Positions 1-64,000 of a stretch of DNA of 64,000 nt are shown in pieces. The stretch is from an uncultured Planctomycetota bacterium (GTDB lineage: Bacteria; Planctomycetota; Phycisphaerae; SM23-33): positions 1 to 64,000 of the forward strand of contig CAITIS010000102.1 in assembly GCA_903892515.1 (NCBI GenBank). The letters are read 5' to 3'. The notes below the pieces were generated by a model. That model had not been told where the DNA came from. It searched no databases and was given only the letters and a program-made list of their open reading frames with translations. The position numbers and the translations under genes are program-made. How positions within the stretch are numbered: position 1 is the stretch's first letter; each line of letters starts with the position of its first letter.

Positions 1-12
1 ACGCCCACACCG

Positions 13-213
13 ATGCTCGCCGCGGATCAAGTCGCCGCCATCCTGAACTGTTCAACGCGCACGGTATATCGCTTGGTCGATTCGGGCCGCATGCCGCCAC
101 CCTGCCGGCTGGGTGGGCTGGTCCGCTGGAACGCCGCCGTCATCGAGGCGTGGATCGCCGCCGGATGCCCGGTCCCTGGCAAGCCGCAGGTAGGTCAGAT
201 TCAGCGGAATTGA
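13..213 (+). CDS. Excisionase/AlpA-like helix-turn-helix protein
   Basis: Short protein of 66 residues that is almost entirely one MerR/excisionase-type (HTH_17) DNA-binding fold. The N-terminal part reads AADQVAAILNCSTRTVYRLV (helix-turn-helix), followed by the wing-like segment RLGGLVRWNAAVIEAWIA. Such proteins act as recombination directionality factors or small regulators. It lies 80 bases upstream of a tyrosine integrase on the same strand, which fits an excisionase/integrase pair of an integrated element. The frame is open back to base 1, so the true start may lie outside the window; the ATG at 13 is only the first one visible. Confidence 0.75.
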   Translation: MLAADQVAAILNCSTRTVYRLVDSGRMPPPCRLGGLVRWNAAVIEAWIAAGCPVPGKPQVGQIQRN

Positions 214-292
214 TAGCACTATTTCCCTTGGTCTGTGGCGGCGGTTGAGGCTCAGTGTGCCCACAAGCTTTAGCTGCTTGCAGAGGTGAACA

Positions 293-1756
293 ATGGCCAC
301 GATTTACCGCAAGGTGTACCCGGTCCCCATGCCCGAGGGGGCGGAGATCATTAACCGTCGCGGCCAGCGGCTGGCACGCTGGATCGACGGCAACGGCAAC
401 GTCAAGATCGCCCCACTTGCGGCAGACGGCAAGAAGATCATGCACAAGGCGGGCTGCTGGTATGCCCGCTATACCGACGCCGACGGCGCCGCCTGTCGCG
501 CTTCCACCGGCTGTCACGACGAACAGGCGGCGCGGAAGGTCTTGGCGGATTTGCTTGCCGAAGTGGACAAGATCCGCTCAGGTATCTTGACGCCCCAGGA
601 AAGTCAGGCGACGCGGCACGCGGCCCGGTCGATTGCCGAACACGTTGCGGACTATCTGGCCTTCCTGAAGGTCAAGATCATTCGAGGCCGCCGGCTCTCG
701 GAATCCCACCGCTACAACGTGGACAAGCAACTCAACCGGCTTATCAATGAGTGCGGCTTCAAGCGAATCGGTGACGTCACGCGGCAAACCGTCACGAAAT
801 GGCTGAGCGATGAGACTGACCGGTCGGACAAAGCGCCCAGAACCGTCCTGAAATATCGCATGACGCTGATGGCCTTCTGCAAGTGGGCCCTGAGAGAAGG
901 ACGTATCGTCTCTAACCCGCTGGTGGCGTTGCCGGGCGTGGCGGTAGATGAAGACCGCCGGAAGCGTAGGCCTCTCGCCATTGACGAGATCGTCGCTGTC
1001 CTGGAAGTAGCTAGGATGCGTCCGCTGCGTGACGCCCTGCTGATTCGCCGGGGAGCCCGCAAGGGCCAGGAAATCGCCCACGTGAGCCATACCGAGCGCA
1101 ATCGGTTGGCTCAGCTCGGCCGGGAGCGGGCATTGATCTACAAGACGCTCATCTATACCGGCCTGCGCAAGAACGAACTGGCCAGCCTGACCCTGGCCGA
1201 CGTGCATCTCGACTGCGAGCGCCCGTTCCTGGCACTGGCCGCCAGAAATGCCAAGAGCGGCAAGGGCGCGAGCATTCCCTTGCGAGCCGACTTGGTGCAA
1301 GAACTCCGCGAGCACCTGGAAGAAAAGCTGACGCGGCGCCGCGGGGAGATGTTCAAGAATGGCCGGACTGAAATGCCGCTGGCACTGCCGGGCGGCATGA
1401 CGCTTTTCAACGTGCCGCAGGGCCTGGTGCGGATTTTCGACCGCGACCTGGTGGCCGCCGGGCTCGCCCACGAGGTCGTAGACCCGCAGACCGGAAAGAA
1501 ACGGATCGACAAGACCGACGCCGATGGCCGAACCCTGGACGTTCACTGCCTGCGGCATACCTTCGCCACCTTGCTCAGCAAGGCCGGCGTGGTGCCGCGA
1601 ATGGCCCAGGAACTGATGCGTCACAGCGACATCCGGCTGACGATGAACGTGTACACCCACCTGCAACTGGTCGATACCGCCAGTGCGGTGGAATTGTTGC
1701 CGCGAATCGGACTGATGCAGCGCGAGGCTGACCACAACGTCGCCGCTGGGGCATAA
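293..1756 (+). CDS. Tyrosine-type site-specific integrase
   Basis: Phage-type integrase that cuts and rejoins DNA through a catalytic tyrosine. The N-terminal 100 residues are an arm-like region. Residues about 107-170 form the SAM-like core-binding domain (AEHVADYLAFLK onward). The catalytic domain shows the first Arg in YTGLRKNEL (about 291), the HxxR box in HCLRHTFATLL (about 417), and the final His and Tyr in LMRHSDIRLTMNVYTHL (about 441-457). All core catalytic residues are therefore present. There is an insertion (RRGARKGQEIAHVSHTERN) before the first Arg. At 487 residues it is longer than minimal integrases. An AGAGGTG ribosome site precedes the ATG. It lies 4 kb from the 3' end of a tRNA-Thr gene, the probable attachment target. 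Confidence 0.93.
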   Translation: MATIYRKVYPVPMPEGAEIINRRGQRLARWIDGNGNVKIAPLAADGKKIMHKAGCWYARYTDADGAACRASTGCHDEQAARKVLADLLAEVDKIRSGILTPQESQATRHAARSIAEHVADYLAFLKVKIIRGRRLSESHRYNVDKQLNRLINECGFKRIGDVTRQTVTKWLSDETDRSDKAPRTVLKYRMTLMAFCKWALREGRIVSNPLVALPGVAVDEDRRKRRPLAIDEIVAVLEVARMRPLRDALLIRRGARKGQEIAHVSHTERNRLAQLGRERALIYKTLIYTGLRKNELASLTLADVHLDCERPFLALAARNAKSGKGASIPLRADLVQELREHLEEKLTRRRGEMFKNGRTEMPLALPGGMTLFNVPQGLVRIFDRDLVAAGLAHEVVDPQTGKKRIDKTDADGRTLDVHCLRHTFATLLSKAGVVPRMAQELMRHSDIRLTMNVYTHLQLVDTASAVELLPRIGLMQREADHNVAAGA

Positions 1757-1866
1757 GCCCATGTGCTCTCGGGCAAACGCCCGTAAACAAACGCCCGTAC
1801 ACAGACCGTTGGGCTCAAGAAAATACTTTACATCTTTCGTTGGTTTAGGTATCAGGAAGCTATTCC

Positions 1867-4800
1867 ATGACTGCTGCCCAATCTGCCATCGACCAAACTT
1901 TAGAAGTCCTTGGCTACAAGGGCTCGGCGAACTTTCTGCTGCGCAATTCACCAGAGCTCGATTCAGCAGTTGATCTTGCCCACATTTTCCGAAAAGCTGT
2001 TGCTGATTGCAGTCTTCGCGGCGTCTACGTTCTTCGCCCTGACTCAAAGTCCGCAGAATCGATCACGCCTGTAGTTTATGTGTGCGAAGCAACGGACGAC
2101 GCCGCGGCAGAGGCGATACACAAGCGGGTGTGGAACCAAAATATTGTCCCGTTCGTGGTAGTGCACACACCACGTTGCGTCCGGCTCTACTCGGGCTTCA
2201 GATACAGCGAGCCGGCTCAATCTGACCCTAAGCGAGGGGTTCTTCGAACTGCTACAGCATTCAATGAAATTGCTGCTGCGATGGCTGGCTTGACGGCAGA
2301 AGCCATCGATACCGGCGTTATTTGGCGAGAATGGGCCGAGGCGGTTACCCCTGACACGCGCGTCGACTGGACGCTCCTGGATCATCTTCGTCGCTTGGAA
2401 GACATGCTGCGGAAGCAAGACCTTGACAGAGGCACATCGCATGCCTTGATCGGAAAATTCGTCTACCTGCGATATCTTCGCGACCGGGGCATCTTGTCTG
2501 ATCGAAAACTAGATCGCTGGAACATTGATCCAAAGGATCTCTTCAGCCGAAATGCTACCCTCGCAGCCTTCTGGGCGGCCAATGATCAGCTTGATGAGTG
2601 GCTGAATGGTGCGGTTTTCCCCCTTTCAACGCGGAAGGATGCGATCAAGTCGACGCACTTGAAGAAGGTGGCTGGCGTCTTTTTCGGTGATGACCCCGCG
2701 GGCCAACTCCATCTGGATTTTGGCGCGTATGATTTTTCGTGTATTCCGACCGAAACGTTATCTAGCATCTATGAACAATTCGTCCACGCTCCTGAGGATG
2801 ACGGGAAGTCCCTAGGAAAAGAGGCTGGAGCATTTTACACGCCCGTGCCGCTTGTTAACTTCGTACTGAACGAACTTGACCAGGCACGTTCCCTTCAAGA
2901 AGGGATGAAGGTGCTCGATCCGGCATGTGGCTCTGGCGCCTTTCTTGTTCAATGCTACCGCCGACTAATCGAGCGTAAGAAGCGAGCAGCAAGAAAAGCA
3001 CAGTTAACACTCCGTGAGCTCCGCGACTTGCTGACAGATCACATTTATGGCGTCGAGAAAGATGGGGATGCGTGCCAGGTCACCTCACTCAGTCTGGTGC
3101 TCACCTTGCTGGACTGCGTAGAACCGCCCGATCTTGAGAATAATCCCACATTCAAGCTGCCCAGCCTTGCGAACAAGAATGTCTTCGAAGCTGATTTCTT
3201 TGATCCAGATTCGACTTGGGCCAGAGCGGCCGCGCAGCTGCGATTTGACTGGGTTGTCGGTAATCCACCTTGGAAGGATCTAAAGCTGCGGACGGCGCCC
3301 GTCTCAGATCCGCACGCGTGGGCATGTATGCAGAAGAACGCCAAGAGCATGCCGGCGGGAGGCAACCAACTGGCGGAACTATTTGTCTGGAAGGTCATCG
3401 GCTGCATGTCATGCGGCGCCGTGGCGGGACTTGTCCTGCCGGCAATGACGTTGTTCAAGCACGAGTCTGCCGACTTTCGTCGGAAACTATTCCGTGAACA
3501 TTCGGTTTGGTGCATAGCAAATTTCGCCAATCTGGCATACGTTCTTTTCGGAGGTCGAGCAGAACGACCAGCCTCTGTCTTCTTCTTTCGTGAGACACCG
3601 CCCAAAGAGGACTCGCGCATTTTGACCTACGCTCCTTTGATTGTGAATCAAGAAGCCAACCGACCAATGCCGGGCAGGAAGACAACAACATGGAACATTG
3701 TGGTTGACTCATCGGATATTAGAGAACTCCGGGCGCAGGAAGCAGCTGAGGGCGGCATGCTTCTGTGGAAGCTGGCCATGTGGGGTTCGCATCGCGATGG
3801 AGCGTTGCTTGCCAGAGTTGGATCTCGATTCAGTAGCTTGCTCGCCTTTGGCGCAAAGCATGGCATCGTGGCACGTCAAGGACCGGAGTTGCGGGAAACT
3901 GGAGTCAAAGGCACAGAATTCGTCCCTGAATTGGCAAACCAGAAACTGGTCCGATTGCGTGAATTGCGAAACTCAGGTCGCCTGTTCTGGTTACCTGAAG
4001 ACGCCATAGGGCACATCAGTCCACGCAAGGCGTACCTTCGACTGCGAGGTGGAAAAGCAGGGCTGGACGTATGCCGACCACCTCATATTATTGTCGATGC
4101 CGCTCGCCGCTTCGCCATCTATACCGACGACTTCGTTGTAGTTCCTCCGAGACAGATAGGCATTGCTGGTCCCAAGGAGAAGAGCGACATTCTGCGGGCG
4201 CTGTCGCTATATCTTAATTCAGATTTCGCGCTTTACTATCAGTTCTTCTTCTCTCCCGCCTGGGGAATCGATACAAGCGTCGCAACCCTGGACGCCCTTC
4301 AGAATTTGCCCGTACCAGTGGAGCATCTCGATTCAAAAGAGTTGGCGAAGTGGGTTGCGATGCAGAAGCGATTGGAGATCCCGCAGCCGCTCGATGCCCT
4401 CAGCGAACAAGGGCAAAGAGCCGCTTTGCCAGAAGAACTGGACACCCTGAACGGCTGGGTATACTCGCTGCTTGGGCTTCACCCTTCCGAACAAATACTC
4501 GTGCAGGATTTCGTTCGCAATAAACTGCAGGCCCTCAAAGGCAAAGTCACAGCTGACAGCCTCCGCATCCCGGCTCAAGGTGAGATGGATGCATACCTGA
4601 AGACACTCAAGAAAGAGTTAGACAATTTTGTTGAGATCGTGGCCAAACGGTACCACCGCGTTCAGGCTGTTGTGGCAGAGCACAGTTCTATGATTTGCAT
4701 CGACCTTGTGGGCAGACGCGAAGCTGCTACCCAGTCAATTGTTACTGCCGATAGCCTCACAGCTGCCGCACTGACTGATGCCATGCGGCGTCTTCGGCGC

Positions 4801-4977
4801 CAGCATAGTCAATGGCTGTATTTTGACCGGTCACTGAAGATTTGCGAGGGCTCACGGACTTACCTGTTCAAGCCCAACCAACGAATGCACTGGACGCGTA
4901 CTCAAGCTCTGCTTGATGCTGATGATTTGATCGCAGACACCTTAGGAAACGAGGATAGTCCTTGCGTGCAGCAGTAA
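1867..4977 (+). CDS. Large N6-adenine DNA methyltransferase (Eco57I/type IIG-like)
   Basis: Gamma-class adenine methylase of 1036 residues. The SAM-binding motif I is VLDPACGSGAFLV (about 348) and the catalytic motif IV is DWVVGNPPWKDL (about 461-472). Residues about 1-160 form a separate N-terminal domain in which I see no D...ExK nuclease triad. The region after about 620 (ISPRKAYLRLRGGKAG and onward) resembles a target-recognition domain, and a helical tail follows. This is the architecture of type IIG enzymes minus the fused nuclease. The next gene, overlapping by 16 bases, supplies a candidate nuclease. GC content here is visibly lower than in the flanking chromosome and codon choice is mixed, consistent with horizontal transfer. 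A BREX PglX-like methylase is possible, but no other BREX gene is present in the window. Confidence 0.85.
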   Translation: MTAAQSAIDQTLEVLGYKGSANFLLRNSPELDSAVDLAHIFRKAVADCSLRGVYVLRPDSKSAESITPVVYVCEATDDAAAEAIHKRVWNQNIVPFVVVHTPRCVRLYSGFRYSEPAQSDPKRGVLRTATAFNEIAAAMAGLTAEAIDTGVIWREWAEAVTPDTRVDWTLLDHLRRLEDMLRKQDLDRGTSHALIGKFVYLRYLRDRGILSDRKLDRWNIDPKDLFSRNATLAAFWAANDQLDEWLNGAVFPLSTRKDAIKSTHLKKVAGVFFGDDPAGQLHLDFGAYDFSCIPTETLSSIYEQFVHAPEDDGKSLGKEAGAFYTPVPLVNFVLNELDQARSLQEGMKVLDPACGSGAFLVQCYRRLIERKKRAARKAQLTLRELRDLLTDHIYGVEKDGDACQVTSLSLVLTLLDCVEPPDLENNPTFKLPSLANKNVFEADFFDPDSTWARAAAQLRFDWVVGNPPWKDLKLRTAPVSDPHAWACMQKNAKSMPAGGNQLAELFVWKVIGCMSCGAVAGLVLPAMTLFKHESADFRRKLFREHSVWCIANFANLAYVLFGGRAERPASVFFFRETPPKEDSRILTYAPLIVNQEANRPMPGRKTTTWNIVVDSSDIRELRAQEAAEGGMLLWKLAMWGSHRDGALLARVGSRFSSLLAFGAKHGIVARQGPELRETGVKGTEFVPELANQKLVRLRELRNSGRLFWLPEDAIGHISPRKAYLRLRGGKAGLDVCRPPHIIVDAARRFAIYTDDFVVVPPRQIGIAGPKEKSDILRALSLYLNSDFALYYQFFFSPAWGIDTSVATLDALQNLPVPVEHLDSKELAKWVAMQKRLEIPQPLDALSEQGQRAALPEELDTLNGWVYSLLGLHPSEQILVQDFVRNKLQALKGKVTADSLRIPAQGEMDAYLKTLKKELDNFVEIVAKRYHRVQAVVAEHSSMICIDLVGRREAATQSIVTADSLTAAALTDAMRRLRRQHSQWLYFDRSLKICEGSRTYLFKPNQRMHWTRTQALLDADDLIADTLGNEDSPCVQQ

Positions 4978-5612
4978 GGAAACGCGGGCAGTCGAACAAT
5001 CGTGATTTCTATCTGGCGTGCCTGCGCCGCCACGCTCACGAACTGCTTCGGATGGGCTACGCCCGCCTCTGTCCAAATGACCTTGCCCTCAGCGAAGAGA
5101 CCGAGATTACAGGCGAGTTGGTCCGGGCCATGCACGATGCCGTGCAAGCCGATTCTGCTCCATCATGGGTCGTTCACTATGCCTTGCCAAAAGATGACCC
5201 GCCCTTGAACACACCGTCGCGTCTCGGAAAGGCTCGTTACCGTATCGATATCGAATTCGAGCGAGTGCAACGAGGAGCCAGGCCCCTGTTTCGATTTGAG
5301 GCGAAAAGACTTGGAGAGAGGCGTCCTGCGTCGATCTACCTCGGCAAGGACGGTTTGGGATGTTTCTTGAGTGGCCGTTACCCTACGACGAATTGCCAGG
5401 CGGGCATGATAGGCTACGTTCAATCAGATGACGAGGCGACCTGGGCTTCGAAGATTTCGGAATGCATGTCAAAGGACCGAGGTGCCTATCGAGTCCAAAA
5501 GCTCGGCGAATGGAGAAGAATTCGCATTATTCATGGCCTTAAGTACACATATCAGACAAGCCATGCCACGCCGGCAATCACGATCTACCACGTTCTGTTG
5601 CGATTCTCATAA
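4962..5612 (+). CDS. Candidate PD-(D/E)XK restriction-type nuclease partner of the methylase
   Basis: 216 residues with no family I can name firmly. Residues about 92-115 read RIDIEFERV, about a dozen residues, then FRFEAKRL. This matches the D...ExK pattern of PD-(D/E)XK nucleases (acidic residue in a strand, then E-A-K in the next strand). Start: a TTG codon at 4962 with GAGG seven bases upstream, inside the end of the methylase gene, indicating translational coupling. With the methylase it would make a two-gene restriction-modification or phage-defence module. An alternative is a specificity or regulatory subunit without catalysis. GC is low, like the methylase. It is the last gene before the tRNA-Thr boundary of the island. 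Confidence 0.5.
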   Translation: MRAAVRKRGQSNNRDFYLACLRRHAHELLRMGYARLCPNDLALSEETEITGELVRAMHDAVQADSAPSWVVHYALPKDDPPLNTPSRLGKARYRIDIEFERVQRGARPLFRFEAKRLGERRPASIYLGKDGLGCFLSGRYPTTNCQAGMIGYVQSDDEATWASKISECMSKDRGAYRVQKLGEWRRIRIIHGLKYTYQTSHATPAITIYHVLLRFS

Positions 5613-5634
5613 TAGGTGACGAGGTTTCAGCCCA

Positions 5635-5673
5635 GTGCCCGAATCAGTGCCGCCGGTGCCCGAATCGGTGCCG
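5635..5673. repeat. Short direct repeat between the island and tRNA-Thr
   Basis: Two 18-base copies of GTGCCCGAATCRGTGCCG lie 21 bases apart, differing at one position. They are in the roughly 220-base gap between the last island gene and the tRNA gene; I see no credible gene in that gap. They could be arm-type integrase binding sites or simple slippage. Nothing in the sequence decides between these. Confidence 0.4.
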
Positions 5674-5832
5674 GACAGCAGGCTGAAGTTGTCACTGATT
5701 GGCAAGCGTTGGCAAAACGGGGCGTCCGGCGTCGTCCGCGGCACCGCTTTCCAACGGCCCCAAGTCTTTGGCGCCCCAGGAGAATGGCCACCGTTGTCGC
5801 TTGATGTCAGTGCGTGACATGCTCTGTCACAC

Positions 5833-5904
5833 AGCCAGCGGTGGGATTTGAACCCGCAACCCCCGCTTTACAAAAGCGGTGCTCTACCGTTGAGCTACGC
5901 TGGC
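5833..5904 (-). tRNA. tRNA-Thr (anticodon UGU)
   Basis: The reverse strand folds into a cloverleaf of 72 bases. The acceptor stem GCCAGCG pairs with CGCTGGC. The D arm has stem GCTC/GAGC. The anticodon arm CCGCT-TTTGTAA-AGCGG gives anticodon TGT. The T arm is GCGGG-TTCAAAT-CCCAC with one C-A mismatch. The CCA tail is not encoded. The 3' end faces the integrase-bearing segment, the usual orientation for tRNA-targeted islands. The exopolysaccharide operon starts on its other side. Confidence 0.95.
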
Positions 5905-6078
5905 GTAAGCGAGGCTGCCTCGGCGGTTGACCGGGCAGCCTCACGCATTCTACCTATTCTGATTGTTCCTGGCCAGCGACGCCTGCCACCGAACAAGGCC
6001 TGCGAGTCCACGACAGGCCCCGACTACACCAGTTCGGCGGCCGAAGCCCTCGGGCCAAGGCTTCCGACAAACACTCCG

Positions 6079-8277
6079 TCAGACCAAGCTCTTCTGGTGG
6101 TACTCGTAGAAGGCGGCGTAGTTCTTCTTGAGATAACCGCCGGCCATCACGCGCACGCCCTGCAGCACGCCGCCGACAACATGCGTCCCGGCGCGAGCCA
6201 GTTGATCGACCGAGCGACGCACCTCGCCGATATTGCTGACACCGGCTCGAATGACGAAGATCACGCCGTCAACCTGGGCGCTGAGCACGCGGGCATCGGT
6301 CACGACCATCACCGGCGAACCGTCAAAGATCACCTGGTCGTACTCGGCCATCATTTCCTGAACCATGTGACGGGCGAATTCCGAGCCCAGCAACTCGGCC
6401 GGATTGGGCGGCATGGGGCCAGCGGGCATGACCGACAGGTTGGGAATCTCGGTAGCGACTACCGCGTCCCGCCACCCGACCGCGCCGATGAGGGCCGAAG
6501 AGAATCCCTGCGACTCGATCGCCTGCGGGAACACCTTGGCAATGGCCGCCTGGCGGAAGTTGGCGTCCACAATCAGCACCTTCTTGCCGGCCTGGGCGAT
6601 GCAAGCCCCCAGGTTCGTCACGACCGTCGTTCGTCCATCCTCGGCCGAGGGGCTGGTGACCAGGAGGCTGCGTCGACTCTGCACCGGGCCGCTGAAGAAC
6701 AGATTGGTGCGGATGTGGCGGAAGGCTTCGGCCGCCGGGGAGAGCGGCGCCTCCAGCACCGCGCGGTAGATGTCCTTGAGTTCCTCGTCCAGGTCGTCGA
6801 TGTGCGGCACCATGCCCAGCAGTGGCATGTCCAACTTTCGCGTGATGTCACTGGGGTTCTTGACGGAGCTGTCCGTCAGTTCCACCAGGAAAGCCAAACC
6901 AAAGCCAAAGACCAAGCCCAGCACGATACCGACCGGAGCCATGATCTTCCACTGCGGCTGGGAACGTTCGCGCGGCTCAGTGGCATAAGCTCCGATGGAC
7001 ACAGGGCCCACCGAAGGGTCTTCTCCCGGCCTGGGCCTGTTGAGCACCAGCTTGCGGTCCATGAGCTTCTCGTCCAGCATGCTGATCTGCCGTTCTATAT
7101 CGGTGGCCTCGGTGCTCTTGGTGGTATACTTAGCAATCTGATTCTCCAGGTCGTGCGATTCGTCGTTCGTTTTCTTGAGCTGATCAGTCAAGTCCTGGCA
7201 TTGCTTGGTCAGCATCGACAACTGCGACTGCCTGATCTCGCTTTCCTTCTGGACCTGGGTCTGCACGATCTCCTTTCGGCGGTCCTTGATCTGGCCCTCC
7301 GTGGAATCGATGAGCGTCTGCAGATGCGTCACCGTCTTGTGACGATCGCCGTAACGGCGTTTCATCGTATCCAGCTGGGTTTCGTACTGGCCCTTCTGGA
7401 AGATCAATTGACGATATGTCTGGTCCAGATCGATCGCCTCGATGACGCGAGGGTTCTTCTCCTGCTCACCGTTCTGCAACTGCTCCTGAAACTGCTTGGC
7501 CGACATCTCGGCCATGGCTTGGTCGGACACTGCCTTGGAGAGATCCCTGTTGATTTCCTGTAGCTTGGAGACAACGACCGCCTGCTGGCTGCGCATGCCC
7601 TCGTTATCGCCGCCGACACGCAGGCCTCTCATATCCTCGCGTATGGCGGTCAACATCTTCGTGAGCCGGTCCTTCTCGGCCGTCAACTTGGCCACAGCGT
7701 CTTCGCGATCCCGTCGCGTCGGCTTGGCCGCAAACGTCACGAACGCATCAGCGACCGCATTGACTATGTCGGGCAACTCCTTCTTGTCCGAGCCCTTCAT
7801 GGACAGCTTGATGAAGGATGTCTCCGGCAAGGCCGCCACGTCCAAATCGCTGATGAATGTCTCGATCACCCTGTCGCGGTGGGTTCGATACCAAACCTTG
7901 TCCTGGACGCGCTTGTCATTGGCCGCTTCACGCAACACTTCCTCGTGCTTGACAAGCTGCGCCTGGCTCCGCTTGTAGCGTTCAATGACCTCCTTGCTGA
8001 TCATCGTGGACATGTCAGCGCTGAAGAAATTGTTCTGAGGCGGGCTGACGGCCAAGTAGGCTTCCGCGCGATACTGCGGCGCATACACCTGCCAGAGTGC
8101 GGTGCCGACCCCTACCAGGGCGCATGTCGAAAGGAACGTCAGGAGAATCAACCAGATCCGCTTGCGAACGATGCGAACCAGGTCGCGCGGAGCCAGCCCC
8201 GCGCCTGTCGGATGAACCCCAGGCCGCGCCGAACCTGGCAACCGTGGAGCCTGATCTTTCGTGATGGCCATTGTCAT
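6079..8277 (-). CDS. Polysaccharide co-polymerase / bacterial tyrosine kinase (Wzc/CapB-like)
   Basis: Inner-membrane regulator of exopolysaccharide chain length and export. A Wzz-type N-terminal domain has a membrane segment at about 37-57 (IWLILLTFLSTCALVGVG). A long coiled coil follows (about 190-400), then a second membrane segment near 448-468 and a cytoplasmic BY-kinase domain. In the kinase, the P-loop is SPSAEDGRTT (542-551), Walker A' is VLIVDANFR (567-575), and Walker B is QVIFDGSP with Asp at 652. The C-terminus holds a tyrosine cluster (GGYLKKNYAAFYEY) as expected for autophosphorylation. The P-loop lysine is replaced by Arg549 (codon CGA), so ATP hydrolysis may be altered or lost. 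Start: ATG at 8277 with GGGAG about eight bases upstream. Last gene of the operon, 12 bases after the TPR gene. Confidence 0.9.
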   Translation of the reverse strand: MTMAITKDQAPRLPGSARPGVHPTGAGLAPRDLVRIVRKRIWLILLTFLSTCALVGVGTALWQVYAPQYRAEAYLAVSPPQNNFFSADMSTMISKEVIERYKRSQAQLVKHEEVLREAANDKRVQDKVWYRTHRDRVIETFISDLDVAALPETSFIKLSMKGSDKKELPDIVNAVADAFVTFAAKPTRRDREDAVAKLTAEKDRLTKMLTAIREDMRGLRVGGDNEGMRSQQAVVVSKLQEINRDLSKAVSDQAMAEMSAKQFQEQLQNGEQEKNPRVIEAIDLDQTYRQLIFQKGQYETQLDTMKRRYGDRHKTVTHLQTLIDSTEGQIKDRRKEIVQTQVQKESEIRQSQLSMLTKQCQDLTDQLKKTNDESHDLENQIAKYTTKSTEATDIERQISMLDEKLMDRKLVLNRPRPGEDPSVGPVSIGAYATEPRERSQPQWKIMAPVGIVLGLVFGFGLAFLVELTDSSVKNPSDITRKLDMPLLGMVPHIDDLDEELKDIYRAVLEAPLSPAAEAFRHIRTNLFFSGPVQSRRSLLVTSPSAEDGRTTVVTNLGACIAQAGKKVLIVDANFRQAAIAKVFPQAIESQGFSSALIGAVGWRDAVVATEIPNLSVMPAGPMPPNPAELLGSEFARHMVQEMMAEYDQVIFDGSPVMVVTDARVLSAQVDGVIFVIRAGVSNIGEVRRSVDQLARAGTHVVGGVLQGVRVMAGGYLKKNYAAFYEYHQKSLV

Positions 8278-8289
8278 AGCTGCTACTCC

Positions 8290-11200
8290 CTACTCCGAGC
8301 CGCCCAGATGCTCCATCGCCTGCTTGAGCTTCTGGTAGTTCGGGTCCTTCTCGTCTTTCTTAACCGTCTCCCAGCCCAGACGGTACTGCTCCAATGCTTC
8401 ATCCTTGCGGCCCTGCTTTTCCAGGGTCTGACCGAGGTAGTATCGGCTCGACGCCAACGGCTGAACCTTTAGGCCGTGGGTCAGCGCGTCCTCGGCTTCC
8501 TTATACTTCTCCAAGTTCAGCAGGATCATGCCGTACGTGTCCATGACGCTGGCGTTATTGGGTGCCAGCTTGGCGGCCTTTTCTGCTATCGGGAGCGCCT
8601 CGGCGTACTTGTGCATGTACTCGCCCAGGCAAAATGCCAGGTTGTTGTGCATAATGCCATCATTGGGTTCCATCTTGATGGCCAATTCGAACGTCTTGGT
8701 CGCATCTTCATACTGCCCGAGATTCTGATACGTCACGGCCAGCACGTTATAGAGGGTCAGCTTGTCCCTGCCATCGGGCGCTTTGGCCGCAGCAGCCGTA
8801 AGGGCCACCGCCGCTCCCTTGTTGTCGCCCGCCTCGCCCGTAAGCTGCCCAAGGTGCATCTGGATTCGCCAGCCATCCTTGCCCAGAGACTCCCATTTCT
8901 TCAGGTTGGCTATCACCGTGGGCTTGGGGTAGGCGCTTTCCATCTGGGCGACAACGAAGTCGATCTCAGGAATTGTCGCGGCCTTCAGGGCGGTTGTGAA
9001 AGCCTCCTCCGCCCCGGCCTGATCGCCCTTCTTGGCCAGTGACCGCCCGATCAACGCGTGGGCTTGCACCGCTACGTTCGGCGACGCCAACAGCGCTTGG
9101 CAGACCGGCAAGGCCTTGTCGTACTCGCCCGTCTCGATCAGCATCCTAGCCGCCATCAAATCTATGTCCGTCTGCTCCGGCCCAATGGCAACAGCTCGTG
9201 CGTCGCGCAGCGCAGCCAGCGCCTTGTCCACCTGCTTGCGCTGCAGCCACATCTGCGCTTCGAGCCTCGGGAAACCCGTCTCCTTGGGATACAGCCGCCG
9301 TGCCGCTGTCAGGAACTGGGCCGCCTGATCCCACTGCTGCTTCTGAATCATCAGTTGAGCCCGCGCCGTCCTGGCCGGCACAAAGTCGGGCGATTCCTCG
9401 TTAATCTTCTGCAACAGCAGATCCGCACTTTCCACGTCGCCGGTCAGGATATACAACTCGGCCAGGCGATATGGCACCTGTGGGTTCATCCGTGGCTGGG
9501 CGCGTCGAGCGGCCTCCAGGTCGGCAATCGCGGCCGTCGTGTCGCCGGTGGCCTGATTGGCTTCCGACCGGGCCAGCAGCGCCGCCACGGCTTGCGGGTT
9601 ATTCGCTAAGATGCCGTCCAGAACGTCGCGGGCTTTTCCGTAGTCCTTTTGGGCCATGTGCCAAGCCGCCCGTTCGCTCAGGACGTCCGCGTCATTGGGC
9701 TTGTCTTTGAGCATCGCGTCAATCATCTTCTGCGACTCATCGAACTGCTTGGCGCTGATCAGCAACTCCACTAACTGCATCTGCGCCGCCGCGGCGCCGT
9801 TCTTGTCCTTGACGCGCTGAATGTATTCCTTCTGGCACTTGACCGCCTCGGGCCAATTGCCCTGACGCTGATAGAACTGCGCCGCCGAAGCATAGGCCTC
9901 GCCGTTCTGATCGTATTGAAAGGACTTTTCGTACACGGTCTTGGCCTTGTCGACCTGCCCGGCGTGCTCCAGGAAGTCCGCCCAGTACACAAACCCAACC
10001 AGCTTGTTGTCGGAATCGTTGGCGAACTTGGCCATCAGCGACTGGGCGTCGCCATCGCGGCCGGTCTTGAGCAGGAAATTGGCGTACATCCGGCAGGCCG
10101 TCGCATCCTTTGGCGCCGACTCATACAACGTCTGGTAGATACGACCTGCGTCGGACGCCTGGTTGTTCCGTTCGTACAGCATGGCAAGCCGCATCAGGTT
10201 TTGTCCGTCGCGAGGCTGCGTCCGCGCCACTTGCTCACGCTGGCGCAGCGCCTTGGCCATATCGCCCTGCGACTCCACCAACTGCAGATACCGTTCCCGA
10301 ACCTGCGCGTTGCCGGGGAACATGCGGTACGCCTGCTCCATGTACTTGTTGTACTCTGACATCTGGCCAGTACGATCGGCGACATTGATCAGACCCTGGA
10401 TGGCGGCGACGTTCTTGGGATCCTGATCGTATGCAGCCGCGTAGGCTTCCTTGGCTTTGTCCAACTGGTTGTTGTTGAAATAGCATTCGCCCAGCAGGGC
10501 CTCCGCCTGACTGAACCGAGGCCGCTCCTGCAGAACCTCGTTGAGCACCTCAATGGCCTTGTCGTATTCTCGCCGATTGTGGTGAATGATCGCCTGGAAC
10601 CACTTGCCGTGACACTTGTCAAGGTTCTCCTTGGCAGCCTGGTCGACGTACTTCTGGGCCGTGTCCCAGTCGTTCTTGTCGATGGCGAACCCAAACAGGC
10701 GCATCACCGCCTCGGCATTGTCGGGCTGCTGCTTGATGACCTCGTTCAGATCCGCCAAGGCCTTCTCGCGGTCGCCGGCCGAACTGTAGATGTCCGCTCG
10801 CCGGATCATGCGTGCAATGGGATCCTTGATATTCTGATCCGCCAGCTTCAACTGGATCTCAAGCTGCTGGCTGGGATCGTCTCGAACGGTCAGGGCCATG
10901 TTCAGCCGCTCCAGAACGGCCGGATCGTCGGCCAGATCCCGTTTGGCCCGGTCCATCAAGGCCTGCACCTCAGCCGCCTCATTCCTCGCCCGCCGCCACA
11001 CGATCAGGTCCAGAATCACGCCCAGGTTGCGCGGTTGACGATCGTACAGATCGCTCGCCAGTCGCAACGCGGAATCGGAGTCTCCCTGGTTCCAGTATTC
11101 CTCAGCCTTCTTCAAAATGAGAACGGTGGCGAACTGGTCCAACTCGCGAATGTCATCGGGAACGCGAGTGATAGCGCCTCGCGCTATCTTCAGCGCCGCA

Positions 11201-12723
11201 GTCAGAGCGGCCACATCCTTCATTTCCGGATGCTTCTTGAGAACTTCCTCAGCGGCCGCCAGCGCCTCGTCGTACTGCTCCAATTCCGCGCACATCCGCG
11301 CCAGCGACATCATTCCGGCCGGGTCGTCCTTGGCGGTGGTCACCAGAGACTGGATGATCCGCTTGGCGTCGCCCGGCTGGCTCGTGCGCAGGTAGATGTT
11401 GACCAGGGCCTGGGCAGTCTTGCGGTCGCCCGTGCCTTCGTAGCCGCGGCGAAGAAGAGGCTCCGCATTGGTCAGATCGCCTTCGACCGCAAGCTTGCGC
11501 CCGCGGACGGAAGCCACCAGTGGATGCTCCGCGATCACGCCCGTCATCTCGTTCAGCGCGCTGTCCAACATGGCCGTGAGCTTGGGCTTATCCTGCTCGC
11601 TGGCCGTCGCTAACTGATCCAGCACGTAGTCGCACAGAACATAGTTCAGCCACACCAAGCCTTCCCGTTGCCGGCCCAGGGCCATGCCCTCAAGCTTCTG
11701 CTCGCCCGTCGTCTGCTGCCGCAGGGTATCCAGCCCCAGCTGAACCAGCGGCAATACCTTGTCGTATTCCTTCGTAAACATATACAGCGAGGCTAGCATC
11801 CGGTACGGACGATAGTCCACCGTCTTCTGGGCGATGGCGTTTCGGAGGACTTCGATGCTCTTGTCGACCTGATTCTGCCGCTGGTAAAAGATCGCCAAGG
11901 CCATGAAGACGTCCGCGTTGTCAGGATTCTTGGCCAGCGTATCCGTCAACAGGGCCAGCGCCTCTTCGGGCTTCTTGTTCTCGGCGACTTGGAGATACTC
12001 GGCATATGTGGTGCGAAGACGCACGGAATCCGGCACCGCCGCCATGGCCTGCTTGAGGGTCTCCGCCCCGTCAGCCTGGTTCTGACTCGAGAAATAGTAC
12101 CGGGCCAATCCCAGCCAATACTCGTCCTTGCCGGGTTCATCCTGCACAAGCTGCTTGAACTCCTCCAAGGCCTGATCACCGTACTCCGGCCGGGTCGCCA
12201 TCATTGCCATCTTGGCCGCGGCGATCTTGAAGCGAGTGGCGCTGTCCTTGGGGTCCATCCGCAGCAATTCGCTGGCTTCCTTGATGTAGCTTTCCCAGTC
12301 CTGGTTAGACATGGCGATCGCTTCGTAGATATCAGCCAGTTTGCGCTGCGCGTCCTGGCCGGCCTTGGTCCGTCCGCCCTGGTCGTAGCGCACCGCCTCG
12401 CGGTAGGATCGAATCGCGCTGAAAACAAGCTTTTGCTGGTCGGACTGGGCCAAGCCCTTTTCTTCCTTGCGACGCTCGAGCATCGCATCGGCCAAGGCCA
12501 GGTAGTGCGCCGGCTTGTGCCCGATTTCGGCGGCGGCCGACAGGTCAGCGGTAGCCGCGGCATAGGATTTTTCCTTCAGTTCCTTCTCCGCCTTGGCGGC
12601 GAGTTGGTCGGGATCCTTGGGTTGACGCATCGTCAGGACCGCTGCGACCGCCACCAGCAGCAGCCCAAGGATCGACACCAGAAGGATCACAAACCGCTTG
12701 TTAAGTTGTTTCTTTTTGGCCAT
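8290..12723 (-). CDS. Giant membrane-anchored TPR protein of an exosortase/EPS locus (PrsT-like)
   Basis: 1477 residues. A single N-terminal membrane anchor (FVILLVSILGLLLVAVAAVL, about 11-30) is followed by dozens of tetratricopeptide repeats up to the C-terminus, for example KPEEALALLTDTLAKNPDNA and YDKAIEVLNEVLQERPRF. It resembles the TPR proteins (PrsT type) encoded beside exosortases, thought to scaffold periplasmic assembly of exopolysaccharide or sorted proteins. Position supports this: it sits between EpsI (14 bases upstream) and the BY-kinase (12 bases downstream). No catalytic domain is visible. Membership of the PrsT family is inferred from context and architecture; the TPR content itself is clear. 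Confidence 0.85.
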   Translation of the reverse strand: MAKKKQLNKRFVILLVSILGLLLVAVAAVLTMRQPKDPDQLAAKAEKELKEKSYAAATADLSAAAEIGHKPAHYLALADAMLERRKEEKGLAQSDQQKLVFSAIRSYREAVRYDQGGRTKAGQDAQRKLADIYEAIAMSNQDWESYIKEASELLRMDPKDSATRFKIAAAKMAMMATRPEYGDQALEEFKQLVQDEPGKDEYWLGLARYYFSSQNQADGAETLKQAMAAVPDSVRLRTTYAEYLQVAENKKPEEALALLTDTLAKNPDNADVFMALAIFYQRQNQVDKSIEVLRNAIAQKTVDYRPYRMLASLYMFTKEYDKVLPLVQLGLDTLRQQTTGEQKLEGMALGRQREGLVWLNYVLCDYVLDQLATASEQDKPKLTAMLDSALNEMTGVIAEHPLVASVRGRKLAVEGDLTNAEPLLRRGYEGTGDRKTAQALVNIYLRTSQPGDAKRIIQSLVTTAKDDPAGMMSLARMCAELEQYDEALAAAEEVLKKHPEMKDVAALTAALKIARGAITRVPDDIRELDQFATVLILKKAEEYWNQGDSDSALRLASDLYDRQPRNLGVILDLIVWRRARNEAAEVQALMDRAKRDLADDPAVLERLNMALTVRDDPSQQLEIQLKLADQNIKDPIARMIRRADIYSSAGDREKALADLNEVIKQQPDNAEAVMRLFGFAIDKNDWDTAQKYVDQAAKENLDKCHGKWFQAIIHHNRREYDKAIEVLNEVLQERPRFSQAEALLGECYFNNNQLDKAKEAYAAAYDQDPKNVAAIQGLINVADRTGQMSEYNKYMEQAYRMFPGNAQVRERYLQLVESQGDMAKALRQREQVARTQPRDGQNLMRLAMLYERNNQASDAGRIYQTLYESAPKDATACRMYANFLLKTGRDGDAQSLMAKFANDSDNKLVGFVYWADFLEHAGQVDKAKTVYEKSFQYDQNGEAYASAAQFYQRQGNWPEAVKCQKEYIQRVKDKNGAAAAQMQLVELLISAKQFDESQKMIDAMLKDKPNDADVLSERAAWHMAQKDYGKARDVLDGILANNPQAVAALLARSEANQATGDTTAAIADLEAARRAQPRMNPQVPYRLAELYILTGDVESADLLLQKINEESPDFVPARTARAQLMIQKQQWDQAAQFLTAARRLYPKETGFPRLEAQMWLQRKQVDKALAALRDARAVAIGPEQTDIDLMAARMLIETGEYDKALPVCQALLASPNVAVQAHALIGRSLAKKGDQAGAEEAFTTALKAATIPEIDFVVAQMESAYPKPTVIANLKKWESLGKDGWRIQMHLGQLTGEAGDNKGAAVALTAAAAKAPDGRDKLTLYNVLAVTYQNLGQYEDATKTFELAIKMEPNDGIMHNNLAFCLGEYMHKYAEALPIAEKAAKLAPNNASVMDTYGMILLNLEKYKEAEDALTHGLKVQPLASSRYYLGQTLEKQGRKDEALEQYRLGWETVKKDEKDPNYQKLKQAMEHLGGSE

Positions 12724-12737
12724 GTTCTATCCGTTAC

Positions 12738-13559
12738 CTATTTGCCTTGGGCCGCCGCCCGCTCCACGTCCTGCCCGGTGGGCAGGTACGGCAGTACAAC
12801 GGGCAGCGCGCAGGAAAGGAACTTCTGACATATCTCATCGCCCGTCTTTTCCGGCAGATCCGGAACAGGCAAGGCAATCTCAATCTTGGCGAAGTAGCAA
12901 TACTTTACCCACGGCTTGCTCAGTGTAAGCCGCACCTTCTCCCAGGACTCGGTCGGCTCGCCATTCATGCTGAACACATGGTACTGGACAAACCGTCCCT
13001 TGTTGGTTCCGTACACAGTGCGATAGACGTTGATCTTGCTCCATGCCCGCTTCCACGCGGCCGGAATGGTTTCGCACATCACCGGCATGTTGCCGCATGC
13101 CCCATAGTCGATGCTACCGCCGGCCGCCATCGCGCACCGCTCGCCGACGTGCGGCACCGCGTCCTGCAGGCCGGTGTAGTACAATACGCTGAACTGGACG
13201 TATTGATTGGCCTTCTTGTCCAGGTACAGGCCCATGTAGTACCAGTTGTTCTTGTTCTTGGCCGTGCCCAGTTCTTCGAGCATGTCCTCGCGCACCGGCT
13301 TGTCGGACTGTTCGACTAATTCGTACGAACCAATCTTGGCCGGGAAATTCGTCACGTGATACTTCTTGTCCACCTTGACCGTGGCCGGAGGAACCACCGG
13401 CATCTTGATGAGGTAGAACTTCCACTTCTCCTGGGCCGTGTTCCAGCTAATGATCGCCGCCAGCAGCAGCACGGCGGCCACCAGGAAGTGCCGCTCAGTC
13501 AGAGCGGTCCAGTCGAACCGGGAAGTCGGGGGAGTTTGCAGGTTGGGCACATCGGACAT
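12738..13559 (-). CDS. epsI: Exosortase-associated EpsI family protein
   Basis: 273 residues with one membrane segment near residues 24-40 (HFLVAAVLLLAAIISW). The extracytoplasmic domain is of the EpsI/DUF3485 type: it reads KIGSYELVEQ early on, then HVGERCAMAAGG with the conserved His and Cys region, and later NVYRTVYGTNKGRFVQYHVF. EpsI proteins are regularly fused or adjacent to exosortases in exopolysaccharide loci; their biochemical role is unsettled. It begins two bases after the exosortase stop codon, so the two are probably co-translated. Confidence 0.88.
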   Translation of the reverse strand: MSDVPNLQTPPTSRFDWTALTERHFLVAAVLLLAAIISWNTAQEKWKFYLIKMPVVPPATVKVDKKYHVTNFPAKIGSYELVEQSDKPVREDMLEELGTAKNKNNWYYMGLYLDKKANQYVQFSVLYYTGLQDAVPHVGERCAMAAGGSIDYGACGNMPVMCETIPAAWKRAWSKINVYRTVYGTNKGRFVQYHVFSMNGEPTESWEKVRLTLSKPWVKYCYFAKIEIALPVPDLPEKTGDEICQKFLSCALPVVLPYLPTGQDVERAAAQGK

Positions 13560-13561
13560 CG

Positions 13562-14542
13562 CTACGGCTGTCCTTTCACTTGCGTGGAAGTCGGTGGATT
13601 CTCTTCCTCGACCTCAACCAGCGTCAGCTTGAGAACCCGCGCCAGCAGCCAAAGCATGAGCAGGGCCGGAATCAGCATCACCACGCCCGTGACGGCGTGC
13701 ATGAAGCCCTGGCCCATCTCGACCTTGTCGATGTAATACATCCAGGCCGTGATGGCCACGCGGAGAACATTGCAGAAGATGGCGATGGGAATGCCCGCGC
13801 CCACCAGGATCAGCCGCTGCCACATCGGCTTGTCGTCCAGGTAGGCCATGGCCACGCCCAAGGCCAGAAACGCCATCAGCAGGTGCATGCCACTGCAGGC
13901 CTCAGCCACCGTCAGTTCCTGCGCAATTCCGCTTTTGCTGATGAGGTGCAGGGCGCTGGCGTCATTGGTTATGTTCACGCCCGCCGCCCTGAGCATCAGC
14001 ATGGAGCCCCGCGCCGCGACGTTCTGCAGCGGCATGGCCATGCGGTTGTACATCAACTCGGGCAGCGGCACGGCAAAGATCAGAAACAGAATCGGCAGCC
14101 AGGTGATGCGAATGATCGACGGCCCGGCCAGGTACAGCACCAAACCGAAGAGCACGAGCAACACGCACAGTTGGCTGATCCAGTAGTTCTTGAGCGTGTA
14201 GATGCCCATGAACTCGCCCACCAGCCCCAGCAGGACCAGTGGCAAGCCGGCCCAGCAGATTTGACGCTTGGCTTGCTTGAGTTCCTCGCGCCGGCTGAAG
14301 AGGAGATACAGGCTGAACAACGGAATAATGAACCCGTGCGACCAGTTCGGGTCGGTGCCCCACACGTTCGCCATGGGCGCGACGAAGCGGTATTGCAGCA
14401 CCGCAAACAGTACGGCCAGCACGCCTGCTTTCAGCAGAGTTCCCAGAGGGAATGCCTGAAGGAACGGCACGGCGGGCTCGTCCTGCACGAGTTCTGCCAG
14501 GTTCTTGGCCGGTGGCATCGGGCTATATGACGAGTCGGTCAT
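13562..14542 (-). CDS. Exosortase (XrtA-like polytopic cysteine transpeptidase)
   Basis: Membrane protein of 326 residues with about eight hydrophobic segments. The three exosortase signature residues are present in order: Cys216 in VAEACSGMHLL, Arg261 in IFCNVLRVAIT, and His282 in GQGFMHAVTGV. Exosortases cleave C-terminal PEP-CTERM-type sorting signals and probably pass the protein to a cell-surface partner. The gene overlaps the preceding export-lipoprotein gene by four bases (ATGA) and is followed by epsI. No protein in this window has a recognisable PEP-CTERM tail, so its substrates must be elsewhere or use another signal. Confidence 0.93.
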   Translation of the reverse strand: MTDSSYSPMPPAKNLAELVQDEPAVPFLQAFPLGTLLKAGVLAVLFAVLQYRFVAPMANVWGTDPNWSHGFIIPLFSLYLLFSRREELKQAKRQICWAGLPLVLLGLVGEFMGIYTLKNYWISQLCVLLVLFGLVLYLAGPSIIRITWLPILFLIFAVPLPELMYNRMAMPLQNVAARGSMLMLRAAGVNITNDASALHLISKSGIAQELTVAEACSGMHLLMAFLALGVAMAYLDDKPMWQRLILVGAGIPIAIFCNVLRVAITAWMYYIDKVEMGQGFMHAVTGVVMLIPALLMLWLLARVLKLTLVEVEEENPPTSTQVKGQP

Positions 14543-16230
14543 TGGATTCCAGGGAGAGTTCCTGTAAAGGTGTTGGACGGTGGATTGGCCGGCCAGCCAG
14601 GATAGTACGGACGGTCGCCTGCTCTGGGCCAGATGATCGGAATCTCAAACTCCTTGTCAGAGTAATTGCGGTCATACACAAAACCAAACCCGTAAGTCAG
14701 ACGGAATGCGTTTCTCCACACAGCCATGAATGGGGCAATCCAGTTACTTCCTACGGCCACCACGTCGTCTGGTTTGAGAAAAATGTCCGGCTCGCGCCCC
14801 TGGAAGATGGCGTTAAGGTCCAGCGGAATCATTTGTTCCTGATCGCGAGCCACGCGACGATACAGAATCGTGTTGGACGGCCAACTCAAGGGTCCAAGGT
14901 TGCCGGCGGCGGCCACCGCTTCCTTGACCGTGATGCGCTGCCCACGCAGGTCATACACGCCCGGGCGTGATACCTCGCCCATCACGTAAAAATACCCCAG
15001 TTCCAGCGTGGGCACCTGGATGATGTCCTGGTTGCGGATGATTACGTTCAGCCGGGCCTCGCCGGCCTTCAACTCGTTGAGGTTAATGGCGATGATGCGG
15101 ACCTGATCGGAATAGGTGTACTTCTTCCAGCCATACGGATCGTCCTCGCTGCCGGCAGGGCGCGAAGCGGCGACGCCGGCATCTTCATTCGCAGGGGCGC
15201 TTTGCGTGGCGCCGCCCTGCACGCTGACCCACCGGCCGCGAACGTACTGCCAGGCCGGATGGCTGATCTGGCCGGTCTCGGCACTGGCCGAGGTGCTGCC
15301 GAGCGAGGTTTCGCCCGATGCGGGCGTGGCATCGGCCACATCGCCGCCGGTGCTGCCAAGATAGATCGGTCGGGCGGGAGCCTTGCTTCCGGGCGTCCTG
15401 CGCGGATTGGCCGAGGCCCCCGGAATCAGGCGTTCGAGATCCTTGAGCTGCTCTTGGAGATTGGGCCCCTCCTGGCTCGCTGGCTGCTGGCCGGCGGGCT
15501 GGCTGGGCGAGGACTTGGCTGGAATCTTCGGCAGCGGCGGCAATTCCTCGCTGGAGGGCTTGCCCTGGACCTTGGCCGGCTGGCGTGACTGGTTACGGAT
15601 GACGTAGATCCACTCGATATTGGGCTGGCTGACGTCCCCGGCCATTGCGAGGGCTTCCAGCAGCGTAAACTCCGTGCGGCTGATGCCGTACGTGCTGGGA
15701 CGGTTGACCGCGCCCAAGATGCTGAAGATGTTCTGTCGCGCATCGGCGACCAGCACCGTAACGGTGGCGTCGCGCAAGATGTCCGGCTCGTACGCCTTCT
15801 TGATCGCGTCGGCCAGTTGCTCCTGCGTCAGCCCGCTGGCCTTGACCCGCTGCTCCAGCAGGGGCATCTCGATATAGCCGCTCTGGCTGACGCGCCGTTC
15901 CAGGAGCGCCTCCTGTTGCTCAATGTACAGGTCCATTACGGTGATTCGCAGGACGTCTGATGGGCCGATGACATAGTCCTGGTCGCTGTACTGGAGATCC
16001 TCCGCCCGAGGCAGTTGCGAACCGGGAATGCGTTCGGACGTCTGATCGGCAGAACCGAAGCGGTCCCAAATCGGGCTGACCGGGCTCTGTCCATCCTTGG
16101 GATGCTTGACGACCTGCGAAGGGTCAAACCATGTGTCTGGAGGGAGTGCCTCGCCGCACCCGCCGCAGACGACCAGGCACAGGGTCGCCCCGACCAAAAC
16201 CGAGAGAGAGAGGAGACTGCGTAGTTTCAC
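14539..16230 (-). CDS. Outer-membrane polysaccharide export lipoprotein (Wza/OPX family, SLBB domains)
   Basis: The signal peptide ends in a lipobox (LCLVVCGGCGE), so this is a lipoprotein. The polysaccharide-export domain follows (IGPSDVLRITVMDLY, about 87). The first SLBB-like domain reads FSILGAVNRPSTYGISR. A low-complexity Pro/Ser/Ala linker covers about 220-370. The second SLBB domain reads FYVMGEVSRPGVYDLRGQ. The family forms the outer-membrane channel for exopolysaccharide. At 563 residues it is longer than typical Wza because of the linker. First gene of the tight five-gene EPS operon; the roughly 200 bases upstream are the likely promoter region, though no clear -35/-10 pair was found. 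Confidence 0.9.
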   Translation of the reverse strand: MKLRSLLSLSVLVGATLCLVVCGGCGEALPPDTWFDPSQVVKHPKDGQSPVSPIWDRFGSADQTSERIPGSQLPRAEDLQYSDQDYVIGPSDVLRITVMDLYIEQQEALLERRVSQSGYIEMPLLEQRVKASGLTQEQLADAIKKAYEPDILRDATVTVLVADARQNIFSILGAVNRPSTYGISRTEFTLLEALAMAGDVSQPNIEWIYVIRNQSRQPAKVQGKPSSEELPPLPKIPAKSSPSQPAGQQPASQEGPNLQEQLKDLERLIPGASANPRRTPGSKAPARPIYLGSTGGDVADATPASGETSLGSTSASAETGQISHPAWQYVRGRWVSVQGGATQSAPANEDAGVAASRPAGSEDDPYGWKKYTYSDQVRIIAINLNELKAGEARLNVIIRNQDIIQVPTLELGYFYVMGEVSRPGVYDLRGQRITVKEAVAAAGNLGPLSWPSNTILYRRVARDQEQMIPLDLNAIFQGREPDIFLKPDDVVAVGSNWIAPFMAVWRNAFRLTYGFGFVYDRNYSDKEFEIPIIWPRAGDRPYYPGWPANPPSNTFTGTLPGIQ

Positions 16231-16435
16231 CGTTAGCCCTCTTGTTCCACGTTTCTAGTTCCTGCCCATACTCCAGCACAAGCTGAGCCGCCGACCAACA
16301 GCAGGCCGGGGCCGCCCCGAGTCGAGTATGTTAACACGGAGCCACAATCCATTGCCAAGGAAAGTACCCATCCCTTCCGGTACCGTTTTCAGGGCTCTGC
16401 GTACTGATATCGGCAGCCTAGGAGATGGCCTTAAT

Positions 16436-18289
16436 CTAATCTCCTACAGAGAGTTGGCGAAGACCGGCCGGCACGACCGCCTCGACGGATTCGCTTCCCG
16501 ATCGCTGAGCGATCACAAAAAGCAGCGACCCGTCGGCCAGGCGAACGTAATTCCGAATCGATAGCCCGTCGCAGTTGATTCCCGCCTCAGGCCCCGGCCA
16601 GCGCAGCAGTCGAACCACGCAGTCCGCGCCACCGGCCTTGCCTTCCAGCGTGAATCTAACCAGCCCGGACGCCCCGTCCAGCACATAGCATCCCTCTGAG
16701 GCGTCGAACGCTCCTTTTGTAGATGGGGCGGCCGCCGCTTCGCCTGCGGGGCTCAGCACCCGCAGCGCCGGCGGATCCATGTACGCTTCCCCTACTATTC
16801 CCCCGGGGCTTCCCGCAGGTTCGGTCAAAAATGAACAAGTTTTTGTTGCGCCGCCCGAGGGCGCGAAGAGCCGCCCCGCCGACCGCTGACGGTCCGACCA
16901 GGCCGCTTCGTCGGGCAACGCCAGCCGCAGGGCTGGGATCCGCTCAGCCCCAGGCAGATCGACACGCATGTGCGTCACCCACCGGCCATCCCAATAGAAG
17001 GTGTACTCCCAGCGAACGCGCCGGCAGGTACTCAGCCGCCATTCGCCCGCAAAGGAAGGAAAGAACCACGTGCTAGCCAAGCGCAGGCGAATCGCATTGT
17101 GCTCTATCACCTCGACCGCCCCGACGCGCGAAGACTGGCTGTTCTGGCTGTTCGTGGCATGGGCGTCTCGCCCATGAGTGTCTTGGGCGTCTCGCCCAAG
17201 GCTGGTTATTAGCGATGGCAAGACACTGGCCGCGCCGGGCGTGTCACTCATGGTTGGGACGGCGGTGTTACACACGGGCGAGACGCCCGTGCCACACCCG
17301 AGCATTGTCAGATCCTCCAAATTCTCCGCCGGCGCGGTGTCGGCCTGGGGCGCGGCGAAATGGTTCACATCGTCCGCCAAGGCCAACGCGGCCCGATCTG
17401 CCCCCAGCCGCCAGAGCCCGTCGCGACCCTGCGTCAGACGCAAGGGATCCGCCCTGCCAGGCAGCGTGAGTTCGTAATCCAGCCCGCTGGCGATCAGCCG
17501 CATGCCCTCGGGCAAGGGCGATATCTCGTGACGATTGTCGATCAGTTGAATGTCATCCAGCACGATCGTGTCACCTGCTGGATGCGACGCTGGCTCACTG
17601 GCAGGCGCACTGGCCGGTTGGCTGGCTGATTCGGCGCTTGGCTCGCAGACCGATTCGGCAGCCGGCTCTGAGGTCGCCTCGCTCGCTTCGGCAGAAGCCG
17701 AAGATGCCGACGGCGAAGAAACGCTCACCCGCTCGCCAAAGCCAAACTGAAGCGCGCGGATATCCTGCACATCCAATGCCCCCTGCCCTCTGAGAAACCC
17801 CAGATCGATCTGCACATCCGTCCAGCCACTCTCTAAGGGCAACTCGCCTGACCGCCACTGGCGCTGCCGATCCTCCAGCGTTACGTGGAAGTCCCCCCGC
17901 CGCTGCACGCTGTACACCGCAACGGACAATAGCGGATAGGTCGAGAAGTCCCTTGGAGCAGGCAATCGGTACGAGAGTTCAGACCCTTTGGGCAGGATCG
18001 CCTGCAATGCCCCTTGCCCCGAGCGCGTCACGTTGGAAACGAGTTGGACCTCCGAGCCTTCGCCGGCACCGTCGATGGAAAAGAAATCTCGTGGCCTGGA
18101 AGTCGGCTGGGTGCGTGAGTTTACCGGCTCGAAATCGACCAGCACCGTTCGCCGGCTGGGGACGAACTCCCCAGCCGGAGGCTGACGCGAGAGTGAACCG
18201 CGCGCGGGCATGGTCGCATCCGGCGGCTCGGCCGCACAACCGGCCAAGGCCAGGCAGGCCACAATGATTATCCAGCGTGTTGATCGCAT
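16436..18289 (-). CDS. Secreted lipoprotein of unknown function with an internal palindromic-repeat insertion
   Basis: I prefer the start at 18289, because it opens a clean lipoprotein signal (MRSTRWIIIVACLALAGCAA); the longer ORF adds 25 residues with no signal. The product has 617 residues. It contains a jelly-roll-like segment (FHVTLEDRQRQWRSGELPL), a Ser/Ala/Pro/Glu tract near 190-225, and a beta-rich C-terminal half. Residues about 332-379 are encoded by a dispersed palindromic DNA element, giving the phrases GTGVSPVC and GRDAQDTHGRDAHAT. Function not recognised. Carbohydrate binding is a guess based on the beta-rich character and the neighbouring EPS operon, which is transcribed in the same direction 205 bases downstream. 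Confidence 0.7.
   Translation of the reverse strand: MRSTRWIIIVACLALAGCAAEPPDATMPARGSLSRQPPAGEFVPSRRTVLVDFEPVNSRTQPTSRPRDFFSIDGAGEGSEVQLVSNVTRSGQGALQAILPKGSELSYRLPAPRDFSTYPLLSVAVYSVQRRGDFHVTLEDRQRQWRSGELPLESGWTDVQIDLGFLRGQGALDVQDIRALQFGFGERVSVSSPSASSASAEASEATSEPAAESVCEPSAESASQPASAPASEPASHPAGDTIVLDDIQLIDNRHEISPLPEGMRLIASGLDYELTLPGRADPLRLTQGRDGLWRLGADRAALALADDVNHFAAPQADTAPAENLEDLTMLGCGTGVSPVCNTAVPTMSDTPGAASVLPSLITSLGRDAQDTHGRDAHATNSQNSQSSRVGAVEVIEHNAIRLRLASTWFFPSFAGEWRLSTCRRVRWEYTFYWDGRWVTHMRVDLPGAERIPALRLALPDEAAWSDRQRSAGRLFAPSGGATKTCSFLTEPAGSPGGIVGEAYMDPPALRVLSPAGEAAAAPSTKGAFDASEGCYVLDGASGLVRFTLEGKAGGADCVVRLLRWPGPEAGINCDGLSIRNYVRLADGSLLFVIAQRSGSESVEAVVPAGLRQLSVGD
17154..17295. repeat. 142-bp palindromic element (GGGCGTCTCGCCC stem) inside a coding sequence
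   Basis: The left end GTGGCATGGGCGTCTCGCCC and the right end are imperfect inverted copies of a 23-base hairpin. A third hairpin (CTTGGGCGTCTCGCCCAAG) lies between them. The same stem occurs in the intergenic region at 25527-25550. The element interrupts the lipoprotein gene yet leaves its reading frame open. Confidence 0.8.
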
Positions 18290-18439
18290 GGCAGCACCCG
18301 TGCTCCGTGAGGGCGGCTTCGTGAGAGCACCCCGCCGCGGGGTTCTTGATTCTAACAAATACACACAGGAAACGATGCGATTGATTGGATAGCGGGCCAG
18401 AGGGCAGCCCTATAATCCTACAGGACATAGGAGAAACCG

Positions 18440-18769
18440 ATGACGCAGTTGATTGAACGTTCCTGTCAGAAGATTCCCTCCGATCAGGAGCCGCTGGAAA
18501 GCGACCGGATCGACGAACTGGCCGCACAGGTGCCCGACTGGGAAGTCGAAGACGACGAGCGAATCTGGCGGACCTTTGAGTTTGAGAACTTCGCACAGGC
18601 CCTGGCGTTCGTCAATCGCGTGGGCGAACTGGCGGAGCACCAGCACCATCACCCGGACATCTCGCTGAGTTGGGGCATGGCCCGCGTGGAACTCTCCACC
18701 CACAGCATCGGCGGGCTGAGCGAAAACGATTTCATCGTGGCGGCCAAGATCGACCAACTGCCGCGATAG
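18440..18769 (+). CDS. phhB: Pterin-4a-carbinolamine dehydratase
   Basis: 109 residues, the usual size of the PCD/DCoH family, which dehydrates 4a-hydroxytetrahydropterin after aromatic amino acid hydroxylation. The family signature is intact: EHQHHHPDISLSWGMARVEL (His cluster and Trp), then STHSIGGLSENDFIVAAKID. No phenylalanine hydroxylase gene is in the window, so it may serve another pterin enzyme or act in molybdopterin or folate side reactions, as proposed for orphan PCDs. A GGAG-like sequence precedes the ATG. Transcribed divergently from the lipoprotein gene. Confidence 0.93.
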   Translation: MTQLIERSCQKIPSDQEPLESDRIDELAAQVPDWEVEDDERIWRTFEFENFAQALAFVNRVGELAEHQHHHPDISLSWGMARVELSTHSIGGLSENDFIVAAKIDQLPR

Positions 18770-18887
18770 GCACTCTCTGCCGCAAAACGCGGGATGGGCC
18801 TGCGCGCCGAATGTTGCGACCGGTGGCCGGGGTGTGTGACTAGTATCCCTGGTAGGACGTGTTTTGCCGCAGACTGTGGTCAAGCTG

Positions 18888-19072
18888 TGTATCAGGCCCC
18901 GGCTTTAGCCGGGGTAGAGCGGGTTCCCCCGGTGTTTTGCCAGCCCGTTTCAACGGGCTTACCGTCTTGCGGCTTGAGCCATTGCCTCAAGGCACGGCTT
19001 CAAGCCCGGTGAACCGGGCTGATTGTGACTGTTAGCCGCCTGGCACCCCGGCTGAAGCCGGGGCCTGTTACA
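18888..19072. repeat. 185-bp composite palindromic element (CCCCGGCTTNAGCCGGGG family)
   Basis: Outer ends are inverted copies: TGTATCAGGCCCCGGC on the left and the complement of GCCGGGGCCTGTTACA on the right, about 29 bases each with a few mismatches. Between them lie hairpins CAGCCCGTTTCAACGGGCT and AGCCCGGTGAACCGGGCT. The right-hand hairpin is preceded by TGGCA, the foot seen in other repeats of this window. It fills most of the 440-base gap between phhB and the M14 gene; I see no gene there. Confidence 0.8.
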
Positions 19073-19210
19073 CAACAAATCCGGGTGCCCAGAAAGCGCA
19101 GTCAGACACCGTTTAACCCATACCCACGAAAGCTTGCCGGCCCCTCTGTCACAGGCGTAGAATCCTCCTTCAAGCAGGAACGGTAAGCGTTTCCAAGGAG
19201 AGTCTTCGCC

Positions 19211-20332
19211 ATGTCCATAAGCCTCCTGACCGGTTTTGACGGCGCCAGTCCACGCGACGACGTGGGCGTGCGCCAGGTGGCCGAAGGCCGCTTCGTCGTC
19301 TATCCCAACTACCGGCGCGTTGAGGGCATCAGCGAGGAGTGCATCGCCGGCGCGGGGGCGCGGCTCTCCGTCCGAATCCGCAACGATGGGCCCTCTGCCG
19401 CACCGGTGACCGTTGTGGCCGACTGGCAAACCGAGTCGTGCCTGGAATATCGCGACCTGGGCTTCGTTCGCCTCCCCGACGAGGATTGGCGGCAGATCCC
19501 CGGCCAGCGGGACAAGACGACCATCTGCTACAACCTGCTCGTCCCGCCCGGCGTGACGGCGTTGGCCCTGTACCCCGAGTACAACGTCGAGCAGTGCCGC
19601 CGTTTCGTCGAGCATCTGGGCGAGCGGGGCGCACGCCTGGCCGTGCCGGGGCACAGTGCCGAAGGCCGCGATATCTGGCTTGTGCATGTGCCGGCCTCCC
19701 GCAGCGGCTGTCCGTCGCTGATGGTCCAGGCCCGCGACCACGCCTACGAGTCGGCCGGCTCGTATTGCATCGAAGGGATTATCGATTTCCTGCTGTCGGA
19801 CTGCCCCTCCGCACAATGCTTGCGGGAACGGTTCGAGGTGTATTGCCTGCCGATGGCCAACCCCGACGGCGTGCATAACGGCATGAGCCGGCTGACGGCA
19901 GAGCGCGGGGCCAACCTCAACCGGCTCGTCACCGAGTGCGATTTGGCCCATGACGCGGTGCGGGCCGCGATCGATCACGTCAGGCCGCAGGTGTACCTGA
20001 ACATTCACAACTGGCAAGTCAAGGACGTCGACGGCCTGCTGGTCAACGCTTCGGCCGTTGGGCCGGCCATCCTGCAACACATCGCCGCCGACACCGAACA
20101 CGGCAAGCGATGGCTGGTGGAAAGCGCCGAGGACTGGCTCAAGGCCAATGGCCTGACCGCCCTGCGCGAGCAGGATAAGTCCTGGAAGAACTACGTCGAG
20201 GAACGCTTCGGCGGCGTGGGCGTGACGGTGGAGTTCCCCTGGCCCGGTCTGACGCCCGCGGACATGCGTGCCAAGGGCGCGCTGTTCCTCCAAGCTTATG
20301 CCCAGGCCGCAATCGATCTGGGAGTTGTCTGA
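19211..20332 (+). CDS. M14-family zinc carboxypeptidase-like protein
   Basis: 373 residues. An N-terminal beta-sandwich-like domain (about 1-125) is followed by an M14 carboxypeptidase fold. Zinc ligands are visible: His177 and Glu180 in QARDHAYESAGSY (HxxE) and His266 in LNIHNWQV. NPDGV and GANLNR match the substrate-carboxylate region, and VTVEFPW near 345 probably carries the general-base Glu. The beta-sandwich-plus-M14 layout resembles cytosolic (CCP/AGBL-type) carboxypeptidases. No signal peptide is seen, so cytoplasmic action is likely. AAGGAG lies about ten bases before the ATG. The GH36 gene follows 63 bases later, suggesting a two-gene unit. The exact substrate cannot be told from sequence. 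Confidence 0.8.
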   Translation: MSISLLTGFDGASPRDDVGVRQVAEGRFVVYPNYRRVEGISEECIAGAGARLSVRIRNDGPSAAPVTVVADWQTESCLEYRDLGFVRLPDEDWRQIPGQRDKTTICYNLLVPPGVTALALYPEYNVEQCRRFVEHLGERGARLAVPGHSAEGRDIWLVHVPASRSGCPSLMVQARDHAYESAGSYCIEGIIDFLLSDCPSAQCLRERFEVYCLPMANPDGVHNGMSRLTAERGANLNRLVTECDLAHDAVRAAIDHVRPQVYLNIHNWQVKDVDGLLVNASAVGPAILQHIAADTEHGKRWLVESAEDWLKANGLTALREQDKSWKNYVEERFGGVGVTVEFPWPGLTPADMRAKGALFLQAYAQAAIDLGVV

Positions 20333-20395
20333 GAATCACCCGATCCGCCGGCGGCACTGGCGCATGATCGCCAAAGGATCAAGGAAGGACCACGG

Positions 20396-22555
20396 ATGTC
20401 CGAACACACTGTCGATTGGAAAGCTGTCATCAAGCCGCTGGCCGTGCTGAGCAATGGCCGGCGCGTGCAACTGCCCTTCCGCGTGGAGTGCGACCGCGTC
20501 GACTCAGCCACGATCTATCGCGTCGCGGTGGCCCTTCCGCCTGGTTCACGCGGGCTGACGCTGGCGCGGGTGCGGCTGCTGGAAGCGGACCTGCGCGTGC
20601 CAGACCTGGCGATCTACAAGGAGAGCTACTACATGCCCGGCGAGCAGCGCGGGTTCTTCCGCCTGCACGCAGGGCGTCCGCACGACGTGCCGCGTTGGTG
20701 GGGAGCCAGCCGCGGCGATCCGATGGCGGCGCTGAGCCATCCCTTTACCGTCCTGAATCTCCCGCGGCGCAAGCGGCTGATCGGCTTTGCCAGCGAGGAC
20801 CGCTTCGAGAGCTATGTCGTGCTGGACACCTCTGGCCGGAGCATCGCCCTGAGCACCTGGTGCGAGTTGGAGGGCCGCAAGCTCGCGCCGGGGCAGTGGC
20901 TGGAGTTGGAACAGCTCTTCGCCATCGACGCCACGCGGTTCAATGACACCGTCGATGCGTACGCCCGTTATGTGGCCAAGCGCAGCCACGCCCGCGTCCC
21001 AAGCCGAACAGTCACCGGCTGGAGCGACTGGCAGTATTGGCGTGAAGAGAAATGCGAAGCGGACCTGCGCCGCAGCCTGCCGGTGCTGGCGGATCTGCGC
21101 CGCCGTGGCCTGGGCGCCGAGCACGTCATCCTCGACGGCGGCTGGTGTGACTTCGCATCCGAGTGGCTTGCCCCCTGCTCAAAGTACCCATCGGGCATGA
21201 AGAAGCTGTCCGCCCTCGTGCGCCGCAACGGGCTCAAACTCGGGCTGTGGCTGGCGCCTTTTATCACCAACGTCAACACGCAGGTCGCGCGGCGGCACCG
21301 GCAGTGGATGGTGCTCCAGGCTGACAATAGCCGCCCGCTGAAGAGGACGGCCTCTAATGTTGGCCCATGCTACACGCTGGACTACACCGTGCCGGCCGCA
21401 TTGGAATGGCTGCGGAAGATCGTCCGCACATTCGTGCGTGACTACCGCATCGGCTATCTCAAGCTCGACGGCCCCTGCCTGGCGCACTATGCCGGCGGCA
21501 GGTTCCACGATCCCAGCCAGACGCGGATTCAGCAGATTCGAGCGGCCCTGGAGGTCATCCGCCAGGAGTGCGGTCAGGACGTGATCGTCGAGGGCGAGGG
21601 CATCTACCTGCCGTCGGTGGGACTGGTGGACACGCAGCGCACCACGCAGGACAATCACCCATTCTGGTACTTCCCGCACACCGGCCAGCCGTCGCTCCAG
21701 GTCAACCTCCGCAACGACCTGCTGGGCGGGTACATGCACAACGTGTACTGGCACAACCACCGCGAGAACGTCATCATTCGCGACTTTCTCTCGCCCTTCC
21801 ACGCCTGGAGACAGCAGAGCCCCGAGCTCAAAGACACCATGCTGACGGACAATGAAATCCGCTGCTACCTCTCTGCCGCCACGCTCGTGGGCGGGGCCAT
21901 GCTGGTGACCGAGCCGATGGAGGAGTTGGCCCGCGGCGACCGCATGGACTTGCTGCACCGCTTCCTGCCGCACGTCGAGGGCGGGCGGGCCCAGGTGCTC
22001 GACGCCTTCGCCCACGACGGCGACCCCACGTGGTATGGCCGGCGGATCGAGACGCCGTTCGAGATATACCACGTGCTCGGGGCCTTCAACTGGGGCGATC
22101 TGTACGCCGATCGCGAACTCTCGCTGCGGGATTACCTCGGGGCGGGAAAGTGGCACGTCTTTGATTACTGGGCCCAGCGATACCTTGGCCAGATGCGCGA
22201 CCGCTTGAGCCTGCCCAACGTGCCGGCCCACGGCTGCCGCATAGTGGCCGTGAGACCCGCGCTAAACCGGCCTCAGGTGGTGGGCAGTAATCTGCATATC
22301 TTGCAGGGCGCGGTCGAGTTCGACGATGTGCAATATCAAGACAACGTGCTGAGTATCCGCGTCGGGCACCCGGTCCAGCGCGAGGCACAGATTCACATCC
22401 GCTATGGCCGGACGCATGAGCTGGTCTCGGTCGAAACCAACGCCCGCAGCCACCTCATCGATGCCCGAATTCCCGGCCTGCTGACGATTCACTTCGACGG
22501 CCGGCGGCACACGCAGATCGACATCCGCTGGCGCGCGGCCCAGCGGCGGCGGTGA
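20396..22555 (+). CDS. GH36/clan D glycoside hydrolase (alpha-galactosidase-like)
   Basis: 719 residues, no signal peptide. The central TIM-barrel shows VILDGGWCDF, LKLGLWLAPF (equivalent to the GLWxxPF strand of GH36), and the nucleophile segment IGYLKLDG with Asp358. A later VDTQRTTQD segment probably carries the acid/base Asp. A beta-sandwich precedes the barrel (about 1-200), as usual for GH36, and a small beta domain follows. Alpha-galactosidase is the commonest activity of this architecture, but alpha-N-acetylgalactosaminidase or a raffinose-type specificity is equally possible. It lies directly downstream of the M14 peptidase gene. Confidence 0.85.
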   Translation: MSEHTVDWKAVIKPLAVLSNGRRVQLPFRVECDRVDSATIYRVAVALPPGSRGLTLARVRLLEADLRVPDLAIYKESYYMPGEQRGFFRLHAGRPHDVPRWWGASRGDPMAALSHPFTVLNLPRRKRLIGFASEDRFESYVVLDTSGRSIALSTWCELEGRKLAPGQWLELEQLFAIDATRFNDTVDAYARYVAKRSHARVPSRTVTGWSDWQYWREEKCEADLRRSLPVLADLRRRGLGAEHVILDGGWCDFASEWLAPCSKYPSGMKKLSALVRRNGLKLGLWLAPFITNVNTQVARRHRQWMVLQADNSRPLKRTASNVGPCYTLDYTVPAALEWLRKIVRTFVRDYRIGYLKLDGPCLAHYAGGRFHDPSQTRIQQIRAALEVIRQECGQDVIVEGEGIYLPSVGLVDTQRTTQDNHPFWYFPHTGQPSLQVNLRNDLLGGYMHNVYWHNHRENVIIRDFLSPFHAWRQQSPELKDTMLTDNEIRCYLSAATLVGGAMLVTEPMEELARGDRMDLLHRFLPHVEGGRAQVLDAFAHDGDPTWYGRRIETPFEIYHVLGAFNWGDLYADRELSLRDYLGAGKWHVFDYWAQRYLGQMRDRLSLPNVPAHGCRIVAVRPALNRPQVVGSNLHILQGAVEFDDVQYQDNVLSIRVGHPVQREAQIHIRYGRTHELVSVETNARSHLIDARIPGLLTIHFDGRRHTQIDIRWRAAQRRR

Positions 22556-22578
22556 GTGTGAGTTTCTGGCTCCCTTAG

Positions 22579-22679
22579 CACAGCCGCCCTCGGCTGTGGC
22601 TTTTGCGGCCATATCGATGTCTTCTCGCGCGGCTTCACGCCCGAGGGCGGGCGTACCACGGTTATGAAACTGGTTCTAG
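22579..22679. repeat. About 100-bp copy of the CACAGCCG palindromic element (truncated MITE-like)
   Basis: Runs from CACAGCCGCCCTCGGCTGTG through TCGATGTCTTCTCGCGCGG to GGTTATGAAACTGGTTC. It is near-identical to 57481-57579. The right terminal repeat is present; the left one is missing here. It lies in the 304-base gap before the FG-GAP gene, in which I see no coding sequence. Confidence 0.85.
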
Positions 22680-22859
22680 GAACTCCAACTAAGAACTTCC
22701 GCACGCCTCTTCCCAAAATCAGCTTTCGATGTACAATCATATCTAACAGTCGGCCAGTCACTGGGGCGGCCCGTCAATGGAAACTGATTCACCTTCGCAG
22801 GCTCTCGGCCGTCGTTGCGGCCTGGCCGGAAGTGGATCGACACAAAGGGAGTGTCAGGT

Positions 22860-25475
22860 ATGTCTTCCAAGTCGCACGCAACTCGGGGTTGTCGCCGCTC
22901 GCATCGTATGCCCACATCAAGCAAGCGCCCGCTCCGTCCCGCCTGGTCGCGCACAACCTTCGAGCCGCTGGAAGCCCGCTGCCTGCTCAATGCCGTCACG
23001 TTTGCCTCCACAGAGCCGCGGGTTGATTATTTCACGGGGTCGGCTCCCTTTTGCGTGACGGCCGCGGACTTCAACGGCGATGGGAAGATCGACTTGGCCG
23101 TGGCTAACCGAGAGAGCAGCACCGTCAGTGTGCTTCTCGGCGACGGCAAGGGCGGCTTTGGCGCGACGAAGGACTTCGTTACGGGCTCATGGCCCACATC
23201 CGTGACGGCGGCGGACTTCAACGGCGATGGGAAGATCGACTTAGCTGTTGGCAATTCTCACGGCAGCACTGTCAGCGTGTTGATGGGTGATGGCAGGGGC
23301 GGCTTTGGCGCCAAGACAGACTTCGACACTGGCGGCCCCTCCTCCGTGACGGCCGCAGACTTCAACAGCGATGGGAAGATCGATCTGGCCACAGCCAACG
23401 AGGGCAACAACACCGTCAGCGTGCTGCTGGGCAATGGCAGCGGCGGCTTTGGCGCCAAAACGGACTTTGCTACGGGCCAATCGCCCAGGTCTGTGACGAC
23501 CGCGGACTTTAACGGTGACGGCAAGCTCGACTTGGGCGTGGCCAACTACGGCGGCAACGTCAGTGTGCTCCTGGGCAATGGCAGCGGTGGCTTTGGGGCC
23601 AAGACTGACTTCGCCGCCGGATCATGGCCTTGGTCCGTTACGGCCGCAGACTTCAACGGCGACGGCAAGACAGACCTGGCCGTAGCCAACTATGGCGGGA
23701 ACGTCAGTGTGCTCCCAGGCAACGGTACTGGCAGCTTTGGGCCCAAGACTGACTTCGCCACCGGCTTATCGCCCATCTCCGTAACGGCTTCGGACTTCAA
23801 CGGCGATGGCAAGATCGACTTGGCCACATGCAACTACAACAGTAATACCGTCAGTGTGCTTCTAGGCGACGGGAGTGGCGGCTTTGGCGCCACGATGGAC
23901 TTCGCTTCGGGCTCATGGCCCACATCCGTGACGGCAGCGGACTTCAACGGCGATGGGAAGATCGATCTGGCCGTAGCCAACGAAGGTGGCGATACTGTCG
24001 GCGTGCTTCTGGGCAATGGCAGTGGCGGTTTTGGGGCCAAGACGGACTTTGCCACGGGCGAGTACCCGTATTCAGTGGCGGCTGCGGACTTCAACGGCGA
24101 TGGGAAGATCGATCTGGCCGTGGCCAACGAAGGGAGCAACACCGTCAGCGTACTTCTGGGCAACGGCGGTGGCGGTTTTGGCGCCAAGGCAGACTTTACC
24201 ACGGGCTCATGGCCCTATTCCGTAACGGCGGCGGATTTCAACGGCGACGGCAAGACTGATCTGGCCACGGCCAACCGGGTCAGCAACACCGTCAGCGTAC
24301 TTCTGGGCAATGGCAACGGAGGCTTTGGAGCCAAGACGGACTTTGTCACGGGCTCATGGCCCTATTCCGTAACGGCGGCGGACTTCAATGGCGACGGCAA
24401 GATTGATCTGGCCGTGGCCAACGAGGGCAGCAACACCGTCAGTGTGCTGCTGGGCAATGGCAGCGGCGGCTTTGGGGCCAAGACTGACTTTGCCACGAGC
24501 AAGTTTCCGTCTTCCGTAGCGGCAGCGGACTTCAACAGCGATGGGAAAATCGATCTGGCCACAGCCAACGAGGGCGACGACACCGTCAGCGTGCTGCTGG
24601 GCAATGGCAGCGGCGGCTTTGAGGCCGCGGGGGACTTCGCCACGGGCTCAATGCCCGATTTCGTGATGGCTGCCGACTTCAACGGCGATGGGAAGATGGA
24701 CTTGGCTTTGGGCAATGTGGGGAGCAATGCTACTCTCAGCGTGCTTCTGGGCAACGGCATGGGCGGCTTTGGACCCAAGACGGATTTTGGCTGGGGCTAC
24801 TTGTCCTCTTCCGTCACGGCGGGGGACTTTAACGGCGACGGAAAGACTGATCTCGCCGTGGCCAACTCCGGGCTTAACATCGTCAGTGTGCTGCTGGGCG
24901 ACGGCCACGGCGGTTTTGGCTCCAGGAAGGACTTCGCCACGGGCTCATATCCCTTGTCCGTGGTGTCTGGTGATTTCAATGGTGACGGCAGGTCTGACTT
25001 GGCGACAGCCAACTCTCATGGAGACAGTCTAACGGTTCTGCTGAACACGACCCCGTGGCCCGGCGACGCCAATGGCGATGGGGTGGTCAACTTCAAAGAC
25101 TACGTCGTTCTGGAAGGCAACTTCGGCAAGACCGGCATGGGCTTTGCCCAGGGCGATTTCAATGGCGATGGCGTGGTCACTTTCAGGGACTACATCATCC
25201 TGGAGGCGAACTTTGGCAAGGGGAGCGTGGTGCAGTCGCCAGCGCCGGCATCGCTGTCGGCGGCCTTCAGCGCCGCGCCGGCTGCTTCAGTAGATGCACG
25301 CCTGCAAACTCCGCCGACGTGGTACCTGGACGGTCAGGGATTTGTCGGGCCCATTGCTCCGGCGGGCTTGCAGCAGCGGGCTCACGCGACGGGGAATTGG
25401 GGGCTGCTCAAAGGCTTTGGCAAGGTTGATGCCTCGGTCATCGATGATCTGCTGGGTAAGGGCAGGTTGATCTAG
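22860..25475 (+). CDS. Secreted FG-GAP/VCBS repeat protein with LEPR-XLL-like N-terminus and dockerin-like pair
   Basis: The preferred start is ATG 22860 (AGGGAG nearby upstream). A basic N-terminus leads into TTFEPLEARCLLNAV, a variant of the planctomycete LEPR-XLL motif found near the start of exported proteins. Fourteen repeats of about 47-50 residues follow, each built as DFNGDGKIDLAVAN...VSVLLGNGSGGFG, i.e. calcium-binding FG-GAP/VCBS blades; fourteen would make two seven-bladed propellers. The tail has two EF-hand-like dockerin motifs (PGDANGDGVVNFKDYV and DFNGDGVVTFRDYI) and about 75 further residues with no PEP-CTERM signal. Probable role: extracellular adhesion or binding. The repeats are nearly identical in DNA, suggesting recent duplication or gene conversion. 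Confidence 0.85.
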   Translation: MSSKSHATRGCRRSHRMPTSSKRPLRPAWSRTTFEPLEARCLLNAVTFASTEPRVDYFTGSAPFCVTAADFNGDGKIDLAVANRESSTVSVLLGDGKGGFGATKDFVTGSWPTSVTAADFNGDGKIDLAVGNSHGSTVSVLMGDGRGGFGAKTDFDTGGPSSVTAADFNSDGKIDLATANEGNNTVSVLLGNGSGGFGAKTDFATGQSPRSVTTADFNGDGKLDLGVANYGGNVSVLLGNGSGGFGAKTDFAAGSWPWSVTAADFNGDGKTDLAVANYGGNVSVLPGNGTGSFGPKTDFATGLSPISVTASDFNGDGKIDLATCNYNSNTVSVLLGDGSGGFGATMDFASGSWPTSVTAADFNGDGKIDLAVANEGGDTVGVLLGNGSGGFGAKTDFATGEYPYSVAAADFNGDGKIDLAVANEGSNTVSVLLGNGGGGFGAKADFTTGSWPYSVTAADFNGDGKTDLATANRVSNTVSVLLGNGNGGFGAKTDFVTGSWPYSVTAADFNGDGKIDLAVANEGSNTVSVLLGNGSGGFGAKTDFATSKFPSSVAAADFNSDGKIDLATANEGDDTVSVLLGNGSGGFEAAGDFATGSMPDFVMAADFNGDGKMDLALGNVGSNATLSVLLGNGMGGFGPKTDFGWGYLSSSVTAGDFNGDGKTDLAVANSGLNIVSVLLGDGHGGFGSRKDFATGSYPLSVVSGDFNGDGRSDLATANSHGDSLTVLLNTTPWPGDANGDGVVNFKDYVVLEGNFGKTGMGFAQGDFNGDGVVTFRDYIILEANFGKGSVVQSPAPASLSAAFSAAPAASVDARLQTPPTWYLDGQGFVGPIAPAGLQQRAHATGNWGLLKGFGKVDASVIDDLLGKGRLI

Positions 25476-25480
25476 GCCCG

Positions 25481-25550
25481 CGTGGTTGCTTCGCTTCGCT
25501 GCGCAAACCACGGCACCAAAGCTATCGCGCGGGCGAGACGCCCGCGACAC
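25481..25550. repeat. Two palindromes: GTGGTTTGCGCAGCG stem and GGGCGAGACGCCC stem
   Basis: 25481-25517 forms a hairpin (GTGGTTGCTTCGC paired with the AACCAC side) followed by the foot GGCACC; the same unit is at 29696-29732. 25527-25550 is CGCGGGCGAGACGCCCGCG, the same stem as the element inside the lipoprotein gene at 17154-17295. Confidence 0.75.
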
Positions 25551-25617
25551 GTAAAGGCTTCGACGCCCCCGCTGGAACGGCCTGCTGGATGGCCCGCCGG
25601 GACGGCCTGCTGGCCTG

Positions 25618-25923
25618 TCACATGTCCGCCAGCACCTGCCGCACTTGCTGGGAGGACAGGCCTGCGACGTGGAATTCCTTGCGCGGGTTCGTCGGGCCTG
25701 AGGCCAGCGTGACTTGGCGGGATGCTACGTTCAGGGCCTTGGCGAGGATGGCGGCGATGGCCTGGTTGGCCTTGCCCTTTTCGGCCGGGGCTGAGGTGGC
25801 GACCTTGAGGCACTCGCCCAGCACGCCCGCCACGCGGTCGCGCGAGCTGCCCGGAACGGCCTTGACGGAGATGACCGCCCCGCCCGCCACATCGCGAATC
25901 GCCACCGTTTCGATGCCCTTCAT
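25618..25923 (-). CDS. yggU: YggU/DUF167 family protein
   Basis: About 101 residues from ATG 25923, which I prefer because the longer ORF start lies within a dispersed palindromic repeat. The family core is clear: ISVKAVPGSSRDRVAGVLGE, then KVATSAPAEKGKANQAIAAI, then LAKALNVASRQVTLASG. This is the small alpha/beta fold of the widespread YggU/DUF167 family, whose function is unknown. Sits alone on the minus strand between repeats. Confidence 0.88.
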   Translation of the reverse strand: MKGIETVAIRDVAGGAVISVKAVPGSSRDRVAGVLGECLKVATSAPAEKGKANQAIAAILAKALNVASRQVTLASGPTNPRKEFHVAGLSSQQVRQVLADM

Positions 25924-26004
25924 GGCTATTCTCTGTCTGGGTGCCATAGGCTGACACGACTTCGCGTCTTCTTGCGGAGGCGGGTCTGCCTATGCGGACG
26001 TCCT

Positions 26005-26047
26005 GCATAGGTAGAGCCGCAAAAGCGCGGCTCAACCTATGGCACCC
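26005..26047 (-). repeat. REP1 palindrome copy
   Basis: GCATAGGTAGAGCCGC...GCGGCTCAACCTATGGCACCC: the stem with a central A/T mismatch and the GGGTGC foot (on the minus strand), identical in design to the copies flanking the RAYT gene at 51-52 kb. A half copy lies at about 25938-25965, and degenerate GGCACCC-containing palindromes continue to 26180. This gap of 262 bases holds no gene. Confidence 0.88.
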
Positions 26048-26185
26048 GTGAAACGTCCTGTGGCACCCTTGGAACGTCCAACCTATGGCACCCTGGCGTG
26101 GCCGCTGGACTCCGCGGCCACGGCACCCAGCGGCCACGGCACCCCGGCTGGGCTCCGCCGGCCACGGCATCGGGCACCCGCCCTC

Positions 26186-26746
26186 CTACTTCAGCATGCC
26201 CTGCCGCTTGGCGTACTCGAAGATCCCGCCGGCCTCGATGATCGGCGTGACGTCGCCCAGCGGCTGGAGCGGGAAGCTCTTGCCTGTCCGCAGGTTCTTG
26301 ATGGTAGCCTTGGCCACGTCCAGCTCGGCCTCGTCGCCGGTGTCAAACTCCCCCACCAGCCGCTCGGCCGTCTCCAGCGGAATGATGTACGCGCCGTTGA
26401 TCGTGTTGCGATAGAAGATTCGCGCGTACGACTGGGCCACCACGGCCTTGACGCCTGCCTCGGCCAGGGCCAGCGGGGCGTGCTCGCGGCTGGAACCGCA
26501 GCCAAAATTCTTGCCCGCAATCACCAGCACGTACGGGCTGGTGAACGCATGGGCCGCCACGAAGGGAATCTTGCCCTTGGGCAGCCCCGACTCGTCGATG
26601 GGCATGCCGGACATGGCATACTTGCCGAAGAACTTCCGCTCCTCGGGCGTCGAAGGGTCATAGGACAGGTACTTGGCCGGGATAATCTGGTCAGTGTCGA
26701 TATTGTCGCCGGCGACGAAAACCTTGCCGCAAATCATTTTTTCCAT
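26186..26746 (-). CDS. leuD: 3-isopropylmalate dehydratase small subunit (LeuD-like)
   Basis: 186 residues from ATG 26746, chosen for the GAGG sequence nine bases upstream; the longer ORF only adds junk sequence. The family motifs are clear: GDNIDTDQIIPAKYLS near the N-terminus and the signature GKNFGCGSSREHAPLAL, which binds substrate next to the large subunit's [4Fe-4S] cluster. The role is leucine biosynthesis, isomerising 2- to 3-isopropylmalate. The large subunit gene leuC is not adjacent. Homoaconitase or citramalate-pathway small subunits look similar and cannot be excluded. Confidence 0.88.
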   Translation of the reverse strand: MEKMICGKVFVAGDNIDTDQIIPAKYLSYDPSTPEERKFFGKYAMSGMPIDESGLPKGKIPFVAAHAFTSPYVLVIAGKNFGCGSSREHAPLALAEAGVKAVVAQSYARIFYRNTINGAYIIPLETAERLVGEFDTGDEAELDVAKATIKNLRTGKSFPLQPLGDVTPIIEAGGIFEYAKRQGMLK

Positions 26747-26953
26747 GGCATTCATCCTCAAAGTCGTTCGACGCGGCATTGTAGTGCAGGCCGGGGGAAA
26801 ACCGAAGCGGCAAAATGACATGACTCGGCGCGAGCGATCTTTGGCCCAGCGTTGGCGTTGACAGTTCGCGCTGGCGCGGAGAGGACGGCGCCAACGATGC
26901 GAACTCCCACGTTTCCAATCCCATCGGCTCACAATCACTAGCGCCGTAACAGC

Positions 26954-26981
26954 TTGCAGAATTCGGGATTCGTGATATACT
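26954..26981 (+). promoter_or_regulatory. Possible sigma-70-like promoter upstream of the BNR/dockerin gene
   Basis: A good -10 (TATACT at 26976-26981) lies 16 bases after a weak -35 (TTGCAG). It is about 130 bases upstream of the 27110 start, within a 363-base region that otherwise contains nothing I recognise. Weak evidence: the -35 matches only half of the consensus. Confidence 0.3.
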
Positions 26982-27109
26982 AGCGTTACGATTCGTCTGA
27001 CGCGTCTCTCATCTGAGTGAAGACGAGATCGGTCCGGTGAGCGATGTCTTCACCGTGGCCGGCCACGCTGTTGAGTTGGTCGCCCAGGCGGGCAACCTGA
27101 GGAGAGCCT

Positions 27110-29587
27110 ATGTCGTCCACGTCTAGGTCCAGACGCCGTCGTTGCACGAACGTCTCTTCGTCCAGCATGATGGAAACCCTTGAACCGCGGCTGTTGCTTT
27201 CGGGGCTGCCGGCGTTCGTGAACACTGGCATTGGCGGCGGCGGGGCCATGTTCCAGGTCACCGTCTCGCCCTACGATCAGAACTACGTCCAACTGGCCTG
27301 CGACATGAGCGGCGACTACCGCACGCTCGACGGCGGGGCCTCGTGGGAGCTTGCCCCCTTCAAACAGATAGGCTCCTCCTACAACGTGCGGCCGGCCTTT
27401 TCTTTGACCAAGACGTATTGGGCCGACTCGTACCAGAACCTGTTTTACGTCAGTTCGGACAAGGGCGCGACGTGGATCAACATGTCGACGAGCGCCTCTG
27501 GCACGATCCAGTACATCGGCGCCATCAGCGGCAGCCCCGACAAGGTCTTCCTGGGCACCAGCACCGGGCTGTGGCAGAGCCTCAATGGCGGCACGACGTG
27601 GACCCAGGTCGCCACGGGCAGCTGCACCGGCATCACGACCGTGGGCTCCAACTACATCTATGCCGTGCTGGGGACCACGCTCAAGCAGAGCAGTGACGGC
27701 GGCGCGACGTGGAACACGCTTACCGTCACCGGCGCCGGCACGCACGCGCTCAAGCGCGTGGCAGCCGCGCAGAGCGGCTCCAATCAGCCATACGTGTTCG
27801 TCATCGGCGACCAGGTGGGCGTTATCCGCTCCACCGACGGCGGGGCGACCTGGGGCACTGTCCAGGGCTGGAACAACCAGGGCGAGATACTGATTTCCCC
27901 GGGCCAGACGCAGAAGGTCTGGACCTGCCAGACCAAACAGAGCTACGACTCCGTCTGGGTCTCTGGCAACGGCGGCACGAGTTGGACGAGCACCTTCAAC
28001 TTTTCCACCAACGTGACCAAGTCCTGGGTGCAGCCCGTGCTGCACTGGGGCTACGTGATCGACGACGGCGGCCTGGGCGTGGGCACGGACCCGAACACGG
28101 CCTATATCGTCACGCAGGAGGCAGTCTACAAGACCACCAATGGCGGGACGAGCTGGGTCCAGGACATCGACACCAACGTCGGCGGGAGCGTCTACAAGTC
28201 CATCGGCCTGGAAGTCTCCGCCTGCTATAACTATCAGTGGGATCCGAATAATCACAGTAATCAGTTCGCCAGCTTCGGCGATTTCGGGCTGATTCGCAGC
28301 AGCGACGGTGGGAGCACGTGGCAGTGGTCAGAGAGCGGCAACCCCTGGCCAAACAGTACGTATGCAGTCGTGTTTGATCCCAGCGTCCCCAACAAGATTT
28401 ATGCGGCCGCCAGCAGCGCGCACCAGATCCCGACGTGGATCGACATCAACGACGTCGGCAGCCTTGGCGGCGGCGTGATTGTCAGCACCAACGACGGCGC
28501 CAACTGGAGCAAGCTGGGCACGGGACTGCCGAATGAGGCATGCACGGGCTTGGTGCTCGACCCGACCTCGCCGCCCTCGGCGCGCGTGCTGTACGCCAGC
28601 ATGTATAACAGCGGCGTGTGGAAGTCCAGTGACGGCGGGGCCACGTGGGTCGCCAAGCCCGGCGTCGGCTTCTCCGACAACCACCACGCCGCGCGGCTCT
28701 ACCGCGACGGGGCCACGGGCTACCTGTACTGTGTGGTGACGGCCTTCCGCGTCAACAACACCTTCACCAAGGGCGGGCTGTTCCGCTCCACTAATGGTGG
28801 CGATACATGGACGGATCTGACTAATCGGCAGTTCGCCTGGCCGACGGACGTGGCGGTGGTGGATTCCAACACGATGTATCTCAGTGCGGCCACCGGCGGC
28901 GGTTATGCCCAAGGCGGCGCCTGGAAGACCACCAACGGCGGGGCAACGTGGACGCGCGTCCTGTCGGAGTCGCTGATCTCTACCTACCATGCACCGACGT
29001 TCACACAGTCCATGACCGTGGCTGTGTACCCTGACAACCCGAACATCGTCTATTGCGGCACGGACCTCCAAGGGCTGTGGGTGAGCCAGGACGCCGGCAT
29101 GACCTGGGCACCGTTCACCAACCTGCAGTTCGGCTCCATAAGCAAGATCGCCTTCGACCCCACCGATCACACCCAGATGTACCTGTGCAGCGGCGGCGCG
29201 GGCATCTTCCACGGTTACTACTTGCCGGCCCTGCCAGGCGACGCCAACGCCGACGGCAACGTCAACTTCAGAGATTACATCGTCCTGGAAGGCAACTTCG
29301 GCAAGACGGGCGTGAGCTTCGCCGGCGGAGATTTCAACGGCGACAACGTAGTCAATTTCAAGGACTACATCATTCTGGAATCCAACTTCGGCACGACCAT
29401 CTATTCTGCGCCGTCGGTCGCTCCGTCCCTTGCCCCGCTGTCGGCGAGCGTCAGCACGACGGTTGTGTCGGCGTCGGTGGAGCAGGCTCGCCAGTTCCTG
29501 CTGCCGATTGCGGGCACGTCGTCCCTGAAATTCGCCAACAAGTTGGCACTGTTTCACCTGGGCAGGCCGCTCGACAAGTCGCTGTAA
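27110..29587 (+). CDS. Secreted BNR/Asp-box (sortilin/GH74-like) protein with LEPR-XLL motif and dockerin-like pair
   Basis: The Arg-rich N-terminus (SRSRRRRC) leads into METLEPRLLLSG, a perfect planctomycete LEPR-XLL export motif. The body has about thirteen Asp-box repeats of the form SSDGGATW, spread over about 690 residues, indicating one or two beta-propellers as in GH74 xyloglucanases or sortilin-like proteins. I cannot assign catalytic Asp residues with certainty. The end carries two dockerin-like EF-hands (PGDANADGNVNFRDYI and DFNGDNVVNFKDYI) almost identical to those of the FG-GAP protein two genes upstream, then a short tail without a PEP-CTERM signal. Probably extracellular polysaccharide binding or degradation. 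Confidence 0.82.
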   Translation: MSSTSRSRRRRCTNVSSSSMMETLEPRLLLSGLPAFVNTGIGGGGAMFQVTVSPYDQNYVQLACDMSGDYRTLDGGASWELAPFKQIGSSYNVRPAFSLTKTYWADSYQNLFYVSSDKGATWINMSTSASGTIQYIGAISGSPDKVFLGTSTGLWQSLNGGTTWTQVATGSCTGITTVGSNYIYAVLGTTLKQSSDGGATWNTLTVTGAGTHALKRVAAAQSGSNQPYVFVIGDQVGVIRSTDGGATWGTVQGWNNQGEILISPGQTQKVWTCQTKQSYDSVWVSGNGGTSWTSTFNFSTNVTKSWVQPVLHWGYVIDDGGLGVGTDPNTAYIVTQEAVYKTTNGGTSWVQDIDTNVGGSVYKSIGLEVSACYNYQWDPNNHSNQFASFGDFGLIRSSDGGSTWQWSESGNPWPNSTYAVVFDPSVPNKIYAAASSAHQIPTWIDINDVGSLGGGVIVSTNDGANWSKLGTGLPNEACTGLVLDPTSPPSARVLYASMYNSGVWKSSDGGATWVAKPGVGFSDNHHAARLYRDGATGYLYCVVTAFRVNNTFTKGGLFRSTNGGDTWTDLTNRQFAWPTDVAVVDSNTMYLSAATGGGYAQGGAWKTTNGGATWTRVLSESLISTYHAPTFTQSMTVAVYPDNPNIVYCGTDLQGLWVSQDAGMTWAPFTNLQFGSISKIAFDPTDHTQMYLCSGGAGIFHGYYLPALPGDANADGNVNFRDYIVLEGNFGKTGVSFAGGDFNGDNVVNFKDYIILESNFGTTIYSAPSVAPSLAPLSASVSTTVVSASVEQARQFLLPIAGTSSLKFANKLALFHLGRPLDKSL

Positions 29588-29695
29588 TCGATCGGAGAGC
29601 CGGCATGTTCGCGCGGCTTGTCTGCCGGCAAGGCCTGCGGACCTCAGGTAGGTCGGGCAGAAGCCCGACGACTTGTGCCCACAGGTGACGTCGGG

Positions 29696-29890
29696 CGTGG
29701 TTGCTCCGCTTCGCTGCGCAAACCACGGCACCCTGACGCGCGGGTCCCGCCAACTCGCTCGGTGCAACATGGTCACGCCAACAACGCCAACAAACGCCAG
29801 CAGCCTGACCATGCCAGCCTCCCGAATCGGTTCTCTACGCACCAGGCCATATTCTCTACCCTATGCCCCACGACCTATGCCATACGACCT
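29696..29890. repeat. Palindrome (GTGGTT stem) and 7-bp-unit array upstream of glyA
   Basis: 29696-29732 is the GTGGTTGCTCCGCTTCGCTG hairpin ending in GGCACC, matching 25481-25517. A weaker hairpin GGTCGGGCAGAAGCCCGACG is at about 29651. 29854-29890 is a degenerate array of seven-base units (CTATGCC, CCACGAC, CTATGCC, ATACGAC). Together these occupy the 412-base gap; no gene is seen. Confidence 0.65.
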
Positions 29891-29999
29891 GCCGTAACAC
29901 CCGCACTTTGCACCGCGCTGGCGGACATTCGCGCTGGCGGCCTCTTGCCAGGAAGCCCCGGCTGCGATACAGTGCTCCTTTCCAAAATTGAGGTCCCTG

Positions 30000-31247
<1,248 letters not shown>

Positions 31248-31427
31248 GGTCGTAGGTCGTAGGTCATAGGTCGTAGTCGTTATGCGGCTGTCTGCGCCTG
31301 CTTTGCAGGGCAAGGCGAAGGGAGTCAGGATTGCGAGCTTCTGGCTACGTGCTGCGTGGTGCGAAGCGTACGTCCGGCCGTTGTGTTGCCGTTGTTCCCT
31401 ACGACCTATGACCTACGACCTACGACC
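31248..31427. repeat. 180-bp element with perfect 29-bp inverted ends built of 7-bp units
   Basis: 31248-31276 (units of the type GTAGGTC, with one CATAGGT variant) is the exact reverse complement of 31399-31427, including the variant unit. The 122 bases between contain no gene. The element fills the glyA-thiE gap and ends eight bases before the thiE start codon, so any ribosome-binding signal of thiE would have to lie within the repeat. Confidence 0.9.
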
Positions 31428-31435
31428 TGATTTCT

Positions 31436-32464
31436 ATGCGAAGCATCTACCGCATCCTGGACGCCAACTTTAACCGCAGCCGCGAGGCCTTGCGGGTGGT
31501 CGAGGATTTCGCCCGCTTCCTGCTCGATGACGCCGCCCTGGCCGGCATCGCCAAGGATCTCCGCAGCGACTTGGCGCAGGTGCTGCAAGCCCTGCCCGCT
31601 GACGAACTGCTGGCGGATCGCGACACCCCCGGCGACGTCGGCACGGAATTGACCAGCCCTGTCGAGGCCGCGCGATCCGACGCCCCTGCCGTCGCCACGG
31701 CCGCGTGCAAGCGGCTCTCCGAAGCCCTGCGCACGCTGGAAGAATATGCCAAGATCGTCGCGCCCGCCCAAGCCCCCCGCCTGGAGAGAATGCGCTACGC
31801 CAGCTACACGCTGGAGCAGCGACTCGCCCATCGCATCGCTGTCGGCGACCGCTTCGCCCGCGTGAAGCTCTATGTCCTGCTGACCAGCCGGCTATGTCGG
31901 CAGGACGTGCTTGCGACGGCATCGGCCGTGCTGGAGGGCGGGGCCGAGTGCATACAGCTTCGTGAAAAAGACATGCCCCACGGCCAGTTGCTTGGGTTGG
32001 CGGGCAAGCTGCGCGAGTTGACGCAGCGGCGCGGTGCACTGTTCATCCTGAACGACCGGGCAGACATTGCGGCCCTGGTCGGCGCCGATGGCGTGCATGT
32101 GGGACAGGACGATCTGCCCATATCGGCCGCTCGCAAACTGCTGCCGCTGGCGGGGCTGGTGGGCCAATCCACGCACAACGTCGGTCAGGCTCACGCAGCT
32201 GTGGCGGCTGGAGCCGATTACATCGGCGTCGGGCCGATGTTCGCCACGCAAACCAAGGACGCCGGGCCGCTGGCGGGGCTGGAGTACATGCGGCAGGTCG
32301 CCAGCGAGATCGCCCTGCCCCACGTGGCCATCGGCGGCATCTCGGCCGAGAACGTCAAGGACGTCATCGCCGCTGGCGCCAAGGCGGTGGCCGTTTGCTC
32401 CTCTGTCATCTCCGACGCCGACCCCGCCCGCGCCGCCGCTGCCATCCGACGCCAGATTCCCTGA
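31436..32464 (+). CDS. thiE: Thiamine-phosphate synthase with N-terminal ThiD2 domain
   Basis: 342 residues in two domains. The N-terminal ThiD2-type helical domain (about 1-135) begins YRILDANFNRSREALRVVED, as in cyanobacterial and planctomycete ThiE fusions. The C-terminal TIM barrel (about 140-342) is the ThiE synthase that joins HMP-PP and thiazole phosphate: CIQLREKDMP, FILNDRADIAALVGADGVHV, QSTHNVGQA, DYIGVGPMFATQTK. All expected phosphate- and magnesium-binding segments are present. I looked for a TPP riboswitch upstream and found none. No clear Shine-Dalgarno sequence, because an inverted repeat occupies the leader. Confidence 0.93.
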   Translation: MRSIYRILDANFNRSREALRVVEDFARFLLDDAALAGIAKDLRSDLAQVLQALPADELLADRDTPGDVGTELTSPVEAARSDAPAVATAACKRLSEALRTLEEYAKIVAPAQAPRLERMRYASYTLEQRLAHRIAVGDRFARVKLYVLLTSRLCRQDVLATASAVLEGGAECIQLREKDMPHGQLLGLAGKLRELTQRRGALFILNDRADIAALVGADGVHVGQDDLPISAARKLLPLAGLVGQSTHNVGQAHAAVAAGADYIGVGPMFATQTKDAGPLAGLEYMRQVASEIALPHVAIGGISAENVKDVIAAGAKAVAVCSSVISDADPARAAAAIRRQIP

Positions 32465-32537
32465 AGCACCTGTCGCCGGTCGGAAGCGAGAGATGAGGCC
32501 CATGCGTTAGGGAATGTGTGCCCATAGGTCAGACGAT

Positions 32538-32580
32538 GGGTGCCATAGGTTGGGCCGCGCTGTTGCGGCACTACCTATGC
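32538..32580 (+). repeat. REP1 palindrome copy (diverged)
   Basis: GGGTGCCATAGGTTGGGCCGCGC...CTACCTATGC: REP1 foot and outer stem conserved, inner stem mutated. Another fragment, the complement of CCGTGGCACAGCCGCCCTCG, lies at 32670-32692. Together they occupy the thiE-GH94 gap and create the spurious N-terminal extension of the next ORF. Confidence 0.8.
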
Positions 32581-32762
32581 GGGACGTCGAACATGGCCAG
32601 CGTCGCCTCGCCGCCGGCTCAGCGACTCAGGCCATGACGCCCGGGTCAGCCCCATACAGAACCTTTAACAGCCGAGGGCGGCTGTGCCACGGGGACGCCA
32701 CGCGGGCGCCATACGGATGTCACACGAATGTCACGCCCTTGACTTTCCTCGCGTCTTGCCGC

Positions 32763-35663
32763 ATGAATTACCGCATGAAACCGAATCCAAATGATTTTCG
32801 CGTTCGGGCCGAGCAGATTCGCAACCTCGATATCGCCATTCCCGTCGGAAGCATCGGCGGGTACGGCCCCAACGGCGAGGTGATCTATCTTCGTCAGCCC
32901 GCCGCCGCACCGGCCGTGCTGATCGACACCCGCGACAACGTCAAGGCCACCTTCGCCGCCAACGGCTCGGTCGCCTTCGTCGTCACCCGCCCCGAGGGCT
33001 GGGAAATCCCCGTGCTCAGCGGCAGCTTCGACATCTTCGAGAAGCGTGAGATGGGCACGCTGTCGGGCAACGTCTGGCTGGACCTGACCGACCGGAGCGG
33101 CAAGGGCAAGGGCCTCAGCCGGATCGTCTCGCTGGTCAATCCCTCGCTCGAGGTCAACCTGCCGGCCAAGTCGCGTAAGATCGTCAAACTCGAACGGCCG
33201 GTACGTGAGATCTTCTATTGCGCCGACGTTGACGCCGGCGAGGGCGTCGCTTTCACCTCGGTGCTGCGGATGTCGCTGGTCGTCACGCCGGCCGGTCCTG
33301 CCATCCTGCGGCAAGTGTACCTGCGCAACACCGGCAGAAAGGCCATCACCGGCAACCTGTGGGGATTCTTTAATCTCCACGGCACGCAGAAACGCGTCTA
33401 CGATAAGGAAATCTGGTACGACATGGGCCTGCCGCTCTCGCCGGCTGAGACCGTTAGCTCCTGCACCGTGCCGTACACCGACATCGTCCAGGTCAAGCGC
33501 GTCAGTTCCGCCGTCACGCCGGGCTTCAAGCCGGTGGCCGCCACGTGCAGCTACCTGTCCTTCGTGGGCGACAGCGGGCAATTCTCGCTGCTGCCTGAGG
33601 CGGTCAAACGCGGCGAGCTGAGCGAGGCCAAGAAGTACGGCGGCTTCAACCGCTTCACGGCCCCGACCATCGCGGCCAACCAGTTCAGCGTGAACCTGCC
33701 GGCGGGAAAGAGCGCCTGCCTGGAGCAGTCGCTGCTGTACGTGGCCAACGAGGCTATCGTCGGGAAGTTCCGCACCGATTCCAGTGCGCCCAAGCCCGGT
33801 TTTGTCGCGGCCAAGGCTCGCTACCTCCAGGCCGCCAAGCAGCTCACCCGCCGCACGCCGGACGTGGCCGCCATCGCGGCCGTCAAGCCCGCCAGCGAGG
33901 AAGGCATCGCCCGCTACTTCCACGTGGAATTGCCCACGCAGCAGGGCGAGGCGGAATTCATCAACTCCGTCTGGGCGAGCATGCCCGACATGTATGGGCG
34001 AAATTACGGCGGCAAGATCGCCGACGGCGTCGAGCTGCCCTTCCGCGACCGCTGCCAGGACCTCCGGCCAGTGATCGCGCTGTTCCCTGGCCGGGTGCGC
34101 GAGGACTTGGTTCATGCCGCCGGCTTCATGTACCAGACGAGCGAAACGCCCATCTCCACCAAGAAGCGGTTGACGCTGCTGGAAAAACTCCACGGCTGCT
34201 ACCCGCGGCAGATCGCCAGCCTGTGGCTGGACCGGCGTGGGGCGATCTTCAACGATAATCGCCCCTTCGCCGATAGCGCCATCTGGCTCGTCGAGACCAT
34301 CATCCGCTACGTCCGCGAGACCGGCGACGTGTCCATCCTGCTCGAAGAAGCCACCACGGTCGAGTTCGCCGACGTGGCCAATCCCATCAGCATCCGCGGC
34401 GGCAAGAAGCGGCAGACCATCATCGAGGCCATGCTGCAAATCCTGGCCATGTACGAGCGGCTGTGTACGGATTCGCCGTATGGCATGGTGCAGATCCTGT
34501 ACGGCGACTGGGCCGACCCGGTGGACCTGTTCGGCACTGACCGCATCGGCGATGCCACGCGGCGCGGCTATGGCCGGGGCGTAAGCGTCCGGCTGTCGGC
34601 GCACGTGTTCGTCGTGGCGCTGCAGGCGATCGACGCGCTGGGCATTCCGGCCGTGGCCGAGACCGTCGCTGGCGCCCTGCCGCTGGATGAGGCCGTCGAG
34701 GCCCTGAAGGCTTTCGCCAACCGGCTGCGCAGTTCGACGATCAAGTATGCGTGGGAAGATGCCCGCGGCAAGAAGGCCGGCGCGGGCTTCATCGACTCGA
34801 TTCACGAACTCAAGAAGGACGGCAAGGCGCCGAAGCTGGCCAAGGGCGAGATCGGCTACACGCTGGGCTCGATGAACCCCAAGCGCGAGTTCGACGGCGT
34901 GCCGCGCCGCGTGCTGACCACGATGGCGTACGGCCTGCGGATGCTCACGGCTGAGCGCGAGTACTTGAAGCCCCTGCCCGACCGCCAGGCCAAGATCAAG
35001 GCCCTGCTGAAGACCGTCGACGAACTGGCGTATCAGAAGGACGTGGGCCTGAAGCTCTACACCACCGCCCTGGCCAACAGCACGACCACGCTGCGGTACG
35101 TCGGCAGGATGGGCCTGCTGCCCACCGGCTGTGCGGAAAACGGCGAATACCATCACGCCCAGTCGTTCATGCACCGCTTCCGGCTGGACGTGCCGGGCCA
35201 GGCCGACCGGACGTGGAGCCAGTTCCGCGAGATTCTCTCCGTCACGCGCGATGGAAAACTCATGGGCCCCTTTGACAGCCTGACCAACTCCTACGCCAGC
35301 GACCCCAGCGACCCGTACTTCGGCGCGGGCATGATCTTCGGCCTGTCGGGCACGGCCGACCTGGCGATCGAGACGGCCGAAAAGATCGTGGGCATCGACC
35401 TGGACCTGGTCGACGAGCGGCGCGCCAACCTGCGAATCACGCCCACGCTGCCCAAGCACTTCGAGCAGACACTGTCCTTCCAGCGCGTGATTCATCAGTG
35501 CGTTTCCAAGGGCAAGTACCGCGAGATTCCGCTGCACGTGAACATCCGCAAGGCCGGCCGCGGCGAGACCGCCGGCGTCAGCATCAATGGCCGAGCGGCG
35601 GCGAAGGCCGAAATCGCGAACGTGTCGGGCTTCAAGAAGATCGATGTGGAGATTCGGATGTAG
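32763..35663 (+). CDS. GH94-like glycoside phosphorylase
   Basis: About 966 residues from ATG 32763 (or 32775); the 83 codons upstream in the ORF track read through repeat DNA. The N-terminal half is a beta-sandwich domain. The (alpha/alpha)6 barrel shows FRDRCQDLRPVIALFPGRVRE, corresponding to the FRDxxQD motif of GH94 phosphorylases, then VQILYGDWADPVDLFG, where GDWAD parallels the catalytic GDWNDG, and ENGEYHHAQSFMHRF, parallel to the ENGGQYTHA segment. These enzymes phosphorolyse beta-linked disaccharides such as cellobiose or chitobiose. The motifs are diverged, so specificity is unknown. No signal peptide. Followed by a terminator-like hairpin at 35741. Confidence 0.75.
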   Translation: MNYRMKPNPNDFRVRAEQIRNLDIAIPVGSIGGYGPNGEVIYLRQPAAAPAVLIDTRDNVKATFAANGSVAFVVTRPEGWEIPVLSGSFDIFEKREMGTLSGNVWLDLTDRSGKGKGLSRIVSLVNPSLEVNLPAKSRKIVKLERPVREIFYCADVDAGEGVAFTSVLRMSLVVTPAGPAILRQVYLRNTGRKAITGNLWGFFNLHGTQKRVYDKEIWYDMGLPLSPAETVSSCTVPYTDIVQVKRVSSAVTPGFKPVAATCSYLSFVGDSGQFSLLPEAVKRGELSEAKKYGGFNRFTAPTIAANQFSVNLPAGKSACLEQSLLYVANEAIVGKFRTDSSAPKPGFVAAKARYLQAAKQLTRRTPDVAAIAAVKPASEEGIARYFHVELPTQQGEAEFINSVWASMPDMYGRNYGGKIADGVELPFRDRCQDLRPVIALFPGRVREDLVHAAGFMYQTSETPISTKKRLTLLEKLHGCYPRQIASLWLDRRGAIFNDNRPFADSAIWLVETIIRYVRETGDVSILLEEATTVEFADVANPISIRGGKKRQTIIEAMLQILAMYERLCTDSPYGMVQILYGDWADPVDLFGTDRIGDATRRGYGRGVSVRLSAHVFVVALQAIDALGIPAVAETVAGALPLDEAVEALKAFANRLRSSTIKYAWEDARGKKAGAGFIDSIHELKKDGKAPKLAKGEIGYTLGSMNPKREFDGVPRRVLTTMAYGLRMLTAEREYLKPLPDRQAKIKALLKTVDELAYQKDVGLKLYTTALANSTTTLRYVGRMGLLPTGCAENGEYHHAQSFMHRFRLDVPGQADRTWSQFREILSVTRDGKLMGPFDSLTNSYASDPSDPYFGAGMIFGLSGTADLAIETAEKIVGIDLDLVDERRANLRITPTLPKHFEQTLSFQRVIHQCVSKGKYREIPLHVNIRKAGRGETAGVSINGRAAAKAEIANVSGFKKIDVEIRM

Positions 35664-35680
35664 GAACAGTTCCGAGTGGT

Positions 35681-35729
35681 TAGTTCCTAGTTCCTAGTTC
35701 CTAGTTCCTAGTTCCTAGTTCTTAGTTAA
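35681..35729. repeat. Heptanucleotide tandem array (TAGTTCC)n
   Basis: Seven successive seven-base units, five exact TAGTTCC then TAGTTCT and TAGTTAA, 17 bases after the GH94-like stop codon. Confidence 0.95.
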
Positions 35730-35740
35730 ACAGCTACAAG

Positions 35741-35772
35741 CGCGGCGAGTCTCCGGACTCGCCGCGTGCTTT
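35741..35772 (+). terminator. Rho-independent terminator-like hairpin after the GH94-like gene
   Basis: Perfect 11-base stem CGCGGCGAGTC/GACTCGCCGCG with loop TCCG, followed by TGCTTTT. The U-run is short, so termination strength is uncertain. It could also act for nothing on the opposite strand, where the ccsA gene ends 112 bases further on. Confidence 0.55.
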
Positions 35773-35884
35773 TCGTAAACAGTTGGGACTCGCGGATACG
35801 CTCGGCCCACCCTACAGGATCGCTCGGACAGCACGCCGTCCGCAGAACCCCTCGCGGAGCTCGCGAACCTGCGGACCCTACAAC

Positions 35885-37564
35885 TCACGCGTAGCTGTGC
35901 AGTCCGCTCAGCAGGTAGTTAACGCCGAACCAGGTGAAGGCCATGACCGCACAGCCAATGACCGCCAGCAAGGCCGTCCAAACGCCGCGATTGTCCCGTG
36001 GCAGCACGTATCTAATATGCACGATGAGCAAATAGACCAGGAAAGTTTCCAAGCCCCAGGTTTCCTTGGGATCCCAGCCCCACCACCGGCCCCAGGCGTG
36101 GTCGCCCCAGAACGCCCCCAGGGCCACGCCCACGCCCACCAGCCAGCAGCCAAGCTGGATCAGAATCAAATTCGAGCGGTCCAGGTCCGCCAGCAGCGAT
36201 GCTTCGCGTGCCAGCGCCGCATCGTCCGGGCCACCGGCCAAATCCGCGCCTGCCGATAGCACGCCCTCGCTGCCTTCCTGCTTGCTCACCGCCACGATCA
36301 GGTACGCGATCGAGATCACCAGCGACATGCCGATGACCGCATAGCCGATCATCAACGTAGCCACGTGCCAGGCCAGGATCGGCGTGTTCAGGATGCCGTG
36401 CGGGGCCTCGATCTGCCACCCGACGGCCGTCTGGTTGAAATAGGCCGTCAGCAGCCCCACGCAGGAGAAGATCGACGCCGCCAGCGCGAAGAACCAGCGC
36501 CGCAGCAGAATCTCCAGCACCGTCGCAGCCAGGCAGGACAACACCGCCGCCGTCAGGATCGACTCGTACTGGTTCGTCATCGGCGGCAGGTGCCAGCCCC
36601 GCCCGCTGAGGATCCACCGAATCACAAACCCCGCCAGCAGAAACGCGCTGACCAGCAGGAAGATGACAAACCCGCCCACGCCCCAGCCCTTGCTGCGCAG
36701 CGATACCGCCACCAGCAGCACAATCGTCGCCAGCGCGAAGCCAATCCACGCCAGCGAGAAGCCGGCGACGCGGTTATGGAAGAGTTCCAGCGAACGCTGC
36801 CAGGCCGGCAGCCCCGCCTTCTCGGCCCGAGCGGTCAGATCGATTGCCAGCGACTTCAGCATAGCGTTGGCCTTGTCAGCGTCACGGGCCCGCCAGGCCT
36901 GGCGAAGGTCATCGAATCGCTGCGACAGTTCCGGCTCGGCCTCGCGCAATTCATGGGCGTTGAGGTAGACATCGCCCGACCGCGGCGCCACCAGCCCGAC
37001 CGAGCCGATCTTGACGAAGTCGTCCACGCTCTCCCAGAACCGCCCCAGCGCCGAACGCAGTTTCAGATCATCTTGCAGGGTTATCAGGGCCTGGATATCC
37101 CGGCCAAGCCGGTCCATCCTCAACTCGTTCATCCGCACGCGCCGCTCCCGCACCAGGGCCTGAACGGATTCCTCCGCCATCAGCCCCTCGGGCGGCAAGT
37201 GGCCGGTGGCCCGCAGCATCGTGGCCGTCTCGATGCCCAGCACCGGTAGCAGGCGGTCGCGCAGGACACCCGAGTGCACATCGATTATCGGCTTGTTGAG
37301 GTACGCCCCGGCGTTGAAGTACATCTCCAGGAAGCAAAAGGCCGAGCCGGTGTTGTCGATGCTGCTCTTGCCGTAAAAGCCCGCCACCATGCCGCGAGCG
37401 ACGCTGTCGAGGATCTTCACCCTCCCGGCTTGTTGGGCGGGCAAGAGTTCCCACGCCCGCGCGTCCACCTTGGCGGCGAAGTCGCGCGTGGCCTGGTCGA
37501 AGACCTGGGCCGACGCCAAGCCCCCAAGCAGCGCCAGCATCAAAGTAATCAGTACCGACTTCAT
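35885..37564 (-). CDS. ccsA: Cytochrome c assembly protein CcsA, with N-terminal periplasmic domain
   Basis: 559 residues from ATG 37564 (MKSVLITLMLALLGGLASAQ, a signal peptide). A soluble domain (about 20-230) is followed by about eight membrane helices. The heme-handling WWD-type motif is WGDHAWGRWWGWDPKETWGL, diagnostic of CcsA/CcmF/CcmC proteins. This is the heme-transfer subunit of system II cytochrome c maturation. It overlaps resB by four bases (ATGA), so the two are translated together. The periplasmic N-terminal domain is an addition to typical CcsA and has no recognised function. Confidence 0.9.
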   Translation of the reverse strand: MKSVLITLMLALLGGLASAQVFDQATRDFAAKVDARAWELLPAQQAGRVKILDSVARGMVAGFYGKSSIDNTGSAFCFLEMYFNAGAYLNKPIIDVHSGVLRDRLLPVLGIETATMLRATGHLPPEGLMAEESVQALVRERRVRMNELRMDRLGRDIQALITLQDDLKLRSALGRFWESVDDFVKIGSVGLVAPRSGDVYLNAHELREAEPELSQRFDDLRQAWRARDADKANAMLKSLAIDLTARAEKAGLPAWQRSLELFHNRVAGFSLAWIGFALATIVLLVAVSLRSKGWGVGGFVIFLLVSAFLLAGFVIRWILSGRGWHLPPMTNQYESILTAAVLSCLAATVLEILLRRWFFALAASIFSCVGLLTAYFNQTAVGWQIEAPHGILNTPILAWHVATLMIGYAVIGMSLVISIAYLIVAVSKQEGSEGVLSAGADLAGGPDDAALAREASLLADLDRSNLILIQLGCWLVGVGVALGAFWGDHAWGRWWGWDPKETWGLETFLVYLLIVHIRYVLPRDNRGVWTALLAVIGCAVMAFTWFGVNYLLSGLHSYA

Positions 37565-39090
37565 GGCGTGCTCCTCCGCCCCCGCCGCAGCAGGATGGGC
37601 TTGACATAAAACCCGTACGGGATGCCGATGCAGATCAGGCCCATGCCCGTCCACACCGCCCAGATGCCGCTCTCGCCGCCGCCCAGCAGCACGATGGTCA
37701 GCGGGCGATTCGGATCGCCCAGCCACGTGCCCTGGTACAGCCGGTACTCGCCCAGCCGGACGGGCTTATTCAGGCGGCACTGCATGCTCGACAGCACCCC
37801 GCCGGAGTCGCCCAGCACGTTGATGTCGCAGATGTAGTCCTTGGGAATGCCCGAGCCGGGATACGTTTCGTATTGAGCCCGCGTGATCTGAATCGGGTGC
37901 GGCAGCTTGCGGTATTCCTGGGACACTTGCAGGAACAGCCAGCGCCCGCCGCCCAGCGGCAGAGCGGCCAAATCGGGATCGGCCGGGTCGGTCTTGTGCA
38001 GGATCGTGTCGTACGAGACCCACTGCCGCTGATGCCACTCTCCAATGCCGATCTCGACCTCAGCGGCTGGACGCGCCTTCTCCAGCGGCACGGGATGAAT
38101 CGCCGTCTTGCGCCACGCCCGCGAATAGAACTGCCCCACCGACAGCACGAGCTTCCGCCCGGCCACCGTCAACTCAATGTCCTTGCTGACCGCCAGCGGA
38201 ACTTCGTCCTTCTTGCCGTCGGCGTGGATGACGATCACCTGCCCCGGCGCTTCAGCCTTGCCCGTGAGGAAGATCACCTCGGCCCCCGCCGACGTGGCGG
38301 CCGCGAGCATCTCAGGCGAAACGCCCGCCGGCTCGTAGCGGACCGTGTAACCATTGCCCTGCATGACGCGGGCGAAAATATACGCCGGCGCCAGCACTTC
38401 CTGCAGCGGCTGCGCCTGGGCGTCGATGATTGTCACGCCCACGCCGGGGCTTTCCACCGGGCCGTCGTCCTGCCACTGATAGTCCGTCATGGCGGCCTGG
38501 ACAAATTGGCGGGCCTCAACGCTGACGCCCGTCGGCAGCTTGGGCACGACGCCCGACACGCTGGTGACGCCGCCGTTCTTGTCAAAGGTCGATTGCTGCA
38601 ACTCCGGCTGAGGCGCTAGCGGCACGCCGCGTAACTCGCCTTGGCCATCCTGAGTCACCTGCGCGTACAAGGCCGTGGTGTAGTCGAGATAGAGCTTGTC
38701 GGTGGGCTCAAAGGCCATCTCCGCCGATGGCCGCTGGTTGGCAACCAGGCCGTGGGCGGGATGCGCCATGAACCACACCGACCCGCACGCCAGCAGCAGC
38801 GTGCCGGCGTGAGCCAGCCACGCCCCTAGCCGCGCCGCCCGCAGCGGCAGCCGCAGCAGCGTCGAAAGGGTCATGTTGAGAATCAGCAGCCCCAGAATCG
38901 CCTTGAGCGGCCAGATGGTATAAGGCCAAGTCGGCGCGTTACCCGGCAGGACCGAGAACGCAGCCAAGTAAACAAAGAGGATGACCAGCAGCGTCAGCCC
39001 CAGCGGCAGGCCGGAGATAACGCCCACTAGGCCGCGGGACCTGAGCGACGCATCGAGGCTGCGATCTTGGGTAACCTTCGGTTTGTTCAC
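37561..39090 (-). CDS. resB: ResB/Ccs1-like cytochrome c biogenesis protein
   Basis: 509 residues. N-terminal membrane helices (ISGLPLGLTLLVILFVYLAA and a second pair near 60-110) precede a large extracytoplasmic domain rich in beta-strands, and a final helix near the C-terminus (GIWAVWTGMGLICIGIPYGF) completes the ResB topology. ResB works with CcsA to deliver heme and reduced apocytochrome on the outer face of the membrane. First gene of the two-gene unit; the roughly 1-kb region upstream is repeat-rich and contains no gene. Confidence 0.88.
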   Translation of the reverse strand: MNKPKVTQDRSLDASLRSRGLVGVISGLPLGLTLLVILFVYLAAFSVLPGNAPTWPYTIWPLKAILGLLILNMTLSTLLRLPLRAARLGAWLAHAGTLLLACGSVWFMAHPAHGLVANQRPSAEMAFEPTDKLYLDYTTALYAQVTQDGQGELRGVPLAPQPELQQSTFDKNGGVTSVSGVVPKLPTGVSVEARQFVQAAMTDYQWQDDGPVESPGVGVTIIDAQAQPLQEVLAPAYIFARVMQGNGYTVRYEPAGVSPEMLAAATSAGAEVIFLTGKAEAPGQVIVIHADGKKDEVPLAVSKDIELTVAGRKLVLSVGQFYSRAWRKTAIHPVPLEKARPAAEVEIGIGEWHQRQWVSYDTILHKTDPADPDLAALPLGGGRWLFLQVSQEYRKLPHPIQITRAQYETYPGSGIPKDYICDINVLGDSGGVLSSMQCRLNKPVRLGEYRLYQGTWLGDPNRPLTIVLLGGGESGIWAVWTGMGLICIGIPYGFYVKPILLRRGRRSTP

Positions 39091-39164
39091 GCGTTATGAA
39101 GTCCTTTCGTGTCTCCTCACAATAGGCGGCGCACCGGGGTGTTTCAAGGGCGATAAGAAGGGTG

Positions 39165-39842
39165 GCATGGCCATCCGCCTGTCGTTTAAGGCGGTGACCA
39201 TGCTAGGCTCGCCTGCACAGCCTGACGATACTGGCAACGAAACAGAACCGTTGGGAACGATTCGGAACCGCTGGGAACCAAACGGAACGAAACGGAACCA
39301 TTTGGAACGTTTCGGCACGTAGGTCCAGTCGCTGATCGTGCTGCCCGCCAAACCCTTGTGCACCCAGCGACGCTTTGACGCCGCGTTGCGAGCGATGAGC
39401 ACACCCCATGCGCACATCCGCGCAGCCTTCCGCACGGCGGGTGCCATGGCCAGGCTGTCGTCTTAGTCTGGCCATGCATGGACGCATTGCATGGCCAGCC
39501 CTGAACGGCGGACTGACCATGGCACCCTTCCCGGCCGCTCTTCACTTGTGAAGCGTTCTCCCCCCAGCCGCCCTGTGGCTGGAGGTTCATCTATAGAAGG
39601 GGCGATGAACCTCGCGGCGCGCACGCGGCCATTCACCCCAGCCGATTCTCCCTGGCCGGCCGGCACTTCCGATGTGATGGATACCTCGCCCTCCAGAGGC
39701 GCGAGCGCGCGCGAGGCCATTGGATGGCAATGCGCATCGTGACCTGGGCGGCATGGTCATCCGCCTGTCGTGTAAGGCGGTGACCATGCTCGGGCTCTCA
39801 GCATGGTCATCCCAAACGACGGGACTGACCATGCCACCCGAC
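39165..39842. repeat. Cluster of REP2-type palindromes (GGTGGCATGGTCA...TGACCATGCCACC)
   Basis: Several hairpins with the GGTGGCATGG/CCATGCC theme: 39165-39215, 39440-39483 (foot GGTGCCA), 39747-39795 and 39798-39842. They lie in a 1066-base interval between resB and the OmpA-like gene in which I see no coding sequence. Confidence 0.7.
39243..39312. repeat. Ten-base tandem array (GGAACSNNNN)n
   Basis: Six to seven units begin with GGAAC at an exact ten-base spacing (GGAACGATTC, GGAACCGCTG, GGAACCAAAC, GGAACGAAAC and so on), while the remaining four bases vary. Upstream of resB. Confidence 0.8.
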
Positions 39843-39955
39843 TGAAAGGGCGGCATATTCGTTCTCCCGACCTTTCAGGGCTACGCGTATGGGCGATCTA
39901 CCCAGGGCGGCGCTTCGCTCTGCCCTGGGCTGGACTCTCTGAGCCTTTCAGGCTC
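39842..39955. repeat. Composite hairpin element (CTGAAAGG and CCCAGGGC stems)
   Basis: CTGAAAGG (39842) pairs with CCTTTCAG (39871). CCCAGGGC (39901) pairs with GCCCTGGG (39922). GAGCCTTTCAGGCTC (39941) is a third hairpin. Its translation (YPGRRFALPWAGLSEPF) matches a phrase I associate with spurious planctomycete ORFs, so it is probably a dispersed repeat of the phylum. Confidence 0.6.
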
Positions 39956-40093
39956 TCGCACTCGTTTATCTTAGCACCGGGCGAGACGGCCAGCGGTGAC
40001 CATGCCACTGCCCGGTGCGTATTCGTTCTGTGTTCTGTTGTGTTCTCTTTCAAATCGAAATACGAAAATCGCAAATCGAAAATCAAACAAGAA

Positions 40094-40124
40094 GGCCCCG
40101 CCAGAGGTTCGCTCTGGCGGGGCC
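40094..40124 (-). terminator. Rho-independent terminator of the OmpA-like gene
   Basis: A 13-base GC-rich stem (GGCCCCGCCAGAG/CTCTGGCGGGGCC) with a short loop. On the minus strand it is followed by TTCTTGTTTGATTTTC, a T-rich tail. It lies 32 bases after the stop codon of the minus-strand OmpA-like gene. Confidence 0.85.
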
Positions 40125-40156
40125 TGGTACTCGTTCGCACGGTTACATCGCTGAGA

Positions 40157-41098
40157 CTACTCTTCGGCCGGGGCCTCGGGGGCTGCCACCGGAGCAGCTG
40201 CGGCGGGCTTGATGGCCTTGGCGGGCTTGGCGGCCGGGGCGGCGGAAGCATCGCCCTCTTCAGCGGCCGAGTTCGTGCCCATCTCGTCGGTCGTCAGGAG
40301 CCGGTCCTGCGGCAGGATCCAGATCTCGACGCGGCGGTTGGCCACGTTGCCCTTGTTGCCGGCGGCGTTGGGAGCAATCGGGTGGTACTTGCTGAAGCCC
40401 AGCGCGCCCATCCGGTTCTGGCTGATGCCGTCGGTGAACAGGGCCTGGATCACCGCCAGCGAACGGTGGACCGACAGGCCCCAGTTGGTCCTGTGCTCAG
40501 CCTTGCTGGTTTCCTTCTTCAGCGGCATGTCGTCGGTGTGGCCGGCGATGTACAGGCTGAACGCCTGGGCGTCAGCTGAGTTCATCACGTTGGCCAGTTC
40601 CTTCAACGCCGCCAAAGCAGCCGGCTTAATCACCGTCGAACCCGGATCAAAGGTCATGTCCGCCTTGACCCGCAACATGCCCTTGGTCGCGTCAAACTCG
40701 AAAAGATCGGGATACTTGGCTGCCAAGGCGGCAAGCGTGTCGGTCAGGCCCTTGGGCAGCGCCGGCAACGCCATCGGCATGGCCTGAGCGCCACGATCCT
40801 TCAGCAGCGCCTTGAGCTTGTTCAGCTCAGCCGTCAGCAGATCGTTCTCGTGCTGCAGGTTGGCAATGATCTTGTCCTTGGCGGCCAGTTCGGCCTGGCG
40901 AGCGGCCAGTTCCTTCTTGAGACCGTCATTTTCCTGGCGCAGCGCCAGCAACTCAGCCTGGGCCTTCTGCAACTCTTCCATGGCCCGACGGCTGCCATTG
41001 GCCGCGTTCTGGAAATCTGCTTCCGAGCGACACCCGACCACCGTGACCGAAAGCAGCCCCACCAGGACCACCGCGGCCAACTTCCATTTGCTACCCAT
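40157..41098 (-). CDS. Lipoprotein with coiled coil and OmpA-like peptidoglycan-binding domain
   Basis: 313 residues from ATG 41098, supported by AAGGA six bases upstream. The lipobox is VTVVGCRS. A coiled coil (about 35-100: LQKAQAELLALRQENDGLKK) is followed by an OmpA/MotB C-terminal domain with IAGHTDDMPLKKE, HRTNWGLSVHRSLAVI and NRRVEIWILP, which binds the diaminopimelate of peptidoglycan. An Ala/Pro/Lys tail ends the protein. It probably ties the outer membrane to the wall. A MotB-like stator role is unlikely because there is no MotA-like neighbour and the protein is a lipoprotein. Confidence 0.9.
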   Translation of the reverse strand: MGSKWKLAAVVLVGLLSVTVVGCRSEADFQNAANGSRRAMEELQKAQAELLALRQENDGLKKELAARQAELAAKDKIIANLQHENDLLTAELNKLKALLKDRGAQAMPMALPALPKGLTDTLAALAAKYPDLFEFDATKGMLRVKADMTFDPGSTVIKPAALAALKELANVMNSADAQAFSLYIAGHTDDMPLKKETSKAEHRTNWGLSVHRSLAVIQALFTDGISQNRMGALGFSKYHPIAPNAAGNKGNVANRRVEIWILPQDRLLTTDEMGTNSAAEEGDASAAPAAKPAKAIKPAAAAPVAAPEAPAEE

Positions 41099-41285
41099 GT
41101 CGAATCCTTTCTTCTGCCAGACGTGTTTTATTAGCACCCTAAGGGCACAGTATTCTCAACAAACGACTGCTTTACCGCAGAGAACGCCGAGATCGCAAAG
41201 AAAATACAACTGCCCAACCACATGGTTAAGCCGTCTCGTTTTCTCTCTGCGTCCTTTGCGGCCTCTGCGGTGAGTTCCGAATTCG

Positions 41286-42206
41286 TTACTTTTGTGTCAA
41301 GGCGGCAGAGCGAGTCGCCGCCGAACGACCGGTCACGTACCCGATCACCGCCAACAGGATCGCCACCACGGCCACCGCGGCCAGCACGATCGGCAAGTTC
41401 TCCTGCAGCGCCGCCACATAGCTCGGCAGCACGTCGGGGCTGATCAGCAGCGGAACGGCCACCGCCGCCAACACCAGCATAATGATGCAACAGGCGATGG
41501 CAAGCCCCGAGAAAAGTCCCGCCATGGGGTCGAAGGCATGAACGACTGCCGGCTCGACGGCCGGGGCGGAGGCCGAAACGTTCTCTTCGCTGAGGATCTG
41601 CTCGTCGGCCACGGCCTCGGCCATGCCCGTGCCGCTGACAACGGCTGTGCCGCTGCCGGTGGCGCTGGCGCCGGCGGCGCTTTCGACGTTGATATCTTCC
41701 AGCACCGCGCCCAGCGAGGTGTCGTCAGGCTCGCGCGTCAGGTCCAGCAGGCCGCTGCCGCTGCCGACTTCAGCCGACAGGCCATCTTCCACCGACGGGG
41801 ACATCATGGTCTTGGCCATGGGGTCGGCGGCTTCAATTTCCAGGTCGGCCTCGTCAAAAACGCTCACGCCGCCCTGGCTGGTCGGCACGGTGTCTTCCTT
41901 GGTGGGAACCGTGCCCAAGCCGCTGTCCTCGGACAGGGCGATGGCGTCATGGGCGGCCGTGCTGTCTGCCGGGGAGAGGATGATCTCGCCGCTGTCGCCG
42001 GAAGCCGGCATTGCCGGCGGAGGCGCCGAGGCGACCATCGGCTCGTTGGCGGCCAAGGCCTCGACCTCCTCGGCCTTGAACATCTTGCGCGGACCGTCGG
42101 CAAAGACGCGCAGCTTGCCGTCGGCCACGAGCTTGGCGATCTGAGCGGCGGCCAGGCCCAGCTTCTGCGAGGCCTCCTGCTCGGAATAGTACATCTTCTT
42201 GCCCAT
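41286..42206 (-). CDS. HTH-domain protein with acidic linker and two C-terminal membrane helices
   Basis: 306 residues. Residues about 5-52 (YYSEQEASQKLGLAAAQIAK ... RKMFKAEEVEALA) form a MerR/excisionase-type helix-turn-helix of the HTH_17 kind. Residues about 55-225 are acidic and Ser/Ala/Gly-rich with no fold apparent. Two hydrophobic segments (GLAIACCIIMLVLAAVAVPL and LPIVLAAVAVVAILLAVIGY) end the protein. This would place a DNA-binding-like domain on the cytoplasmic face of the membrane. It forms a unit with the small protein upstream (18-base gap). I cannot name a function. The HTH could instead serve protein interaction. Confidence 0.75.
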   Translation of the reverse strand: MGKKMYYSEQEASQKLGLAAAQIAKLVADGKLRVFADGPRKMFKAEEVEALAANEPMVASAPPPAMPASGDSGEIILSPADSTAAHDAIALSEDSGLGTVPTKEDTVPTSQGGVSVFDEADLEIEAADPMAKTMMSPSVEDGLSAEVGSGSGLLDLTREPDDTSLGAVLEDINVESAAGASATGSGTAVVSGTGMAEAVADEQILSEENVSASAPAVEPAVVHAFDPMAGLFSGLAIACCIIMLVLAAVAVPLLISPDVLPSYVAALQENLPIVLAAVAVVAILLAVIGYVTGRSAATRSAALTQK

Positions 42207-42224
42207 GAAAACTCCTTGCGTCGG

Positions 42225-42626
42225 CTAGGGCTGACTGGCCGGCGTCACGTCTTTCACCCGCCGTGCGTTGCGGACCAAATCGTTGATCTCCGACAGCGGC
42301 GGCTCGGTGTTGTATTCGTCCAGTTGCCGGTCGAACAGGAAGGCCCGGGCGGACATCAACCGGAGCTTCCGGTCGCTGGGGAAGTACTGGTACACGCAGA
42401 TTGTACCGCTCTGCGCGTCGATCAGATACAGCCCATAATTGTCCTTGGTGAGTTGCCCGGCGATGGCGGTGACCGGCCCGTTGGCCGAACTGGCCGAGGC
42501 CGCCGATTGCGCCGAGGCCAAGCCGGCCGGACTGACCAACTGCCAGGCCAGCAGCGCCACGACCGCCCCCAGCGTTGCCACTATGACATACGCCGTGGCC
42601 CGGGAAACGTTGCCGGATGAACCCAT
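42225..42626 (-). CDS. Small membrane-anchored or secreted protein, unknown function
   Basis: 133 residues. A hydrophobic N-terminal segment (TAYVIVATLGAVVALLAWQL) is followed by a short Ser/Ala linker and a compact domain with SGTICVYQYFPSDRKLRLMS and ARAFLFDRQLDEYNT. I do not recognise the family. The paired hydrophobic and charged pattern looks like a small beta-rich extracytoplasmic domain. It is co-oriented with, and 18 bases from, the HTH-membrane protein, suggesting a common function. Confidence 0.7.
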   Translation of the reverse strand: MGSSGNVSRATAYVIVATLGAVVALLAWQLVSPAGLASAQSAASASSANGPVTAIAGQLTKDNYGLYLIDAQSGTICVYQYFPSDRKLRLMSARAFLFDRQLDEYNTEPPLSEINDLVRNARRVKDVTPASQP

Positions 42627-42751
42627 CTAAGGAATGCTCCTGCAAACGGGCCTTGCCGCCGCCCCTGCGACAGAACGGAAGCCTGGCCCAGCAATCGCGT
42701 CGATTATAGAAAGCGGCCAGAAAGCTGCAATAGAAAACAGCGGGAGTGAAA

Positions 42752-42793
42752 AGTTGGGAGTTGGGAGTTGGGAGTTGGGAGTTGGGAGTTGGG
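42752..42793. repeat. Heptanucleotide tandem array (AGTTGGG)6
   Basis: Six exact seven-base units in the 456-base gap between the small secreted protein gene and the large secreted protein gene. The rest of the gap is REP2, REP1 and another heptad array; no gene is seen. Confidence 0.95.
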
Positions 42794-42807
42794 AGGGAGA
42801 TCCGGGT

Positions 42808-42925
42808 GGGTGGCATGGTCACTGCTGTTGGGGTGAGTGTTCAGACTCACCATGTGGAGGGCATGTTCGCCAGGGCAAGTGGCGGGTCCAAACATGGTCA
42901 CGCGAACAGCGTGACCATGCCACCC
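42808..42925. repeat. REP2-bounded element
   Basis: The left end GGTGGCATGGTCAC and the right hairpin CATGGTCACGCGAACAGCGT with foot CCACCC form inverted ends of a roughly 118-base element of the REP2 family. Confidence 0.75.
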
Positions 42926-42942
42926 AACGCCGACCGCCCGCC

Positions 42943-42987
42943 GCATAGGTAGAGCCGCTAGAAAACGCGGCTCAACCTGTGGCACCC
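42943..42987 (-). repeat. REP1 palindrome copy
   Basis: GCATAGGTAGAGCCGC...GCGGCTCAACCTGTGGCACCC, full REP1 stem with foot on the minus strand. A heptad array (CGATTCC, CAAATCC, CAAATCC, CGTCTTT) follows at 43026-43074. Confidence 0.88.
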
Positions 42988-43082
42988 TGGAGCCTGGTGG
43001 CACCCTGGACTTTGACTTCGTCTTCCGATTCCCAAATCCCAAATCCCGTCTTTCCGTCTTTTCCCGATTCCCGGCTCCGCCA

Positions 43083-45947
43083 CTACTTCCCGCTCGTCAG
43101 GCTCTCGATGGCCTCCACGGCCTGTGCCTTCATCGCGTCGGCGTCGAACCATTCCGGCGTCTGGCACTGGTTGACCTTGAGCTTGGTGACGGCATCTTCC
43201 AGCAGCGCCTTGGCCTTCTCGCGGGCGGCCGGTTCGCCAGAACCCTTCTCGATCAGGTTCCACAGCATCTGGTAGAGGTAGAAATCTTCGGCGCCCTCGC
43301 GGCAGCGCTCGAACGCCACGGCAGGGTAGATCGCGTTTCGGCCGTAGAAGATCATCATTTCATCATTGGTCCAGCCGTCGAGGTCGAAGAACTGATAGCC
43401 GTACATGTCGTTGAGGTGCCACTGCCACCGGGCCTTGACGCCCTTGCGATACTCGCTCCACTGGTACAAGCCGAAGGAGTAGCGGCTGAGGCCCTGGTTG
43501 TATATATGGACTTCCTTGCCGAGCTTGGCCGCCTCGGCGAGGACCGACTCGTCATGCACGTTCAGCGTGCTGGCGTCGAGGGTCTCAAAATACCGCTGAT
43601 GCCAGTACAGCATGTCGTCCTTGCTTTCGGGCCGGGTGTTAAAGCTGACGCTGTAGGCGCCGTCGGTCCGCAGGGTCTTGGGGAAGGCCTTGGAGACCTT
43701 GCTCATCAAGGTCATGAACTCCAGCTCAGGCTCGGCATCGGCGCGGTGGCGGGTCTCGTCGCACAGCACGACGTAGATCAGCGGCCAGCCGACTTTGCGG
43801 GCGTGCTCGTCCACGGACTTCCAAGCCCGCATGAGCACCTCTTCGTAGCTCAGGCCGGTCTTCTCGGCCCAACCCTTGCCGGTCTTGCCGATCTGGTAGC
43901 CGTCGTTGATGCCCTTCAGGTTGGCGCCGCTGTAGCTGTCGACCGCGCGGGTGAAGCCGTACTCTTGCGCCAGCGTGACAAAGGCGTCCATGTCGGCAAA
44001 GTCGATCTCCGGCTTGCCGTCCTTGAAACCCTTGAGGTAGAAATTCGCCCCGCCCCCCAGCGCGTTCATGCCGTGCTGCTGGAGCAGGCGCATCGACTTG
44101 TCGATGAGAGCCGGCCAGCGATCTTTGGGCACGATCGGCGGCGGATTCATGCCGTAATAGCCCATCAGGAAGTCCGTCTGCCGGTCGAGCTTCACGGCGT
44201 GTACCGACAGCTTCAGCGGCACGCGCAGCAGATCCTTGCCCGACGCGTCGGCCAACACGAGCGTCCAACTCGCCTCGCCCGTCTTGGCGTTCTCGCCGAC
44301 GTGGCAGGTGACGACGATTTCACGCGTCACGTCCTTGGGCAGGTTCACGCTCGACTGTGGCCGCAACGAATGCGGCATGACATGGTAGGAGATCGCCCCG
44401 GCCGAACGCATCATCCCGTACCACACCACGCCGACCTGCGCGTCGATGTCAGGCACCGAGCCTTCCAGGCGGATCTGGCACGTGCCCAGATCCTTCGTGG
44501 GCCGAATGGCCAGGCAAAGCGGCTCGTACTCGCCCTGCACCGCCAGACGCGAAACCGTCACGGCCTCTGGCTCAGGCGACTTGGCCGGCGGCGTGGAAGC
44601 GGGCTTGATGTCATCTTCGATTCGCGTCGGCCAGGCCACCATGCCAAGCTTCTGCCAGGCCTCCGAAACCTCGAATTTCGCGGCAGGCTTGTCCAGGCAC
44701 AAAGCCATCCTGCGGAACTCATCCGCCACTGCGTCCATCTGCTCCTTGACCCAATTGGCGGCCTGGGCGTCATCAGCCTTGTAGATTGCGATGGTGGAGA
44801 TGCGCGACCCGAGGATGCCGGTGGCGGAAAACGCCAGCGTCAGGTGGTCCTTGTCGACGGTGGCGTCAAAGACAACCGGATGGGCAAGCTCACTGGCCAT
44901 GTACGTGTCCCACACGTCGCCCAGCGGCTCGACATTCTCGAAGCGATACAGCGCGTGGAGCGGCCCGTCGGGACGATCTTCCTGCCATGCCACTTGGCCC
45001 AGCGCCTGAATGACGCGGTGTGTGGCCTGGGCCTGCTCGCCGCCCCAAAAGCCGGAGTTCTCGTAGATGACCATGACCTTGTACTTGCCCGCGGCCAGGT
45101 CCACGCGGAAGGGCGCAAAGCTACCGTCCACGTCATCGCGAATCAGCGCCGGTCCGAAGGTCGTGTCATGGGCGGCGGCCTCGGGCACTTCGGCGATAAA
45201 GCCGTACCCAACCTTGGCGTCGTAGCGGGTCTTGGGCGACACGCCGGTCCATCCCAGTTCTACGGCTTGGCTGGCCGGGCCAAGGTCGAAGGCCCAGACG
45301 CCCTTGGGCGGAGCGGCCTTGATGAGTCGGAGGTTGTCGATGACGAGCTTGCCTTTGACGCCCTTGTCGCCAAAGCCGAAGTACACCTTGACGATGCTGT
45401 CGGCGTCGATGTCGCGGGCAATGTCGCGGTTGCGGTGGCCCGACTCGCCGCGGAACATGCCGTGGACGGGGATGGTCCAGGTGGTCTTGCCCGGGGCGAA
45501 CACGGCCGATCCGTTGTAGCGATTCCAATAATCGGGCTTGGCCTGCCAGGCCTTGTCGGAAACGCCCACCGTGGCGGGCACGGGCGCATCGCCTGAGTTG
45601 AAGACGTCCAATTGCAGCGCGTCGTAGGCCGACCAATCCTCCAGAGGCTTGACCAGATGAATGAAGGTCGGTCCCTCCTCTGGGTTCCACGTGACCTCCA
45701 GGGCCTTTTGGCCATGCCCAGCGTCCTGGTCGGTCAGCGCGACCGATCCTGATCCCTGGATTAACAGGGCCTTCACATCGGCGTCGGTCTCAAAATCGTT
45801 CAGGATCAGCGTCTTGGCCTGCGGCTCGGAGGTGGCCGTGGTCTGCGCTTGCGCCGACGAGCCTGCGGCCTGCCAGATGACTATCCCCGTGACAAAAACA
45901 GCGAGCCCCAGCCCGATTCGAGAAACGCCACGACGTGAACCCAGCAT
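43083..45947 (-). CDS. Large secreted protein, probable glycoside-hydrolase-like (DUF4091-type)
   Basis: 954 residues from ATG 45947, which has AAGGAG seven bases upstream. A signal peptide (GLAVFVTGIVIWQAAGSSAQAQ) leads into a carbohydrate-binding-like beta domain (DAGHGQKALEVTWNPEEGP; FFGFGDKG-type segments). A TIM-barrel-like region near 620-880 contains FLMGYYGMNPPPIVPKDRW, GWPLIYVVLCDET and QWHLNDMYGYQFFDLDGW. The final GRNAIYPAVAFERCREGAED segment resembles the C-terminal part of DUF4091 proteins. I infer an extracellular glycosidase, but catalytic residues cannot be assigned; the Glu or Asp in LCDETR is a candidate. Transcribed alone. Confidence 0.65.
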   Translation of the reverse strand: MLGSRRGVSRIGLGLAVFVTGIVIWQAAGSSAQAQTTATSEPQAKTLILNDFETDADVKALLIQGSGSVALTDQDAGHGQKALEVTWNPEEGPTFIHLVKPLEDWSAYDALQLDVFNSGDAPVPATVGVSDKAWQAKPDYWNRYNGSAVFAPGKTTWTIPVHGMFRGESGHRNRDIARDIDADSIVKVYFGFGDKGVKGKLVIDNLRLIKAAPPKGVWAFDLGPASQAVELGWTGVSPKTRYDAKVGYGFIAEVPEAAAHDTTFGPALIRDDVDGSFAPFRVDLAAGKYKVMVIYENSGFWGGEQAQATHRVIQALGQVAWQEDRPDGPLHALYRFENVEPLGDVWDTYMASELAHPVVFDATVDKDHLTLAFSATGILGSRISTIAIYKADDAQAANWVKEQMDAVADEFRRMALCLDKPAAKFEVSEAWQKLGMVAWPTRIEDDIKPASTPPAKSPEPEAVTVSRLAVQGEYEPLCLAIRPTKDLGTCQIRLEGSVPDIDAQVGVVWYGMMRSAGAISYHVMPHSLRPQSSVNLPKDVTREIVVTCHVGENAKTGEASWTLVLADASGKDLLRVPLKLSVHAVKLDRQTDFLMGYYGMNPPPIVPKDRWPALIDKSMRLLQQHGMNALGGGANFYLKGFKDGKPEIDFADMDAFVTLAQEYGFTRAVDSYSGANLKGINDGYQIGKTGKGWAEKTGLSYEEVLMRAWKSVDEHARKVGWPLIYVVLCDETRHRADAEPELEFMTLMSKVSKAFPKTLRTDGAYSVSFNTRPESKDDMLYWHQRYFETLDASTLNVHDESVLAEAAKLGKEVHIYNQGLSRYSFGLYQWSEYRKGVKARWQWHLNDMYGYQFFDLDGWTNDEMMIFYGRNAIYPAVAFERCREGAEDFYLYQMLWNLIEKGSGEPAAREKAKALLEDAVTKLKVNQCQTPEWFDADAMKAQAVEAIESLTSGK

Positions 45948-46146
45948 AGAAGTTCTCCTTGAACGCTCGGCGTTCGGCATACGGCAGTCCAGTAGAAATC
46001 AGTGCCAACAGACGCAGACGTACCACGAACGCCCTCGGGTGTCGAGTCCCCGATGGCAAATTCGGGCCGCCGCCCACCACATTCCACGTCGGGAATCACC
46101 GGAATGGGAAAAGCTGACAAGCTTGATTGGGCCGGACCGTTAAGGT

Positions 46147-46291
46147 GGGTGGCATGGTCAGGCTGTTCGCGTGACCATGTTCGGACTCGATACCGCGCCA
46201 TGACCACACTTTCATTGGCCCAATCATGTTTGCCCGTTGTGGGTCGAGAAAGTTCTAACATGGTCACGCGAACAGCCTGACCATGCCACCC
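46147..46291. repeat. 145-bp element with perfect 35-bp inverted ends (REP2 family)
   Basis: 46147-46181 (starting GGGTGGCATGGTCAGGCTGT) is the exact reverse complement of 46257-46291. The 75 bases between have no ORF of interest. The element is immediately followed by a heptad array (CGATTCC/CGCTTCC units, 46291-46330). It occupies the gap upstream of the large secreted protein gene. Confidence 0.92.
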
Positions 46292-46375
46292 GATTCCCGC
46301 TTCCCGCTTCCCGATTCCCGATTCCCGCCCCCGTCCTCATTGCATGCCCGGGCCTGCGCTGTTCTAATACCGCCC

Positions 46376-46927
46376 ATGCTCGGACACGTACGCAGAACAT
46401 CCCGGGCCGACGTGGGCATGTCCATTGCCTTCGTGGGCGTGGCCTATCTGGTGTGGGCGCTGACCATTGGCGTGATTCGCCACAGCATCAACAAGCTGCC
46501 GCCGGCCTTGTTTGCCGGGGCGTCAGATCTCTCGGCCGTCGTCACCAGCTTCCGGGCCGCCGCCGTCAACGGGGCCTTGATCTGGGACGTCTGCGGCGTG
46601 ACCTGGCTGCTGATCTCGCTGGTGCTGGTCGTCGGGGCTGCCCGGCAGCGTTGGAGCGTCTCGTGGGCGTGGTTTTCCGTGCTGCTGCAAGCTCTGGCGT
46701 GCGTGCTGCTGGGACTGTGGGGCGTACTGGGCATGCTGACGCTGCGCGGCGTGGCGTCGTCGATGCCATCGGCCGCTCCCAGCGCGGGCTGGACGACCTT
46801 CTCTATCGCCTTCGCTATCGCCCTGCTGCTGTGGGCCACTGTGCTGGTGTGGCTGCTGAGCGAGCGTGCCCGGCTGCGGCGCGGTCCAAGCCTTCGCGAC
46901 GGCCTGCGTACCCACGTCGGATCATAG
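46376..46927 (+). CDS. Small polytopic membrane protein, unknown function
   Basis: 183 residues from ATG 46376; the longer ORF begins in repeat DNA. Four hydrophobic segments are visible: IAFVGVAYLVWALTIGVI, VTWLLISLVLVVGAA, WFSVLLQALACVLLGLWGVL and FSIAFAIALLLWATVLVWLL. No family recognised. The 3' end overlaps the 3' end of the convergent VanZ-like gene by 113 bases. ATG 46418 is an alternative start. Confidence 0.6.
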   Translation: MLGHVRRTSRADVGMSIAFVGVAYLVWALTIGVIRHSINKLPPALFAGASDLSAVVTSFRAAAVNGALIWDVCGVTWLLISLVLVVGAARQRWSVSWAWFSVLLQALACVLLGLWGVLGMLTLRGVASSMPSAAPSAGWTTFSIAFAIALLLWATVLVWLLSERARLRRGPSLRDGLRTHVGS

Positions 46928-48515
46928 CCTCGGCGTCCCGCTCCCGCGCCATGGCCGAAAGCTTCATTCGCCGCTCCACGCGCCCCGCCCATAACACCAG
47001 GCCAAATGCCAGCCACGTCGTGATGCTGCCCAGCGTGTCGTAGAACATGTCGCCGTAATCGAATTGCCGCGTGGACAGCTTTTCCTGCGCCACTTCGCCC
47101 AGCGACAGCGCCCCCGCCGCCACGACCATCGGCAGCAGACTGCTCCACCACCGCCGGCACCGGCCCTGCCAGATGAACACGCCGCAGGCCACCACGCCCG
47201 CCAGGTAATGCGCGATGCGGTCATCGAGCATGCAGCCGCAGAGCGGGTCTTCCAGCAGCCGCTTGGCCAGCCCCAGCACCAGCAGCACCAGGCCAAAGAT
47301 CATCGCCACGGGCCAGCCATTGATGGTCTTCTGCTCATGGCCCATCATGTGCGGCAGCAGGCCTAGCGCAAACCCGGCGATCATTACCGATGAAGGCAGC
47401 GCCAGCCCGCCCTCCGAGAGCAGCGTCAAGCCCGCCAACATCGACGCCCCCAGCCACAGAACGGTTCGCGCCTGCTCCTGGCCGCCAGAGCCCCGACCCG
47501 CCAGCAGGCTGCGAATCATGCAGAACGCCATGCCCAGAATTACGCTGGCCAGGCCGATGATGCCGGCGCTCCGGCCGATCATAACCCAGCCGGCTGAGTG
47601 CGAATTGCCCATCGCCCCGGTGCTCTGCCACCCGCCGAGCAAGCTGAAGTGTTCTCGCATCGTCGGCCAGGACACCAGCGCCGCGCCCGTGGCCGCAGCA
47701 CCCAGAATCAGCACCGCCAAGACGGCCTTGGATCCCCGCCGGCCGGGTAATACCAGGGCCGCCATCAGCGACGCGCCCACGCACGCCCCGGCCAAGACCC
47801 AACTGCCGCCGCTGGCCGACGTCTGCGCTAACAGCCAGACGCCCAGGCTCACCGGCAGCACGAACAGCGCGGGGCGGAGTTTGCGAATCACGGCATCGAG
47901 CCGCGTGGGATAGGCGTGGCCCTCGCCGAAAGCGGCCGAACGAAACGGCATCTGCGACAGGATCATCAGCAGGCAGGAAAGACTCGACAGCACCAGCGCC
48001 GGCGGAATCCCCTCCGACCCCGTCATCCTGATACGGAGCAGACCGCCCAGCATCGCGATGGTCGCGACCGCCAGCACCAGCCAGCGCAGGCCGGGAACAC
48101 GCGGCAGCACATCCTGCACCAGCAGCACCACCAGCGCCAGTAGCGCCAGGCGGATAACCAGGGCGCCGTCGGCATCGCCGATCAGGTCCAGCCGCTGGGC
48201 ATGCTGATGCACGTTGGCGGTAAAGAGGTGCGCCAGGTAAATGGCGATGGGCACGAACAGGAAGATGTACAGGTGATGTCGCGGCACGTCGACGTTGCCG
48301 GCGGCGCTGCGCCACAGCAGCCACAGCCCCCATACCACCGCCGCGGCGATCGTCACGGCGATCCAGCCCGCATCCCCCGCCGCGTTCGCGCAGGCCGAAG
48401 CGCAGGCCAGCATCGTCACCAGCGCCAGCAGGGTCAGCCGCTGCACGACCAGTTGGGTCCACGAATGGCCAAACTGATCGAGGCTGCTGACCGTACTAGA
48501 TTCAGTCGTATTCAT
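46815..48515 (-). CDS. Polytopic membrane protein with C-terminal VanZ-like domain
   Basis: 566 residues with about twelve hydrophobic segments. The C-terminal portion reads DDRIAHYLAGVVACGVFIWQ, then SLGEVAQEKLSTRQFDYGDM and FYDTLGSITTWLAFGLVLW, matching the VanZ-like pattern (D..H...G, then a DE.Q-type segment, then D...N/G..G). VanZ-like proteins are small membrane proteins of uncertain role, linked to teicoplanin resistance and to membrane lipid or glycan handling. The N-terminal 400 residues are an additional membrane domain I do not recognise. The gene diverges from the TIGR03790 gene and overlaps the convergent small membrane-protein gene. Confidence 0.7.
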   Translation of the reverse strand: MNTTESSTVSSLDQFGHSWTQLVVQRLTLLALVTMLACASACANAAGDAGWIAVTIAAAVVWGLWLLWRSAAGNVDVPRHHLYIFLFVPIAIYLAHLFTANVHQHAQRLDLIGDADGALVIRLALLALVVLLVQDVLPRVPGLRWLVLAVATIAMLGGLLRIRMTGSEGIPPALVLSSLSCLLMILSQMPFRSAAFGEGHAYPTRLDAVIRKLRPALFVLPVSLGVWLLAQTSASGGSWVLAGACVGASLMAALVLPGRRGSKAVLAVLILGAAATGAALVSWPTMREHFSLLGGWQSTGAMGNSHSAGWVMIGRSAGIIGLASVILGMAFCMIRSLLAGRGSGGQEQARTVLWLGASMLAGLTLLSEGGLALPSSVMIAGFALGLLPHMMGHEQKTINGWPVAMIFGLVLLVLGLAKRLLEDPLCGCMLDDRIAHYLAGVVACGVFIWQGRCRRWWSSLLPMVVAAGALSLGEVAQEKLSTRQFDYGDMFYDTLGSITTWLAFGLVLWAGRVERRMKLSAMARERDAEAMIRRGYAGRREGLDRAAAGHARSAATPAQWPTAAGR

Positions 48516-48581
48516 AGCTTATACATCGTAGGCTCAGAAGGCCGATAAGGTTGATATCGGCCTGTGGCGCGAGCGAATGAA

Positions 48582-50264
48582 ATGACAAAAACCGTCTCAC
48601 GTGTTCTGGCATGCTTGGTGCTCTGCGCCGCTCCGGCCTGGGGGGCGCATGGACTGGGCCCGCAGGACCTCCTGGTCGTCGTCAACGCCAAGGCCAAAGG
48701 CTCAGAGGCGTTAGGCAAATATTACTGCCTGGCCCGCGACGTGCTGCCAGAGCAGATGCTCGTGCTCAACTGCGATCCTGCCGCCATCTGCTCGCGCGCG
48801 GAGTACGACCAGAACATCGCCGGGCCGATCCGGCAATTCATCATCGAGCACGACCTCAAGGACCGCGTCAAGTGCATCCTGCTTATGTGGGGCGTGCCCG
48901 TCCGCGTGCTGGGCACCGAAATGACCAGCGAGCAAAAGCAGGCCCAGGCCGCCTGGCGAGTGCAGGCCAATCGCCTGGCCGGTAAGCTCGCCTGTGACGG
49001 GCAGCTGCTCCAGAATGTCCTGATCGCCTTCCCCGCCCCCAAGGCCAACACGCTCAACATCTCCGACCTCTTTGACGCCAAAATCCGAGTCAGCGACGAG
49101 CCGCCCAACGGTGCCTCTGCCATCACGGACTTTAGCGCCCTGCTCAACAAGAAGCTGGCCGCGCTGGCCGGGGTGAGCGATGAGGGCAAGAAAGAGATCG
49201 CCCGCCGGCAACTGGCGGCCTTGCGACTGGACGTCAACGGACTCAACGCCTTCGTGGCGGACTGGCCCAAGGATGATCTGCGAGTTGGCGTGACACCGGC
49301 GGACATGCGCATCAAGGCCCAGGCCCTGCAAAAACAATTCGACGAATTGCCGGTCTCGGGCGAGACACCCGAGATCATCCGCGAAAAGGCGCAGTTGTCT
49401 GAGTCGCTCAACGGCGCTGCCGCCGCCTGGACCATGTGCACCGCCCGCGTCAACAACCTGGACACCAGCGACGAGGACGCCAGCGTCGACAGCGAACTGT
49501 CGCTGATCTGGCAGGAGCCGTACAACCTTCACAATCAGGTGCCCAACGCTTTGAACTGGCGGGTTCAGGGCTCGCCCACGAAACCGGCCGACATGCCCAG
49601 TTCGCCGATGGTCATGTGCTGCCGACTCGACGGGCCCGCCCCCTCCGACGCCCTGCGGATAATCAAGGATTCGATCTGGGCCGAGCAAAACGGCCTGAAG
49701 GGCAAGCTGTACATTGACGCCGGCGGCAAGTACCCCATCTATGACGAAAAGGTTATGAAGCCCTTCTGTGAAACTATCAAAAAGCAGACCAAGATCCCCG
49801 TGGTCTACGATAGTTCCCCCGAACTGTTCGCGCCGGGCTCCTGCCCCGACGCCGCCCTGTACGTCGGCTGGTACAGCCTGCAGCATTACATTCCATCGCT
49901 GACGCTCAATCGCGGCGCCGTCGGCTGGCACGTCGCCAGCTTGGAGGCCGTGCACCTGCGCACCCTCGCCAGCAACGAGTGGTGCCCCAATCTTATCAGG
50001 AACGGAATCGCCGCCACGCTGGGCGCTGTCGGCGAGCCATACCTGTACGCCTTCCCCACCCCCGCGGAGTTCTACGGCCTGCTGTTGACCGGCGATTACA
50101 CCGTGGCCGAGTGCTACTGGCGAACGATCCCCTGGACAAGTTGGCGGCTTACCTTGATCGCCGATCCTCTGTATAATCCGTACCGTCTGCACCCCGAACT
50201 GTCGATCCATCGTCTCCCGGCAGTCATGGCGGGGCAGGAAAAACTGGAAGCGATAGACAGATGA
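48582..50264 (+). CDS. TIGR03790 family secreted protein
   Basis: 560 residues from ATG 48582 (MTKTVSRVLACLVLCAAPAWGA, a signal peptide); a GTG six codons earlier is an alternative. The body matches the TIGR03790 family, known from planctomycetes and related bacteria and of unknown function: DLLVVVNAKAKGSEALGKYY, ICSRAEYDQNIAGPIRQFII, VKCILLMWGVPVRVLG, YVGWYSLQHYIPSLTLNRGA and GEPYLYAFPTPAEFYGLLLT. It overlaps the downstream GHMP kinase gene by four bases (ATGA), so they are co-translated. Confidence 0.85.
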   Translation: MTKTVSRVLACLVLCAAPAWGAHGLGPQDLLVVVNAKAKGSEALGKYYCLARDVLPEQMLVLNCDPAAICSRAEYDQNIAGPIRQFIIEHDLKDRVKCILLMWGVPVRVLGTEMTSEQKQAQAAWRVQANRLAGKLACDGQLLQNVLIAFPAPKANTLNISDLFDAKIRVSDEPPNGASAITDFSALLNKKLAALAGVSDEGKKEIARRQLAALRLDVNGLNAFVADWPKDDLRVGVTPADMRIKAQALQKQFDELPVSGETPEIIREKAQLSESLNGAAAAWTMCTARVNNLDTSDEDASVDSELSLIWQEPYNLHNQVPNALNWRVQGSPTKPADMPSSPMVMCCRLDGPAPSDALRIIKDSIWAEQNGLKGKLYIDAGGKYPIYDEKVMKPFCETIKKQTKIPVVYDSSPELFAPGSCPDAALYVGWYSLQHYIPSLTLNRGAVGWHVASLEAVHLRTLASNEWCPNLIRNGIAATLGAVGEPYLYAFPTPAEFYGLLLTGDYTVAECYWRTIPWTSWRLTLIADPLYNPYRLHPELSIHRLPAVMAGQEKLEAIDR

Positions 50265-51331
50265 GCGGATCAAGGACGATTGAACTTTCCGTACCTGGCC
50301 GAGTGTGCCTGCTGGGCGAGCACGCCGACTGGGCGGGGCAATTCGGCAAGCACCCCGGGTACTGCCTGGTGATCGGCACCGACCAGGGCATCTTCGCCAC
50401 GGCCGAGCCCGCCGACGACCTGATCATGCAGACGCAATTGCCAATGGCCGACGGCACGCCCTCGGGCCGGCACCGCCGCATGAGCTGCCAGTGGACCGCC
50501 GGAGCCCTGCTGGAGGCCGCCACCGATAGCACCGAATTCTTCCGCCACTGCGCCGGCGTGGCCCACGAAGTCCTGACACGCTACAAGACCGGCGGCATCC
50601 GCCTGATCATTCACCGCATGGACCTGCCGCTCAAAAAAGGCGTGTCCTCCTCGGCCGCCGTCTGCATCGGCATGGCCAAGGCCTTTGACGCCGTCTACAA
50701 CCTCAACCTCTTCCCGCACGAATTGATGGACCTGGCCTACCTGGGCGAGCGGCTCACCGGCGCCCAGTGCGGACGCATGGACCAGGCCTGCATCTTCGGC
50801 AAGACTCCCGTGCTGCTGAGTTTCAGCGGCACCGACGATTGCCGCATCGAGCCGCTCTTCCCGCAACGGCGGATCGAGATGTTCATCGTCGATCTGGCCG
50901 GGGAAAAGGACACGGTGAAGATCCTGGCCGACTTGCAGTCAGGCTTCGCCGCCAGTACGACGCTGCAGGAAGCCCTGGGGCCCGACAATGAGCAGTTCGT
51001 TCGGCGTGGCTGCCGGGCGCTGGTGGCCGGCGACGCCCGGCAACTGGGCCAGATCATGACGCAAAGCCAGGCCAACTTCGATCACAAGGTCGCCCCGCAT
51101 TGCCCCGGTGAGCTGGCCAGCCCGCGGCTGCACGAACTGCTGGCGTTCAAGGAACTCGAGCCGCACATTCACGGCGGCAAGGGCGTCGGCAGCCAGGGCG
51201 ACGGCACGGCCCAGTTCGTGGCCCGCTCCGAACAGGACCGCGATGAGGCCATGGCCAAGATCACCGCAGCCTTCCCCGACATGCGCTGCTTCCCGCTGAC
51301 CATCACCCCGGCAGCGAATCTGCGACAGTAA
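50261..51331 (+). CDS. GHMP-family sugar kinase (galactokinase-like)
   Basis: 356 residues. The N-terminal galactokinase-type motif is VPGRVCLLGEHADWAGQ. The ATP-binding GHMP loop is PLKKGVSSSAAVCIGMAK. The third motif region is HGGKGVGSQGDGTAQFV. Galactokinase, arabinokinase or glucuronokinase activities all fit. The substrate-binding GEHADWAG differs from the GEHTDYNGG of true galactokinases, so I keep the name general. Translationally coupled to the TIGR03790 gene. The GH36 alpha-galactosidase-like enzyme in this window would produce a suitable sugar, but the two loci are 28 kb apart. Confidence 0.85.
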   Translation: MSGSRTIELSVPGRVCLLGEHADWAGQFGKHPGYCLVIGTDQGIFATAEPADDLIMQTQLPMADGTPSGRHRRMSCQWTAGALLEAATDSTEFFRHCAGVAHEVLTRYKTGGIRLIIHRMDLPLKKGVSSSAAVCIGMAKAFDAVYNLNLFPHELMDLAYLGERLTGAQCGRMDQACIFGKTPVLLSFSGTDDCRIEPLFPQRRIEMFIVDLAGEKDTVKILADLQSGFAASTTLQEALGPDNEQFVRRGCRALVAGDARQLGQIMTQSQANFDHKVAPHCPGELASPRLHELLAFKELEPHIHGGKGVGSQGDGTAQFVARSEQDRDEAMAKITAAFPDMRCFPLTITPAANLRQ

Positions 51332-51341
51332 AACGCGCCAA

Positions 51342-51589
51342 GGGTGCCATAGGTTGAGCCGCGCCGTCTTCCCCAGGGTGCCATAGGTTGAGCCGCGCCG
51401 TCCAGCGGCTCTACCTATGCTCAAGACGCAATACCCCAGACCAAAGCCATTGTCGGCCCGGAAGCGGGTGCCATAGGTTGACCCGCGCCGTCTTCCTCAG
51501 GGTGCCATAGGTTGAGCCGCGCCGTCCAGCGGCTCTACCTATGCTCAAGACGCAATACCCCAGAGCACACCCATTGTTCGCTCAGACGA
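51342..51589 (+). repeat. Tandem 124-bp units carrying REP1 palindromes (left flank of RAYT)
   Basis: 51342-51465 and 51466-51589 are direct duplicates. Each holds one half REP1 (GGGTGCCATAGGTTG...) and one full REP1 hairpin (51376-51420 and 51500-51544: GGGTGCCATAGGTTGAGCCG ... CGGCTCTACCTATGC), then CTCAAGACGCAATACCCCAG. The stem pairs CATAGGT-GAGCCGC with GCGGCTC-ACCTATG with a conserved central T/T mismatch, a typical REP design. Confidence 0.93.
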
Positions 51590-51602
51590 GCACCGAGAGT
51601 GC

Positions 51603-52178
51603 CTACGCCCGTTGAATCGAGGGAAACGTGTCTCTATCGACGGCAAGCGGAACGTCAGCGTCCCCTTGCCACGCGTTCCAACTCGACCACCGCCACTCCT
51701 CTGGTGACTGGGCAAGTCCGCGTCTCACCGGGTTGCGATGAATGTATTGCACCTTCTCCCATAGTTCCTGCGCAGACCATATATTCCTGTCGTAACCTCC
51801 GCCAGGAAGCCAGAACCGATACTCGACCCTGCCACTGGGCTGAACATCGCGCACCGTCGCTAATGACTCTGCCTGATACGCGCGCAGCCAGGCCATGGCC
51901 CTGCGTGAAGTGGACAGTTTGATGCTCTGCAGAATCGATCCGACACGTGACTCATCCTGCGGAAGAATCAAGATATGCGCGTGTTCGGGCATGACGACGT
52001 AGGCCCACAGGGAGAAACCATATTGCCGGCGGGCCCTGTCGATCGCCTCGACAAACCACTGGCGAGTACGGTCGCGCGAAAGCAGCGGCTTTTTGCCCCA
52101 GCACGAGCAGGTTATGTAGTGAGCATGCCCGGGTATGTCATGGTGCTTGAGTCTGCGCCTGTGCAGGTCGCCTGCCAT
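51603..52178 (-). CDS. REP-associated tyrosine transposase (RAYT, Y1/HUH family)
   Basis: 191 residues from ATG 52178; the ORF-track extension runs through a REP. The HUH motif is VVMPEHAHILI (two metal-binding His). The candidate catalytic Tyr is in KVQYIHRNPVRRGL, aligning with the DYIYINPVK segment of E. coli TnpA(REP). The N-terminal HYITCSCWGKKPLL strand is also typical. RAYTs nick single-stranded REP palindromes at a foot sequence and are thought to spread them. The gene is flanked on both sides, in inverted orientation, by copies of the same palindrome (REP1), which occurs at least four more times in this window. No IS ends or tnpB are present, as expected for a RAYT. Confidence 0.93.
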   Translation of the reverse strand: MAGDLHRRRLKHHDIPGHAHYITCSCWGKKPLLSRDRTRQWFVEAIDRARRQYGFSLWAYVVMPEHAHILILPQDESRVGSILQSIKLSTSRRAMAWLRAYQAESLATVRDVQPSGRVEYRFWLPGGGYDRNIWSAQELWEKVQYIHRNPVRRGLAQSPEEWRWSSWNAWQGDADVPLAVDRDTFPSIQRA

Positions 52179-52231
52179 GCCATAGAGAATAGCCGGCGAA
52201 GGATGAAGGTACAATCTCGCGTGGCTGGCCG

Positions 52232-52276
52232 GGCATAGGTAGAGCCGCTGAACGGCGCGGCTCAACCTATGGCACC
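52232..52276 (-). repeat. REP1 palindrome (right flank of RAYT)
   Basis: GCATAGGTAGAGCCGC...GCGGCTCAACCTATGGCACCC, the mirror-image orientation of the left-flank copies. It is followed at 52280-52312 by short direct repeats of TGGCACCTATTTGC. Confidence 0.92.
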
Positions 52277-52333
52277 CATCTGCTGGCACCTATTTGCTGG
52301 CACCTATTTGCCGGCGTCCATTTGTGCGATCGA

Positions 52334-52759
52334 TCACATCTGAAGCGTCTGGTAGTTCTCGTCCTTCTCTTCCATCAGCAAGGCTTCGTTGAGAACTACC
52401 TTGATGAGCCGGTAGTCGGGGCTGCGCGAGGAGGAAAAGTACTCCTTCAGGATCGGATGCTCCTGCCAGAGTTGCTCCTTGATGGCCGGGTCGTCGACCA
52501 GTTGGGCCGCGCCGGCCAGCCGCAGGTGCCGCCCTTCGTCGTCCATGTAGCACAACTCGACGTGCGGGTTGGTGGCAATCTGCGTCATCTTGGAACTCTT
52601 GGCGCCCGCTGCCATCCACAGCACGTTGCCGTCGATCATGAGCGGTTCCATGGGCCGAATCCGAGGCTTGTTGTCCTCGACGGTAGCCAGCATCGCCACC
52701 TCGCACCGCTCCTGGAATTGCCGAATCACGTCCTGGGCCAGCAAAGTCTCTTTCATCAC
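52334..52759 (-). CDS. Pyridoxamine 5'-phosphate oxidase-like FMN-binding protein
   Basis: 141 residues with the split-barrel PPOX fold: AMLATVEDNKPRIRPMEPL (first strands), DGNVLWMAAGAKSSKMTQIA, NPHVELCYMDDEGRHLRLAG. These match the general-stress-protein-26-like subgroup, which binds flavin but rarely has true pyridoxamine oxidase activity. Start: GTG at 52759 lies seven bases after AAGGAG, and the ATG one codon further lies ten bases away; either is possible. Transcribed alone between the RAYT and the isochorismatase-family gene. Confidence 0.85.
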   Translation of the reverse strand: MMKETLLAQDVIRQFQERCEVAMLATVEDNKPRIRPMEPLMIDGNVLWMAAGAKSSKMTQIATNPHVELCYMDDEGRHLRLAGAAQLVDDPAIKEQLWQEHPILKEYFSSSRSPDYRLIKVVLNEALLMEEKDENYQTLQM

Positions 52760-52824
52760 TGCCGCACTCCTTTTCTCTAGGGGTCTAAGCCATCCTAGCG
52801 CGGCCGCCGCGAACTTTCTTGGCC

Positions 52825-52857
52825 GAAGGTCGGAGGCCAGAGGTCGGAGGCCGGAGG
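52825..52857. repeat. Heptanucleotide array (GGAGGYC)n, left of the isochorismatase-family gene
   Basis: Units GAAGGTC GGAGGCC AGAGGTC GGAGGCC GGAGG at strict seven-base spacing. The array at 53783-53845 is the inverted version. Confidence 0.85.
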
Positions 52858-52943
52858 AAGAACATGACGATCATGTTTGTAGGCGAAGATTGAGTCCATC
52901 TGACTAGTGAGCTTCTCAGCAACGCTTCCCCGGGGCAATTATA

Positions 52944-53627
52944 TCATGGCGATTTCGCGTCCGCGGCAGCGCACGCGGCATGAAACTCGGCAGAGGTGGA
53001 GGTGGGCCCGACAAGCTTCTCGTGCATGCTGAGGAAGACCCACCGCACCCATCCGCCTTCGGGGTTGGCGGGATCAACGCTTCGGCGATCCTCGCTGGCG
53101 CCCGGCGGGCTCGTGCAGTCACGAAGCAGGATGACCCGGTAATTCCTCAGGCGCGCACCGAGGCATGTCTGGTACACGCAGCACTCGAGGTAGAAGCCCA
53201 CAACCAAGATTGTGTCGATGCCCCATGTTCTGAGGTAGTAATCGACGTGGCTGCCTTGGAACGCATCTTGGTGCACCTTTGGCAGAATCGCCTCGCCGGC
53301 CATCGGGGCGATCTCCGGGCCGTACTCCGGGATCGTGGGCTGCCAATCATCCGCCCGCAGCGTCGGTTCCACCAGCGTGCGAACCACGTCCATTGGCCCA
53401 CCGGTGCCGTATCCGGACTGGAACAAGTAGACAGGGCGAATTCCGATGCGGCGCGCCATCTGAAGAACCGGCGCAATGCAGTCGCGCTTGACCGGGCCGA
53501 AACAGCCGGGCATCTGGTCGCCATTGCAGTCAACAAGCAGAAGCGCCGTTCGGGACGGCTCGCAAGCGAAAGTGACAGCGGTAGGAGCTTGGTAACATCG
53601 TACCGGGAGATGAATCGTCTGGGCCAT
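52944..53627 (-). CDS. Isochorismatase-family cysteine hydrolase
   Basis: 227 residues from ATG 53627 (GGAG about seven bases upstream). The Asp-Lys-Cys triad of the family is visible: Asp in ALLLVDCNGDQMPG, Lys in AILPKVHQDAF and Cys in VVGFYLECCVYQT. Members hydrolyse nicotinamide, isochorismate, N-carbamoyl or other amide and vinyl-ether bonds; the substrate cannot be told here. The gene is bracketed by inverted seven-base-unit arrays (52825-52857 and 53783-53845). Confidence 0.87.
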   Translation of the reverse strand: MAQTIHLPVRCYQAPTAVTFACEPSRTALLLVDCNGDQMPGCFGPVKRDCIAPVLQMARRIGIRPVYLFQSGYGTGGPMDVVRTLVEPTLRADDWQPTIPEYGPEIAPMAGEAILPKVHQDAFQGSHVDYYLRTWGIDTILVVGFYLECCVYQTCLGARLRNYRVILLRDCTSPPGASEDRRSVDPANPEGGWVRWVFLSMHEKLVGPTSTSAEFHAACAAADAKSP

Positions 53628-53782
53628 GTCTGGTCTCCGTGCCATTCAATGTCCCCTCTCGCCTAAGTGATGACGCTGATATTACTCAAGGGGAAAGGAT
53701 TTGACAATGTCCGACAATACAACCGGCAAGGCCGTCCTCGCCTTGGATGATTCGATGTTGAACGTGATCCGAACCCGCCGCT

Positions 53783-53845
53783 CCTCCGGCCTCAAACCTC
53801 CGGCCTCCGACCTCTGGCCTCTGGCCTCTGGCCTCCGACCTCGTC
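53783..53845. repeat. Heptanucleotide array (CCTCYGG/CCTCCGA)n, right of the isochorismatase-family gene
   Basis: Nine seven-base units ending at the dnaB stop codon. Reverse-complementary to the array at 52825-52857 but with two extra CCTCTGG units. Confidence 0.88.
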
Positions 53846-55327
53846 CTAATACCCATGCACCTGTTCGGAAGCGCAATTCTCGAAGCGGACGCACTCGGCC
53901 AGGAAGGTCAGGCTCACCGTGTCCGTGGGGCCGTTACGCTGCTTGGCCACGATGGCTTCGGTGAGGTTCGTGGGGCAGTAGTCGCTCTCGCCCTTGTGGT
54001 AGTAGTCTTCGCGGTGGAGCAGAATCACCACGTCGGCGTCCTGCTCGATGGCGCCCGACTCGCGCAAGTCGCTCATGCGCGGACGGTGGCCTTCGCGGTC
54101 CTCGGGGCCTCGATTCAACTGGCTCAGCACGGCCACCGGGATGTTCAACTCGCGCGACAAGGCCTTGATGCCTCGGCTGATTTCCGAGATCTGCTGCTGG
54201 CGGCTCTCCACTCGCCCCACCGTGGACATGAGCTGCAAGTAGTCAACGAAGATGCACTTGATGCCGTGGCTGGCCACCATGCGGCGAGCCTTGGCCCGCA
54301 GTTGCAGGATGTTCAGCTCGGCCGAGTCGTCGATGAAAAGCGGGGCCTTTTCCAGGTCGCCCGCCGCCATGTGGAGCTGCGTCCAATCTTCGGGCGTGAT
54401 CGCCCCGCGCCGCAGCTTGGTGGCGCTGTAGCGGGCCCGCGAGCACAGGAATCGCTGGGCCAATTGCTCCTTGGACATTTCCAGCGAGAAGATCAGCACC
54501 GGGGCTTTATCTTCGACGGACATGTACTCGGCGATGTTCAGCGCAAAGGCCGTCTTGCCCATCGAAGGCCGGGCGGCGATGACGATCATTTCGCTCTTCT
54601 GGAAGCCGGCCATGAGTTCATCGAGCTTGAAGTAGCCACTGGGCTGGCCGGTGAGGGAACCGTCGCGGTTGGTCAGCATCTCGAAGGTCTGCTGCAACAG
54701 CACCTGGATGCTGCTGGCGGCGTCGCCGACGCGGCGGTTGGAGATGTCAAAGATGGCAGTCTCGGCCCGGTCGATGATCTGCTCGGCCTCTTCCTGGCTG
54801 TCGTAGGCGTCCTGGGCGATGGTCTGGTTGGCCGAGATCAGGCTGCGGAGCAGCGACTTGTCGCGAACCAGTTTCGTGTAGTATTCGATGTTGGCGGTGC
54901 TGGGCACGCCCTCGACCAGGGCGACGAGGTATTCATCGCCGCCGATTCGGTCGAGCAGCTTGGCCCGCTCCAGTTCTTCCTTGAGCGTGACCAGGTCGAT
55001 GGGCTTGTGGGCCGAGTGCATGCCAAGGATCGCCTGGAAGACGATGCGGTGGCTGGGGCGGAAGAAGTCTTCTTCCCGGAGGAGCTGCACGACCACGTCG
55101 ATGGCGGCCGGGTCTAAGGCCATGGAGCCCAGCACGCACACCTCGGCGTCGATGGAGTGCGGCAGGATCTTGCCGACGATCTGGTCAAGCCTCGTAGCCG
55201 GCGGCGCGGATTCTGCGGGCATCGTTCGCGGCGATGCGTCGCGGCGAGCATCGGCCAAGGGCGCCGCCTCGCTTCTGCCGTCGCTGGAATAATTGCCCTC
55301 GCCCGCCAATTCGTGACTCCGCTGCAT
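53846..55327 (-). CDS. dnaB: Replicative DNA helicase DnaB
   Basis: 493 residues from ATG 55327; the longer ORF adds an implausible N-terminus. The N-terminal domain starts near LPHSIDAEVCVLGSMALDP and includes GDEYLVALVEGVPSTANIEYY. The RecA-like C-terminal domain has Walker A ARPSMGKTAFALNIA, the region FSLEMSKEQLAQRFLC, and Walker B-like KCIFVDYLQLM. It unwinds DNA at the replication fork as a hexamer. Length and motifs are normal, with no intein visible. The intergenic repeat at 55417-55467 lies upstream. Confidence 0.96.
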   Translation of the reverse strand: MQRSHELAGEGNYSSDGRSEAAPLADARRDASPRTMPAESAPPATRLDQIVGKILPHSIDAEVCVLGSMALDPAAIDVVVQLLREEDFFRPSHRIVFQAILGMHSAHKPIDLVTLKEELERAKLLDRIGGDEYLVALVEGVPSTANIEYYTKLVRDKSLLRSLISANQTIAQDAYDSQEEAEQIIDRAETAIFDISNRRVGDAASSIQVLLQQTFEMLTNRDGSLTGQPSGYFKLDELMAGFQKSEMIVIAARPSMGKTAFALNIAEYMSVEDKAPVLIFSLEMSKEQLAQRFLCSRARYSATKLRRGAITPEDWTQLHMAAGDLEKAPLFIDDSAELNILQLRAKARRMVASHGIKCIFVDYLQLMSTVGRVESRQQQISEISRGIKALSRELNIPVAVLSQLNRGPEDREGHRPRMSDLRESGAIEQDADVVILLHREDYYHKGESDYCPTNLTEAIVAKQRNGPTDTVSLTFLAECVRFENCASEQVHGY

Positions 55328-55416
55328 TATGCAAGTGCGGATTATAGCCACATCGAGCGGCCGGGAAAACAGAAACTGAGCAGAAGCTGCGTTGTCGGGT
55401 TCAAACAGCCCTGGCG

Positions 55417-55467
55417 GTGGCACAGGCTTTCCAGCCTGTGCAGCACAGCCTAAAAGGCTGTGCCACG
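55417..55467. repeat. Double palindrome GTGGCACAGGC...GCCTGTGCCAC
   Basis: Two hairpins (CACAGGCTTTCCAGCCTGTG and CACAGCCTAAAAGGCTGTG) in inverted arrangement, each with the outer foot GTGGCA, between dnaB and hddA. Confidence 0.85.
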
Positions 55468-55472
55468 AATGC

Positions 55473-56507
55473 CTACCCGGCCGTGACGTTGGAATCTGAC
55501 GTGTACTGGCCCAACGAAACCCGCTTGACCGTCAGCCCGGGCGGAGCCAAGCCAAAGGGCAGGGTCTTTAAGCCCAATTCGTCGGCCTTGGCGATGAGTT
55601 CGGCGCGCCGATCAGGCTGGCAGCAGACCAGGAGATGGCCTCCGCCGCCTGCGCCGGTGACCTTGCCGCCCATCATGCCGTGGCGCTGAAGAATCGCATA
55701 CGCCTCGTCGATGCGGCTATTGCTGATCCGGCCACAGAACTGTTTCTTTTGCCGCCAGAGTTCGTCAAGCAATTGGCCGACTGCCGGCAGGTCGCCCTGC
55801 CCGACTGCCCCGGCCATGTCATGCACATGCGCCTTGGAGGCGAGCATGGCCCGCAAGGCTGTGCCGCCCAGGCTCACGCGCCGGCTCTGCTGGCGGATGA
55901 TTTCGCCGGAGTCTCCCTTGCGCTGCCCCAGCCACAGCAGCAGCAGGCCTTGCTCCAGCCGGCGAAGGACCGCGGGCGAGGTATCCAGCGGCTGCACGCT
56001 GACCGAGGGCGAAGCCTCGTAACAATTGACGCCGCCATACGCGGCAGCGAAATGATCCTGCCAGCCGCAATCGTTGCCCAGCACGTCGCCTTCGATGCGA
56101 TAGGCGATTTCAGCCAGTTGGTGCGGGCTGCGCGGCGCGTTGGAAAACTCGTTCATCGCCCCGGCCACGGCCAGGCACATCGCGCCGGAGCCGCCCAAGC
56201 CGCTGCGTTGCTCAACGGCCGAGATCATCTCCAGGTCAAAGCCGCGACTGGTCTTCCAGAGCAGCTTGGCCAAGGCCCCGGCCAGTTCCAGCCAGGCCGG
56301 CGGAGGGGCAAAGGTCGCCCCGTAAGCGGTCCGGGCCAGCAGGTGGACCTCATCGTCGGCCCGCAGGCGCAGGATTGCCTGCTGAAAATGGTTGATGGCG
56401 GCGTTAACGACCAAGCCGCCGTAAGTGCTGCTGAAGGGCTCAACGTCCGTGCCCCCTCCGGCAAAACTGACCCGCAGTGGCGCCTGACTGACTGCCTGAA
56501 CTGTCAA
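55473..56507 (-). CDS. hddA: D-glycero-D-manno-heptose 7-phosphate kinase-like GHMP kinase
   Basis: 344 residues. Start: TTG at 56507 overlapping the upstream stop (TTGA), with GGAGG seven bases before it; there is no ATG near the conserved N-terminus VSQAPLRVSFAGGGTDVEPF. That motif is diagnostic of the HddA branch of GHMP kinases, which phosphorylates heptose 7-phosphate at C1. The ATP loop is VEQRSGLGGSGAMCLAVAG and the third motif is GGKVTGAGGGGHLLVCC. With the adjacent nucleotidyltransferase it would make GDP-heptose for a surface glycan. The specificity is inferred from family similarity and neighbours. Confidence 0.85.
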   Translation of the reverse strand: MTVQAVSQAPLRVSFAGGGTDVEPFSSTYGGLVVNAAINHFQQAILRLRADDEVHLLARTAYGATFAPPPAWLELAGALAKLLWKTSRGFDLEMISAVEQRSGLGGSGAMCLAVAGAMNEFSNAPRSPHQLAEIAYRIEGDVLGNDCGWQDHFAAAYGGVNCYEASPSVSVQPLDTSPAVLRRLEQGLLLLWLGQRKGDSGEIIRQQSRRVSLGGTALRAMLASKAHVHDMAGAVGQGDLPAVGQLLDELWRQKKQFCGRISNSRIDEAYAILQRHGMMGGKVTGAGGGGHLLVCCQPDRRAELIAKADELGLKTLPFGLAPPGLTVKRVSLGQYTSDSNVTAG

Positions 56508-57238
56508 ACGTCCACCTCCGAAGCCAGTACCGAGCGCACCTGGCGCTGGAAGGCATCCAGCGACTCGAAGGTGCCGATGTCCGTGAAATGTCCCGTCGAA
56601 GGATACGCCCCGATCCGGCCAAGCATCTGCGGGAAGACGTCGCGTTCCATCGAAAATTTCTCGCCCAGTCGGCGATCTTGCAGCAGCGCCTTTTCCACGA
56701 CGTAGCAGCCGGCGTTTATCCAGCCGCTGCCGCATTGGGCGGTCTTCTCCACAAAGTGCGTCACGCGGGCGTCGCGATATCGCACCTGGCCGTAGCGGGC
56801 CCCGTCGGCCTGGTACGACAGCGCCATGGTGGCCGGCAGATCGGCATGCACGTGCTGCTGGAGCATCGCCCGCCAGTTCAGCGGCATGAAAGTGTCGCCA
56901 TTGAGGACGATGGCGCGCGGCCCCATGTGCTCGAAGGCGTTCAGTACCGCCCCGCCGGTGCCCAGTGGCTCCTCTTCGACGGCGTAGTCGATCCGCCAGC
57001 CAAAGAGCGAGCCGTCGCCGAAGTAGTCGCGGATCGACTCCCAGCGGTAGCTCACGGCCAGGACGAAATGGTCAAAGCCTTCCTTGGCCAGCCGGCTCAT
57101 CAGCAGATGCAGGAACGGCCGGCCCGATACGGGCAGCATGGGCTTGGGGAAATTCTCGGTCAGCGGGCGCAACCGCATGCCCAGTCCGCCGGCAAGAATG
57201 CAGACGGGAACGGATTCTTCCAACCGCCGGATCATCAT
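56504..57238 (-). CDS. hddC: Sugar-1-phosphate nucleotidyltransferase (HddC-like)
   Basis: 244 residues from ATG 57238 (GGGAGG eight bases upstream); the ORF-track extension is repeat DNA. The nucleotidyltransferase signature is CILAGGLGMRLRPLTENFPK, followed by EEEPLGTGGAVLNAF and IVLNGDTFMPL (metal-binding Asp). This family activates sugar-1-phosphates as NDP-sugars; coupling with HddA points to D-glycero-alpha-D-manno-heptose-1-phosphate guanylyltransferase. There is a four-base overlap with hddA. The 367-base region upstream contains a MITE-like element that separates it from the GT2 gene. Confidence 0.85.
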   Translation of the reverse strand: MMIRRLEESVPVCILAGGLGMRLRPLTENFPKPMLPVSGRPFLHLLMSRLAKEGFDHFVLAVSYRWESIRDYFGDGSLFGWRIDYAVEEEPLGTGGAVLNAFEHMGPRAIVLNGDTFMPLNWRAMLQQHVHADLPATMALSYQADGARYGQVRYRDARVTHFVEKTAQCGSGWINAGCYVVEKALLQDRRLGEKFSMERDVFPQMLGRIGAYPSTGHFTDIGTFESLDAFQRQVRSVLASEVDV

Positions 57239-57451
57239 AGTAGGCGCCTCCCGCGCCGTAAGAGCAGAATCTATTACGATAGAATCGGCCTGGCAATATG
57301 AATTCCTTGAGAGAGGGCACAAAAAGTCAATCTCGCCGCCGATGTCACCGAGGGCGCAAAGGCTGGAAAGACAAAAGTGCCTCGACGCAGAGGCGCAGAG
57401 AGACAGAGAAGAGGATCGGAAAGCAAAAGCGCCGCCCGCCGTATTCTCTCG

Positions 57452-57579
57452 AACCGGTTTCATAACCGGTTTGACCCGTGGCACAGCCGCCCTCGGCTGT
57501 GGGTGTTGCGGCCAGGTCGATGTCTTCTCGCGCGGTTTCACGCCCGAGGGCGGGCGTACCACGGTTATGAAATCGGTTC
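57452..57579. repeat. 128-bp MITE-like element with 17-bp terminal inverted repeats
   Basis: The left end GAACCGGTTTCATAACC and right end GGTTATGAAATCGGTTC are inverted with one mismatch. Inside are the hairpins GTGGCACAGCCGCCCTCGGC and CGCCCGAGGGCGGGCG. About 100 bases are near-identical to 22579-22679. It lies within the 367-base gap between the GT2 and hddC genes; no gene is seen in that gap. Confidence 0.88.
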
Positions 57580-57605
57580 TAAGCTTTTCTCCGATCCTGC
57601 GAATC

Positions 57606-58328
57606 TCAGTGTCGCGAGTGTTGTTGCCGGCTCTTCTCGCCGGTCGAGTCGATCTGAGAGCAGGCTCTCCTTAGTCGCCAGGCCAGGTACCGCCGCTCAT
57701 CTCGCCAGGCCAGGTATGCCAACTCATCCTGCTGCTGCAATTCGCGGTTGAGCACATGGGTTTTCTCGGCCAGCAGATGCTCGAACAGAACATTCTCGAC
57801 GTAGACGAGCCGATCGGCCCCCAGTTCACGCAAGCACAGGAATATGTCCAGCAAGTGCGTGTCGATGTAGTCGTGCCGCAACTCGTCCGGGCAGATGCCG
57901 CCCAGCAATTCGCACGTCCGCCGCGGCAGGAATGGGAACGTGGGCAGATTCGCGCCCTGCACGCCGTCGTTGCCGTAGGCCAGGCACACGCCATCGCGGA
58001 ATCGGCCGGCGGCTCCCAGCAGCAGATGGTCCCAGCCGGGCGTGCGGCAGATGATGTCATCGTTGAACAGCAGCACATGTTCGCCGTGGCTGCGGGTGAA
58101 AAGCTCGTTGGTCAGCCGGCCCATTCGCATCGCCGGTCCCACGTGCCGAATAACGCGGGCGTCCGGCAGGGGCATTTCGCGGCTGGGCACGTCGTCATCG
58201 TCGACGTACAGCAGCACCTCGATGCTGTCTGCATCGGCCGCGGTCGAGAACACGCCTTCCAGCGTTTGCCTGAGCAGTTCGCACCGCCCCCGCGTCGGCA
58301 GCAGCAGCGAAATGGCCAGACGGCTCAT
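57606..58328 (-). CDS. GT-A-fold glycosyltransferase (family 2-like)
   Basis: 240 residues. The N-terminus LAISLLLPTRGRCELLRQTL is the start of a GT-A nucleotide-sugar fold, and VLLYVDDDDVPS and HVLLFNDDIICRTPGWDHLL carry the metal-binding DxD-like acidic motifs. It transfers a sugar from an NDP donor, substrate unknown. The C-terminal stretch is Arg/Gln-rich. It overlaps the Fcl-like gene by four bases (ATGA), in the same operon. Confidence 0.8.
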   Translation of the reverse strand: MSRLAISLLLPTRGRCELLRQTLEGVFSTAADADSIEVLLYVDDDDVPSREMPLPDARVIRHVGPAMRMGRLTNELFTRSHGEHVLLFNDDIICRTPGWDHLLLGAAGRFRDGVCLAYGNDGVQGANLPTFPFLPRRTCELLGGICPDELRHDYIDTHLLDIFLCLRELGADRLVYVENVLFEHLLAEKTHVLNRELQQQDELAYLAWRDERRYLAWRLRRACSQIDSTGEKSRQQHSRH

Positions 58329-59260
58329 GGCGCGGCCTCAAGCCCGTGGCGGCAGTACCAGTCATACGCGAGCTTGAGCCCCTGCGCCAGCGGCACCTCG
58401 GGCTTCCAACCCAGCTTGCGCATCGGCCCGCTGTCGAGCAGGCGGCGCGGCATGCCGTCAGGGCGGGACGCGTCGCAGCGGATTTGCCCGCGATACCCGA
58501 CGGCCTCGGCCATCCGCTGGGCCAGTTCGAGCATGCTGACCTCTTCGCCCGAGCCGATGTGAATGATCTCATCGCTGGGCAAACTCTCGGCATCCATCAG
58601 TTGGAGCATGGCCCGGGCCACGTCGGTCGAGTAGATGAACTCGCGCCGCGGCTGGCCGCTGCCCCAGATGACGAATTCAGCGTCGGACCGCTCCTTCGCG
58701 CGGTGCATCCGCGCCATCATCGAGCCGACCACGTGCCCCTCGTCGCTGAAGCGGTCGCCCGGCCCATAGCAGGTGGCCGGCACAACGGTGAGAAATTCCA
58801 GTTCGTGCTGGCGTCGCAGCGACTGTGCCAACATGCAGCCAGCCAACTTGGCGGTGGCAAAGGGCAGGCTCGATTCCTCCGGCGGCCCAGACCACAGCGC
58901 CGCCGGCGTAATTGGCTGGGGGCACTGCTTGGGGTACATGCAGGCGCTGGCGGGAAAGATCAACCGCCGCGTGCCGTACAAGGCCGCTGAGAGCATGACG
59001 TTGGTTGCGATAAGCACGTTTTCGGAGAAGAACTCAACGGGCTTGGTGCTGTTGGCCTTGATGCCGCCGACCCGCCCGGCCAGCAGGTACACCCGCTCGG
59101 GCCGGTGGGCGCGGAAGAACTCCTCCACCGCCTGCTGGTCGGTCAGGTGCAGTTCCGTTCGCGAGGCGGTCAGAGGCGTTTCGCCCCGCCGCACTAGCAG
59201 GTCCATGACCGCGCTGCCGATCAGTCCGGTATGGCCCGCGACGTAGGTAAGGCTGCTCAT
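58325..59260 (-). CDS. GDP-L-fucose synthase-like NAD(P)-dependent epimerase/reductase with Tyr-to-Phe change
   Basis: 311 residues, extended short-chain dehydrogenase fold. The Rossmann motif is VAGHTGLIGSAV. The GDP-fucose synthase-specific segments are present: IFPASACMYPKQCPQPI (Ser105 and Cys107), DRFSDEGHVVGSMMARM (His) and WGSGQPRREFIYSTDVA. In the active-site YxxxK motif the tyrosine is Phe134 (LPFATAKLAG, codon TTT), while Lys138 is kept. In characterised Fcl enzymes the Tyr serves the reductase step and Cys/His the epimerase step, so this protein may be epimerase-only or differently active. It immediately follows the DegT-like gene (stop and start codons abut). Confidence 0.88.
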   Translation of the reverse strand: MSSLTYVAGHTGLIGSAVMDLLVRRGETPLTASRTELHLTDQQAVEEFFRAHRPERVYLLAGRVGGIKANSTKPVEFFSENVLIATNVMLSAALYGTRRLIFPASACMYPKQCPQPITPAALWSGPPEESSLPFATAKLAGCMLAQSLRRQHELEFLTVVPATCYGPGDRFSDEGHVVGSMMARMHRAKERSDAEFVIWGSGQPRREFIYSTDVARAMLQLMDAESLPSDEIIHIGSGEEVSMLELAQRMAEAVGYRGQIRCDASRPDGMPRRLLDSGPMRKLGWKPEVPLAQGLKLAYDWYCRHGLEAAP

Positions 59261-60454
59261 CTACGCCCGCTCCTTCATGAAGGTCGCCAGCACATCGCGG
59301 AAGTAGTCGATGTGCTCTGGCTCGATCTCCTGGTGCACACCGACATGGAAGCCCTTATCGCCGACATACTCGGCCTCGGAGAACTCGCCCCAGCGATGGC
59401 CCAGGTAGGCAAAGCCCGCGCACTGCGTCGGCATGGACGCGAACAGGTTCCGGGTATCTACGCCCTTGCTCACCAAGTGCAGCACGAGGTCGTCGCGCGT
59501 GAAGGGCGCATCGGCCCCCACCAGCACAGGCAAGGCGTGCGGGCCGAGGAATTCGTGCGGCTCCTCGCGGAACGTCTGGAGCAGCGGCCCAAAGCTGGTC
59601 ACCACGTCCATCATCGCCAACAGGTTGGCGTGCCGCTTGGTGACGATGGCATCGTAAATTTCCAGGCTGCCCAGCCCCACGGCCGCCTCCAACTCGTTCA
59701 TCTTGGCGGAAAAGCCCACGCGTTCGAAAACAAAGCGGATGTCGGTGCCGTGCTCGAAGCGCCGCCGGCACTCGCCCGAGCCGGTGTTAACCACGCAGAC
59801 GTCACACTTGCACGCCCGGCCATGGCTGCGGAGCGAACGAAGCACCCCGGCCAACTCCGCGTCGTTGGTCGTGACGATGCCGCCTTCGATGCTCGTGATG
59901 ATGTGCGCCACGTACAGGGAAAAGGCCGCCAGGTCGCCGATGGCGCCGACATTCCGGCCCTTGTACTTGGCGCCGTGCGCCTCGGCGGCGTCTTCGATCA
60001 CCGCCAGTTCGTGCCGCCGCGCGATGGCCATAATAGCGTCCATGTCGGCGGGCTTGCCCATCAGGTGCACCGGCAGGATCGCCCGCGTGCGCGGCGTGAT
60101 GGCCCGCTCGATCCGGGATGGGTCGATGTTAAGCGTCTCGCGGCGAACGTCCACGAAGACGGGCGTAAAGCCCGCCTGCAGCACCGCGTTGCCCGTGGCC
60201 ACAAAGGACAATGCCGGCAGAATCACTTCATCGCCACGCTGCGCGCCGCGTTCGTACAGGCACGCCAAAGCCAGCACCACCGCGTCGGTTCCGCTGGAGA
60301 CCGCCACGGCCTCGCTGGCGCCGACCAACTCGGCAAAGCGTTGCTCAAATCGCCGCACCAACTGGCCGCTGGAGACGCGCCCGCTCTCCAGGGCTTCCAT
60401 CGCCAACTGCTTGGCCAGCGGCGTGATCGTTATGGCGCCGAAAGGAATCTTCAT
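59261..60454 (-). CDS. DegT/DnrJ/EryC1/StrS-family PLP protein lacking the catalytic lysine (3-dehydrase type)
   Basis: 397 residues. PLP-binding landmarks are VSSGTDAVVLAL, VIEDAAEAHGAKY (Asp155) and FSLYVAHIITSIEGG. In the last segment the Schiff-base lysine is replaced by His184 (codon CAC), as in the ColD and RfbH/E1 sugar 3-dehydrases, so this is probably a dehydrase of an NDP-4-keto sugar and not an aminotransferase. A cysteine cluster (Cys215, 217, 220, 229 in RACKCDVCVVNTGSGEC) could bind an iron-sulfur cluster or zinc, recalling the [2Fe-2S] site of RfbH-type E1 enzymes. It overlaps the radical SAM gene by four bases. Confidence 0.85.
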   Translation of the reverse strand: MKIPFGAITITPLAKQLAMEALESGRVSSGQLVRRFEQRFAELVGASEAVAVSSGTDAVVLALACLYERGAQRGDEVILPALSFVATGNAVLQAGFTPVFVDVRRETLNIDPSRIERAITPRTRAILPVHLMGKPADMDAIMAIARRHELAVIEDAAEAHGAKYKGRNVGAIGDLAAFSLYVAHIITSIEGGIVTTNDAELAGVLRSLRSHGRACKCDVCVVNTGSGECRRRFEHGTDIRFVFERVGFSAKMNELEAAVGLGSLEIYDAIVTKRHANLLAMMDVVTSFGPLLQTFREEPHEFLGPHALPVLVGADAPFTRDDLVLHLVSKGVDTRNLFASMPTQCAGFAYLGHRWGEFSEAEYVGDKGFHVGVHQEIEPEHIDYFRDVLATFMKERA

Positions 60455-61938
60455 CGAATCTCCGTGCTCTCTGCATGTCGCCGGCGGATGTTCACCGCCA
60501 GCATCTGTTGAATATGTCGTTTCGCTTCGGGGCCGAATTGCCGCTCGATGCGTTCCTGGTAAGACCGGTCGGCGAAGAACTTCACGAACGCCCGGTCGCG
60601 GAAGTTCAGCACCTGCTGGGCCGAAAGGTGCTTTGTCGGCAGCGGCAGCGTTTCATACCCAAGCTGCGAATAGCCCGCCCAGGCCTCGGGCAACGCCCAG
60701 TGCTCCTTGATCGCCTGCTCGTACAGCCGCGAGCCGGGATACGCCATCGCGCAATAGAAATTCGCAAACTCGAAGTCGTGAACCATTGCGGCCTGGAGTG
60801 TCGCGGCCATCGTGTGATAGTCGTCCTCCGGCAGGCCGAAGATGTAATTGGCGATGATGTAAATGCCCGCCTGCCGCGTCAAGGCGATGGCCCGCTCGAC
60901 CGTCTCGTCCTCGAATCGCTTGGACGCCTCCAACCGAACCGACGCCACGGCCGACTCGAAGCCGTACGCCAGCCAGTTCACGCCGGCCTGCTTAAGCTTG
61001 TCCAGCAGGTCGGGCGCCACCGTGTCGACACGGGCGTACGCCCAGATATTCAGCCCGTAGTTGCGTTCGATCAGCCCCTGGCAGATCGCCCGCACGCGCT
61101 CGGGCTTAAGCACGAACAGTTCGTCGGCGATCTTGATGTTCGTCACGCCGTACCGGCTGACCAGCAGGTCGATTTCGGCCAGCACCGACGCCACGCCGCG
61201 GTAGCGAATGCCGCTGCCGCCAAAGGGGGCGTTGATGCAGCAGAAGGAGCAATTGAACGGGCAGCCGAAGGACGTGTAGATGGCGGCGTACGGGCTGCGC
61301 CGGTCGAGGCGGTCAAAGCAGTGCCAGTTGTGGGCGCGATATCCGGCCATCGGCAGCAGGTCCCACGCCCCACCGTCCAAGTCGGCGTCCAGATCCTTCA
61401 GCAGCGGCGCCGGCGGCGTGTGCGTCACCTGGCCGTCGCGGCGAAACCACAGCCCGGCCACCTTTTCAAGTTCCTGCCCGCCGGCCTGGAGGCACGCCAG
61501 CAGCGCGTCCAGCGTGCGGAAGCCTTCGCCTTGAATGGCGAAATCGCAGGGTTCCTCGGTCAGCGTTCGCTCGGGCAGGGCCGAAACATGCACGCCGCCC
61601 AGCGCCAGCGGCAGCGCCGGCAGCGAGTCCTTGATCTGCTGGGCGATGAGCCTGACGACGGGCATCTTCTGCGTCGAGGCCGAGGGATTGGCCCCGTAAG
61701 CGAAGATCACCGCCAGGATCGGCGAAGCCTCTCCGACGCGCTGGGCCACCTGCGACGCAGTCAGCGCCTCGGCGTCAGCGTCGATGATCTCGACGGCCCA
61801 GGACTTCTGCTGCAAGTACCGCCCAACCAGCGCCAACCACAATGGCGGCTCGATCGCGGCCAGGTCATTGGAGAGATCCTGGTACGCCTCGGAGCGACCG
61901 CCGGGGTTTATCAACACAATGTCGCAGTGACTCTTCAT
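60451..61938 (-). CDS. Radical SAM protein with B12-binding-like N-terminal domain
   Basis: 495 residues from ATG 61938, which overlaps the upstream stop codon (ATGA); the ORF-track GTG start is three codons longer. N-terminal Rossmann-type domain (about 5-150: IVLINPGGRS, LALGGVHVSALPER), but the DxHxxG cobalamin signature is not visible. The radical SAM core has the cluster motif TSFGCPFNCSFCCI (CxxxCxxC) and the downstream GINWLAYGFES-type strand. It probably modifies a sugar or other surface metabolite by methylation, rearrangement or oxidation. Part of the sugar/glycan operon. Confidence 0.85.
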   Translation of the reverse strand: MKSHCDIVLINPGGRSEAYQDLSNDLAAIEPPLWLALVGRYLQQKSWAVEIIDADAEALTASQVAQRVGEASPILAVIFAYGANPSASTQKMPVVRLIAQQIKDSLPALPLALGGVHVSALPERTLTEEPCDFAIQGEGFRTLDALLACLQAGGQELEKVAGLWFRRDGQVTHTPPAPLLKDLDADLDGGAWDLLPMAGYRAHNWHCFDRLDRRSPYAAIYTSFGCPFNCSFCCINAPFGGSGIRYRGVASVLAEIDLLVSRYGVTNIKIADELFVLKPERVRAICQGLIERNYGLNIWAYARVDTVAPDLLDKLKQAGVNWLAYGFESAVASVRLEASKRFEDETVERAIALTRQAGIYIIANYIFGLPEDDYHTMAATLQAAMVHDFEFANFYCAMAYPGSRLYEQAIKEHWALPEAWAGYSQLGYETLPLPTKHLSAQQVLNFRDRAFVKFFADRSYQERIERQFGPEAKRHIQQMLAVNIRRRHAESTEIR

Positions 61939-63425
61939 CGTCTCCACAGCCGCCTGAGCCGGTCAGGCCCGACGCCACGCTTGAGCAAGCCTTCGGCCAG
62001 GTTCTCTTGGCGTGACAACAGCAGCACGCCGCCCGCAGCCTGCCAATCGCTGGGCAGTATATCATCAAGCCGCCACGGGCGCACGAAGCGAACCTCGATG
62101 CCCACGTCGCGCATCAGCGTCCGGACGATCCGCTCATGTGTGGAGTCGCAGACGAAAATCACGGGCGAGCGGCCTTCCAAGTAGGCCGTGCAGAGCAGGT
62201 GCCATGTGCGCCGCGCGAGGTACTTCTGTCGGCTCAGCCGTCGGCGGAAGGATCGGCGGCGCTGCGGATCGGACGGGGCCTGGCCTGCCATCCGCTCCCC
62301 CACGGCCAGCCGGTACAACCGCGGCAGCAGGAGCAGCTTCGTGGATCGCCGCAATAATGGCGCTGTACGCGGCGAATCGATGGATCCGGCCGGCAACCCC
62401 GGTTTGCCTGGCAGTCCCGGTGCGCTTGGCAGTCCGGGCTTGCCAGGCACGATGCGTCTGACCCGCTGGGCTGCCCGCAGCGCTTCGATGTTCCAACCGG
62501 CCACGCGAAGCGGGTCGATCAAGGCGGCGCAAATCCCGTCGGTGTCAGAAGAGTCCAGCTCACCCCGCCGCAAAAGTTCGATAGCCCGGTTTTCGACCAT
62601 TGGCCTGACCCTGCCGGTGCGCCTGGCCTCCAGCGCCAATAGCGACATGTGCCTGCCGTCGTCGGGGCCGGCGAAGTTCTCCGCGCCTGCCTGCCCGGGG
62701 TGCCACACGTGATACAGGAACTCGCTCTCGTGCCACCGCTCCGTCTTGCCGTCGTTGGCGAGCCGAAACGTCAGCTCGTACGGCCCGCAGATATGCCCGA
62801 TGTAGTCGTCGTGCTCATCCGCCCCGCCGATGGCCAGCAGATCCTGCCGCCTTGCCGACAAGCACGCCCCATAATTCAGGCTGTGAATGGGATCGCGCTT
62901 GTCGAGCAAGCCTTGGGTGGTCGAGCCGGCCCAGTTGATCGCCCCTTCGCCGGTGACCTCGTCGAAGTCAGGATAGTTGAAGGGATAGAAGCGCCGGCTG
63001 TTGTTGCGGACCTCGTCGTGATGCAGCGCCAGCCGGTCGTTCGCGGCAAAGGCGTCGATGATCGAGCGGACGAAACTGGGCTTGAAGAAGGCGTCGCTGT
63101 CCATGATCGTGACGATCTGGCCACGGGCCAGCGCGACGCCCACGTTGTACATGAGGTGCTTGTGGTAATAGACCTCCGGCGGCATCTCCAGCACGACGTG
63201 GGCGTCCACCTGCGGCCCCCGGCCGGGGCGCCTCTGCGAGCCGTCCAGCAGTTCCTTGGCCCGCCGCGACCAATACTCCACCCAGATGACCTCGTACTGC
63301 TCGCGCGGCACGTCCTGGCGGTCGAAATAATCCAGTATGTGGAAGCTGTCCCGGCAGGACCAGTCCAACAAAAGGAAACTGACCTGGGGCTGCGAACTCA
63401 GTGGCCGACGAAACACAATCTGCAT
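61935..63425 (-). CDS. Glycosyltransferase-like protein with a short collagen-like insert
   Basis: 496 residues. The N-terminal domain (about 10-300) is GT-A-like: SFLLLDWSCRDSFHILDYF, HKHLMYNVGVALARGQIVTI then MDSDAFFKP, where DSD is the metal-binding motif, and later GGADEHDDYIGHICGPYELT. Residues about 333-352 form a Gly-X-Y tract (GKPGLPSAPGLPGKPGLPAG). A basic region and an alpha/beta C-terminal domain (SPVIFVCDSTHERIVRTLMR) follow, possibly a second nucleotide-binding domain. First gene of the minus-strand sugar operon. Acceptor and donor unknown. Confidence 0.75.
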   Translation of the reverse strand: MQIVFRRPLSSQPQVSFLLLDWSCRDSFHILDYFDRQDVPREQYEVIWVEYWSRRAKELLDGSQRRPGRGPQVDAHVVLEMPPEVYYHKHLMYNVGVALARGQIVTIMDSDAFFKPSFVRSIIDAFAANDRLALHHDEVRNNSRRFYPFNYPDFDEVTGEGAINWAGSTTQGLLDKRDPIHSLNYGACLSARRQDLLAIGGADEHDDYIGHICGPYELTFRLANDGKTERWHESEFLYHVWHPGQAGAENFAGPDDGRHMSLLALEARRTGRVRPMVENRAIELLRRGELDSSDTDGICAALIDPLRVAGWNIEALRAAQRVRRIVPGKPGLPSAPGLPGKPGLPAGSIDSPRTAPLLRRSTKLLLLPRLYRLAVGERMAGQAPSDPQRRRSFRRRLSRQKYLARRTWHLLCTAYLEGRSPVIFVCDSTHERIVRTLMRDVGIEVRFVRPWRLDDILPSDWQAAGGVLLLSRQENLAEGLLKRGVGPDRLRRLWRR

Positions 63426-63491
63426 AAATGCAATCTAGGGATTTTGGGCCGGGAAACAAGCACGCACCGGAAGAAGGCCGAAGGAAAGGTT

Positions 63492-63662
63492 GGAGGTTGG
63501 AGGTCGGAGGCCGGAGGTCGGAGGCCGGAGGTCGGAGGCCGGAGGTCGAATGGGTGCCATAGGTTGAGCCGCGTCGTTTGCGGCTCTACCTATGCCAGAC
63601 CGAACCGCAAGGCAGCAGGTTTCCCGAGTCTTCCCGACTCCCGACTCCCGACTCCCGTCTTT
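63492..63662. repeat. Heptad array, REP1 copy and second heptad array
   Basis: 63492-63547: eight seven-base units, alternating GGAGGTC and GGAGGCC. 63552-63595: a full REP1 (GGGTGCCATAGGTTGAGCCG...CTACCTATGC). 63621-63662: units TTCCCGA, GTCTTCC, CGACTCC three times, CGTCTTT, ending at the stop codon of the next gene. No gene in this 236-base gap. Confidence 0.92.
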
Positions 63663-64000
63663 CACCACGCATCCGTGCGGAACGGTTCAGCCGGCAGAGC
63701 GGCACCATTGACCAGGTTGCACTGCGGCGCAGCCGACCAGGCGTACCGCACCGCCACGGGCGCCGGCACGTCAGGACTGCTCAGCACCACACCCTGACCG
63801 TCGATCCGCGCCATGGCAGACACGAACCGCCGATCCTCGCCCGCCAGCGCGAAGGCCAGCGGCTTCTTGCCGTCGCGCGTGGCCAAGCCCTTGGCGTGAT
63901 CCAGCGCGACTCGCACTTTGCCCTTGGCCACCACAAAGCTCGCAAACACCGGCCCGCGCCACTCGATGGGTTTGCCATACGTCTTGGCCAGCGCCTGCAC
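63662..64000 (-). CDS. Sialate O-acetylesterase-like protein, C-terminal part (runs off the window)
   Basis: The last 112 residues of a longer protein; the 5' part lies beyond the window. The segments VRVALDHAKGLATRDGKKPL, FALAGEDRRFVSAMARIDGQ and LSSPDVPAPVAVRYAWSAAP, and the ending LVNGAALPAEPFRTD, match the C-terminal region of planctomycete sialate O-acetylesterase (SASA/SGNH-type) proteins, usually secreted esterases acting on acetylated glycans. The catalytic part is not visible, so activity cannot be judged. Confidence 0.85.
   Translation of the reverse strand: MQALAKTYGKPIEWRGPVFASFVVAKGKVRVALDHAKGLATRDGKKPLAFALAGEDRRFVSAMARIDGQGVVLSSPDVPAPVAVRYAWSAAPQCNLVNGAALPAEPFRTDAW

Follow-up and report, generated by a model that had tools for sequence, protein, structure and literature searches.

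A probable REPtron with a GGGTGC foot in a planctomycete and the clade of RAYTs to which it belongs

REPtrons and REPINs are already known, as are genomes with multiple RAYT-REP pairs, stems with a mismatch and the foot GTGG (PMC2817692, PMC3116915, PMC3733652, PMC3686654, PMC6006769, PMC8266576). In the E. coli TnpA-REP REPtron (Quentin subclass 2.2 / Bertels group 2; structure 4er8) a single gene for a protein with the Y1 HUH fold is bracketed by inverted REPs, the REP stem is long with a conserved internal mismatch and inverted REP pairs occur across intergenic DNA. The planctomycete locus described here shares all of these features but differs in its foot, which is GGGTGC where E. coli has GTAG, in its protein, which is 21% identical to the E. 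coli one in a structural alignment, and in a GGGYDRN block that the members of its clade carry after FWQ. A second point of comparison is the GTAG-tagged super-family (Di Nocera 2013, PMC3733652; Nunvar 2013, PMC3686654), where likewise a one-sided unpaired foot lies directly 5' of the hairpin and a genome holds several families with a RAYT for each. GTGG is a reported foot variant in this super-family. The last foot base is G in the super-family consensus sequences that we compared, whereas over half of the assigned loci in the clade studied here have C at this position.

The RAYT gene and the hairpins that bracket it

We analysed a window of 64,000 nucleotides from an uncultured Planctomycetota bacterium (GCA_903892515.1, contig CAITIS010000102.1; genome G000). 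An earlier note on this DNA had claimed a REPtron, consisting of a RAYT gene for a 191-residue HUH/Y1 protein with inverted copies of a palindrome, REP1, on both sides, each with the foot GGGTGC, a 15-position stem and a central mismatch. Each of these elements was found again at the locus, which has the following features:

51603..52178 (-), RAYT gene P0001, 191 amino acids plus stop, HUH H66/H68 and catalytic Y145
52234..52277 (-), REP1 with foot GGGTGC, upstream (5') of the RAYT gene, 55 nt ahead of the ATG
52278..52311 (-), foot ladder, partial GGTGCC units adjoining the 5' REP1 on its upstream side
51500..51543 (+), REP1 with foot, downstream of the RAYT gene, 60 nt past the stop
51466..51499 (+), half REP1 (foot, 5' arm with one mismatch, loop)
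51376..51419 (+), the other downstream REP1, likewise with foot
51342..51375 (+), half REP1 (foot, 5' arm, loop)
51342..51586 (+), 124-bp tandem duplication with a half REP1 and a full REP1 in each unit, 93% identity

The open reading frame of P0001 is intact, from the ATG at 52178 to the stop codon at 51603-51605, and contains the HUH motif PEHAHI (H66, H68) and the Y1 motif VQYIHRNPVRRG (Y145). The protein scores 93.5 bits against the curated NCBIfam model NF047646 (REP-associated tyrosine transposase; cut-off 80) and far under the cut-off of the IS200 model NF033573. Its match to PF01797 is only partial, as is typical for class 2 RAYT proteins (PMC6006769). A sequence search gave E. coli TnpA-REP (4er8) as the top match. 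An AlphaFold2 model built on an alignment of 25 clade members reached a mean pLDDT of 90, and when PDB folds were ranked against this predicted structure 4er8 came first (E 4.9e-9), followed by ISDra2 and IS608 TnpA. H66, H68, Y145, N149 and P150 are invariant across the 25 aligned members, and P0001 combines the HUH motif with Y---NP in a Y1 fold as class 2 RAYTs do. Family model, motifs and fold together identify P0001 as a RAYT, in agreement with the earlier assignment.

REP1 is made up of GGGTGC, CATAGGTTGAGCCGC, a loop of 6-8 and GCGGCTCTACCTATG, and the 15 positions of its stem comprise 7+7 Watson-Crick pairs flanking a T.T mismatch. In the predicted DNA fold of the three full copies around the gene GGGTGC is unpaired and T.T open (z about -4.5 to -4.7). 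These copies lie in mirror orientation with their feet pointing outward from the gene on both sides, the layout that had been proposed, and are accompanied downstream by the two half copies. The window holds 17 REP1 arms with at most 2 mismatches against 0.57 expected, a number reached in 0 of 100 shuffles. The gene is thus bracketed by inverted members of a REP family that is dispersed in the genome.

The foot ladder next to the 5' copy (window 52272-52311, minus strand) is one of several, in which truncated 5' REP units (GGGTGCC followed by a few to about 30 nt) are repeated directly upstream of full REPs; other examples are L134:5080 (-) and L098:6755 (-). An extra foot on the same strand lies no more than 40 nt away from 40 of 226 hairpins, where the genome-wide rate predicts about 1.5. 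Foot ladders could arise from slippage, template switching or repeated strand transfer.

REP1 in its own genome and in relatives

Exact REP1 arms occur 148+151 times in the whole genome (299 arms, about 150 hairpins), compared to 0+0 for the reversed pattern. Hairpin anatomy and the counts of paralogous families were obtained from a 1.20-Mb sample of the 4.89-Mb genome. All 74 REP1 hairpins in this sample carry the GGGTGC foot with at most one variant base, and the information content is near 2 bits at six positions of the foot and 0.6 bit at -7. Of the 75 REP1 entries, 71 have the central T.T and 48 have perfect arms. REP1 is mostly intergenic, with 5 of 75 copies inside genes as defined by a crude gene model made for this analysis (coding density 76%); together with the genome-wide count this bears out the suggestion that REPs of this family seed intergenic DNA. 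Inverted neighbours within 60 nt form 47 feet-outward and 7 feet-inward pairs. Many copies belong to REPINs, that is two inverted REPs with their feet outward and a short spacer in dispersed positions, with the recurrent order REP1, spacer CGGGACGTCCG, partner stem A2. Away from the RAYT gene the window contains:

25939..25994 (+), partner stem A2 with the foot GGGTGC, forms a REPIN together with 26006..26047
26006..26047 (-), dispersed REP1, the other half of this REPIN
32538..32579 (+), dispersed REP1
42944..42987 (-), dispersed REP1
63552..63594 (+), dispersed REP1

REP1 therefore works like a REP, yet by its foot, which is GGGTGC and not GT[AG]G in the 74 sampled hairpins, it stands outside the GTAG super-family.

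We searched for REP1 in 34 genomes of the same family and found it in none of them, so that it is not equally abundant where this RAYT is lacking; such absences are soft because the assemblies are mostly drafts. Three cognate REPs from relatives were tested in the same manner and are essentially confined to the genomes holding the matching RAYT. The REP flanking the RAYT of G018 has 155 copies in G018 and at most 14 elsewhere, that of G019 has 96 copies in G019, five in G033 and none elsewhere, and that of G032/G033 has 33 and 56 copies in these two genomes and none elsewhere. Moreover genomes that have a clade RAYT are richer in the generic pattern GGGTGCCRYGG than those that do not (median log2 ratio to control 2.16 vs -1.0, p 1.3e-4). 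In G014 the pattern was counted 132 times against 10 for the control though the search for a clade RAYT found none there, and this and like exceptions may be orphan families or assembly gaps.

Since REP1 folds strongly and is found mostly between genes, it might instead consist of transcription terminators or mRNA-stabilising structures that are selected at gene ends and do not involve the RAYT, and such secondary roles are known for REPs elsewhere. We consider this explanation highly improbable: the six-base one-sided foot is conserved as much as the stem, the outward pairing into REPINs is a mark of mobile units, and absence from 34 of 34 relatives would be unexpected of a conserved terminator. 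The terminator reading itself was rejected because no T-run follows the hairpin in the sampled REP1 copies.

Our preferred explanation, which we hold with high confidence, is that P0001 and REP1 constitute a REPtron, a single-copy and probably host-retained Y1 transposase with its own REP family. According to this model REP1 would turn single-stranded, most likely on the lagging-strand template, and the RAYT would recognise the unpaired foot together with the mismatched hairpin. Cleavage near the foot via Y145 would give a 5'-phosphotyrosine intermediate, and the end would then be rejoined elsewhere. REP1 and its inverted pairs could thereby be copied or moved into intergenic DNA. The description of the system as active or recently active is plausible given the 48 copies with perfect arms; within the repeated DNA of G000 no clean empty site of a REP1 or REPIN was seen, the candidates being self-matches or adjacent REP arrays.

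On the 3' side, position +1 of REP1 is C in 62 of 75 copies and is followed by a loose GGAC. A uniform cleavage dinucleotide 3' of the hairpin was not found across families, and the candidates GC or GA, predicted for a GTGC guide (Corneloup 2021), were set aside as not uniform between families.

One foot, many stems in a planctomycete RAYT clade

Of the 885 GGGTGC hexamers in the 1.20-Mb sample, 226 run straight into a hairpin. The reversed hexamer CGTGGG does so in none of 1032 cases, and no other permutation of the letters exceeds 0.6%. The GGGTGC hairpins fall into families A/A2, B, C1/C2, D and E. There are 14 Y1_Tnp matches in the genome, and a fifth clade member was found on contig C155. 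The clade RAYTs on contigs C109, C94, C159 and C155 lie between copies of stems B, C, D and CGTGGTTTGCGC, respectively, whose foot is identical to that of REP1. This genome thus holds at least five clade RAYTs, each with a stem of its own on both sides.

This abundance of related enzymes offers a different origin for REP1, namely that it was spread by a sibling RAYT or an IS200-type TnpA of the same genome and that the RAYT of the window is flanked by it by chance. Enzymes sharing the foot might act in trans, given that REP families without a visible RAYT exist, such as family F. We nonetheless regard this origin as quite improbable, because among the 14 Y1_Tnp matches REP1 lies on both sides of the gene only at the window locus, with three full mirror-oriented copies, because the sibling RAYTs each carry their own stem instead, and because the one-to-one link between RAYT and REP is repeated in G018, G019 and G032/G033. 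It is thus the RAYT of the window that we take to be the partner of REP1.

Family F has the foot GGGTGG and the stem CATGGTCACGC, with T as the next base in 41 of 43 cases. It occurs at 46153 and 42893 in the window and at 42 places in the 1.2-Mb sample, and no cognate RAYT was found for it in G000. Another Y1 domain of this genome is embedded in frame in a valyl-tRNA synthetase ORF of 1252 aa (L129:7698-11453, contig C98), in the editing region just ahead of TTRPETMLGDT, and has 49-nt inverted repeats on either side. This architecture recurs in another genus (L077, G014) and therefore looks inherited rather than a recent accident.

Within the class, RAYTs similar to P0001 (E below 1e-20) were found in 94 of 298 genomes. 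One clade member comes from an isolate, Singulisphaera sp. GP187 (L048). GGGTG[CG]C points outward on both sides of 43 of 48 clade loci and on at least one side of 46, with differing stems, and flanks both sides of only one of 17 other Y1 loci (L066), itself a truncated clade member. Conversely none of the 48 clade loci but 6 of the 17 others have GTAGGG on both sides; GTAG is the foot of other RAYT clades in these genomes. In a tree of 62 proteins, arbitrarily rooted and with several long-branched outside rows, one branch (100/100) splits the GTAG group from the clade and the foot class changes once between them. Inside the clade the foot switches about seven times between GTGC and GTGG. The foot GGGTG[C/G], in place of the canonical GT[AG]G, is thus a shared property of a planctomycete RAYT clade, in which it may act as a guide; the earlier note had not pointed to this departure. 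At RAYT loci GTGC hairpins and GTGG hairpins differ in their +1 base (Fisher p 0.002, the loci being related), which avoidance of pairing with the foot would explain.

RAYT-like genes whose flanking structures have non-GT[AG]G feet have been described before, as subclass 2.6 and class 3 (Quentin 2018, PMC6006769). As far as the descriptions in that paper go, the clade resembles subclass 2.6 in YIHxNP, in the long spacing between HuH and Y and in its SS tail. Next to the published description of that Bacteroidetes subclass the clade reads EHAH/EHVH vs NH[LIV]H, YIHxNP vs YIH[QN]NP, an HuH-Y spacing of about 79 vs about 82, and Planctomycetota vs Bacteroidetes. Class 3, by the same source (PMC6006769), also occurs in Planctomycetes but has a Y-motif ending in Q and the foot CnGA. 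The foot of subclass 2.6 is given only in the supplement of Quentin 2018, where GTGC may already be tabulated. A scan for GGGTGCC in the literature consulted yielded, among REP papers, only Stenotrophomonas REPs, in which the foot is GTGG and GTGCC belongs to the stem. What is probably new relative to known REPs is the GGGTG[C/G] foot in a planctomycete RAYT clade.

A unit that moved whole and its meaning

One relative, G101, bears on a further explanation, that the RAYT and its flanking hairpins form an insertion sequence transposing as a unit, with dispersed REP1 copies being its remnants or MITEs. In G101 a 753-bp block containing a clade RAYT and both bracketing hairpins is present five times, with three of the copies forming a 1.58-kb tandem array:

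L164:2038-7035 and L165:1898-2650, 753-bp RAYT-REP units of G101

Two copies at unrelated sites are 100% identical end to end, and some clade members have therefore moved as a unit. The block starts with GGCGGGGTGGCACTG and finishes with its complement, and hence ends about four bases beyond the foot. One copy breaks an IS5-like gene at the very point where intact copies of that gene continue, with a different IS on its other flank, and another lies in an RHS gene that lacks about 750 bp of paralogous sequence, near the unit's own length. The insertions thus come with loss or replacement of flanking DNA.

The G101 unit acts like a mobile element, and HUH/Y1 chemistry, subterminal hairpins and a 5' guide tetranucleotide, putative in the clade, are likewise common to the clade and IS200/IS605 TnpA (IS608, ISDra2). 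The system of the window differs from these in its class 2 motif Y---NP and in being a single-copy gene with dispersed REPs. The multi-copy, near-identical transposase gene expected of IS200/IS605 is found in G101, whereas the closest relative of P0001 in G000 is 54% identical. The approximately 150 hairpins occur as single REPs or REPINs without gene remnants, and the tandemly duplicated downstream hairpins are unlike a defined IS end. For the window we therefore judge a transposing unit unlikely and keep to the REPtron. The G101 unit is a computational counter-example to Quentin et al. that lies within the clade, not in the genome of the window.

With this work the known range of the REP-RAYT partnership comes to include a planctomycete-wide clade whose foot is non-canonical. 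The five clade RAYTs of one genome, with a stem for each, represent a ready-made specificity panel. Corneloup et al. showed for one system that altered foot bases can change the cut dinucleotide (PMC8266576), and the natural C/G switches would be the evolutionary version of that foot-change test. They open the way to a direct test of the guide-sequence model, which has so far been examined in a few proteobacterial systems. Tentatively, base four of the foot (GTGC vs GTGG) could be a guide letter that has been switched repeatedly, a natural rewriting of cleavage specificity, in a clade that would also span the boundary between retained RAYT and self-mobile element, as the G101 unit suggests. 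A relative in which the whole unit has moved bears on the passage of such enzymes between transposon and host gene.
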